Assembly: GCF_910596095.1 (NCBI RefSeq)
Contig: NC_056550.1
Coordinates: forward strand, 25,225,001 to 25,289,000
Source: Thunnus maccoyii
Taxonomy: Eukaryota > Chordata > Actinopteri > Scombriformes > Scombridae
Reading direction: 5' to 3'
DNA: 64,000 bases
The translations under genes were made by a program, and so were the position numbers. The notes beneath the pieces are model-generated. The model searched no databases. It was not told where the DNA came from and worked only from the letters and a program-made list of their open reading frames with translations. Shown here in pieces: positions 1 through 64,000 of the stretch (positions are counted from its first letter, which is position 1; the number at the start of each line of letters is the position of its first letter).

Positions 1-1335
1 ATCTTTAATTTCATGCTAGACAGCTGCTGCATAAAATGACAGGCGCTCTGCTTCTTTGTTCCACTTCAGTTTTTCCTTGTGTTTATGAATCTCTTGACGT
101 CGTTGTGGAATAATGTGCGAGTACTCTGTGACATTCAGCCTTTGTGAGAGATACAGTATCTATTTCTAGGGCAGTTTATATTTAGAAGCCCCCTCTTGGA
201 CAAACACCCAGTGCCTGGCATCGTAAACCTAAACCAAAAGGTTATCTTCAATGCCCACAAACCTAGCACATGTGAGTGCCAGTATTTACAATCTCATGGA
301 AAAAAAAAAAAAATCTGGCATTGTCATGTGGTTTCTAACACAGAATTTGAGGGAAACATAGTTTTTCCAAGCTGGTTATGAAAAATAATCTGTCTGTATA
401 TCACATTCACAGTCCATAGAATTAAAACTAATATCTGAAAGGTTGAAAGTATATTTAGAAAGCTTAAAATATGGTTTGGAAAGTTAAAAAGTTGGATATG
501 AAAGTTCAAAATTAAGATTTTAATGCTTATAATAACAGCTTCATTCTTATAATGTTTGCAAAAACAGTTTCTGAACATGCCTTCATTGCATGCTTGGATT
601 TATGAGAAATTATCTGAAATGCTGAAAGAATTAGGAGCTCAAAACAACACAAACCAGTAGTGGTAGTACTGCTAGAACCGGGTACTAGAGGGTAAACAAA
701 TTGTGTTTGCTCCAATCTAATACATTCAATCAGCTGGCAGATTTCCAAATAAAAGTTAGCTTCAGTTTTATGAGTTGGGAATGTGATTTTACCTCATAAA
801 ACACTGCCTTCTGTATATCGTGTATGTGTATAAAAGTTGCACCCTGATTGGCACAAATCCCATATTGAGATATTAATGATGTTGTGTTTATCGTTTACTT
901 TTTGTTTTAATTGCTAATGTAAGAACATGGTTAAAAGTCTTTTCCTCTGTTTTTGTTTCAGAATTGTAAGAATATAGTTACTGTATATTTAAAAATGGTT
1001 GTAGAGGGTGAGATGGATTCCAATGTAACGGAGCCGGAGAGCTTATGGGTATGAAATGTTCCCTTTTTCATGTAAATCACGTTCACTAGATCCTAAATGG
1101 TCTTTGACATCTCATCCCATCTCATCGGCATTCTCAGAAAAATCACTGTCCATCTGAAAAGTATGTTTACATCTTTAAACATACTTTAACCACAAAAACC
1201 TGTTAGCTAACCATGGCCTTCATGATGACATCAGTGTTGGTTTATAAGGGATTTCTTTGATCCTTTTTGGGAAATTCTCTTTTTTGCCAAGACTTAGATG
1301 AGAAGAATGATGCCACTCTCATGTCATGAGTACTA
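1..1335. other. Upstream intergenic DNA, no gene seen
   Basis: AT-rich sequence upstream of dhrs7c. Open frames here are short (84 codons or fewer), of biased composition and without recognisable domains. A pyrimidine-rich tract ending in AG near 960 could be an acceptor for an untranslated exon, but nothing confirms it. Confidence 0.5.
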
Positions 1336-2340
1336 AATATCAAGCTACCGTCAGCAGTCCATTAGCTTCGCTTAGCTTAGCAAAAAGACTGTAAATGGTG
1401 AATTACTGTTTTACAGACGGTTTTTGTATGGATTAAACAAACAAGATATAATTAGTAATATAGTTAGTGAGCTTTAGAGGTGCTGGTAAGTGGATTTTGT
1501 TACCTAACTTTGGACAGAACCAGGCTAGCTTTTTGCCATTTCCAGTCTATGTGCTAAGCTAAGCTAACCAGCTGCTGTCTGACAAATATGAGAGTGGTTT
1601 CAATCTTCTCACCAATCTCTCGTTCAGAAAGTGAATACTGTATTTCCTCAAATAAAAGATGGTAGTCAATTAAAAGATGGGTCTCTTATAATGGCCAGGG
1701 GTGAATAAATAAAGGCCAGCCCCAAAAACAAGTTGGGGAAAAAACAAGGGTAGGTAAACTCCTTGTGCCTGTTATATAATGTGCATACCAGTTAAGCATA
1801 AATAGTGGTTACCTGGATTTAAGTCCAGCTCTATGAGTACATATATAGAGTCTAGCCGACTGTCAGAGAGAGGGGAGGGGGGTGGCGGAGATGGGATATT
1901 GTTTAAATACTTGGACAACAATGCATATTTTAATAATAATGATGGCAGCAACACTACATGAGCATGGGTAACCAGGGTAACTTGGCTAAGCTAGTAAGCA
2001 TACATCCATGAGTATGCTACCCACATGCTACATCTAAGTGGTGCACTGCCAAATCGTTCCAGGTGGAACTCAAGCCCTAGAATTATTGTTCCACATGTTG
2101 GAGTAAGTGGATTACCAGTAATGTAACAAAAATTTAACAGAGCAAACGGAAGCAGATCAGAAAACAAACAGGCTTTGTACTAAAGTATGAGCAAATATAC
2201 TTATCAAACAGAGGGAATTAGAAATAAAGGCCTGCTTCCAATAAACAGCTGGTACCCTATGCAGGCCCCAGCCACTATTTGAGGAAATACGGTTAAGCAT
2301 ATTTCCCAAATGTCAAACAGTGTTATTTGTGAGTATTTAA
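1336..2340 (+). repeat. Interspersed SINE-like repeat, split by a younger element
   Basis: The segment contains the motif GCTAAGCTAAGCTAACC, then a stretch reading 'gagagtgg..tcaatcttctcacc' and 'gaaagtgaata', and resumes after an insertion with 'agcatatttcccaaa'. The same word order recurs at 61000-61190 and partly at 40190-40290, and in reverse at about 60500-60610. This shows one dispersed family. Continuity across the 656-bp insertion is exact, so the insertion is younger than the repeat. Confidence 0.75.
1638..2293. mobile_element. Non-autonomous DNA transposon with TA target duplication, nested in a repeat
   Basis: The ends are inverted repeats: the left end reads GTATTTCCTCAAATA from about 1640, and the right end is its reverse complement around 2277-2291. 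TA dinucleotides flank both sides (1636-1637 and 2294-2295). Removing 1638-2295 restores the surrounding repeat (gaaagtgaata + agcatatttccc). The 656-bp interior has no convincing transposase. The TA duplication points to a Tc1/mariner-, pogo- or other TA-targeting superfamily, but the exact family is not known to me. Confidence 0.75.
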
Positions 2341-2419
2341 AAATACATGTCCTTGTATTATATAAATTTTGCATATTTAATCTAAAAATAAAACACATTT
2401 TCAGGATATCCTCCAAGAC

Positions 2420-5400
2420 ATGGACCCAGGATGGACGACCACCGTTCTCCTGGTGCCCTGCGTAGTCGTGCTGACAGCAGGATTTTTCTACCTCTATGGT
2501 TTGGTTGTCGGTCTATTGTCCAAAACATCAGTACGCAATAAGGTGGTGGTTTTAAGTGATGCTTTATCGGGGCTTGGAAAAGGTAATGTACTTTGTAGTT
2601 AAAGACAAAAAAAGAGAAAAACTTATAAAGTATCTTTTGATTTGATTTTACATTGTTCTCTGTCTTGTTTTCAATTTGCTTTGGATTCATCACTGAAGAA
2701 TGTGCAAGTGTGTTTCACAAAGGAGGGGCGAGGCTGATCCTCTGTGGGAAAAGCTGGGAGAAACTTGAGGAACTCGCTGATGATTTGGCCAACGCTTCAG
2801 ACCCCAGTGTGGTGAGTACACCAGCACTTAAACATGAAAGAGAATGATGACCGATTACTGTCCCTTTACTGTTGCTGTTTCTCCTCCTCAGACGTTTCCC
2901 CCTAAGCTGGTGCTGCTGGATTTCGGAGACATGGCGAGCATGCCTGAGGCAATCGAAGAGATCCTGGAGTGTTACGGCTGCCTAGATATTCTTATCTTCA
3001 ACAGCAGTATGAAGGTTAAAGCACCTGCTCAGAATGTGTCTCTGGAGATGGACAAGTTACTAATGGACAACAACTACTTTGGACCGGCAACACTGGCTAA
3101 AGGTAGATTATGAAATTACATATCAGTCTGCAAAGGAGAAGATAATTCATCATAATAGATTTGAGGTTTTGTCATTTTTGTTTTGTTGCTTGCTTGTTCT
3201 GGCTTGGCAGAGTAGTACGTTTCTGTTTCAGGTGTGCTGCCCTCCATGATCTCTAGGAGGACTGGCCACCTGCTTCTGGTCAACAGCATTCAAGGAAAAC
3301 TAGCTGTGCCTTTTCGCACTACATGTGAGTTCAGGGGTTTTATTATGGGAAATACACAGGATATTTTAAATTCTTATACAAGGTGCTACTGTATGTAAAG
3401 CATTTATTAATATTAGTGTAGTAAACTTCTCATCAGTCTCAGCTGTACTTTGCCTTTAGAGCTAATTAGCAAATGTTAGCATGCTAACATGCTAATCTAA
3501 GATGGTGAACATGATCAGGTCCAACTGTAATTAAATTGCCTTTTTTCTCTACTACGGCATCTGCTTTGTAAATCTCTTGCCCTGTGTTCTCCATTGAGAA
3601 AAAAATCAGAAACCAAAAGGGAGAAATTTGATTCGATTGAATAGTGTACTGTTGTCTGCTTACGTAGCTGGAGTCCTTATTTCAATACAGCAAATCAAAT
3701 CTTGAATACAGCAGTAACATGTTGTTCTATCATAGGCAGAGCAGACGGTCACACTGAGCCTGATAGCATCCTGCTACACAAGAGCCACATACTCTGAACA
3801 ACAACCCACATTAGCTTTCCTGCTAAAGTCTCCTCCTCATCTAATTTACAAACATGAAAACACATCTTTTCCTGCACCTTAGCTTGTTAGCGGGCTAAAT
3901 AGCTAATTAGCTGCTCAGTTGCAGCACATTAAACAGCATGTAAACATACCTGAAAATGTCACTTCAGACCAGTTAGATGCTGGGTTGGTCTTTGCTCTTC
4001 AAAATCCCTGTTAACTTTACTTTGTCTCCATTCAGTAGATTTTTTTCTTCATTTTATTAAAAGAAAACTATTAACAATACATTTTTTTAAAAATGTTGAC
4101 ATTAGTTTTGTGTGCAAAAAGGGCTGATTAAATATGTTTTCAGTTGGATATTACCATCATCATGCTAGCATTGTCATTTTGAGTATGATAGCATGCTGAC
4201 GTTAGCATTTTACTCAAAGCATCACTGTGCACAGTACAGTCATGGCTCATAAAGACATGTAGACACACAGTCTTGTTCCTGCAACACTTGAGTTTGAGGT
4301 TTAGTTAGATGCAAAAAATGCAAAATTAAAAAATATATAAAATATATATGGCTGTAATATTTAGAAGTGAGGACATTTAGATGTTACCTCATGTCTTCCA
4401 GATGCTGCCTCTAAACATGCAGTTCAGGCCTTCTTTGACTGTCTGAGGGCTGAAGTGGAAGAGTACGGCATCTCCGTCAGCACCATAAACCACACCTTCA
4501 TCAGCAGTGGTGCATCAAAGGCGGCCCCCTCCAAATCCATCTGGTCATGTGAGTTAAATGAAAAGAAAGCAGGAAGAAGTACACCGAACTTTATTTTGTT
4601 GTTTACTACTTCACAGCAACATGCAGTGTCTTCACAACTACTAGTCAGATTTCTATGAAAATGCATATATTCGTGATTGCTAGAGGATGATTTTGATTGA
4701 TTTCGCCCTTTGATCTGGCATTGACACTACCAACATGTCAATTAATCGATTAGTTGCCAACTATTAAATTAATCAGCAACTGTTTTGATTATTGGCTAAT
4801 CGTTTTGAGTCTTTTTTTTTCTGATTCAAGCTTCCCAAAGGTGAATATTTTCTTGTTTCTTTAGTCCTCTGTGACAGTAAACTGAATATTTTTGGGTTGT
4901 GGACTGATGGTCAGAACAAAACAAGACATTTGAAGACATCTTGGGCTTTTGGAAACAGTTTTCACAATTTTCTGACATTTTATAGTCCAAACAACTTATT
5001 GATTAATTGATTATGAAAATAATTGTTAGTTTGCAGCCTTAAAAAGTAGTTATACCACAATCAAAAAATACTCTGTAAAAGTCCTGCATTCAGAATCTTT
5101 ACAGCAAAATGTATTTAAAGTATCAAAAGCAAATACACTCAAGTGCTTTATTTATTATATATATATTGGAACATTATTATTAATTCATTAGTGTAGTGTA
5201 AGTGTAGCTAATTCTAACAAGTTTACATATGGTATAATCTATTAATAATGCATATTTCATTAAAAAAAAACATGTTGTACGTATAAAATCTTGGTATTAA
5301 AAGTAACTAATAACTTAAAATGAATGTAGTGGAGTAAAAAAACAATATTTCCCTACAAGTATATAAAAAAATTAAATATAAATATATAAAATGGAAATAC

Positions 5401-5782
5401 TGAAGTTAATGTACTTAAAAACTTGAGTAAATGTGCCACCACTACAACAATTATGTATCATAAAAATTTACTGTATGTAAACTCTAGTTATGTTTAAGGG
5501 TGGTTAGACTGTTTTTATAATCTTTAATTAACAAAAGCATTATTTTGTCTTTCTATTTCCACCTCTCTCTTTGCAGTGTTGTACACTAAGAAGCCGCTTG
5601 GCGTCTCTCCAGATGAGGCAGCCACTGAGATCGTGAAGACTCTAAACAACAAGAAGAAGGAGGTGGTAATTGCTCCCTCGCTCCCCAAGGTGGCCATCTA
5701 CACCAGATCCTTCTTCCCTAATGTGTTCTTTGCTGTGATGGCTGCAGGAGTGAAGAACGCTGCCGTCGCTGACAGGATGTAA
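2420..5782 (+). CDS. dhrs7c: Dehydrogenase/reductase SDR family member 7C (six exons)
   Basis: Exons: 2420-2582, 2699-2811, 2892-3102, 3232-3324, 4402-4548, 5577-5782; every intron is GT-AG and the phases join into 310 aa, close to the roughly 312 aa I recall for the mammalian protein. An N-terminal hydrophobic segment (residues 8-33) suggests membrane anchoring. The Rossmann motif is [10 protein letters not shown] (46-55), where a canonical SDR has TGxxxGxG. The catalytic Tyr-Lys pair is present as YAASK at the start of exon 5, and a Ser sits in VNSIQGK; the usual NNAG is replaced by FNSS. Segments such as ADPS..PKLVLLD, YGCxDIL and [12 protein letters not shown] are typical of DHRS7C rather than DHRS7B. 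DHRS7C (SRP-35) is known as a sarcoplasmic-reticulum protein of skeletal and heart muscle with proposed retinol dehydrogenase activity. The start is the first ATG in frame; an upstream untranslated exon is possible because an AG acceptor-like site lies just before it. Which fish co-orthologue (a or b) is uncertain. Confidence 0.93.
3430..4265. repeat. Dispersed 'TAGCATGCTA' repeat interrupted by a second repeat (dhrs7c intron 4)
   Basis: Flanking parts (about 3430-3525 and 4140-4265) match the uninterrupted copy at 24085-24260: both read 'tgtacttt', 'agcaaatgttagcatgctaaca' and 'aagatggtg.aca', then a second cluster of tagcatgctaacg words. The interior 3520-4000 belongs to a different family that reappears inverted at 39750-40135. 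This is therefore a nested insertion inside a dhrs7c intron. Confidence 0.6.
4738..5040 (-). repeat. Interspersed repeat, ATTAATCGATTA family (dhrs7c intron 5)
   Basis: Starts with 'aatcgattagttgccaact', passes through 'cagtaaactgaatatttttgg', 'aacaaaacaagacatttgaagacatc' and 'ttttctgacattttatagtcc', and ends at 'aattgttagtttgcagcc'. This ordered set of words recurs at least eight more times in the window, so it is one interspersed family. Orientation is defined relative to the copy at 63445, which begins GGCTGCAACTAA. Confidence 0.75.
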
Positions 5783-6256
5783 CACTTAACGCTGCCGCCA
5801 TATGCAGCCTCGCACTGTAATGATTGTGGATATTTATGACACAAGATTTTCTGGTGGAGGTGAAACAAATGAGTGGAAAATTTGAAAATGAAGGATGGTT
5901 GGAAATGACAGCAAGGTCTGTGAACAATATTTTATTCACAGTCCTCACATCCATCCGTGCTGACAATCTAGAAGTAATATTGATAATTTTGTCCTGTTTT
6001 TCTGAAATATGAAACATCTTCTGAAATACATTTAAGACCCTTTAAACCATCTGAGGGTAGGTCTTACATGTCATATACATTTACATATGACAATAATATA
6101 CACATGTATTGATAATAATATGGTCTTAAACCTAGATTTATGAGTAAAATGATCATTTTTGGTCTGTACTAAACTCGTACAGGTACATACAGGTTTGTGT
6201 TAAATGCTAAAGAACGAGCCATCCTGGGCCGTATTGACAACCAAAGAACACCTCGT

Positions 6257-6560
6257 TAGAGCTGCAACAAGCTGTCAATTAATCAGTTAGATGATTGACA
6301 GGAAGTTAATTGACAACTATTTTGATAATCGATTAATCGTTTTGACTCATTTTTAAAGAAACAAATGTTAAAATTCACCCACAATGTGAGAATTTGCTAA
6401 TTGTTAATTGAATATATTTGGTTTTTGGATTGTTAATCAGACAAAATAAAGACATTTAAAGTCACCTTGAACTCTTGTAAACTTGGATGGATATTTTTCA
6501 CTATTTTCTGATGTTTTAAAGATTAATTGAGAAAACAGTGAAAATAACCATCAGCTGTAA
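6257..6560 (-). repeat. Interspersed repeat, ATTAATCGATTA family (dhrs7c 3' region)
   Basis: Begins 'agagctgcaacaagctgtcaattaatcag' and contains 'gataatcgattaatcgttttgac' and 'tattttctgatgttttaaag'. Same family as 4738-5040. It lies between the dhrs7c stop codon and the polyadenylation signal at 6772, so it is probably transcribed in the 3' UTR. Confidence 0.65.
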
Positions 6561-6771
6561 CTCTACACCTCATATGATTATCTTGTTGGAAAATGAAAAC
6601 GATACAGTGATGCATTATTTCTCTATCAGAAAGACTTGTTTTCTGTATATTATACAGGTTGACAAATGGACCTGACATAAAATGATCATATCACTGCATA
6701 AAACTAGTCAATCAAGAAGAACATCTTGTATCTCTTCATGTATTTGTGGACTTGATTAAATTTAGAATATA

Positions 6772-6777
6772 AATAAA
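6772..6777 (+). other. Candidate polyadenylation signal of dhrs7c
   Basis: AATAAA about 990 bases after the stop codon, followed within 60 bases by a T-rich tract. Another AATAAA at about 6445 is an alternative. Inferred only from the hexamer and position. Confidence 0.4.
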
Positions 6778-6902
6778 GTATTTATGTGTCAGCCCAAGTC
6801 ATTTAAATGTTCTTTTTTTTTTTTTTTTTAGATTTCTTTTAGTTTAAGGCACCAAGAGCACACACATACCATACTGGAGGAAAAAGATTAGACATACAGA
6901 CG

Positions 6903-7800
6903 GGTGTCAAATTAAAGGAAAAACCAGTATAAAGTGTCTTAGTAAGGTGTTGGGTCACCACATGCTGCCAGAACAGCTTCAATGCGCCTTGGCTTTGATT
7001 CTACACTCTCTGAACTCTACTGGAGGGATGAACACCACTCTTCAAAAAGATATTCCCTCATTTGGTGTTTTAATGATGGTGGTGGAGAGCGCTGTCTAAC
7101 ACGTCGGTCCAAAATCTCCCATAGGTGCTCAACTGGGTTGAGATCTGGTGACTGTGAAGGCCATAGCATATGATTCACATCACTTTCATACTCATCAAAC
7201 CATTCAGTGAGCCCTCGTGCCTTGTGAATTGGGGCATTGTCATCCTGGATCCATCAGGATAGAAATGTTTCATCATAGGATAAAGATGATCACTCAGAAC
7301 AACTTTGTATTGATTTGCAATAATAAGGGGACAACTGGACCCAAACCATGCCAGCAAAACATCCCCCAAAGCATAACAGAGCCACCAGATCCCCTAACTG
7401 TAGGGGTCAAGAAGAGCTGCTCTTCTGTTTTTCCTTACATGTCACACTAATGCAAGAGCATGACGGTCATGAAATGTGCTGATATCTTTTCCATAGATCT
7501 AAATGCAGATGTCACTTTAGTCACTGTTCTTATTTTAACACCAGCCAGTTGAGCAGTCTTTGTGACTGAATCTCCTGCCATCCGTACCCCAATGATGAAC
7601 CCTCTTCCAAAGTCACTTAGATCTTTTCCTCTTGCCATCTTGATACAAAATCAGAATCAACTGGCCCTGCTCAGCATTTTTTATACATCCCACAGAGCAT
7701 GATTGGATGTTAATTGCTTACTTGTATCATGCAGTGCATCTGTGTGGAAGCATCTGCATTCGTTATGTTTCTCCACTCATTTATTTATCACTCATCTGCA
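6903..7800 (-). mobile_element. Degraded Tc1/mariner-type transposon
   Basis: The left end reads GGTGTCAAATTAAAGG, typical of terminal sequence from fish Tc1-like elements; a matching right terminal repeat is not obvious, so the right boundary is approximate. The element encodes broken transposase pieces on the minus strand (see the pseudogene entry). It lies between dhrs7c and the NATD1-like gene, antisense to both. Confidence 0.75.
6960..7638 (-). pseudogene. Tc1-like transposase relic: N-terminal HTH plus C-terminal DDE fragment
   Basis: At 7638-7447 (minus) an ATG opens a helix-turn-helix N-terminus: MARGKDLSDFGRGFIIGVRM, then SVTKTAQLAGV and TKVTSAFRS, the pattern of Tc1 DNA-binding domains. 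Further along the minus strand come GMFCWHGLGPVVPL and then [17 protein letters not shown], which holds the last catalytic Glu of the DDE core. Between these pieces the frame is broken by stops and most of the catalytic core, including the first Asp region, is missing. The copy cannot encode an active enzyme. Confidence 0.85.
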
Positions 7801-8065
7801 CATACTGCAGTGTACCGGTGTATGTCAAAAAGAGTGTACAACCTATAATAAAAATGAGAAATCCTCCTCTCATCATTAAATCATGCCTGTGGTTTTGCTG
7901 TGGGTCGATGCCGAGCAGTAAAAGCCACATTTTCACGTGTAGAGGTCAAGGAAAGGTCATGAAAATAATCAATAACTGTGTTGTGAGCAGCTGTCGCCCC
8001 CTAGAGGACTCTATGCACAATTACTACTACATGCTGTCTTGTATTACGTGTCTTTTCATGTATAA

Positions 8066-9428
8066 ATGGCGTTTAAAATATTTTCCACAGTCACTGCGTT
8101 AACTCTGAGAGTGAAATCCTATCCGGCTGCCTTCGCTGCGCTGAGCTCCAGCTGCAGGTTGACGGTGGAACATGACCGACAGAACCAGCGGTTCAGCGTC
8201 ACTCCGGGCACCGGGGCCGGTAAGCAGAGAGCCCGGGATTAGAGCTCCGGCGCACGGGGAAGACTCTGTAAGGGAGCCCGGTGCGCGGCCTGCTGTAGCG
8301 CATTTCTGTTCAGTGGATTAATTCCCAGTTAGACAATACTACAGCTGCTCAGTTGTAGATATTTATTTGGATTTTACTCGCTTATTGACAGTCTGGCTCT
8401 CTTTAAGTGAGGAGGGAAGGCCTCAGCGAAACTCCATTAAAAAATATGAAGATTTAACGTTTCTTTGCTCAAAGGCAAATGTTGCGCAGATGATATTAAT
8501 GACTTTTAGATTATACGATTTGTCTATAGTCGCCTAACATTTCGGCATTAATATTATCCGGCAATGCAACTGATTATAGTACATTTTTGGGTAGTTTACC
8601 ACATTGCACAGTCGTAGCAGGGAAGTGAGAGTCACCTAAAAAAAGACATTTTCGGACGGAGGTTTGGTATTATTAACAATCTATAGTTTCCCTTGACATG
8701 TTAATACAGGGGCAGCTATATACTGTGTTTTTAGGGTCCCAAGCAGAATTTAATTTCCACTCCATGTTCCCCCATACATTAAACTTAAATAAAAAAAAGA
8801 TATAAATGCTCCTGTAAGAGATAACATGTTAATTTACTTCAGTAAAAGCTAAAATATTCACAGTGAAGAGACATGTCAGCCCTAAGCAGCTGCTTCATGC
8901 CTCCAGCTCATCTGTAAACCACCACACCTGTCATATTCCAGTGTGGGATCCCAGTAATTTCAAATGTGGTGTAAAATCGTCCATGTCCTCTGTCCACAGA
9001 TGCCCATGAACGTGCAACGCTGCTCTACAGATTCACAGGGGAGAAGGAGGTGGATTTAATGTCAACATATGTGCCAGAGTCGTTTAGGGGCCAAGGTGTC
9101 GCAGCGCTGCTGTCAAAGGTAAGATAAAAACTTTTCTTTCCTTTGTTTTGGAAAGTTTGAGTGTTGGCCATACTGTATACTGGCCTAAGCAAACCCACAT
9201 TTGACCCTGTAGTTTTTTACTGAAGGGCAGACAACAAACAAAATTGAATAAAGGTATATATTGTTTATAAAATGTATATATTATATGTGAATTTTTCTGT
9301 TCTTGTTACAGGCCGCCATGGACTTTCTGGTTGAAGAAAACCTCAAGGCTCATGTCTCTTGCTGGTACATCAAGAAATACATTGAGGACAATCCACTTCT
9401 AGGTTATAAAGATCTCATCATCACTTGA
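8066..9428 (+). CDS. natd1-like: NATD1-like GNAT-domain acetyltransferase (three exons)
   Basis: Exons 8066-8219, 9000-9118 and 9312-9428 with GT-AG introns join into 129 aa. Residues 31-38 RLTVEHDR, 59-82 ([21 protein letters not shown]) and the C-terminal [19 protein letters not shown] match the NATD1 (C17orf103) family, whose human member is about 113 aa. The acetyl-CoA loop motif R/Q-x-x-G-x-G/A is present as RGQGVA (81-86). The start ATG at 8066 is the first in frame after upstream stops; it adds a 30-residue N-terminus ([20 protein letters not shown]...) rich in Arg, Lys, Ser and Ala and free of acidic residues, as in mitochondrial presequences. A CpG-rich stretch over exon 1 and the start of intron 1 (8100-8300) suggests a housekeeping promoter. 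The substrate is unknown. Confidence 0.88.
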
Positions 9429-9694
9429 CCGCAGCCTGTTTGTCCAGTTTGCTACCTCGACTCAACGAAAACCTCACGTACCTCACTGTAAATTACTACG
9501 GAGGCCAAATGGAGGATGTAAAGCACAGTGTACTTGATCTGTAGAATGTGCAACATCTAGAAGTAATCATTATGAAGGATGATTGTTTGATGGATTTGCT
9601 TGTAATTTCATCTACTGAAATGCCAAATCACAACAATTACGAATAAGTGCAATGAAATTAGTATTATTTTTAAAGATTCATAATTTGAATGCTG

Positions 9695-9700
9695 AATAAA
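9695..9700 (+). other. Candidate polyadenylation signal of the NATD1-like gene
   Basis: AATAAA 267 bases after the stop codon, followed by 'tgtgagtaaagtt', a plausible downstream GU-rich element. No competing signal is nearer. Confidence 0.45.
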
Positions 9701-10217
9701 TGTGAGTAAAGTTACTCATTATCTCTCCATAAAATTCAGGGTTTGAAGATGAAGTGGCTGCATGATATTGATTTTACATAGATTCTTTTTACCAACCTGA
9801 AACTAGTAAATTGGTGCTTATTTTGATACCAGATTGCACTTTTTAATCCTGTTTCTCTGATCTGTCTGGTATATTTTCTCACAAACATGTAATATTTATC
9901 AATTATTGAATGTTGGGACAAGACATGGAAATATTTATCATGCCATAATGTTTGGAAATTGATATTATAATATTTTGCCAGTATATTCTGTACCTTTTTC
10001 TTGATAGAAACTTATTTTGACAATTAAAACTTGATCTTTTCCTCTCTGCATGTATTGCTGTCATGGGAGAATATTACTATATGACCACTGAATATATGAC
10101 CGCATTAAGAGAAAGTGATACTGCAAAGTGAAGTATACTGTACATGCAGATAGAAGAAATAGGCCTACAGTTGGGGAACATTAAAAGCTAGGTTAACAAT
10201 ATTTCAAATTTGTTCTA

Positions 10218-10570
10218 AAAAAACAGTCAGGTGTCCAAATGAACATTGAAACATGTTTTTCTTACTCTAATCATTACTCCTGTTCATACTGACCATTAGA
10301 AGATCCCTTCATAATGTGATGTAAGTGATGTGGCACAAAAATGTATTTAAAAGCTTATCTGAAAATAATATGAAGCTTCAGCGTCCAAATGTAAGACATC
10401 CACTTTATTTGACTAACTCAGTCGACTGAAGCCTCATATTATCTTCAAATAAACTTTTTGCTCAAAATGAGGACTAGATTTTATTAGTGCATTTGGGGGA
10501 GATCTAAGTATGAACAGGAGGAATGATTACAGTTTCAGTGTTCATTTGGGCTCCTGACTATTGTTTTAAG
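10218..10570. mobile_element. Long inverted-repeat (foldback/MITE-like) element
   Basis: The two halves are imperfect reverse complements about a centre near 10395. Examples: 'cagtcaggtgtccaaatgaac' at 10225 versus 'gttcatttgggctcctgact' at 10540; 'taatcattactcctgttcat' versus 'atgaacaggaggaatgatta'; 'aataatatgaagcttcag' versus 'ctgaagcctcatattatc'. Total about 350 bp, no coding capacity. Located downstream of the NATD1-like gene. Confidence 0.65.
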
Positions 10571-11635
10571 ATCGGCTTGAAATATTATGATCCTATCCTT
10601 TAAGCACGGAGCCAACACAAAATCAGTTTTTATTGGGATTCTTTGAAGACCTGAGGCGTCTCGCAAGTATTTGGCTCTTCTACAGCCTTACTGGGTTATT
10701 GCTTCAGTCCCCGTTGCCTCCTTTGATGTATACCTTAAAAGAAGAATTCTCTGGGATTTTATGGAGGTGGATGACTTGGATCTGAAGAACTAGAAAAAAG
10801 TATTACAACTCCCTGGGGTTAGTATTAACCTGCCATTTGATTCAGGGTGTCTAATATGCTATGCTAGTAGTGAACAAACGGTCACTTTGTAATCGCCAAT
10901 GCTACCGGATCGTCCACTTGCAAGCTTGTCTCTCGGCAGGAGCATCTCATTAGTGTTGAAAGGTCTGACGACATCAAAGCACGTGTCTCTCTCCACGTTT
11001 CCCGGCTTTTGCAGCACCTTGTGGAGCAGGTAAATGATGGCTGTGTCCATGTCTATGTGGGCCTGGTATGTAAATTGGAGGTGTCTGCTAACTCCTTTGC
11101 TGAGTGTCTGATGTGCTACCTGACAAACAGCCTCTCAAAGGGTTTCATTATATCTGAAGTAACTACCTGTAGTCACATCTGTAGTCTTTCAGGGCAGTAG
11201 TGGTGTTGCACAATGTTTCTCTAAACTCTCTACAGATTCAAGGTCAAGTTGGAAATCTAACCTTAGCGGAGAACATCTGCTAACTGGCGGAGTCCAAAGG
11301 CTCTGACATTAAGACAAACTGTTGCTATTTATGTTTTCAAATACTATGTGGGGTAACTACTGTACATCTTTCATTCATTCATCTTTCATTTCAAGTCATT
11401 CTTTAAATGTGAAAGTGGAAAACACAGATGAGAGGTTCCCAACCTTTTTTGTACCCTTACAGCCCTGTCAGATGAGTTCAAGTAACTCCTCATTGAAACC
11501 CTCAGCTGTCACTGAATTATTTAGAATACAGTGTTCTTTAATACTATTAATTATATAAAGTGGATACTGTTGTTATAATAATTTCAACTGTTTATCCACA
11601 ACTTTTAGCTAACTATTTCAACAGTTTATTCAATA
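10571..11635. other. Intergenic DNA, no gene seen
   Basis: No open frame longer than about 78 codons and none with recognisable composition; no splice-linked conserved peptide found on either strand. Confidence 0.45.
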
Positions 11636-11639
11636 CTTT

Positions 11640-12700
11640 TACAGTGTCTGGAGTTTACAGACATGCTAGCAGCTTTGTGAGGCTGTAAGCTACTTGTAGG
11701 CACAGTTAATGCTAACATGCACACAAACAAACATACTAATGTTTAGCAGGTATAATTTTTACTATGTTCATGATTGTAGTTTAGTGTGTTAAAGCTGGAG
11801 TGCAGGACTTTTTGTCTCCCCCCTTCTAGCAGTGAGAGTAATTACAAAAACAACACATGCTAACGTCATAGGCACTGTAGCCTACTCAGTTGGTACTGCT
11901 GCAGCTGTAAAACGGTGGATAAGTTGTTTTGAGCGTCACACAACCCCTGCAAAATGACTTGTTTCACTATCAAAATTTGATCCATTTGGTCTGATAACAT
12001 TTGGAAAGTCTAGAGGAGCCACAAGATTCAATTATTTTATCCCCATTCAAATTAGCAGAGGGCTAACCGGAAGTTAGCACATTCAAACAGCCAGTGCAGG
12101 GATGTCCCTCCTGACATGAGATTTTAAATCTCTGTATACTGTGAAATACAGAGAGATTTATCTGGCCTTGATAGGCTTAATAAGCACTATGTGAACTTGT
12201 TTTGCAAGGGCTTGAATGTAACAGATGTTCATTTACACGTTAAAAGTTCTGCACTGCAGCTTTAACATGCTAACAATTGCTAATTAATACTAAACATACA
12301 GCTGAGGATGAATGTCACTATAGTTTTGGATTATTTGGTCATGAACCAAAAATACTGAACAAATTGAAAATGTCATGATAAATGAAAAATTAAACAATCA
12401 CCACAGTTCTTGTAATTCATCCAAAGCACAGACATGAATGTCAACCAGATTTCAAGGTAATCTATCCAACAGTTGTCAAGACATTTCACTCAAAACCACA
12501 AAATGTGAATCTCATGTCGGCACTTGATGAAAAGTCAGGGGATCACCAAAGTTATTAAGATTCATCATCTGTAAGCCATGAATGTCTCTGCACAATTTTA
12601 TGGCGATCCATTTTATAGTTGTTGAGGTATCGGTCACGGTGGACTGACCCACTGGCAGACTGGCTTTACCATCCCTAGAACCAAGCTGCCAGAGTGGCTA
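11640..12700. repeat. Dispersed repeat with 'gctaacatgc' words, carrying an inserted element
   Basis: Flanks (11640-11788 and 12266-12700) contain 'taatgctaacatgcacacaaac' and 'catgctaacaattgctaatta', then 'ccaaaaatactgaac', 'tcatctgtaagccatgaatgtctctg' and 'ttgttgaggtatcggtcacggtggactgac', wording typical of fish interspersed repeats. It is interrupted by an inverted-repeat element at 11789-12265. Confidence 0.5.
11789..12265. mobile_element. MITE with TTAAAGCTGnAGTGCAG-type inverted ends
   Basis: The left end TTAAAGCTGGAGTGCAGGAC and the right end (reverse complement of GTTCTGCACTGCAGCTTTAA) form inverted terminal repeats of about 20 bp with few mismatches. The 477-bp interior has no transposase. 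The exact target duplication is not clear; TTAA occurs at both ends. Confidence 0.65.
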
Positions 12701-14414
12701 AAAATACATGTATAGTAAGTAGATATATTTGGAACAAGGGGGTAGCTCTGCAAAATCTAATGGACATTTAGCACAGGTAGTTTTGGTAATAAATGTAATG
12801 TTTACTTATATCATTACTTATAGACTTCACCATGAGCCTAGAAGCTAGGAAAGAAATGAGAATGTTAGATGAGCATTGTATATCTTGGATTCTTGCCACC
12901 TAAATGAGATTATTTCTGTCACCATGCGGCTCCGCCTCTGAGAAATAACTCCCGTGTTCTAGTGAGATAGTGTCAGGTTGTCACACTCAAAAGTCACTGG
13001 GTTGCCACAGCTGTGTAGTAAAGCACAAGTTCAACAATAATCAAGGTTTTAATAAAATTTCATTGAACTGTTTGCCTCTTGGTTGAGGATATATACTGTA
13101 CCATGCCATGAAAAGTGTGAACCACATTTTATTTTGCATTTTGATTACATATTCAGTGATATAGCTGTATATTGGATGATCCAATGCTGCAAAACATGCA
13201 TTTCTGTGTTGTGCTTGAAATAATATACTTTTGTTCCAATAGATGTCAGTCTTACTTCACTGAAAATTTCCCTTCACTCCCATTTTGGTCTAGAACTGTC
13301 AATGTTTGATTTATACATATCTCAAACTGGAAAATGTTCAACATCCATTACACTAATAAGATCCCATCAAAAAACATCTATCTTATGATTAATCATAATT
13401 AACCATCAGAGATGACAGTTTCAATGGACGTGAGTCGACATACAAAGCGAATTTCTTGATTTAAAATTGGATACAAAGTTGATTTTTGAATGACAATCTA
13501 TGACAGAATTAAAGTGTGGATAAACATGATTAAATGAATCCAAATGCTGCATGAGAGAGGCCCTCACAGGGACAATACTGCTTAAAAAAAAGATGCGATA
13601 CATGCAAGCATCCTGTTGACGTATCATCTATGGAGTGTGCACCATGAAAAAAGCATATTTGCAGACATGCTCCCATATGCATAATTGTAAATATACCTGC
13701 CAAGTAATGATCGTCAATATACCAACAAGTGCTGGCTGATCTTTTCAGCCTTGTATGAGCTGTATGATGAACTGAGCACAGACAGCTTGGGGAAGAAAGC
13801 TCATCCCATCTGTTCCTGAATAACAGTCGTGATCAGAATATTCACAGTGTCGCCTCTAGACACATACAAGATGTGGTTTTTGTTGACAAGCGCAATCTCT
13901 CCTCTCCTGTGTTACGGTATAGCATAGTAATGTTTTCAGTGAGATCATTGTCTCTCTTATTGAGCAGGTCACCAAGCCTCGTCCCCCGATAAGAGGAGAA
14001 AAACTTTAATGCAACTTCAGTTTAAAAGGCTAATTCAACAAAAGATCTTCTACGTTGAAACAGATATTGAAGTGTCTGTGCTGCAGCAGTAGCCTGCACA
14101 TCCTGCAGCTCGCCGTAGCTTAGTGTGAAGACGTTGAAATGTGAGGACGTCCCTTCATCCCACAAATAATATCGCATGGAGAGATTTGATGAAATGCATG
14201 TTGTGTCCGAGCCGACCGTGTTAAATTATTTTCGGAGAAAGATTCTAGGCTCTGGCTTCACAGACACACATTTGATATGTGGCAAGGAACAAAACAAACA
14301 AATATTCTCCCGTATTAGAATTTTAAATCCAGGAACAAGAGTCAATTTAGGTTCAGGAAATCAGCCCGAAATTTGTTCCAGTGGGGCACAGGGACAGGGA
14401 TGGTGACTCCATTT
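12701..14414. other. Intergenic region including the likely gsg1l2 3' UTR
   Basis: The part nearest 14414 is downstream of the gsg1l2 stop on the minus strand and is probably 3' UTR. A minus-strand AATAAA (TTTATT on the plus strand, 13128-13133) is a candidate polyadenylation signal, weakly supported. No other gene seen. Confidence 0.35.
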
Positions 14415-22941
<8,527 letters not shown>

Positions 22942-24080
22942 GGTCGAGGCCAGGCCAGATGAGATGAAATGAAAAGGCAACTAATCCTGGCTTTCGATAT
23001 GTAGCCACCGTGTTTCGCCTCCCAGCAGATATATCAAATCTTCATAATCTTGTTGCGTTTGGGGCTCCTTGGGTGACAAGGAGAATTCTGTGCATCCTTC
23101 TGCCGACTCTGATGATGTGCCACCACGTCGATTAAAGGATTCATTCTCTCTACTTCCACAGAAACAATAGAAACCCATTGCACTGCAACAACTCTTTGTT
23201 TTTCTCTGCTTCATTTGAACTATTTCACTGTTCACTCTCTGCAGCTCGTCCAACCCCATCGCTCCTCCCCTTCTACAAATCTTTGCCTGCAATATCATCC
23301 ATTACAAATGGCAAATTATATTCCAGACTTCCTCTGAGCATATTAATAAAAAAGATTACTATAATCTTAGATTATTATCCAGAACAAGGTTCTTCCTGTT
23401 TACATTTCCCTGATTTTTTCTGCATTTCATGTCAAAGCGAATCTCAAGAGTAATTGCTGCCACAGACATAAGATCAAATGTTTTACAGTCAGTGACCCGT
23501 GACATAATGTGTACAGTCTCATATGGAAATCCATCCATAATGTGTGTGCATGCAGGGAAAATCTCTTCATGTCTAATAGCCTGCTGAAGTGGGATGCACT
23601 GCCCAAATGAAGACAAATTACTTACAGGAGTATGTGAAGGAGATGACAGATGTTAGGAGAAAACACGTGCTGCCTTTGCTCTGAAACATTTGTCTCTTCC
23701 TGTCTATAATTTTCCATCACTCCATTAAACGTGTCATAAAACGCTGCAGCTCAGACTCTCAGTAACAAACATGTCGCCTTTGGTTTGAGCTGTAATTTAC
23801 TGCAGGTAAATTGTTGTCATGTTGAAATGCAGTTTCCCTGAGTCTTGCTAATGTCAGATCAGTGTTGTCTGAGATTTTATGACAAGTTGTGAGATGATAA
23901 ACAAGATGGGAAATAAGGAAGAAAATGTCCGCTTACTTCTTTCAAATTTTAGCCATTTTTTTGCAAAATACTTGATAGTTTTAGCTCTAAAGGCGTCTGA
24001 TGGATGGGAGTTGGATGGATGTCAAAATTTTAATCTGTCCTGTACTATGGTTTATGACCAAATACCTGCAAAACTTATTT
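22942..24080. other. Region upstream of gsg1l2; probable promoter side, no other gene seen
   Basis: This lies 5' of the gsg1l2 start on the minus strand. No TATA box placed convincingly. Open frames up to 105 codons occur but are not supported by domains or splice logic. Confidence 0.4.
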
Positions 24081-24265
24081 CATTACCATTAGCCTCAACT
24101 GTACTTTGTGTTGAGTGATAACTAGCAAATGTTAGCATGCTAACACACTATAATAAGATGGTGGACATTATACCTGCTACAGTAAACATCAGAATGTTAG
24201 CGTTGTAATTGTGAGCATGTTATCATGCTAACGTTATTATTTACCTGAAGGAACCACCTCACAGA
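24081..24265. repeat. Dispersed 'TAGCATGCTA' repeat, uninterrupted copy
   Basis: Reads 'caactgtactttgtgttgag', 'agcaaatgttagcatgctaac', 'aagatggtggacatt' and 'gttatcatgctaacgtta'. Matches both flanks of the interrupted copy at 3430-4265. Confidence 0.6.
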
Positions 24266-24291
24266 GACACTAGCACGGCCGAAGACTCTTA

Positions 24292-24765
24292 TGCTGCATT
24301 TCAGGCAACTCAGAACTTGAAAATTTACAACTTCCTACTTAAAAAATTATGATGGAACAGCTCTTGAAGTTGGAGCTCTGTTTGGGAAACTTGGGCCAAA
24401 TTTCATGCACCCTGACTTCACCGTGAAGCGAAGCTCTGACGTCACTCGATATAGCCGCGTCTACAGAAGTGAACATGGAGATCAACACCGTGAATGTTAA
24501 GTAATCAACTTAAGGCTATATAGTCAATTCTCCTGGCTAAAAACACTGTAAATAAAATAAGACCGATTATCTATGTAGAGCTTAAAATTAGTCATAAATG
24601 TTGCAAGCTAGTTAACTAGCTATATGTAGAAGATGAGTTTCTCTCAGTCAGCCATGTTGAATGTTTCCATTTGACGTTGTGAGTCGTGGAACACTTTGAG
24701 CTCAGGATTCATCATTTTCAACTTGGAAGTTTTTGACCTCAAACTTGAATGGAACGCACTATGAG
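24292..24765. repeat. Possible MITE with GTGCGTTCCATT-type right end
   Basis: The right end 'aacttgaatggaacgcac' and the left end 'gctgcatttcaggcaactcag' look like diverged inverted ends. Paired internal words include 'aacttgaaaatt' and 'aacttggaagtt'. Support is weak because the left end is poorly matched. Confidence 0.35.
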
Positions 24766-25139
24766 GGTTGGTTTATGCTCGATCAGAAGTAATTTATATG
24801 ACGGGTTGTGTTTATAGTTGTTCTGAATGGCCTCGAAGGTGGAGTGGCTGCCATAAAGACGTAGAGGGCATGATATCATTTAAATACATGGATAACAGTG
24901 CACGTATTTCAGATAGTCTCTTAAAGAGGGTGCTCCCAGTGTTACACTTGGTTGTTCACATGAGAAGTGACAGAAATAGTTGTGTCAAAAAAGAGAGCTA
25001 GAGAGAGGCTCCTTTCTCATCTCTGCATAGCTGGCTAATCACACCATGAAGAGGGTGTGACTATCGGATTATCAGTTTTGGAGAGTTACTGAAATAGTCA
25101 GTTACAACCCACCCTAAAGGTGTGGGGGAATGGGTTCAA

Positions 25140-25397
25140 CTTAACCCTAACCCTACCCTAACCCTAACCCTAGTCCTAACCCTAACCCACCCTAACCCTA
25201 CCCTAACCCTAACCCTTACCCTAACCCTAATCCTAACCCTAACCCCTAACCCTAGTCCTAACCCTAACCAACCCTAACCCTAACTCTAACCCAACCCTAA
25301 CCCTAACCCTAAGCCCTATACCTAACCCTAACCCTTACCCTAACCCTAATCCTAACCCTAACCCCTAACCCCTAACCCCTAACCCTAATCCTAACCT
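25140..25397 (+). repeat. Interstitial telomeric repeat (CCCTAA)n
   Basis: About 258 bp of mostly ccctaa hexamers with variants (cctagt, cccaac, ccttac, taatcc). The block is bounded by unique sequence and lies between gsg1l2 and rcvrn. The variant spectrum shows a decayed array rather than a fresh telomere end. Confidence 0.92.
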
Positions 25398-27890
25398 GCT
25401 ATTCGACAGTCCAACAAGCAGTTCTGATGGAGTATGTTAAGTCTTGTTTCACAACCTGGAGATAAAACTTGAATATTCCCTCAATCATAGCAACCTTGTC
25501 ATTTTCTTTGAGCCAAATCCAAAATACACTGAATAAAAAGGTTAGCTTAAAGATATACAAGGAGAGGAAGGAAGATTGATTATTCTGATTTAAATCCTCT
25601 AGCTGCAAATCACAACTCTGACCATGTCAAACTCATGTAGGTACAATGTATACACAACCTACACAACCACAGTTGACTGTGGTCATATTAAATGATATCT
25701 CACAAGTGACATGTTTTTATTTTGTTTTTTTTTAAATAAACTGTTGTGTTGCAAGGAGTTTTAAACTAAACTTATTGTTTATAAAGAATGTGTTGAATAT
25801 TGGAGTGCCTTTAGGTAGTTGAATAACACGTGAAATACATGTAATGTTTTTTCTTATTGTGTATCTGTATGTGTTTTAAACTGCCATTTTATACCATTTT
25901 AACATTTTATAGTGGTACCAGATATGGGCTGCATACCAACAGGTGTACAAAACTCTGATATGAGCAGCAATACAGAAATTAGCATGAGGATCTGACAGTG
26001 TGAGCATACAGCAAAGCCTTTAGTTTAGCTTTGTTTGTGAGAAAAGTATTTGTATCCGAATTTTTTTTTTCACTGCTTAGTAAATTCGTGACAGCAGTAC
26101 ATTGAGTGACCAAGTCGTAGCCAACGTTTCACAAAGTAATTCCCCTGAATACAAAGAGATTATTCTGAACATTAGCTTTCATGTAATAAAATGTAAACAC
26201 AGGGCGAATAAGTCCAGTGTTACACTTAATGAAGCAATAAGCCTGTTGTACAGTGTATATTTCCTTGACTCATCCTTTTTACATAATAACTACCTGCCAG
26301 GGGGGACTCATTTTGACAAACCCTGTAATATCAGAGTATACGACAGCCAGATGATAGATCTGAATATGGGCCTATTTCTCCGTCCCCTGGGATGCTCGAC
26401 ATGCATTTTGACAAAAACCTAAATGTTATGTGATTATGTAAAATTACGTGATGATATTCTTAAGACTAAGCAATAATTTGGGGTTTTCTAGATATGCAGA
26501 TTGCCAGATCAACGCTCCCAAATTCAGTTGTTTCAGATGTCAGAAACAATGGGAAACCCACAATAAACTACACAAAAATATTTGTGTGTGCATTTCTATT
26601 TGTGTATATTATATTTCTTTAGTGAATCACATACTCAGCATGTATTTAAAAAGTTATTTAAGGAATCACATATAAAGTTATCCACTGAGGAAATCAGTAA
26701 TTATTCCAATGACATTCTCATATTTTTAGCATATTTTTAAAAATGTCAAGAAAAGGAAAATATCACACAAAACATAAACACCTGGTTAATTCTATATTTC
26801 AGCCTGTAAAGCAGGGGGAAAAAAGTGCACTCTAATGAATGATCGGCCAACATAGAAAATAAGAGAACAACATGCATTCATTGGGATGAAAGCAGCTTTA
26901 GTTAAATCAGGAAATCTGTCCCAGTTGAGAAAAAACAACCGGCTCCGATTGATCCTTTGCAAGCCAGTCACAATATCTGATCCGCACACATACAGTATGA
27001 ATTCTGTTGTCCTCTCACTGTTATCCTAAATACATAAATATGGGTGTAGGTCTCATTTAATATTAATCAGACATTCTCATCAAAAAGCATCATCAGCACG
27101 GCAGGATTTTAGGGTTCTGAGGCACATCTGACACCTCTGTCGTAGTTTAAATGTCAGTGCAGTACTTAGAATAGCTTAGACGCAACTCCAACACTCCGTT
27201 ACACAGCACATACATTCATCTTGGTTCTTTAATTACCTTCACTTGCTGTGGTTTCGGCACCGCTACAGCAGATGGTCTTGTAATCTGGCCTGAGACTATT
27301 ACACTGGAGACACAGATAATCTCATCCCATTGTGGTGGAGCAGCCCGCCCGCACCAGGCAGAGCTTCACCATGACCCCCCCCCCCCCCCAGCTAGATCTA
27401 GATCAAGACTCATGTTATGGTAAAAATGGTTTAAAAAAAGGTGGGTAAACTGTTTCCCTTTCCTCACCCATTCACTTACGAAAACTTATTTCATATAACT
27501 CATTAAATTCTACTCACTACTCACTACTTTTAAAGGTGAGCAAGAGCACTTAAAATGTGGATATTCTTAGTTCGGGTATGTTTTTCCTTTCCTACAATTG
27601 TACAGCAACTAATCTGGTAATGTTTTATTATATTATCATTGTTATGTCCTATCAGATATACCAGATTTTTAACTGATGATGCATTTTTAAATCAAATGAT
27701 CAGTTTGGGTATCTAGAGACAACTGGCCTTCTTTAACAGCTTAAAAACATTATTTATCCGCTTGATACAAATTTTTATTAGAGTTGCTTATAAACATGAT
27801 TTTGAACCAATGACATGTTTCAGAAGTCGCTACAGAAAATTACTTTTATACTTCTGTTTGAGGTCCCCAGTGATAAAACATGGTTCAAAA
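25398..27890. other. Intergenic DNA, no gene seen
   Basis: AT-rich sequence between gsg1l2 and rcvrn. Open frames are at most 106 codons without domain signatures. A run of C residues lies at 27376-27389. In mammals GLP2R would be expected about here; I found no seven-helix receptor exons. Confidence 0.4.
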
Positions 27891-27894
27891 ACAA

Positions 27895-28085
27895 ATGTAT
27901 TTTCATTGTAATCCATAATGTTGTTGACTTTGTGACATGGTTTTAAATCCTTACAAGCACTCACAGTGTACAATCATGAATCTGCAGAATAATAACCAAG
28001 GCAAGGGCTCCCGCCATTATTTTCATTATTAAATACTCTACCAATTATTTTCTTTATTATTCTGGTAGAAACACAAAGTAAGTAA
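27895..28085 (+). repeat. Direct repeat partner of 29978-30200
   Basis: Shares 'atccataatgttgt', 'gacatggttttaaatcctta', 'cagaataataacca' and 'ccaaggcaag' in order with 29978-30200. One copy is upstream of rcvrn, the other in its first intron. Confidence 0.65.
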
Positions 28086-28705
28086 AACAAACAAAGGATT
28101 AAAACATAAAAAAGGAAAATGATGGATAGAAGTCAGAAAAGAGAGTAAAAAGAGGAGAGGGAAGCAGGGTAGTCGCTAAAGTAAAGGAAAATAAATGTGC
28201 AGTAAAATACAAAGGCTTGATAACATGCTTCTTTTATTACCTATCATGTTATATGAATAGCTTTATCCTTAATCCTACCGACTGGGTGACCTGCAGACCC
28301 CAGAGGTTTACTTTTTATTCTATCTCACAGGTGCCTCTTTATTCTATCGTTCCAATTTTACAAGACTTTGTCAATCAATTTATTCCTGATGACTTCATAT
28401 TATTGTTTTCTTTTTCTGTTTTAATTAGTGCTATATAAAAATACCAGTGTATTAGGGTTCTGAGGGAACCCGGTCAAAAGCACCTAATGCCGTCTATGCT
28501 TTTTTGTAATAGATGTAACTATTTATTGAGTTCATGTTTGCCATGGGTCCTAATTTAAAGTATCACACTCTATCAGGGTGGGGTGAGGTAGGGTGGGGGG
28601 GCCCTCTGTCAGTCATTTTGAAGGCTTTGTGGAAAGATTGTACTTGGGATAAAAGCTGCAATTTGTATTAAAGAAAAGTTTATATTTATATATAAAATAA
28701 TAATA

Positions 28706-28711
<6 letters not shown>

Positions 28712-28758
<47 letters not shown>
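28712..28758. repeat. (TA)n microsatellite
   Basis: Nearly uninterrupted alternating TA for about 47 bp, about 560 bp upstream of the rcvrn start. Confidence 0.92.
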
Positions 28759-28761
<3 letters not shown>

Positions 28762-29033
28762 GACATTAATTACATAACTAATAATATTTTGAGAAGAAAT
28801 AACATTTTGCTATGATGGTTGCTTATTCTTTGGGGTCCCCGGGGACTCCAGTTGGTAGTCCTTGTATGGTAATATGTTGGTAGGATGAGGGTTATATAAC
28901 TAAATATTATTATTATTAGTGCGTTGTTGCCCAGGGATGGCAGATGGTACTGTAGTGTAAGCAATAAAATGCTGCAAAAGGCATAAAAAGTCTCCCAGAT
29001 GTTGACCTTTAAAGTGTTAGCCACCTGTTGTGT

Positions 29034-29116
29034 TTAATCATCTGCTTGTACCTACAGTATTTAACTGTGTCTTTAAAGAGGTGTCATAATGATGTGACGT
29101 GGTTATCCCCTTAATC
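29034..29116. promoter_or_regulatory. Possible CRX/OTX-type sites upstream of rcvrn
   Basis: TTAATC occurs at 29034-29039 and 29111-29116, 200-280 bases before the recoverin ATG. Photoreceptor genes are commonly driven by CRX/OTX factors binding TAATC(C/T) cores. Short motifs occur by chance, so this is an inference from position and gene identity. Confidence 0.25.
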
Positions 29117-29315
29117 TTCAAGACAGCTGTCTGGATTTAGAGATGCGATGACCATAATCCCATTTGGCACCTTGAGGGGCTGCCAGGGCGAACACAAGGC
29201 AGAAACCCGTACGAGCACCGCAGAGGTTTTACCGCCAAACCGCGAGGAGCAGGAGGACAGAAAGACAAGAAGAAGAACAAGAAGAATTTCAGCTTTGTGA
29301 AAGCCAGTTTGCAGC

Positions 29316-30825
29316 ATGGGGAATACAAAGAGCAGTGCTTTGTCGAAGGAGATCCTGGAAGACCTGAAGTCCAACACCAAATACTCCGAGGCTGAGCTCT
29401 GCACCTGGTACCAGTCCTTCCTGAAGGAGTGTCCCAGCGGGAAGATCAGCAAGCAGCAGTTTGAAGGCATCTACGCCAGCTTCTTCCCGAACGCAGACCC
29501 CACAGCCTACGCTCGGCACGTATTCAGGAGTTTTGACACCAATGCAGATGGCACTTTGGACTTTAAGGAGTACATTGTTGCTCTGCACCTCACCTCCGGT
29601 GGAAAGACTCTGCAGAAGCTGGAGTGGGCCTTTGCCCTGTATGATGTGGACGGGAATGGAACCATCAACAAAAATGAAATCCTAGAGATTGTTAGGGTAC
29701 TTATACCTTCTTCTTTAATCACAGTGGAACAGAAAACATTATCTATTTACTGCTAACAACCTGAAGTATATTTGATATTATATTCTGTACATATTTGATA
29801 GAAATGTCCTGTTTCCCTGCAGTAATTACTCACTTTGACTTCCATTCGGCCTCTGTATAAAAAACCTTTTATATGGATAAACAATGAAAACAAGATGGTC
29901 CATTGGACTTTATTTCTCATAGCTAAATTTCTTTAATGGAATGAATTTAGCACTTCTGCCTTGTGATGAATGAGACTGTAATGAATCCATAATGTTGTCG
30001 ATTTTATGACATGGGTTTAAATCCTTATATGTACACACAATATACAATAATGACTCTACAGAATAATAACCAGGCTAAATACCAAGGCAAGTGCTGCTAC
30101 CGCTAATTGTATTTTCATCATTTATCAATTATTATCATTATTATTATTATATCAATTATTAAATAATCTACATATTATTTTCTTGATTAATCTACTAGTC
30201 TGTAAAAATTGTGTAAAATAGTATTAAATTTACAGTTATACAAAGCAGAGAAAAGCAGCAAATTGTCACATTTGACAATCTGGACCCAGCAAATTTTTGG
30301 CATTTTTGCTTGATAAATTAATTAGACTATCAACTGATTATCAAAATCAACACCAAATTGAGGTTCATGGATACTTTGAAGACTTTAAGGTGTTATTTTG
30401 TGTGATTATTTTGTATTTCATGATGAATTTCAGTATGAACTGTTGAATACATCTTATAAAATTACTTTCATGCAGTCAATATTCAACATGATTCCTGCTG
30501 ATGACCAGGACAACCTCCCTGAGGATGAAAACACGCCGGAGAAGAGGGCTGAAAAAATCTGGGAATTCTTCGGGAAAAAGGACAACGGTAACATACAAAT
30601 TTTTTAACTCTTTACCAGCTGCTTTAAACCTTCTCTATACTGTACCTTCACATGCAGCCAGATGTGTTGATGCCGCTCTACTTGTTCTGTTTTTGTCCTT
30701 TCACAGATAAAATCTCAGAGGGAGAATTCATTCAAGGTGTGATGGACAACAAGGACATCCTGCGGTTGATACAATACGATGAACCTCAGAAAATTAAAGA
30801 CAAGCTGAAAGAGAAGAAGCAATAG
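29316..30825 (+). CDS. rcvrn: Recoverin (three exons)
   Basis: Exons 29316-29696, 30476-30587 and 30707-30825 with GT-AG introns join into 203 aa, essentially the usual recoverin length (about 202). The N-terminus MGNTKSSALSKE carries the Gly2 myristoylation signal. EF-hand 1 is non-binding, with the hallmark Cys39-Pro40. EF-hand 2 (74-85, DTNADGTLDFKE) and EF-hand 3 (110-121, DVDGNGTINKNE) have intact loop ligands; EF-hand 4 is degenerate, as in the family. The C-terminal segment ENTPEKRAEKIW and the Lys-rich tail KLKEKKQ are typical. Recoverin is the calcium-myristoyl switch protein of rods and cones that restrains rhodopsin kinase. The exon structure (large exon 1 covering EF1-3) agrees with the family. 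The ATG is preceded by a leader containing a possible 50-codon upstream frame. Confidence 0.97.
29978..30200 (+). repeat. Direct repeat partner of 27895-28085 (rcvrn intron 1)
   Basis: Same ordered words as the upstream copy, and it continues into a member of the ATTAATCGATTA family. Confidence 0.6.
30110..30355 (+). repeat. Diverged interspersed repeat, ATTAATCGATTA family (rcvrn intron 1)
   Basis: Contains 'cgctaattgtattttcatc', 'tcttgattaatctactagtc' and ends 'agactatcaactgattatcaaaat'. More diverged than other copies. Confidence 0.5.
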
Positions 30826-31077
30826 TTACACAGGCAGGAAAAAAGGCCCTTCTTGTGCTTTTAAGACTGTTTTATTCTTATGTTTACACTCTTACATGAT
30901 CTGGCTGCTTGTCCGCTTGACCCACGCTGCTCTTTTTTTCTTTCTTGGTCTTAGCAACCAGCCAAACAGTGTTGCAGTTTTGTTCAGAAATCATTTGATA
31001 CTAGAAAACAGCAACTGAGGATCTCTGGAAATGGCATTTTAAGCCGTGAGTTTTGTGCGATTACACTGTGGTTCTGT

Positions 31078-31083
31078 ATTAAA
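31078..31083 (+). other. Candidate polyadenylation signal of rcvrn
   Basis: ATTAAA about 250 bases after the stop codon; a common variant hexamer. Inferred from position only. Confidence 0.4.
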
Positions 31084-31569
31084 CATGTAGTGCAACAACA
31101 TCTTTATAAGCCTCTATATCCCATTTAACAATGTTTGAACGATGACCCCTCCCCCCCACCATGCTAGCCAATTTACTCTCTCGTGTCTGGCAGCGTAACA
31201 GCATGTTTTTTCACACCTGGATTCATTCATTAGGTTGACAGCAAGAAACTCGGGACGAGAGCTCCTTATGAAAGGAATTAGGCTCAGGTTAACAATCCAC
31301 CTGTATCAGCCAATCCTATTAGGAGCTGAAGGTCAGTTGAGACAAACAACCTTACTCAAGTGTCTAGTTAGGATAATATGGGTTTGGCACAGTGAGGGAT
31401 ACACTGCTTGAATATGCGCCTCTGGATGGCTTCTATACTTTGCACAGTCCGACTTTAATTTCAAATCTAATCTCATTGCCACTTTTTTGTCATCTTTGTT
31501 TTCATTTAGTGTCCTGTTATCGATATTTCTAGCAAGCTAAGTGATTAATGAATGAATGAATTTATTATT

Positions 31570-32395
31570 TTTGTGTCATACCATTAAAGGATAAGGATGA
31601 CTATGATTATTGTCAACTAATCTCATGTGCAGAACAATGAATTCATCTACTTATAAGTATCGTGTGTGTATCCAAAGTCTGATATATCTTATTCCTGTGT
31701 GCTGTAAACCTCCGTTGTTGTCAAAAAAAACTATTAAAAACACATCAATGAGCCACACCTCTGCACTGGGTGACATGTTCCTTCATCACAAAGAGTTTGG
31801 TCAGAAATAGCTACAAGGAGTAATAACAGTGATCCTGTTTTCAGTCTCCGGAGAGTAGTTCTGTGTAAAGAAGACGCCACTGAGCATGTGCAGGAACACT
31901 ATTTTGTTTACAGTGCTACACTAGCTTGTTGTGCTACATATTACAAGCTCTCATTCATTATAAGTAACTTTAAAGTCCAGATGAAACAATGTTTTGAGAG
32001 TGAAACAGGACAGACAGGTGGCACATAACGTTGGGGTGAATTTCATTGGAACACTGAAATTTAGGCGTCTCTCTCCGCTGCTGAAAGATTGATTGATGGG
32101 TGGATGTCATGATATTATTGGTTGGTTTAAGCATGTGTAAGGACACGTCATATTTAGTTTTACAGGAAGAAAACATGCTTGGATTTTGACATAAGAGTAA
32201 AAAGAAATTGGCATATATTGTTGAATAGGTGCACAATATGACCAAGGATTTCATCTCAACTTTAATATTGTGATATTTAGCACAACAAGCTAGTGAAGCC
32301 CTGTAAACAAAACTGCACTCCTGCACATGCTTAGTGACCAAACCCTTTGTGATATGAGGAACATGTCATTCAGGTGTGGCTCATTGACTCAGATT
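31570..32395. mobile_element. Two-armed copy of the foldback family between rcvrn and gas7
   Basis: A forward arm (31570-31965) includes 'aaaggataagg', 'gtatccaaagtctgatatatc' and 'ctagcttgttgtgctacatatt'. A reverse arm (about 32255-32395) includes 'tttagcacaacaagctagtga'. A spacer of about 290 bp separates the arms, unlike the 3-base loop of the copy at 14815-15375. Confidence 0.65.
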
Positions 32396-32630
32396 TAAAT
32401 ATTTTCTGGTTTTCTTTAATCTTCTATTATAGTGAACTGACTATATTTGGGTTGTAGAGTGTCGGTTGAGACAAAACAAAACATTTGAGGACATCAACCT
32501 GGATTATGGGAAACAGACAGTTTTTTATGATTTTCTGACATTTTATAAACCAATGACTAACTGATTAATTGAGAAAATAATCAGCAGGTCAACTGATCAT
32601 GAAATTAATCATTATGTGCAGCAGTATTTA
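32380..32630 (-). repeat. Interspersed repeat, ATTAATCGATTA family
   Basis: Contains 'tatagtgaactgactatatttgg', 'acaaaacaaaacatttgaggac' and 'ttctgacattttataaacc'. 5' part truncated. Confidence 0.65.
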
Positions 32631-33021
32631 GACGCTGAGCATATACAATCAAAGTCTAGTTGCTCATATATTGCTCTGCTGAGCGGGTGGTTGGCTTTGC
32701 ATCATCTTGTCCTGAAGCCAGTTTTGACTCCAGGTTAACACCTGGCAGAATACTGTATCAGTGTCCATCCACCTGCCTTACTTTCCTTTCCAATCTGTAC
32801 TGGACTGGATCCAGCAGCGTTTGGTGCCCCCCATGAGCCGACCAAAAGGTACAAAATTTCAGCTGATCAAACAGAAGGGTCAGATACTGTGTGTGTGTGT
32901 TCCTCTGCATGAAATAATAGTTGAAAACCATGAAATTATTATTTGCCATTTCTGAAATCCTAACTTCCCAATACAGTTACATAACGACACACCATGATAT
33001 TTAATTTTTTCAAAGAGGAGA

Positions 33022-33027
33022 TTTATT
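33022..33027 (-). other. Candidate polyadenylation signal of gas7
   Basis: TTTATT on the plus strand reads AATAAA on the minus strand, about 1.9 kb downstream of the gas7 stop. The interval 33030-34935 is free of recognisable interspersed repeats, which fits a long 3' UTR. Confidence 0.4.
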
Positions 33028-34935
33028 TTGGACACTGCATTCCACAGTACACTGTCTGGACAGAGGTCACCTATGATTAAACATTCTTAAAACATGGGGA
33101 ACATCGGATTTTAATGCACGTCATGAAAATGTTCATCACAGAAGGGCAGTTAACTCAACCGTTACTTCATCATGAAATTGTTGATTCTTTGTCAAGAACA
33201 TTTAGTTGGAACATAATAACTTGTCACATTTAGTGCACAACATTGACACACACTGATAAAACTCTACAACAGATATGCTATTTTAAACCTGCGCATGGAG
33301 CAGTTTGGGATTAGCGTCAAAGCAAAGTCTGGTCTGATCATATTGAATCCAGTTTACCTGATTCATTTAACACAAAAAAAATAATGTTACACAAAGTGAA
33401 TGTAATGCACATTACGCATTCTTAATGTGTTGGTGATAAGGCAGGTAAGCATTCTTTTTTTTTTTTTCATAACAATTCTTTTCTTGTGCCTGGAAACTGG
33501 ATTGGATTACAACTTGTGATTTGATCGGCTTTGTCCTTTTAAAGAACGGCCACAGAAAGGTAATAATCCAAATAAATCCAGAACAGACAGACCACAACAA
33601 AATGTAAAGACAAAGACAGACACACACACACATACACATGTAAACACAGACACATACTGTAGGTACATGCAATCTCTGATAAAATGTGTTTTATCGGTGG
33701 GATGAGTCAGGTGGCTTTTGCTCCACTGGATTGATCATCAGATCAATTCATATGACTGGTGAAATTTAAAAATTCCCTACCTTATCTTCTCTTTTGCAAT
33801 ATGTAATTTGGTGAATTTTGCTTTCTGCTGCATGTTGCCCCTTTTACCAAACACCATCGTGAGGATATTCTCTGTACATTTACCAAAAATAAGACAAACA
33901 ACATTGTACAGTACAAACACCTCATCGGCCCAAAGATCTGAGGCCTGTTTAACATTTGACAGCAAAATACATCTAGCCTGTATGTACAAATGTACACTGA
34001 TGCAGATAGGATATATCAAGGACATTCCAGGTATATAACCGTTAGGCACTAAAAGGTGTTTCAGTGTAACTTGGACCACCTTTTTCCTCCGGACTGATCC
34101 AAATAGACCCTGGCCTAAATTCGATTGACCACATGTTGGGACTTGTGGCGAGCAAAATCAATTTCACATCCTGTAACACTGTGTGTGTGTGTGTGTTGTT
34201 TTTTTTTCCCTAAACAACTGAGGTTACTGGATATTAACGCTGTACATGCGAATTCTCATGTATTGTGAAAAAGCTCCTAAATTGATTCTTAGTCACTTAC
34301 AAGATAGAGAATACCTTGTGTAAATTCAGTGAATTAAACTCTTGCACTATACCAAAACAACCATCATGGTTCCACAAATTGTGCAGCTCTCCATATACAG
34401 TAAAAGCAAGATATTCAAAACATGCATTTCCACCAAAATGAACCGGCAAAATATGAAAATATATCATATTCATTCTAAGATTTCAATATGCTTCAATATC
34501 CGTATCTAAAATAAAGGCAATATCAATAATCAGACTTTTTTTGTGTGTGTGTGTTTGGTTTACTCAAACTGGAAAAGTGTTGATTGAAGCTAAACTAAAT
34601 GATTCAAAATACATATAATTTTTTAATAGTCTCAACTTTACAACAGGTATACAGCAGAATATGTTAAATGGCATTCAATAAGCTAATGTTGATTATGACA
34701 GGGTTAAAATTTAGAAGGAACATGCTGGTACTTTTACGGTTGATCCATTACTGTTTTTCTGGCCTCAGACTGCGTTAAGTGTGAACCTTTGCTCCTGTTA
34801 TTCCAGTCAGGATGGACAGACCTCAGCGGTCTGAACATGCACTGTCCCTGGATCAGTGTTATTAGAAGTGTTCTGGGACTCTGTGGATGTGTTATAATAC
34901 TGAGGACAGAATGGCTGAAGCCAGGTCAGGATGGT

Positions 34936-37900
34936 CTAAATGTCCATGTCCACGGGCCGAACCTCACCGGTGTTATTCTCCTTCACCCACAGCTCTCTGT
35001 CTTTGGCTGGATCCACGTTCTGCAGCAGCTGGTCGACTGGCTCCACCGTCTAGAAATAAACATACACATTTGTATATTCAGTACATTTATTATTATTACC
35101 TCAACAGATCAGAGTCTTGCACGGGTCCAATTTTGCAAACCTGCACCTGTAAAGCTACTAGAACCAACCTATTACCAACAATTATCCTGTTAATGTAAGT
35201 CCCGACCCGAATCTGTAAGTAAACACATGGGCAACATAGCCTGATGTATACAAAAATACAACAGCAAATTTACCTGCTAACTGGGTCTTGGCCTCTTTGT
35301 CCACTGTTTTGCTGGTTTTAGAGTTGTGTTCTTATAAAAGTGCACCTGTGCTCCTGCAGCAGTTGATGTGTTTCCTTGGCTACAATGTGCCTAGTTTGCA
35401 GCTATCAAAAGCTAATACTTTTTGGCACTTTTTACAATCAGCAAAGCCACTAACAGTGTTATTCTCACAGTCTCTGATCACACCAAATTTCTCCTATATG
35501 TCTGACTTAGTGTTCGATGAGGTATTGTCCACAATTTTGTATTCACCGCTGGCTACTTTTGTCTTCACATCATCCATTTTGATGTGCTAGCTGCTAGCCT
35601 ACATTACTGTTTCATCAGTGACTTTCTATTACTTGACTAGACGTGAAGTGAATGGTGAAAGGTTGTGTCGAGGGCATTCAAAATAAGACAAACCGACTGG
35701 GTACAGGACTGTGCATCAGATAAAGTGTACAGAATAAGTAGAGGAGTCACTTTGTTGGCTTGTCCATCTAACACTCTGGTCCAAAGCAAGAGTTCTCAAC
35801 AACTACTTGGTCTCAAGACCATGACAAACTATCTAGAAAACCAATTCCCCTAGCAATTGTCCAGTCTTAGTTTATCAACTGCATCTAGGCACTGCAGGCC
35901 CGTCTCATTCACTGACATTTGTAGTGACGTAAATAACTAAAAATCCACAAAAAATCCAAACATAGCCTTTCTAAACAGTATGTCTAGTTTTTTGATGAAC
36001 ATAATTTCCCACACACCTTAGGCCATTGTAGGTTAAACTTCACAGGCCGCAGACGAGTCAAGTGTCTGTGGTTATTACAGACTTGTCTGTAAAACAGCAT
36101 GACCGAGACGATGGGATATTGTTTTTGGGGCAATAGGAATTACAGCAAAAAAGGTTTTTAAAAGATATCAGAAGATAGTGTTGGTGAATTTTCAAGTTTC
36201 AAGTCATGGTAGCTATAATTTCTTAAAAATCACAAAGGTTTCAAATTCGAATTGCAAGTGCTATAGTGGAGCCAATTTGCCTTAGAATGTGGAAAAGTTA
36301 GGAACACATTTTAATTTTTTATAATGATCAATGAAAGAAATGCTAAATGGGTTGCATTGAGTTACAGTGGCTAGTGGAGCAAAGGCTAGCTAGGATATAA
36401 TGTCGGGACTTTCGGCTCTCTAGAAGCGGTGCGCGTGGAGCTGTAGAAAGAGTAATACATGGTATTTAAACAGTTTTGACGGTTCAAGGTTTCATTTTTA
36501 ACATTTTCCAAAACCAAAAACACAAGAGCAAAAGTGTAAGGAATGGATTAACGTGAACTGCAAACTTTAGCGTGTCTGGCTAACTAGCTAGCGTAACAGT
36601 AGTTACGCTAACAGAACAGCTCATCATTGGCTCACTATTTTATTTTTCTGGGTTACTCTTTCAGTTTTCTGGCATCAACAATCAGTTAATATGACAAAAT
36701 ATCATGACTTGAAATGTACATTCTTCTAGCATTTCATCATATTGAGTTTCTGGTGTGTGTTTCATCTCTGTGGAATTTCTCGGCCAGCACACACAGAAAC
36801 ACCCTTGTTATGGTAGATTCACACAGTGCTGACAGAATACGTCTCGTTAGATTTACAGGGTTTACTCTGGTCTCCTAAATAAGCAGAGCGTCTGGGTGGG
36901 CTTCTCTGAGGCGCAGAGTGATGACAGGCAGCGTGCTGGATGAAAGGCTGACAGGGGAACACCGAGGGCTCTACACTCTCGGCTGAAGTGGCACGCAAAT
37001 CACATCAAAGCCAGTTGCAATCACTGGCAAGTCTAATAATGGTTTGCTCAGTTGCTGATCTATTCATTAGCTGTTAGTAAAAAGGTATGGGTTAGGGACT
37101 TCTAGAGAAATGCAAATAATCTCCAATTTAAACACAATGTGTTAAGGGTTGTTTTCGGTAAAATACTCAATATTCATGGCGCACAACAGTTTGATATTAC
37201 TTAATACTAGTATAACTACTATTGTTATTAATTGTACTGTTTGATTTGAGAAAACTATGGATTAATGTTTTACCCCGTCTAAACAAGCCATATAATCTCA
37301 TATAACCTACATCAGTTTGGCCACTATGAATTTAGGTTACATAGATTTTATGATTTGTGATGTATGCATGGTGCAAAGGGAGATAAATTGATATTCGTTG
37401 GGTTTAGCCTCCACATTTCTACTCTACTCCCTGTTGTAGTACCTACTTTTGGTACAGTACATCTACAGAAAAATATAAGTAAAGGAAGACAGACTCACAC
37501 TCTGATTGAACATGTCCGTTTCGTGCCTCAGAGTGGTGTACTGGCGTAAATGTTGCTGAATCCATTCAATCCGTTCAACCTCCAGTTTCTCCAGCTCCTG
37601 AAGTGGCAGGAAGACAAACGTTTATAGTCAGAAACAGAGTCAAACAGCCGCAAACTTTTATTTGGAACTCGACAGAGAGGGTTTTACCATGCTGGTGGTG
37701 ACCATTTCTTCAAACCACTTGGACTGGGTTTGGTTGTAGAGATCCACGCAGCGCATCAGATCATCTCCTGGAAAACATAGACAGGAATGTGAAGGAGAGG
37801 TCAGGGTCAACAAAAGTCTGCTGTCAGTCCTCAAGGAAAGAGTAATCAGCATTTACAAGGTAATTTGGTTAAGTAGGTCGCTCTGATCATCTCTGCATGT

Positions 37901-40900
37901 CTGTTGTTGTTGGTAGGAGTGCATAATATGCAGTACACATGAAGCAAAACCCTTCATGGTCAGCAGAGGGTGCTCAGGAATCACTCCATCTCAGAGGAAT
38001 CATGGTTTAATGTGGACATGTTCCTGTTAAAATGGCTTTTTACCATGTACAAGCTCTCCTCTGATTTTTATTGTGTTGTACAGTGTTTCCTATTTTGGTG
38101 AAAACTTGGTTTACAGTGCACCACACTGATCTCTTCTTAAACAGGCTCCTTGGGTTTTATTAACACAGCATTATTAACCATCCATTACGCTAAACATGTG
38201 CCCTTTTATAGATTATAACAAATCTTTTATATGACTTTCCATAAATCTACAGTAGATAACAATGTAAACACAGCCCACATAAATCCCAATAAATGTATGC
38301 AATAAATGAGGCAGGCCACTATTTATTGAGTGCTGGGTAACATATCAATTACATTTCTATTCTCGTAGTGTAATGCTGAAGATATGTTCATGTTTATGAG
38401 TCATTTTTTGCCAAATGAGTGTTAACATAAACTGCTGTAGCTCTGTTAGCCGTCACTTGAATTATGACATCTGCCCTCAGATACAGCCCTAAATCTGTTT
38501 TATAAGTCAATTTTAAACTTGAATTAATTTAAAGACATAAACAAAACATATTAAAACTATATCGGGTTGTTTTTTTACTGTGCCTTAATGTCGGCCCCCC
38601 ATTAAACAGTGCACAAGAAAACTGGCCCATGGTTAAACCTAATTGCTGACTACACTGATTGGCTGGGAGTACTGGTGACCCCAAACTCCACATGCCAAGC
38701 ATAAAGACCATATGTAGCAGTATAGAACCTGATTCATACCTGAATATGAAAGGTTAGATATTAATTAATACTGATTATTTACTCCAGTACGACACCACAC
38801 TGAACAGCAGGTCAGATTGGCTTCACACTGTAATAACACTGTAAATATCAACTAAGTTTCTATATAAATTCTTTAAATGTCACCTTCCAAGTACCAGTCA
38901 AAGGTTTGGACATACTTTCCTGGTATCGTATATATTTTTTTCTAGTTATAAATATCTCTCTCCCAAATCCAAATTAGATGTAATTGAAATGCTGCAAGAT
39001 ATTTCAGTTCCTTTCATCCTAAAAACAGGGAGATGTGTGAGATAGTAAAACAGAAAACATCTCTGAGGCTTATTAAAATTCATTTCTGTGAAGGTAAAAA
39101 CACATCTCTGTCTTTGGCAGCGTGTGCAGTGAGCCATAACGACATTTGGTCTAACCTTGAGGTAGTAGCGGTGATCACCGACACAAGGCTGACATCATTT
39201 AACTTTGCCTTATGGGTGCTATTGATTAGTGCTGTGGACTGTGACTAATCTACTGAGTGGAAGAGAGAAAGGACATACGTTCCTGCAGTACTTTTCCTGT
39301 ACTGAAGCAGGATTATATGAGAGAACAATTACAACATGAACTCCTCCTATTTATTATTAAAATGTCAAACACAGAATATCTCAGGCAGGATTTATTTATT
39401 TTGCTGTGTTTGTCTTTCTAGTTTCTTCAATTTAAGATCCAACAGAAATCACATTTAGTCATCCCCCATGTGTTCTTTTAAAAATGTATTGTTAATAGTT
39501 TTGTATTATTAAAATGAAGAAAAAAGGTCTTTGGAGAATTATGAGAAATGCTCCTTTTTGTCTCAGCTGACTGGAAGGATGTGTCGGTGTCTGTGTTCGG
39601 TTGACATTAGCTGGCAGGCTAACCCCGTACGAAACAAGAGGCAAAATAAATGAACTTGTACTGTGGCTATAAGTCATGGGCAGACTGTGTGTTATTAGCA
39701 CTGGTATTGAAGAGTAAGTAACCACATCAGCATATAAACAAACCGAGAGAAGTGACATTTGCAGGTATGTTTACACGCTGTTTAATGTGCTGCAGTTGAG
39801 CAGCTAATTAGCGATCCAGCCTGCTAAGCCTGCTGAGTTTTGGCGGTGCACTTTTCCCTGGTGAATGTTTGTTTGGCAGCTCGTTCAACAAGCGAAGGTG
39901 TAGGACAAGACGTGTGTTTATGTTTGTGGGTTAGATAATGAGACTTTAGCAGGAAAGCTAATTTGGGTTGTTGTTCAGAGTCTGTGGTTCTTGTGTTGTG
40001 TAGCAGGATGCAATCAGGCTCAGTGTGACTGTCTGCTCTGCCAAACTGTTACTGCTTTATGCAAATACTTTATTGGCGAATATGTATGCTGTAGCAGACA
40101 AGAAAAAAAAGCAATTTAATTCCAGTTGGACTTTAAGGTAATTAAAGTTCAACAAAAAGTTCTTGTTATGATAGAGATGCATCTGTAGGATAATTCATGA
40201 AAAGATGATAGAGAGTGCTATCAATCTGCTCATCTAATTCTCAGCAAGAAAGTGAATATGTGTATTTCCCAAAATGTCACAAAAACAGATGATATTGTAC
40301 CAGATTGTGGTTACCCTCACTTTAGCTAAACATGTGACACTTGTTTTTGTTGTGATTCACCTTCTCTAGCTTTACTACACAGTCTTTGACACCTTGAGTT
40401 TGAGTTTTGTAGTTTTTTCTGCTTTTGGTTCAGATTACTGTACTATATATTCTCTCTCATAACAAACATTTCAGCTCCCCTGTGTCTCAGTAAAGTTATT
40501 TAGTAACATCTGGCAAATGTTTCAAAGTTTTGCTGTGACCAACTCTTATTTAAGCTCCGACTCTGTGACCTCTGACCTGCTTGCGTGGATTTCCGCCGGG
40601 CCTTCTTTATGTCCTCCTCCGTCTTGTTGCTGAGTTTGATCTCTAGCTGCTGGGTCTTCACCTCCAGATCCTTCTGCCTGTCTGCCAGGGCTTTACGGGC
40701 CTGCGTCACGCAAACACACACACACACATCAAGCAGCATGTATGAACGTAGAAACAATGAGTCATTCAGCATAATCCGCAGATTTACTGTACCTACATCT
40801 ATTACAAGAGTAATTACAGCCTTTTCATGATGGCTACTGACATCCACGCACCGATCCTGTACTCATCCTTTAATCTATTTTTAATCCATATCATTGAGTT

Positions 40901-43900
40901 GTTTATTCTCGAGTTGAGGCTTCTCTCCAAGGTCATTGTGTAAGAGTGTTTGAAAGGTAAACATACAGTAACAGTGATGCGTGAGCCAAGAAAATCTCTT
41001 TTTCAGCAGACAACAACAAAAAGAAACCATGTGGGATGGAGTCAGCCTAAACCCACTGATTAGGTCACCTAATGCAGTGGAGCAGAGATGGAGCCAAAAG
41101 TTTTTAGCTGGAAATCATTTTCATAGCTGGGATAGCTTCAGTGATAGTAAACAGTGGAGGGTGGTGTGGTTTTTTAAGCCGTTCCAAAACCTAAATCACA
41201 GAAGCAAAAGTACGTCTTCTGTAACGTTAAGCCGCAATCATTGGCACATGTCCGGCTAACAAGCTTACTACCTACAGTAACTACATTAGCTCCAAGGCTG
41301 AGAGTTAGAATATCATTACGTGAGCTAATTACATTACTTTGTGAGGTTACAGGTTATATTTAATGAATCCCTGTTCACAACTAGCACAACTCCTGTGTAG
41401 TATTTCCCTGCTGTGTGGAAGCCGGTTTTGGATGCTATCATTAGCAGCTCTGTCCTGCTCTTTACTGGATTTAGGTACGTTTACACTCAAGCAACACCAG
41501 CCACTGTTACCCAAGATAGCGTTACGTTCGCCAAACACATCAGTTAGTGTAGTTTTCATCCTCAAAGCCTTTTCTCTTGTCATATGAAATGTTTGATAAT
41601 ACGATACATACAATAAAGCTAAACAGCCAAACAGGGATATGTTAAGAGTGAAATAACAGTGAGATATTATATTTTTCTTCTTCATACCTGTAATATTAGA
41701 CTTAGATATACAGTCCAATATACAAGAACAATGCTGTTTCTTTATTTCCACGTCTTCAACACAGATCATCAACTGGTGAGTATACTGATTCGTTGCCTGA
41801 ATTTAATCTTTTAGCATCTTGTATATAGCGTCAAGTGCATATTTAGGGATGACTTTTATGAGATTCTTTACTACAAGTCAGGTAGAAACATTAAAGAATC
41901 CGTCGCTGACAGCATTTTAAACCAACTCATCAAGCTAACGTTATCAGCCATCTTACTACAGTTGATAAAATCTGCTAGTGACAGATGTCGTTCCAGCCAG
42001 CAGAATCTGGTAAAACAGTTGCCAACTAGAAATGAGGAGCTGCCTTTGTCTACTTTTGTCTGTGAAAGGATCAAAAAATCACTTGTACTCAATTTACTTT
42101 GAACATTTCCTGATGAAGGCGAGAACCAAAACATCATGAATAGAGTAAGTACAAATGGCTGACTGTGCAGGATTTTTTTGGTCCCTTCACAGTCACAGTT
42201 TAGGATTTAACGATCTGCCCACAAGATTTCCTTGAGTGCAAGAACTGGGTGTGTTGTCTACTTTTATCTGAAATCAATGGGCTATTGTATCAAAAATTAC
42301 ATTGCATATGTGCCGTGCAAGAAACAGCTTAATAGATATGTGTAATTAGGTAAAAATACTATGTGGACTTTCTTGTATGTAGGGATTCAACAGTAAGCAT
42401 CTACTTTTTTATGCACATTTTCAATATGTGTCTAAGAAAACCTAAACAGAGGCACCATAAAATCGTAAAAATGACCAAAATATAGCAAATGTTTTAACTA
42501 TTGACTGATCTGGGAAAGTTAATTAAGAGAAAATGCAGTCAAGAGTGATTAAACCTACTTCCTCCTCTCTCTTGGCTTGCTTTTAAAAACGCATGCAATG
42601 CAAAAATAAAAAACAGAAAAGGTATGTGTACACAGAGAAAAACAAATTCATTCATGAAATGATTTAGCAGGTGGGAAGCAGCAACAAAGTAGTGTACTAT
42701 CCTGTACAAAGTGTAGGAGTTACTGGAGATCTTTTCATTATGTAATCTCTCTGATATAAACAAACATCGATTTGTATTTTTCTCTTGCAGAGTCTCGAGA
42801 TTTACTTGGAAATTTGTGCACCACTTGGATGGAAACATTGGTCATTAAGTATTAAGGGAAACAGTGTTTAATTTGTACTCTTTGAGGCCTTTACATAAGT
42901 ATTACTATACTGGCACGTCAGATGTACCTTCTCCACACTTGCGTAGCGACTCGCCAGCTGCTTCCTGAGGTCGGCGATGTGATGGTCGTACTTTTTCAGG
43001 TCCTTCTTGAAGTTGTCGCCTCTGAACGTCAGCAAGGGTTTCTCTACCTCACTGTGGAGCTGTGAAAACATGTCACTCAGCTGTTGGTGAAATACAGCGT
43101 GGTAACAATGCTTATTGTGCAGTATCATGTGAAGAAGGTAAAGACAACTTTGGACTACTTAATGATATTCTCCAAACTTGTAAGGATTATACAGTATCCC
43201 TGTTTTGTCAGAACTTTATTTGATGTCCTAATGAGCACCAAATGGACAATAAAGTCTATGAACTGGAAAGTAAAATCTATATATGGGTAGTTCAGCTCAG
43301 AAAAAACACCTGGAGCACACCTGATTACATAACCTCTTCTAAATATTACATTTTTATTAGTTTTATCAATATAATTCCCCTATTCATACTACTTAGAGTA
43401 AGTGCTGTGTTGCAAACACATTGTTCAAGTGTTGTTCATAAACCAAGCTCCTTGAATGAACAAGAATTTTTAATTTATTGTTTATTTGTGGCAAAATGTT
43501 GAAACATTTGCCTGGTTTCTTAAAACATAGTTATGTGCAAAAGCCTTTTTCTGAAATCAATGTCGCTTGACGCAGTTAAAACCATGGAAAAGTATAGCTT
43601 AATAAAGTCTGTTCTACAAAGTGAGATCCATACCCATAAAGGGAGACTATTACACTGTTACTGTGATGTCCAATAATTAGAAATTGTGTTTTTTCTGACA
43701 CCTCAATAAACCACAGAGAGCGTGTCAGCAGTGTTAGCTCTCCATACAGAATGCTAACCTGGTGCAAATGCCAAAACTAGCAGCTATTAGCTTAAATGTA
43801 GCTTATTAGAAACTCAGAGGAGAAATATGAGCTGGGGCTTCTGCAGGCTTGATAAGACTCTCTGCCTAACCAGGCATTACCTTCTCCTCACTCCTGTTCA

Positions 43901-46900
43901 TAATGAGGCGTCAGAGTGCAAATGGAGCACGGAAGAGTCCGCCTGGCCGTGAGTGTGAGCTCATCAGAACACGTAACTAATTAATTAGACAACAGAGGGC
44001 TATGAAAAGCTCCAAGCGTTATTTAAGGCCGCATCTGAAGCCAGCGTGCGGTTTCTGCATCGCTGGTAATCGGACCACGGACGGGTCACTTTCTTGTGTC
44101 AACACCGACAAGGTTGAGGTAAATAACACCGGTCACCTCAGGATGTGGTCAGATCAAATATCCATTACTTCAGGTGATTGAAAACATTTAACACCTGACC
44201 TGAAGGTGCAGAAAACTGTGAACCGAAGGCTTCTACACAGTGATGAAAGAAGACTCTTCTCAATAGAGAAAGATATAAATGCATAAATGTAACTAAGCTA
44301 CTACTTTTTACTCCTAAAACCTTTAAGATACTGCAGCCAATTATTATTTTTTATCATTGAGTGGAAACTTCATGTTTCTTGTTTTATTTCACCATAAATC
44401 CAAGTTCAGTTTATTATCATATATGACAGAACAAGAAGCCGAAATCAGAGTGTGTTCAACATTTTTGCTTGGAAAATGACAGAGAAAAGTCAAATTGTTT
44501 TTAGCTCTCTACGATAATAAAACATTTCTTTCCCTAATAAAAGTCTTAAGCACCTTGTTGGAGAACTTCAGGTGAACCTCGGCCTCATCGTGGAGACTTT
44601 TCTTCAGCTGAGTCCAGGCTTCTCCCAGAGTCCTGAGAAAAGATTGTGAAATAAATGAAACAATCTTTGGAGAGATAATATACATTAAGATACATTATTA
44701 GACTATCCAAACAAACACAAGACCATTTTGGATATTAAGTGTTTTACTCATGATACTTTAAGGTCATTTTGAATGCAGGACTTTTACTGGTAATGGAGTA
44801 TTTTTATCTTGTGTTAGTGCTAATTTTATTGGGGTAAAAGACCTCGATACTACTTCCACCACTGGCTACAGTAACATTGAACTAACTGAAGTAATTGCTG
44901 TGATCTTGAACAAACATGTGCAGTCAGACAATCAGATTAGTGTCCACTTTATTTGGAAAACGGTGTGAACGACTACAGTATGTATGGTGGGTCAAAGTTG
45001 AAGGTATAAGTTGTGACGGATGTTTACAACGGACAGTTTAAATTGTGATTTATGGTTCAACTTGGAGGTTTGTTCACAATCTTTCTCCTTGTTTGCCGTT
45101 GTGCTCTGAGATCTCAGCGATCTTATAACTGATAAAACTAATGGTGTAAAAAAAAAAAAAAAGTGATATCTTTAGTGTAACCTGATGGACAATAGCTGAG
45201 TGTTTAAGCTCTCTGAGAAGTAATTTTCCTTTCATTTAATTCCTTGAACCTGCAGAAACACACTTGATATTTGGACTCAACTTTGTGTCTCCATTCGTTG
45301 CATTTTCATGGGCAAAACAAAAATGCTCCGTAATTATGGAATTATCGGATAAGGAAAGCATCCGAAATTGACTGTTACTCGGCCCAAACCTTATCTTTTC
45401 CTTTCTACTGATTGTGAGATCTCCTCCTCAAAGGTTTTTTTGTTCTTTTACTGACAGACAAACATGAAAAACCATCCATTCATCGGTTAGATAACAGTCT
45501 TTGAAAGGTGTATGAAACACAAAAAGTAGTGTGGGAATACATCTATTTAAAAAGTCCTATCTTTAGACACGCCTCTGTTAATTACTAAATCTATGTCCTG
45601 TTTTGCAGAGAAGGAGCTTTCAGGCTGCACACACACACACACATGGTTTTGTCTTACAGCGAATGTTTACTGCACTCACCCTTCCTCTTGTGCTGCCAGG
45701 GGGCTCAGAGACAGTTTGGAGAGGTTCTTGGCATATTCCTCCTCAATCTTTATCCTGAAACACAAAGAGCAAGATGTGAAACTGTGAGCTGTGAGGGAGG
45801 ACGGAAGCTGCTTTAGTGAAGAAAAACAGAGATAATTTCAGGGGCACATTGCAGTAGAATGACAGAAACTTCTACAATTTGACACAGAGGCTGAAAACCA
45901 AATGTAACACAGAGACATCAATAGCCCCCATTGTGCTTGTGAAAAATTCTCCATCAGTATTTTACAGAACAGTTTCCATCTCTAAAAATGAGATGGAAAT
46001 GAGACATGGAACAAGGACAGCCGTGTTTTTGTACTTTGTGATCTTCACCTCCTCCACCGGACTCACATTTAACATCCACACCTGAGTAAATCTGTCACCT
46101 AAAGAAGGTCACAACACCCATTCTTACATGTAACTTTAGGATACTCCCGGCGCCGAGCAACCCAGCTAAACAACACAGAAAAGGTCAGCGGTGAATAGAA
46201 ATCTACTTGATTTGGAAGACGGCGGCCTCGAATGTGTGGCTACATATATTCAAAGGGGAACGTTCGTTAACTTCCCACGACCTGTGCGTGAATAGAGCTT
46301 TTGTAGAATTAGGTGGAGCTAATTATATAGAGAGGTGTGAGATCGGATGTAAAAGTTTTAACCGAATTTGCTTATTATTCATGTTGCTTTTGACATCCTG
46401 GTTTGGATTCAGGAGGAACTACTAATCTGTGAATTCCCCTGTATGTTCAGTTACTTGGTCGGGATCTACAACTTGTTTAATTAACAGTTGCGAGCATAAA
46501 TCGCAAACACCCTTCAGATCCCTTTTTTTAAACTGAGCTTTCTCTGGATTGTTTCTCTGATTGTTTTTGGAGCTGAAATACATTTTGCCACATTAGTAGC
46601 ATCATCTCAATGAATTTAATTTTTGTTTTCATATATTGGCAAAACAATGAGATTTGCTATGTATGTATACATAGACATGACATTTTTTGACACTATACGA
46701 CATGGTTTCTCTTCATTGCATGCAGCAGAAAGTGTCTTTGTAATTTGGGTAATTGTGATTATAAAGTAAGTTTAGTGTATATAATGTAATAAGGTGCAGT
46801 AAATGTCTTTACTATGAAGGCCAGTACACATTTGAACATGAAATATTTCTCTCAAAAAACAAATAATGTGACTCAAATAACTCAAATCTTCCATAGTGCC

Positions 46901-49900
46901 ACCACAATGACAAAAGAGCACAGAAATACAAAAACCGTTGGTGATAACACAAAGATAAACCTCAGAAAGACCTATTGAACATTGACTGATAAGGTAGATT
47001 TATTGATTTTTCTGAACCCGATGAACAACAACAAAAAAAAGTGTTGCTAGGAAATATCTGTTTTTTTTTGACCACAGGAAATAATTTTACTGAATCTGAA
47101 TCTGTAGTATTTAATGACACATTATATTAATAATCCATCTTATGCTGCTTGTTTGGTCTGAACTAAAGATGTTTTATAATCCACACTTCCCACACACAGA
47201 GCTAGAGCAGCTCTTATTCCCTCTGCCAACAGTTAAGCCTGTAGGTGCAAATGCAACTCTTGTTGGCATCATTTTGGCAGCTTCTGGTTGAGTTTTTGAG
47301 AAGCCAGGACCTTGATATTTACAAGAACTGGCAAAACTGAATTTGTTGAAAAAAAAAATCCATTGAAAAAGCAGCATGTTAAGGATAATATTCAGGCAAT
47401 ATTGTGTTAGTTCGTCTCTCACAGACTCTGCTATATGCCCAAAAGCCACTGGTTTCTGCTAGGGGTACTACTAGGTGCCCGAATACAAATACGTTATTTG
47501 GCAAAGCACAAATAGTGGGGTTTTTATGAATATTTGTTTTATACAAATATTTTAAAAATTATTTGTTTTCGGGAAAAAAAACAAAAAAAACAAGTCAAAT
47601 ACCAGCGGTCGGTTACATCACTATCTCAGTCTCTGTCCTCTGCTCCGCTGGTACGTCTGTCAGCAGGTCTCAATGAGGGGAGTCACATCCACCTGCTACA
47701 TGACGCACATTTCCTAATTTGGACATCACTCCTGGAGTTGGGGGTGTTCCCCAGAGATAAAGCTGAAGTACTGACACATGCTTCATCACTTTAATTTTCT
47801 AAAATTAAAAGCTTAATAAAAAGAAAAACAGGATTTTTAAGCCTCTTTCCACTTTTATTCGAATACAAATACAAATAATTTTGCTGCCTCAACAGATACA
47901 GATACAAATACAAATACTGGGCTCTCTGTACATCCCTAGTTTCTACTGAAGGTATACTGTAAGTCTTTAAAAATGATTCCTAAATATATAGTTTCATTTT
48001 TTTTAAAAAAAGGCAAAAGTTTTTAGCTAATGTTACTCAAACAGGAATAAATTGCTCATTTGTTAGGGCCTATTTTTTGTAGTGGATGAATCCACATTTG
48101 GTGCACTAGTGAGTATTTCTGGCAGCAGGACAGTATCTGTGTTCATGGTAATGAAGGAACATGTCACCCAGTGCAGCTGTGTGGTTCATTGACATGTTTT
48201 TAATAGTTTTTGAACAACAATGGAGCTCTACGGGCCAGAGGAATAAGACATCAGTCTTTAGGTACACACACAATACTTGTAAGTCGATCAATTCATTGTT
48301 GGTTTTGGTCTTATTATTTGATTTATAACCAATAAGAGAAATACAGAATATCATCAGACTTATCTATTAGGATAGTAGGTCACTGGGGTTACTATCATCT
48401 CCACCAGGGGGGATGATATCTGCATCCAAAGCATAATTAATAACTGCCTTCAACAAGCTACAGTCTCCTTTTTGTTGTTATGACAGTGGAGTCGAGTCTT
48501 ATCTGACTTTTACCTCTCATGGATAAACTCGGACATCTCCTTCTGCATCTGTTTGCCCTTCAGCTGCTTCTGCAGAAGAACCTCGAAGCCCGCCACAGAG
48601 GTGGTCCCCTGGGGGTCTTTCTTGTCGGTCTGAGGAAGAGGAGAGCATCATTCACACATACAACAGCTGACCAGTAAACAACCACAGCTCTGAGTTATAG
48701 AACGTCCAGTAACACCTCTTTGTTGTTTACGTTTGAGAGGGGTTTGTGAGTCAGAAACTATGTGCATGAATGCGTGACTCACACTCTGCATGTCAAGGAG
48801 GGCATGCGTCGGTGTGTGTGTGTGTGTCAATCACTGGACGGGCGGATATGTGTGTTATGTGTGTTTTTAGAGCACAAGAACACCAAAGACTTTATGGGCG
48901 TCGTGCAGCACTCTGTCTCGTTTGTGACAGGAGTGATGTGTGTCGCCACGTGGAACTGAAGGTGCCAGATTTATTTCACACAGCAGGTCTGAGCAGCTGG
49001 TCGGCGGACGTACAAAGCATCACAAGCAACATGACACGACAGGCCGCAAACAAGCAGCAACACAGCAATAAAGAAGGAGGAAACTGGCATTGGATTTCAC
49101 TCGATTATGCAGGCTCAAGGGTTTTTCAATACAAATCTAATTTAGGATGGAAATGTATGGAAACTGAAAACTACAGCAGACACGAGGGAGACATTTGAAG
49201 CAGCGATCATCACTTGTGTTTGCAGAGAAGCCGGTCGATCAGCCTTCCACCTGTGATCCACCCACTCCAACATGAAAGCCGATTGTATCTTTTGTTGAAC
49301 GAGCAGTAAAGTGCTGGATCCATTCTCAACTGGCAAAAAGCATATCGACCATTTTCCCATGTTTTTAGTCTCATAGCAATTTGATGTAACGCCTTAAGCT
49401 TTTGACTGCAGCATTTCCCGGCAAACACATGTTCTAAAGGTCACAAAACGAGTTGACAGTAACCGTCTGTAGCTTTTTTTTATTTGTGGGTTGGTGGTAA
49501 TTCACCCAAATACTTTCATACTGCATGTGCAGAATGCAGTTGTCTTTGGTTCATTATGATAAGATGGTTCAGGTAAGAAAATGACTCACGTAAAGCCTGA
49601 AGTTCAGCTGAAGTTAGTCAGTTACAAGGTTTGGCAACAAGACAACTTGGTCACGGTTACTGTAATGGATATTTTTACTCTTGTGTTTATTGTCTTAAGA
49701 TTATGTTTTATTGTTTTATGTTATACTGTCTTACAGCTAAGTTAACAACATAGTTCTTCTCTCATGTGAACATGTCTCATCGCTGCCTCCCAACAGGTGT
49801 GGATCAGTTAATTAAAGCAAGCTGAGATTCGGCCTTCAACTTCTACTCCTCAGTAAACAGACGCAGAGAAGAAAACTCCCCAAGCAGGAAAAACGGATAA

Positions 49901-52900
49901 GAAGCTATGAATGAATAGAAGGAACATTGTGTATTCATTAAAAGACACCTGTTGGGATGACGAATGTATGAACAAACACTGAACTTCATACAGTATCTCT
50001 TCAGCCGAGTAAACTGGGAGAATGTGTATTCAGGATATTGTGATAAACCTCTGAAAGACATCTTGCTCTCTGTGAATTCATCTTAAATTTCCACCACAGT
50101 TACGTACCAGAAACTCAATCATGCTACCTGTTCAAGCTCGACTGATACTAGACTGAATTTAATTTGAAATAAAAGACAAACATTAACTGGACAGGACATT
50201 TTATAATTGAAAAATAAACTTGCTTAATGCTCTCAAACATGTCTTTGGCATTTCTGTGCTGTAATTTCTCAGGCTGATAATGGATCCATGCCCATGATTT
50301 ATTAGTCAGGCTCAACCTGTATACACTGAAGGGGTGTGCCCGAATACAAATACATTATTCGGCAAAGCACAAATAATGGGTTTTTTTTTTTTTTTTTTAC
50401 AAATAAAAAGGGTCTGAGGAGTAAATTTTAGCTCAGTAGTCAGTAGCCTAAAATTAAAAGCGTAATAAATACAAAAACAGGCTTTTTAAGCCTCTTCCCA
50501 CCTTTATTCAAATACAAATACAAATACAAATATTTTTTCTGCCTCAACAAATACAGATACAAATACAAATACTGGGCTCTCTGCACATCCCTAATACACT
50601 GACTGTTTGTAGTCACATATACTCCGCGTTATGTTGGGTAATATATTTTAATTTTGCTCATTTTTTAAAATATTGTGAGGGAAAAACATTCTATTCCAGA
50701 TTTGGCGATTTTTTTTTCATGTTTTCAGATAAATTGGATTTTGCTTTTGAGTAAAAAAAGCCTTTCAACAAACACTTTTTCAGTCTAGAATCTGTTATTA
50801 CGTCTCCGCTGCCGATTCTTGATTATGTACACAGCTCCTCAATCCTACAGGATTACCATTATTAAGATGATGATGGTGAAAGTGGTCGTTGGCTTTCATG
50901 TTTACATATATATTCATCACTGCTGTTTTACTTTAGTTGAATTTGTTCAGTGGGTTGTTCAAGTTGTCTACTCACATATTCTGGATCTGACTGAGACTCG
51001 AACATGTGTAGATGTATTTGAGAAGCAATATGAGCCGAATTTTGTAGGTGGTTTTATTATAAGGTAAGTTTATTATTATTATTATTATTATTATAATCAT
51101 TATTGTCGAGAAACAGTTTCAGCTTTTTTGGCAAATAAAGTGTAAGAGAAGGCGGATCTGTAAGTTCACAATTGTATATACTCCTCAATGGTAATCCTCT
51201 ATCCAAGTCAGGTGGTCTATAGATAAAGGTGGCTCTCATCATCATCAAAATATCACAAAGATTAGCTGTAGTTCCTGTGTTTTAGTTGAACTCACCCAGA
51301 AGTAATCGCAGTAACTCCATTCGTTGGGTTTGAGGAGCTGCTGCTCCGGGCCTTCTCCAGGCAGAGGGAAAGTCACGCAGTTGATCTGTAAGGTGAAAAA
51401 AAAAAAGGAGAAGAAACAGAGATGAAGAGCAATGACCTAACTGATGAAAAATATGAGAAATAACAGAGCTGCTAAAGGCTCCGAGCCAAACACCTCTGTG
51501 AGAATTAATTTGATCTGCAGCAGTCAGAAGAAGACATGAGCGGCGGAGTCTGTGGGAAATGATATTGTTGAAAGCCTGAGTCTGAGTTTCACTCGGATCA
51601 TGCAGATGAGAGGAAAAAGGTCAGGCATGAGTAAACATATGAATGTGGGGATGTTTGCCCTCCAGAAGGTGACCCATGAGCCTTCGGGGGGGGGAGAGAG
51701 AGAGAGCGAGAGAGACCCTGATCACTTGAAAACAAAGAGAAACCCATTCTACTATATCCCTTCGATTGAACAAACACACTTTATACACTTAACAAAACGT
51801 GGACCGTTGCAGATAAACACACCCAGCATCAGCCTGAATACAGACTCCATGGTCCAGAGCGTCTTCAATTACTGTTGGGGCTGCAATTATGTAATGTTCA
51901 CCATCTGTGAGCCCTCCCTCCTGGCACTACAAGATACCCTCTGTGCCATGTCAACCGCTGCTGCAAACTACATGGACATCCAGACAGGATGTTTCATCCA
52001 CAAACACACAGAAACACACTGACTCACAGCATGAGTTCACCACTGTACTGCTGTCACAAACACTGAAGGAAAACATGGAACGCTGACCAGCTGGCTCATC
52101 CGAACTGCCTCATTCTTTTTACTCAAATAAAAAGGTGTAACAGGAATTATTTGAATCATTTGAGCAACGTGAAAATCACAAGATATTCATGAAAGAACAC
52201 CAAAGGGAAGTGGGAGGTTAAAGATATGATGTTGGTAAGCTGAATTTTCCTTAGACAGATATCTTGCTAAGCCCTCAGGATCAGCACCAGGATGTGTGAT
52301 GAATGTAGAGCGGCGGCCATGGTTGAAATTGCAGGTCATGTGACACCCTTTGACCCATAAAAACCAGCCATTAGGTCCAGTAACCCAATCAGTATATTGT
52401 TTATATTCCATTAAAGCCACTATGATAGATATTTTTATATTAACGATGTATGAAATGACAGTGATGTGTTGGTCATGGCTCGTAGTGATGAAGCTACAGA
52501 GAATTATCAGCGACTCTGCAGCTCCTCTCGGCTTCACGGAGCTTTATAGCGAGTTTCAGCTCATTGTTTAGCTGCCCGGCTGCAACTTTACTGTTTTGCT
52601 TCACTCTCAGTGCTCTCATAGCGTCGTTTTCGACTCTAAAGCTCTAAAAACCCACTGTACACGACCTGCTCAGCACCAAACGGTGAACAGACAGTGACTA
52701 GCTGGTGAACATAGTGGAGCATTTAGCGGATAAAAAGCCAGATGGAGTTAGTAGAGAGCACAAACAAAGCTAAAAGAGATGATAATGTTGTTCTGTAACT
52801 GCTGGATGTGATATTAAGCAACTGTTTGCTGACAAGTTGAACGTATCAACTTGAAAGGTGATGATGTGTAAGTGTTGTGTTCACTACTTGTGTCCAAGCG

Positions 52901-54856
52901 GCCAAAAATTCAGTTAATGCAGGTTTAATTTGAACAATAAAACCAAAACAAAGAGCTGAACGATGCTAAACAGCTCTGTAGATTTGCAGGGAAATGCAGA
53001 GTCTCAGAAAGCTGCATTAATAATTGGTATATATTACATATTTTGGTCAAAGACAATACAAAAACTCATAAATACACAGGTATGACACATTGGCTTTGTG
53101 AGTTACGTTAGCAATAGAGCTGCAATGATTAGTTGATTAATCAATTAGTCGACGGGCAGAAAATTTATCGGCAACTATTTTGATAACTGAATAATCATTT
53201 TTTTAAGGAGAATGTTCAAACATTTGGCGGTTGCTTCTCATAACTTATCTGAAGTTGTCATCTTTGATTCTAAGAAATTATAACAGACATTTTTCATTAT
53301 TTTCGGACATTTTTTAGACAATCAATTCATTGAGAATATAATCAGTAGATTAACTGATGATGAAAATAAACATTAGCTGCATTCCTAGTTGATCCAGCAG
53401 CCACAGAGAAACATTATCCTCCACATGTTTCTGTCCTTATCTGATCAATCCATCGTCTAACATCTACTGTCTTTAATAGTCACTAACTCTCTGTTGTTCA
53501 GTGCTGGACAGGAAGTGTACTGTACAATCAGCTTGTCAGAGCTCAGTAATGGAAATGTTTGACAGAGAACCAAATCAAAAAGCTGCAGTGATCATTTTCT
53601 ATGGGCTCTGCAATAACAGTTGCCCCTTTGACACTGCACACACACATTTGAGTTATTTTTCAAAATATTACTTTCATGTAGAACATTTCCACAAAGCGAA
53701 TGGAGCACTCCTCTTTGTTGCAGCCTGACTTGATGATAAGATGGCTGTATATTTTTTGCATAAAGTGAGGCTTTAAGCATCAAAAACACTCAGCTTTAAA
53801 AAGCCGATGTTCCAATGAACACTCGACACTACTGACCCCCTTCATTCTCTGCATAGCCACCGCAGCACTTGATCCGTGCAGCTTCTAATAAACAACTTCA
53901 AAAACAGATGAGTAATACTTCCTCTGTTATATAATCAGTGAAATCCAGAGGAAATACTAAAATGGCTTTTTGCCATCCACACGTACCAATACGGCAGAAG
54001 ATAAACAGAAAACCTGCATATACACAACGGAGACACATTAACTCACAATAACACTTTGTAATCTGAAGAAGCAGCGATGTGATTTACTCCGCGTGTCGAC
54101 CAGTCACTTTGTTCATTTTCTGCCTCACAGATCATACTGATTGTCATGGGCACCAGATTTTCCATTACACTGGCTCCACATCTATCATGACTGTTGTTTA
54201 TCTGCCTCTCACATCCAGCAGAAAATTAGACCATTTATCTAAAGGAAGGCTGTGTGGCTAACTTACTTCTCCTTTATGGCTGCTTAGTGAAGTACTCTGG
54301 GGTTAGGAATAAAATATTAATATAGATTACCTTTATGACACAGCATGTAATAAAGCCTTCTCATCTGAGGGATCTTAAGCCTTTCTGGTTTGAGGTTGAG
54401 GTGTTGCGGGAGGCTGTATTTCCATATTGCATCCATGAATGTTACAGTTTAGCACAAAACAAAGCTGCGAGCAGCATGTAACAGTGATTTGTCGAGGTGA
54501 ATTGGGACATTTTGTCCTCATTCGGCATTCATAAACATTCGCTCTTGTGAGGGTTTTGTATGCCGGCTTCAGGCGGTGGTTCATTTCATTACACATATAA
54601 ATGTTTTTTATTTATTCATTGTTGCTCTTTTTCTTTCGTTGAACAGAGGGCAAAAAAAAAAATTCATGACACAGTCGAAGAACAAGCGGCCCATGAGACA
54701 CACAAAAAAAACAATGATTTGGCAAAGCAACAAACAACTGAAACATTCTCCCACATCCATTTCTGAGCAGCTACAGCGAATGAGACTGTAGGATGCTGCT
54801 GTTGCTAAGCGACAAATTACTTTTGCTGTAAAGGACCCCCCCCACCCCTCACCCCC

Positions 54857-54889
<33 letters not shown>

Positions 54890-56967
54890 TCTCATAACAA
54901 AACAATTTCAGACTTCCCCTCTATTCTCTCTCTCTCTAATCGCCTTTTCTTCCCTCCTTCCTCCTTTCTCTTCTTCACAGACTGAAAACAGACCAATCAA
55001 GATGCCCCATCCAAGTCCCGCCAACAAAGCCAGATGACACTCTTAACGAGCTGCTATTCCCCGAGTGCCTACGCCGAGCGCAGCATAGCAACAAGTCAAA
55101 CAGCACACAAATGAATGTTTAATAAGCTAAAAAAAAAACGGAGGAGTGAAGTGCCTCATCTGACGGCTTCATATTGATCACGCTCGGTGAAGGTGAAAGC
55201 AAGGTTACTGCTCCTTCTGCTATCTGATGCGCGAGCCGCCTCGGCGTCCTGCGAGGGGTCCATTTTGCACAACAGTCATGGATGTGTGCGTCTCCATGAC
55301 AACTGCACGGCTGTAAAAGGGGTTGTGTAATGTGAGGTGCACCGTGGCGAACAAAAAGACACCTTTGTGGACTGACATCATCCAGCCACAGATTCAATCA
55401 TTATCACCTGTGTTATTTCCAACTCCTGTCAACCGCAGCAGGAATATTTACACTGTTGCACAGAACATGCTTCATTTCTGTCTGTGTTTTCAGAAATGAA
55501 CACTTTTTCGCCTTCATGTGTATCGGGAACTAATTAAGATACTGATTAATTTGTAAAAAACACTGTCACGCCTCATCTCTTCATGAGAATTCACTGGATA
55601 CAAGTGAAGCCAAAGTGTCCACAAAAGATGTATGAGAAGCTTTGAAAGAACCCTGCAAAGGAAGAGGAAGAAAATAATCTTCTTTCTTTTTCAAACAGTA
55701 CGTATTCAGTGAATATCTGAATGGCCCCCCCACCCCTCCCTCCCCCCCCCATTCTCTTTCCTATGGCAGTGTTTTCCATTTCAACACCCATTAATCAGTG
55801 CTATTGCTTTTGTCACCATGGAAACTGGACTTGCTGCATCTCTCGCAGGTCTGTGGGGTTTTCACAAAAGCCAGACTGACGGCTCCCGTGGTTGCGGCAG
55901 GTCAGCGAGCCCACCGAGCGCAAAATCAGCCCCTGCGAGACACAAAACCACCTCTGTCTGTCTTCCCTCAGCCCAGCAAATCATCACCATCACCACCGCA
56001 CACCCCCCCCCCCCCACCTCCCACAGTCATCATTATGGACTTAAGGATTACATAACCACGGCTACTGTCTAGGCATCTTAAGACAAAGGTACTGTACACT
56101 TCTTTACAGAAATCTGAATAGATCCTGGTGCCCAAATTCTACTACGAGTTCTTCACAGCCTGGCGCACAAAGTCTTCACTTTCCAAATGCTGCCGGATGA
56201 CAAAACGGCAGTTCTGTGTGACCTGCGCTGCCCTGCAGATAAGTCCCCCTTTGAGGAAGAATAAGGGAACACACAGTAGCGCACTGAGCAGCAACTCCGT
56301 GACAGAAACACTCAGAGATCAAGATCCTTTCTTTATCTGGCAGACAGAAGACATCTTGAGTCTAAAAATGGCAACGGCGGTCCGCGGGCTACTACATCAG
56401 CTTTGTACTTTTCAGTCACTTCAGTAACATTTCGATATGATGAAAACTGCACGGCGAGGAAACACATTTCAGCATAAATTCAGACATTAAATCAATAATA
56501 TGGAGATCGAGTCAATCAATGAGACAGAAATGAGCGCAGGACTCCTGGACAGCTTGTTCATTCACACTAATGTAGTATCCAATATGCAGGGAACCCCATG
56601 TTACTCCGCGAGAACCCATAATGCATTAGTGTGGAGCTGTGAGCTTAAAGATAACAGCTGAAAAGAAAAAAAAAAAAAAAAGAAAGATGAGACAATAACT
56701 TATTTCTGCCACATGAGGAGCTTCACAGAGGATGGAGAGGTTGACAGAAGCAGCAGATGGAAGCATCAGAAGATGTAGAAGAAGAAGAAGAAGAAGAAGA
56801 AGAAGAAGAGGATTAAGTTGGAGCTCCTGGGTACTCACAGTTATCTTGGTCTCCTTGACCTCCTTGATCTGCCTCTTGGCCGGCGAAACGGAGCCGGGGG
56901 GCTGCGGGGCGAGACAGGAGGGATCGTCAAAACTCTCCTCAGTGTCAAAGCTGGCTTCCATCATCAT
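34936..56967 (-). CDS. gas7: Growth arrest-specific protein 7, F-BAR form (ten coding exons)
   Basis: Minus-strand coding exons: 56967-56839, 51385-51296, 48629-48514, 45754-45680, 44632-44554, 43059-42928, 40700-40577, 37767-37688, 37597-37499, 35049-34936. All junctions are GT-AG and the phases join into 345 aa ending PVDMDI. After a 43-residue leader ending in AKRQIKEVKETKIT comes INCVTFPLPGEGPEQQLLKP, then the F-BAR domain (about residues 60-310): NEWSYCDYFW, KDPQG..SVAGFEVLL, KIEEEYAKNL, LHSEVEKPL, DHHIADLRKQLASRYASVEK, KTQQLEIKLSNKTEEDIKKA, GDDLMRCVDLYNQ, KWFEEMVTT and HETDMFNQS. These are near-identical to vertebrate GAS7. F-BAR dimers bend membranes and bind actin; GAS7 drives neurite and lamellipodium formation. 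The SH3 and WW domains of longer isoforms are absent from this model; their exons may lie beyond 64 kb or in unrecognised sequence. Three consecutive ATGs (56967, 56964, 56961) could start translation; the first is used. Confidence 0.94.
36350..36610 (+). repeat. Dispersed repeat shared with 41030-41270
   Basis: Both contain 'ttccaaaacc', 'agcaaaagt' and 'gtctggctaac'/'gtccggctaac' in order. Family unknown to me; both copies are in gas7 introns. Confidence 0.4.
39750..40135 (-). repeat. Dispersed repeat, inverted relative to 3520-3970
   Basis: Reads 'gcaggtatgtttac', 'gagcagctaattagc', 'aggctcagtgtgactgtctgc' and 'gcaatttaattccagttgga', each the complement of words at 3520-3970 in reverse order. 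Located in gas7 intron 7. Confidence 0.65.
40190..40290 (+). repeat. Fragment of the SINE-like repeat seen at 1336 and 61000
   Basis: Contains 'agagtgctatcaatctgctc', 'agcaagaaagtgaatatg' and 'tatttcccaaaatgtcac'. Confidence 0.6.
41030..41270 (+). repeat. Dispersed repeat shared with 36350-36610
   Basis: Partner of the copy described at 36350. Located in gas7 intron 6. Confidence 0.4.
47460..47938. mobile_element. Non-autonomous hAT-like element, copy 1 (gas7 intron 3)
   Basis: Begins TAGGGGTAC, soon gives GTGCCCGAATACAAATACG, and ends GCTCTCTGTACATCCCTA. Flanking octamers are gtttctgc (47452-47459) and gtttctac (47939-47946), an 8-bp duplication with one mismatch. The interior holds the same core as the copy at 62637 in the opposite orientation (e.g. 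'agcaggtctcaatgaggggag'). No transposase frame. Two other copies: 50329-50593 and 62637-63354. Confidence 0.85.
48110..48260 (-). repeat. Single arm of the foldback family (gas7 intron 3)
   Basis: Contains 'taatgaaggaacatgtcaccc', 'agtgcagctgtgtggttcatt' and 'taatagtttttgaacaacaa', matching the right half of the element at 14815-15375. Confidence 0.6.
50329..50593. mobile_element. Non-autonomous hAT-like element, copy 2, shortest (gas7 intron 2)
   Basis: Begins AAGGGGTGTGCCCGAATAC and ends CTCTCTGCACATCCCTA; the flanking octamer atacactg is perfect on both sides (50321-50328 and 50594-50601). At 265 bp it has lost most of the interior seen in the other two copies. Confidence 0.85.
51067..51096. 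repeat. (ATT)n microsatellite
   Basis: About nine tandem att units in gas7 intron 2, about 200 bp from the exon at 51296-51385. Confidence 0.85.
52420..52930 (+). repeat. Interspersed repeat (AGCTGGTGAACATAGTGGAG family), fullest copy
   Basis: Runs from 'taaagccactatgatagatat' through 'ctgctcagcaccaaacggtg', 'agctggtgaacatagtggag' and 'gctggatgtgatattaagc' to 'aatgcaggtttaa'. Other copies at 19095-19400 and, inverted, at 58690-59275. Confidence 0.7.
53115..53400 (-). repeat. Interspersed repeat, ATTAATCGATTA family
   Basis: Starts 'agagctgcaatgattagttg', continues 'attagtcgacgggcagaaa', and ends 'gaaaataaacattagctgcat'. Located in gas7 intron 1. Confidence 0.7.
54836..54889. repeat. C-run followed by (CA)n microsatellite
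   Basis: A run of C residues, a C-rich spacer, then about fourteen CA units. Located in gas7 intron 1. Confidence 0.85.
56776..56810. repeat. (GAA)n tract in gas7 intron 1, just after the first coding exon
   Basis: About twelve AAG/GAA units on the plus strand, i.e. (TTC)n in the transcript, starting about 28 bases downstream of the gas7 first-exon donor (56838). Homopurine-homopyrimidine DNA of this type can form triplexes. Confidence 0.85.
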
Positions 56968-57008
56968 CCCTCTCACCACCTCCTGCTTCTCTATTCTGGG
57001 AAAGCCTC

Positions 57009-57061
57009 ACACACTCTCTCTCTCTCTCTCCTTCTCGCTCTCTCTCTCTCTCTCTCTCTAT
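57009..57061. repeat. (CT)n tract upstream of the gas7 first coding exon
   Basis: Two CT runs separated by 'tccttctcg'; GA-rich in the gas7 transcript direction. The lack of a pyrimidine tract on the minus strand argues against a splice acceptor here, so the exon at 56839-56967 looks like a first exon. Confidence 0.8.
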
Positions 57062-57099
57062 CTTTCCCCCGCCACGCACCGAGGCTGCCTCCAGTCTCA

Positions 57100-57400
57100 C
57101 AAGCCAGGAGTGAGTGGAGAAGAGTCGCGTTGCAGGGAGAGGGGGGTGTGTAGCAGTGGGAAGGTACGGGTGAGGAGGAGGAGGAGGAGGAGGAGGAGGG
57201 GAGGTTTGTAGGGGGGTGGGGGGGGGGACAGTGGCGGCTGTGGGAGCGTAACGAAGTCTAGCCTCCGGTTAAGCTGCTGTCACATGAGTTTTAAGGTTGA
57301 AGTCTGCGAAGAGATGGATGCTGCCTGCGAGGGGGGCGGCTCTGCGTCGCAACCCCCTCACCCAACGACGTACATGCAGAGAGAGAAAGAGAGACCACTG
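57100..57400 (-). promoter_or_regulatory. Possible promoter/5' UTR zone of gas7 short form
   Basis: GC-rich sequence with several CpGs (gtggcggctgtgggagcgtaacg and around) directly upstream of the first coding exon on the minus strand, mixed with (GAG)n and G-runs. No TATA box visible. Inferred from composition and position. Confidence 0.35.
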
Positions 57401-57669
57401 AACCGCTTTGTGGATGAAGATGCTGGAGCATGAAGGGAAGGGGAGGGAGAAAAGAGCATGCGAGTAGGAAGAGAGGAAAATTTTTTTTTTTTAAAAAAGC
57501 ATGGAGGAGAAAGAAATGGAAAAAGACAGGGAGAGTTAAAAGAGAGTAAGAGAAGGAGGAGGAGGATGAGGAGGAGGAGGGGGATTTATTTACATGATCC
57601 TCGCCACACCTCCCTCGTCCCTCCCCAGAGAGCCAGATAGTGAGGGAGGAGGGAGCAGCTGTGGTGGTG

Positions 57670-57697
57670 GTGGGGGGGGGGGGGGGGGGGGGGGGGT
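57670..57697. repeat. G-homopolymer tract
   Basis: About 26 consecutive G residues preceded by GTG units; a strong candidate for G-quadruplex formation and for sequencing-length error. Confidence 0.85.
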
Positions 57698-58689
57698 TGA
57701 TGGAAATGGTTGAATGATGATCTTTAAAAGACTAATTACGATTGGGAGGGGAACTGGAGGATGGAGGGGGGAGGAGGAGGAGAAAGAGCACAGGAGGGAA
57801 AACAGGCAGCCAATGAAATGCAGCCTCTCTGATTATGTGTTTACGTGTTGGGATGAGCTGCATGCACATGAAGGGGTTAAAAAGGTGTGCTGAGGAGGCA
57901 TATAACAGAAAAATATTTGTGGGGAAAAAAACGCATTTCTGTGTGTTGAGTGTTTACAGTAAATATGTGCATGCACGCAGCTACGTTGTTATCATCTTCC
58001 TCATATGACTGCTCTTCACCTGAGGCGTCAAACACAAGCTGTGTGCAGAGCAGGAGCGGCTACGACGGCACACGTGATCACTGCAGGGGCAGCAGCCCTC
58101 TCACACCTTCTCACAACATCCACCTGCGCCGGTCCAACAACAACACCATCACAGCCACAACAAACCACACCGAGGAGCGCGTCGACTCACGTTCTCACCT
58201 TTGCTGCACAGAACATGGCGGCGGCAGCTCTGACCAGCACGATCCCAGTCCGGGCTGCCGGAGATCAGGCAGGTTTTTGTGATCGGGGGCTCCAGCGCTC
58301 CCAGTGTGAGCTTTGAGTTTTGGCTGGCCTCCTTTCCAAAAGCTGAGAAACTCTGACACGTGTAGTCCAAATCTCAGCCGCCCATATGGCCCAACTGTCT
58401 GTCCATCTAGTCTCCTGTGTGATCATGACACGGTATGCCCTCATCTGACTCGTAATTAGTCACGTGGGTTGGCATGTAACCGATGTTGGCCCGGGTTCAT
58501 CGGAGCTTTAGTGGACGGAGTGGGGCAGCTTTGTCTCACAGAAATACTGATATCATATTGTGAACTGAAGACGATTAAACGGGAGAAAGCGCCAAATGTA
58601 TTGGAGTCTTTTCAATAAGCCAACGTAAGACAGGAGCAGAGAAGGTGTCAGTGAAAGTGAACTGCTTGCTAATGATTGTTTTTATTAAC

Positions 58690-59275
58690 CTTTAATCAGT
58701 TGATCAGTTAAACATTAAAGCTGCATTAACTGATTTTTTGGCCACATGTTCTCAGCAGAAACAATTAGAGAACACGACACTGACGCATCATCACTTTTTA
58801 AGTTGATATATGTTGAACAAACAGTTGCTTGTTTCCACATCCAGCAGTTACGGAGCAACATTATCATTCATTTGGAGTCATGTTTCTGTCCACCTGGTGA
58901 ATGTAAGTCCAATATTCTCTCTCTTTTAGCTCTGTTTATTGCTCTCTACCAACTCCTGAGGGAAATATCTGACTCTTTAGCTGCTAAACGCTCCACTATG
59001 TTCACCAGCTAGTCTACAGCTAACTGTGTCTGTTTGCTGTTTGATGCTGAGCAGGTAGTGTACAGTGAATTTTTTGAGCTTTTTCTCTGAAAACAGCTGC
59101 CTGCTGCAGCCAAAAATGAAGCTATAAGAGCCCTGAGAGTGAGCCAAAACGGTAAAGTTGCAGCCAGACAGATAAACAATGAGCTGAAACTCCTTAAAGC
59201 TGAGGGGAGCTGCAGAGACAGATGACAGTCTATATGTTGGTATAATAAAACATGTTGATTATAGCCGCTTTAAGT
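58690..59275 (-). repeat. Interspersed repeat (AGCTGGTGAACATAGTGGAG family), inverted copy
   Basis: Contains 'ccacatccagcagttac', 'ctccactatgttcaccagct', 'tgatgctgagcaggtagtgt' and 'tgcagccagacagataaaca', the complements of words at 52420-52930. Confidence 0.7.
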
Positions 59276-59280
59276 GAAAA

Positions 59281-59460
59281 TTGTCCATTGCTATTTCCTG
59301 GAAGCCGGAGGTGACATCTTCAAATAGTTTGTTTTGTCTGACCAACAGTCCAAAACTCTAAAAATATTTAATTTGTAACAATTTAAAACATAGAAAATGA
59401 GAAGCTGGAAACCATGAATGTCCAAAGTTGTTGTTAAATTGACTAATTGACATTTTCTTT
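59281..59460 (+). repeat. Partial interspersed repeat, ATTAATCGATTA family
   Basis: Shares 'tgacatcttcaaatag', 'gaccaacagtccaaaac' and 'agaagctggaaacca' with the copy at 63445. Ends are truncated. Confidence 0.5.
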
Positions 59461-60499
59461 CAGCACTACAAGAAACCATGAAAGAAAGAAAAGAAGAACA
59501 CCTGTCACTGTTTGTGTAGAAACAATGCTGACAACTCATTCTGCTACAGCCTCGTTCAGATTGAGACGTACCTGTTTGTTCATGACAGGTTTCCTCAGAG
59601 CAACATTGGCCGTCTCTGTGGGCTGGCTGGGTTTTATTCTGCTGTGGCTTCCATTGGCTGCAGACAGAAACATCATAAACCACACGTTACTGTCAAGAAT
59701 GACAGCTGCAGTCTCACTTTCAAACAATTACTTCACAATAACGAACAGAAAGGGAATGAGCAATCGACAATTCAATTCGATTACAGCAGAAAGGTCACGT
59801 TCTGCTGAGATTTTAATATGTGACATCCCAATGTTGGGATGTCCGAGCTGTTGGCAGCTTCAGAGACGACAGACACTGATTTGTTCTCCTTCACAATAAA
59901 CAATGACTATTTCACTCAGCTTCTGAGGCAATTTGAGGCCATGACAGAGCTTTTTTTAGCTCCTCTTGGCACTGAATGTTCTTATTTCAGGTATTTGCAG
60001 TGTCCGTCCTCTTCTCAGACCCACATATGAACACATGAGCCCGGCCCTGGGGGGCTCACAGCTTTGTGAGCAGCTCTGTAGTAACGTCCCCCGGTTTCAT
60101 CCTACAGGCTAATGGTTCTATCATCGCCTGTGATTCATGAGCTGTCCGATCGTTGCATATCAAATCGGCCCATCGCCGGCTGAAGGTAAACACGTGAGTC
60201 CGGCAGAGTGACCCCTGAAGCTGTGGTCGCTGGTCGGAGCAGGACCGGACCCGCCTGAAGAAAACGGAGGCAACTCTGAAAATAGCGATGGCGGTCACTT
60301 AGCTTAAAGGAGCCTTAAGAAGTCCACGACCTTCACTGACTTTTGTTAGTGACCGATTCAATTTAACAGCGTCAACAACTCTCTGAGACTCTCTGTAATT
60401 GACATGAGTGAGTCACATTTGCACAAAAGAGAGAAAGTAACAGAAGGAATATTTTACCATCTAGGCTACTGGAATATTAATTGTGCTTTGTCCTTCACA

Positions 60500-60640
60500 G
60501 AAATGTCGGACTTTCTTGTAGTCCAATCTTTACCAAGTTAGGATATAATTCAACATTTTGGAAGATACGCTTATCACTTTCTTTGTGGGAGTTAGATAAG
60601 ATGATGCTGCTTTCGTGTCTGTGTGTTGAAGAGGACATTT
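60500..60640 (-). repeat. Fragment of the SINE-like repeat, inverted
   Basis: 'attcaacattttggaagatacgctta' and 'gttagataagatgat' are the complements of the end of the repeat seen at 61000-61190. Confidence 0.5.
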
Positions 60641-60999
60641 TCACACGCACATTTCCAGGTCTGTATTTATATTCTGGGGCTCTACTAGAATAATGTTGCA
60701 TAATTTACAATTTAAAAAAAATCCTTATTTATCTTATACCGACCCTTTATGCAGCCCCTCAGTTCAGCTTCTGTCTGAAACAGGCTTTTTTAACTCCCTG
60801 TCCCTCCTGATAAGCCCAGAGGCTACGTAAACAAACAGTAGCAGTTGGATTTTGCTTATTTATCTCATTCTTTACTTGAAATATAAACTTCTCAAATACA
60901 TCCGTGCATGTTCAAGCCCGAATCAGATCCCAGCCCGGACTGGCAGGAGGTAGAAGGATAAACTGTGGTCCGCCAATTAAAAGTCACAGCACATAACTC

Positions 61000-61190
61000 C
61001 ATAACTCTAAAACCAGATATTGACATTTTTACCTGTCTTTATGCTAAGCTAGGCAAATCCCCCTCTTGGCTCCAGCTCTGCACAGACATGAGAGTGTTAT
61101 CAATCTTCTCATCTAACCTTGGAAAGAAAGCAAATAAGCATATTTCCCAAAATGTTAAACTATACTCAGTTAAGGAATGAGTTTCTACCT
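61000..61190 (+). repeat. SINE-like repeat, same family as 1336-2340
   Basis: Contains 'tttatgctaagctagg', 'gacatgagagtgttatcaatc', 'aaagaaagcaaataagc' and 'atatttcccaaaatg'. Confidence 0.65.
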
Positions 61191-62636
61191 CAGAAATAGT
61201 CTAAATGGAAATAGCAACATTTAGGGAGTAATTTCTGATTATACATGTTGTTACTGAATTTTTAAAATGTATTTTTTTTTAATGTTTTGAGCAGCACAAA
61301 CAAAATTCAATTGATCCTCCATGTATTGAGGGGGCAACAGTCATTTCAAATGCATTTTATTTATGTTTTTTGTCATTTAAAGGTTGGGATCGTCTTAAAA
61401 TGGAATTAGGATCTTCGACGAAGCACGAATGAGCTTATTAAAAAACAAGAAATTGTAGCATCTAGCGAAGTCATAACCCTCTACCTGCTCTTTGCAAAGA
61501 AAAACAAACAAGCAGATTTGCATTATCTGTATTTGTTGTACATGTGTTCATGTATGTGTATCTGCGATGCTAATTTTCAGCAATTCAGCCTTGTCTCGTG
61601 AACTTCCCTTTGGACGCTGCATCATTAGTCGGTTTAATCCTCGGTTTCCTGTCCAGAGGTTGAAGGAGACGACCATCTAAACCCGGCCTTCATTAAACTT
61701 CTCTCTCTCTCTAAGGAGGCTCACACTTGTCTGGTTGAATGCTGACAAACTCCCCTGCAGCTGACTGCCTCTAAGTGTGTTTAGGCTGCATGCCAGCAGA
61801 AAGAAGAAAACCATCTGCTATCTGCTAAGATGCTGTTAGCGAGCGTGTTGCTGGCAGCGATGAAACATAATAAGCCAGTCATTAAGGAAATGTAGGATTT
61901 GATCCAGTAACACTAACTGAGGTTCATGATAAAGTCGGACACAGCGGAAAATTGTTTTACAAGCGGGATTTGTCAAGAACGAAATGTGACTCTTGGAAGT
62001 CTCTTGGAAATACAGTGAAGCACTATTGTGTCAGTTAAACTACTCTGCTGAAGGAATCTGGTTTTAGCATAATAAGCAGATTACAGCTGATGAATGATTG
62101 CCCAAAAGGCTTCATCTGTCCGACTGGAAAAATGTTAAAAATTAAGTCATGACCTGTAGCTCCACATGGAAACCATCTGAATAGAAAGAGCAATTTACCC
62201 AGTGAATACAGGAAACAGAGCTTCTTAATATCTTTGTCATTCTTTACCACTGAAACCTTCATCAAACTCTTTTATCTCATTTCTACATTCAGCCTCCATT
62301 TTTCAGTGTTTGTTTGCTCATGTGGATGTTTGTTATGATTTACATGATTTAGAAATAGAGTCCAAAAATGGATGTTTACAAATGTAAAGGCTCAGTTTTA
62401 CCATATGGTGAGGAGTTCTGTTGTGCCAGTGATCTCTGCGGGGCCTCAGCTGACATGGAGGGGCGTCGCCATGTTGTTTCTGGAATGACACAATCAACAG
62501 GAAGGATCACGGTTGAAGAAGAGAACGTGGCACAATTTCACAGAACATCAAGTCCTTCACAGCAATTCTTGCACGTCAACATTTTGTTCATTCTGAACGT
62601 TTGATAAGAGGACAGGTGCTGTAATAATGTACACAC

Positions 62637-63354
62637 TAGGGACGTGCAGAGGGCCCTAGTATTTGTATTTGTATTTGTTGAGGCAGCAAAATTATTTGTA
62701 TTCAAATAAAAGTGGAAAGAGTTTAATTTAGGAAATTAAAGTGTTACAATAAGTGTTCATGAATAAACTAGGTCCCCACACTGGGTCTCAGACTGGAGTC
62801 TCCCAGATGACAAAATGACTGTGCTGAGCTAAAACTTTATTCATCACTTCATTGCAGACAGGCCTCTACTTATTTATACACTCACAACACAGAGACAGCA
62901 AACCATGTAACGTGTAGGGAAGAACTTCAAAGGTGATTACTGCTTTGCACTTTTCATTTATGCCTAATTTTTACAACCTAACTTTGTGGAAAGCAGAAGG
63001 GTAACAACAGGTTATGGAGAGTCCCTTGGGAGCACTTGGCTCATGTCAGTAGCTCAGCTTTATCTCTGGGGGACACCCCCAACTCTGGGAGTGATGTCTA
63101 AATAAGGAAATGTGCATCATGTAGCAGGTGGATGTGACTCCCCTCGTTGAGACCTGCTGATAGACGTAACAGCGGAGCAGAAGAGAGAGACACTGAGATA
63201 GCGATGTAACCGACCTATGCATGTATGTACATGTTTTTTTTTTTTCTCTCAAAACCAAATATTTTTAAAAATATTTGTATGAAACAAATATTCGTAAAAA
63301 ACCCACTATTTGTGCTTTGCCGAATAAACGTATTTGTATTCGGGCACACCCCTA
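62637..63354. mobile_element. Non-autonomous hAT-like element, copy 3, longest
   Basis: Begins TAGGGACGTGCAGAGGGCCC and ends CGGGCACACCCCTA, inverted ends with few mismatches; the flanking octamer gtacacac is perfect on both sides (62629-62636 and 63355-63362). Subterminal (TATTTG)n/(CAAATA)n arrays are present at both ends. At 718 bp it is the fullest of three copies and still has no transposase frame. The 8-bp duplication and TAGGG termini fit the hAT superfamily. Confidence 0.88.
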
Positions 63355-63444
63355 GTACACACCCAAACTGGCAAGTTTTATACAAAACACTACAAGGTAC
63401 AGAGTTTGTACAGAACCCACATCAACACCCCTCTTGTTTTAATT

Positions 63445-63775
63445 AAGGCTGCAACTAACCATTATTTTCATTATTGATTAATCTGTTTTTTTTTAAATCA
63501 ATTTGGTCTATAAAATATCAGAAAATAGTGAAAAATGGATCAATCACTTTTTCCCAAAGCACAAGGTGACATACTCAAATGTCTTATATCCTGGCCAACA
63601 GTCCAAACCCAAAGATACTCAGTTCACCACCATAGAAGACAAAAACATTCACATGCCGGAACCAGAGAATTTTTGACATGACATTTTTTGTCATTTTTCA
63701 AATGACTCAAAAGGAATAATAAAAATAGTTGGTGATTTTAATTTTTTGTTGATCCACTAATTGCTTAATCCAGTG
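63445..63775 (+). repeat. Interspersed repeat, ATTAATCGATTA family (reference orientation)
   Basis: Begins GGCTGCAACTAACC, contains 'tctataaaatatcagaaaatag', 'caaatgtcttatatcc', 'aacagtccaaacccaaagatac', 'aaaacattcacatgccggaacc' and ends in 'gttgatccactaattgc'. Confidence 0.75.
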
Positions 63776-64000
63776 GTTCTCAAAGTGGGGTCTGGGGGTT
63801 CCAGGGGGTCCCCAGCAAAAGAGGAATAATTTATTTTCACTATGAGTAACACACTGATGGATTGTCAGTTTTTTGTGTCAGTTTAAGGGTCCTTGACGTG
63901 AAAAAGTTGCATTAAAATCAAACATCATTAGTTTTGATGAGGTGTATGGTCCTCTGTAAACCCTTTTAATGTGAATATGACACATTTAAGAATGGAGTTC

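What the first reader, a model, noticed from the sequence alone, without database searches (positions are those of the whole stretch)
47460..63354. Three copies of one small hAT-like family within 16 kb, all with readable 8-bp target duplications
Copies at 47460-47938, 50329-50593 and 62637-63354 share TAGGG(G/A)(T/C)GTGC-type ends, CAAATA subterminal arrays and core sequence, with flanking octamers gtttctgc/gtttctac, atacactg/atacactg and gtacacac/gtacacac. Two perfect duplications suggest recent or well-preserved insertions. The three sizes (479, 265, 718 bp) give a deletion series from one parent.
Basis: seen in the sequence. Interest (0 to 1): 0.7.

Follow-up and report, generated by a model that had tools for sequence, protein, structure and literature searches.

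The report
Old high-copy hAT MITE family
Three short repeats in this (probably fish) genome are copies of one old, very common kind of jumping DNA that makes no protein of its own and was moved by a borrowed enzyme; this is ordinary, though one shortened version spread and piled up near chromosome ends.

Summary
Confirmed, and largely ordinary. The three copies lie at the stated coordinates with the stated ends and 8-bp flanks. The window's own genome (782 Mb) holds 2,254 matching 5' ends and 2,817 matching 3' ends; reversed-pattern controls give 0. The consensus is 781 bp, without a long reading frame. With ends fixed by alignment to the consensus ends, 27 of 37 copies have 7/8 or 8/8 target duplications, against 5 of 1,332 swapped flank pairs. 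The target is nTnnnnAn, the Ac-group hAT signature. Four insertion sites have relatives without the element. "Recent" is not supported: mean divergence from the consensus is 6.3%. "Deletion series from one parent" is half right: the 718-bp copy is not the parent, the 479-bp copy belongs to an amplified subfamily with one deletion junction, and the 265-bp form was not found again above 81% identity. No autonomous partner was found in an incomplete search. Unexplained: 36 of 83 exact short-form junctions lie in 1.5 Mb of one contig. Whether the family is already named in Repbase or Dfam could not be tested.

The parts
47460..47938 (+). Copy 1, 479 bp, short-form member (lacks consensus 316-609 and 615-629; 8 extra bases in its 5' end)
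47452..47459 (.). Left target duplication of copy 1, GTTTCTGC
47939..47946 (.). Right target duplication of copy 1, GTTTCTAC (7/8)
50329..50593 (+). Copy 2, 265 bp, heavily deleted form; first base A instead of T
50321..50328 (.). Left target duplication of copy 2, ATACACTG
50594..50601 (.). Right target duplication of copy 2, ATACACTG (8/8)
62637..63354 (-). Copy 3, 718 bp, long form with small private deletions
62629..62636 (.). Target duplication of copy 3, GTACACAC
63355..63362 (.). Target duplication of copy 3, GTACACAC (8/8)

Best explanation
The three sequences are old copies of one non-autonomous, non-coding hAT transposon family (a hAT MITE, Ac group by its target site) whose long form is about 781 bp. 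Shown: fixed ends TAGGGGTGTGC...GCACATCCCTA, 8-bp nTnnnnAn target duplications, relatives of the host repeats without the element, thousands of termini, no long reading frame, several internally deleted forms of which one was amplified. Inferred: a hAT transposase made elsewhere in the genome recognised the 11-bp ends and the CAAATA subterminal repeats (by analogy with Hermes), cut the element out and joined it to staggered 8-bp cuts; internal deletions that spare both ends stay mobile, so one deletion product became a subfamily.
For: 2,254 5' ends and 2,817 3' ends with up to 2 mismatches, 0 in reversed controls. Octamers of 7/8 or 8/8 in 25 of 34 (ungapped ends) and 27 of 37 (gapped ends), against 5 of 1,332 swapped pairs; in a second sample not chosen by length, 11 of 14 with both ends (20 sampled). 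T at position 2 in 23 of 27 and A at position 7 in 23 of 27, the rule given for Ac-group elements (PMC8961557, passages). Four insertion sites have relatives with one octamer and no element. Consensus without a long reading frame. Shared deletion junction.
Against: No transposase gene with these ends was found, in an incomplete search. 10 of 37 copies have 6/8 or worse octamers. 6 of 20 sampled perfect 5' ends have no 3' end within 950 bp. The 5' and 3' TIRs are short and match at 10 of 11.
Confidence: 0.93

Rival explanations
1. The copies, above all the short form, spread mainly as passengers of segmental duplication or gene conversion and not by transposition.
For: 36 of 83 exact short-form junctions lie in 1.5 Mb of contig C3, about 24 per Mb against 0.06 per Mb elsewhere.
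Against: Octamers differ from copy to copy. The 444-bp right flank of L128, a short-form copy inside that block, has no second match over its whole length among the best 40; its matches are to an interspersed repeat in its middle. Only this one flank of the block was tested.
Confidence: 0.05
2. The long form arose from the 479-bp form by gain of a ~294-bp piece (perhaps tRNA- or SINE-derived), so that the short form is ancestral and not a deletion product.
For: The piece (consensus 316-609) holds a TATA-like stretch and A- and B-box-like motifs 43 bp apart; 3 of 1,000 Markov shuffles score as high.
Against: No duplication or tail brackets the piece, by my reading of the consensus. Rfam gives no tRNA match in 11 copies at E up to 1, ARAGORN none in 27. 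The boxes are not better conserved than the rest (A 0.917, B 0.842). Other copies have different internal deletions.
Confidence: 0.12
3. The three copies and their octamers are chance look-alikes in AT-rich DNA.
For: The subterminal parts are simple-repeat-like (CAAATA runs).
Against: Joint chance of the octamers about 3e-13; thousands of termini and zero in controls; 88% identity over 308 bp between copies 1 and 3.
Confidence: 0.001

Closest known systems
Maize Ac/Ds (internally deleted Ds elements)
   Same: Non-autonomous hAT elements sharing 11-bp TIRs and subterminal repeats, varying greatly in size and interior, some of them internal deletions (abstract start of PMC3260210, seen in the listing).
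   Different: Here no autonomous parent was found, so derivation by deletion from an autonomous element is not shown; hosts and sequences differ.
hAT MITEs such as mar of Drosophila
   Same: Short non-coding hAT elements with TIRs (PMC3517528, listing and abstract start only).
   Different: mar is of the Buster group (PMC8961557, passages); the target site here is of the Ac group.
hobo (Ac group)
   Same: 8-bp target duplication with consensus nTnnnnAn (PMC8961557, passages).
   Different: hobo is autonomous (2,959 bp, same passages); this family is non-coding, with other ends.
Fish hAT elements Tol2 and Tgf2
   Same: hAT elements of fish (PMC4890040, listing and abstract start only; Tol2 recalled).
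   Different: Their terminal sequence as I recall it is CAGAGG..., here TAGGGG...; no comparison was run.

Membership tests
hAT superfamily | 8-bp target site duplication | tested here: met
   7/8 or 8/8 in 27 of 37, swapped control 5 of 1,332; 25 of 34 with ungapped ends; shifts of 1-3 bases lose the match
hAT superfamily | Short terminal inverted repeats, 10-25 bp | tested here: met
   TAGGGGTGTGC against TAGGGATGTGC, 10 of 11; range from PMC8961557 passages
hAT superfamily | Moved by a hAT transposase (RNase-H-like fold, C-terminal dimerisation domain) | tested here: inconclusive
   No transposase gene with these ends found; 150 of 652 PF05699 candidates scored, DNA read around 30; PF14291 61 matches by coordinates only
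hAT superfamily | Subterminal repeats that bind the transposase | tested here: inconclusive
   CAAATA arrays are present (8, 10 and 7 copies on one strand in the three elements); binding was not testable
Ac group of hAT | Target consensus nTnnnnAn | tested here: met
   T2 in 23 of 27, A7 in 23 of 27
MITE | Short, non-coding, high copy number, with TIRs | tested here: met
   251-785 bp, apart from one longer copy (805 bp); no long reading frame; thousands of ends
Named Repbase or Dfam family | At least 80% identity to an existing consensus | not testable with these tools
   Neither library was on hand; one search searched five strings of the ends in papers only
tRNA-derived SINE inside the element | Recognisable tRNA | tested here: not met
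   Rfam: no tRNA match in 11 copies at E up to 1; ARAGORN 0 in 27; only box-like motifs

The most novel reading that the evidence does not exclude
A single internal deletion product of a hAT MITE became its own lineage and, unlike the long form, jumped or survived almost only in chromosome-end compartments, with a local burst of dozens of copies in a 1.5-Mb block of one chromosome: local, compartment-bound mobilisation of a deletion derivative.
Probability: 0.2. Interest if true: 0.45.

Novelty: new member of a known kind. Interest (0 to 1): 0.25.

Why it matters
It gives a cleanly delimited hAT family (consensus, ends, target site, sites without the element) for annotating this genome, and a visible step in how MITE subfamilies arise: one internal deletion shared by 211 junctions (up to 2 mismatches). 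If the concentration near chromosome ends is not an effect of duplication or of a general richness in repeats, it would allow a test of local hopping against selection as the cause of uneven transposon spread.

Tried and rejected
Rejected: 'recent' insertions. At 6.3% divergence per copy an 8-bp duplication stays perfect with probability about 0.36, so two perfect ones do not show youth. Rejected: L063 as the autonomous partner; it is another hAT element (ends TAGGGCTGTAGTC, octamer CTGACTAC on both sides) nested in a copy of this family. Rejected: the hAT fragment at C1:30797787, 5.5 kb from one of our 5' ends; by my reading L129 runs into the end of a different hAT. The 601 bp beyond the PF05699 match of the uninterrupted hAT frame on C14 hold no end of this family (best match 11 mismatches of 24); this does not exclude an end further away. 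Rejected as proven: a tRNA gene inside the element. An exact 21-mer of the 5' end had no match in viral contigs or genome contigs; neither is a collection of animal genomes. Paper searches: one search searched five strings of the ends and listed 14 papers, none with a transposon title; the others searched topics. The library lacks most subscription journals, and Repbase and Dfam were not on hand, so the family may already have a name.

Not resolved: one pair of perfect ends 4,630 bp apart (C1:36952546-36957175), a longer relative or a copy with an insertion, not read; a PF14291 match 6.7 kb upstream of a perfect 3' end (C1:6643740), not read. Searches for PF02892, PF04937 and the long-form control junction did not complete, so the short/long contrast in position rests only.

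Full report
Observation. The octamers beside them match at 7/8, 8/8 and 8/8, a joint chance of about 3e-13 for random flank pairs. The 5' motif (2 hits against 0.02 expected; copy 1 is missed because of its insert) and the 3' motif (3 hits against 0.00) are far above shuffled sequence, and the CAAATA-rich bins of the window all overlap these elements. Copy 1 has eight extra bases inside its 5' end, and copy 2 starts with A.

The family in its own genome. The window lies in an assembly of 782 Mb and 54 contigs. That it is a teleost is inference; no call names the organism. Copy 3 as query gave 3,927 first-look candidates, of which 40 were scored and all matched. With up to two mismatches the 5' terminus occurs 2,254 times and the 3' terminus 2,817 times; the reversed patterns occur 0 times.

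Ends and target duplications. I fetched 39 further copies; they were the best matches to copy 3 and so favour long copies. With ends placed by ungapped matching, 34 of 39 had both ends, and 25 of 34 had octamers of 7/8 or 8/8 (13 and 12 of them at 8/8 and 7/8). With gapped placement 37 of 39 were placed: 16 at 8/8, 11 at 7/8 and 10 lower (L017 6; L027 and L032 5; L020, L026 and L039 2; L022, L034 and L042 1; L021 0; L034 scores 7/8 in the ungapped placement). Swapped flanks reach 7/8 in 5 of 1,332 pairs. The octamers follow nTnnnnAn (T2 in 23 of 27, A7 in 23 of 27), the rule that PMC8961557 gives for hobo as an Ac-group element (passages). A second sample took 20 of 100 listed perfect 5' ends on contigs C1-C3, about every fifth, so it is not chosen by length: 14 of 20 have a 3' end within 950 bp, at sizes of 251-785 bp, and 11 of the 14 have 7/8 or 8/8. 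Of the 6 without a 3' end I printed three; L109 seems by eye to run into LINE sequence, the rest are unexplained.

Sites without the element. Flanks of L036, L013, L047 and L024 lie in other repeats, and relatives of those repeats carry the octamer once and no element: L036 against window 31869-31762 (89%) and L017 (90%), L013 against L082 (85%), L047 against L108 (85%), L024 against L047 (77%). The octamer there is identical (L013) or differs slightly (one base in L047, L024 and L036/L017; one base and a one-base gap in L036/window), as in diverged repeats; some alignments have other small gaps close by, and a further relative of L036 at window 15174-15295 has a 13-base insertion at the spot. 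In the reverse sense L063, a different hAT, sits in a copy of this family at about consensus 530-538.

Age. The consensus of 35 rows (34 fetched copies and copy 3) is 781 bp with no long reading frame; mean K2P to it is 0.063 (0.045 without CG/TG/CA columns) and the mean pairwise value 0.110. Most internal branches of the tree are short; exceptions are copy 3 with L009 (support 0.995) and L018 with L021 (0.92). Window copies are 95.5, 93.8 and 94.6% identical to the consensus. 'Recent' is not supported; at this divergence an octamer pair stays perfect with probability about 0.36.

Deletion forms. Copy 3 is a long-form copy with private losses, not the parent. Copy 1 lacks consensus 316-609 and 615-629. 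With copy 1 as query the 39 other best matches (40 of 3,641 candidates scored, copy 1 included) span most or all of it in 455-504 bp. Of three such copies in hand, L128 has the same 316-609 junction, L126 one that fits it but for a base, L114 one within some bases of it. The junction occurs 211 times with up to two mismatches, with 0 for the reversed pattern, and 83 of the 100 listed places are exact. I read this as one deletion that was then amplified; the opposite direction is a rival. Copy 2 as query found no other full-span match above 81%. Other sampled copies show further, different deletions.

Mechanism. Shown: fixed ends, 8-bp target duplication, sites without the element, a non-coding body and amplification of a shortened form. 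Inferred: movement in trans by an Ac-group hAT transposase acting on the ends and the CAAATA repeats. Hermes BED domains bind subterminal repeats (PMC10368747, passages); binding was not tested here.

Search for the partner. PF05699: 652 candidates, 150 scored, DNA read around the best 30; of these only L063 touches the family, as a nested stranger. PF14291: 61 matches among 146 scored, coordinates only. I compared the 34 domain matches that lie on C1-C3 with 100 listed perfect 5' ends and 100 listed perfect 3' ends: 2 lie within 8 kb, one read and found to be another hAT, one not read.

Position in the genome. Within 5.5 Mb of a contig end lie 38 of 39 short-form best matches, 15 of 39 long-form matches, 21 of the first 60 PF05699 rows (of 150), 57 of 100 perfect 5' ends (C1-C3 only, list cut at C3:35.28 Mb) and 28 of 40 copies of an internal segment; a uniform spread gives 0.34 (lengths of seven contigs interpolated, and copies are not independent). 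Of 83 exact short junctions 36 lie in 1.5 Mb of C3 (24 per Mb against 0.06 elsewhere), and 40 of the other 46 are near ends. Against a special cause: the flank of L128 holds another repeat whose 40 other best rows are, by my reading, all near contig ends except C13:9.03 Mb, so ends may simply be rich in repeats. Against plain segmental duplication: the rest of that flank has no second match among the best 40, but this is one copy. The long-form junction control did not complete.

Three copies in 16 kb. At the counted densities 0.8 to 4 such 15.9-kb tiles are expected by chance in the genome, and perfect 5' ends are clustered on C3 (11 neighbours under 50 kb against a mean of 1.8, above all 2,000 simulations; on C1 6 against 1.6 and on C2 3 against 1.0, within the simulated range). 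The cluster is unremarkable.

tRNA-like motifs. Consensus 524-535 and 567-577 resemble A and B boxes (3 of 1,000 shuffles reach the score), with a TATA-like stretch upstream that is well kept (0.966). Rfam and ARAGORN find no tRNA, and the boxes are not specially conserved. A 118-nt segment has 2,250 first-look candidates; 40 were scored, at 97-99%. By coordinates two of these lie in copies and three more lie 131-182 bp from a perfect 3' end; the others were not placed. A SINE domain carried by a DNA transposon has been described (PMC6887750, title and start of abstract in the listing).

Verdict. A well-supported, old, high-copy non-autonomous hAT family, a new member of a known kind as far as these tools can tell. 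The concentration of its amplified short form is the only part that might surprise a specialist, and duller explanations are untested.

Noticed in passing
G000 contig C3:34.94-36.45 Mb (not in the window): 36 of 83 exact short-form junctions lie in this 1.5-Mb block, in mixed orientation and uneven spacing; local burst, duplication or a repeat-rich end, not decided.
   Followed up: partly
window 25142-25396: Interstitial array of the vertebrate-type telomere repeat (TAACCC)n, about 255 bp, 83% matches.
   Followed up: no
window 18796-19094: Another hAT-looking element, with TAGGGCTGGGC at both ends in inverted orientation and about 299 bp between the outer bases; its flanking octamers agree only 5/8.
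   Followed up: partly
window 15092-15388, 31667-31951, 48143-48300: Copies of another interspersed repeat (80-86% alike), which is also the host of the L036 insertion and part of the L128 flank; its best matches elsewhere lie near contig ends.
   Followed up: partly
window 29301-29756 (+): EF-hand reading frame (Pfam EF-hand), recoverin-like by recall; the neighbouring exons were not worked out.
   Followed up: no
L063 (C15:26219289-26222504), about 110-2868: A different hAT element of about 2.75 kb with a PF05699 match and octamer CTGACTAC on both sides, nested in a copy of this family; its first ~175 bp occur as many separate copies.
   Followed up: partly
G000 C10:33180946, C14:664384, C20:2301142, C22:7104745, C24:5216319 and C24:5221360: Six PF14291 matches with the same score (93.4 bits) in frames of 509-735 aa without stops: perhaps a young hAT family or a multicopy host gene.
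   Followed up: no
window 47460-47481: Copy 1 carries 8 extra bases within its 5' TIR, resembling an imperfect repeat of the junction of flank and TIR (CTGCTAGG...CTACTAGG); origin unknown.
   Followed up: no
G000 C1:36952546-36957175 (-): Perfect 5' and 3' ends of the family 4,630 bp apart on one strand: a longer relative or a copy with an insertion.
   Followed up: no
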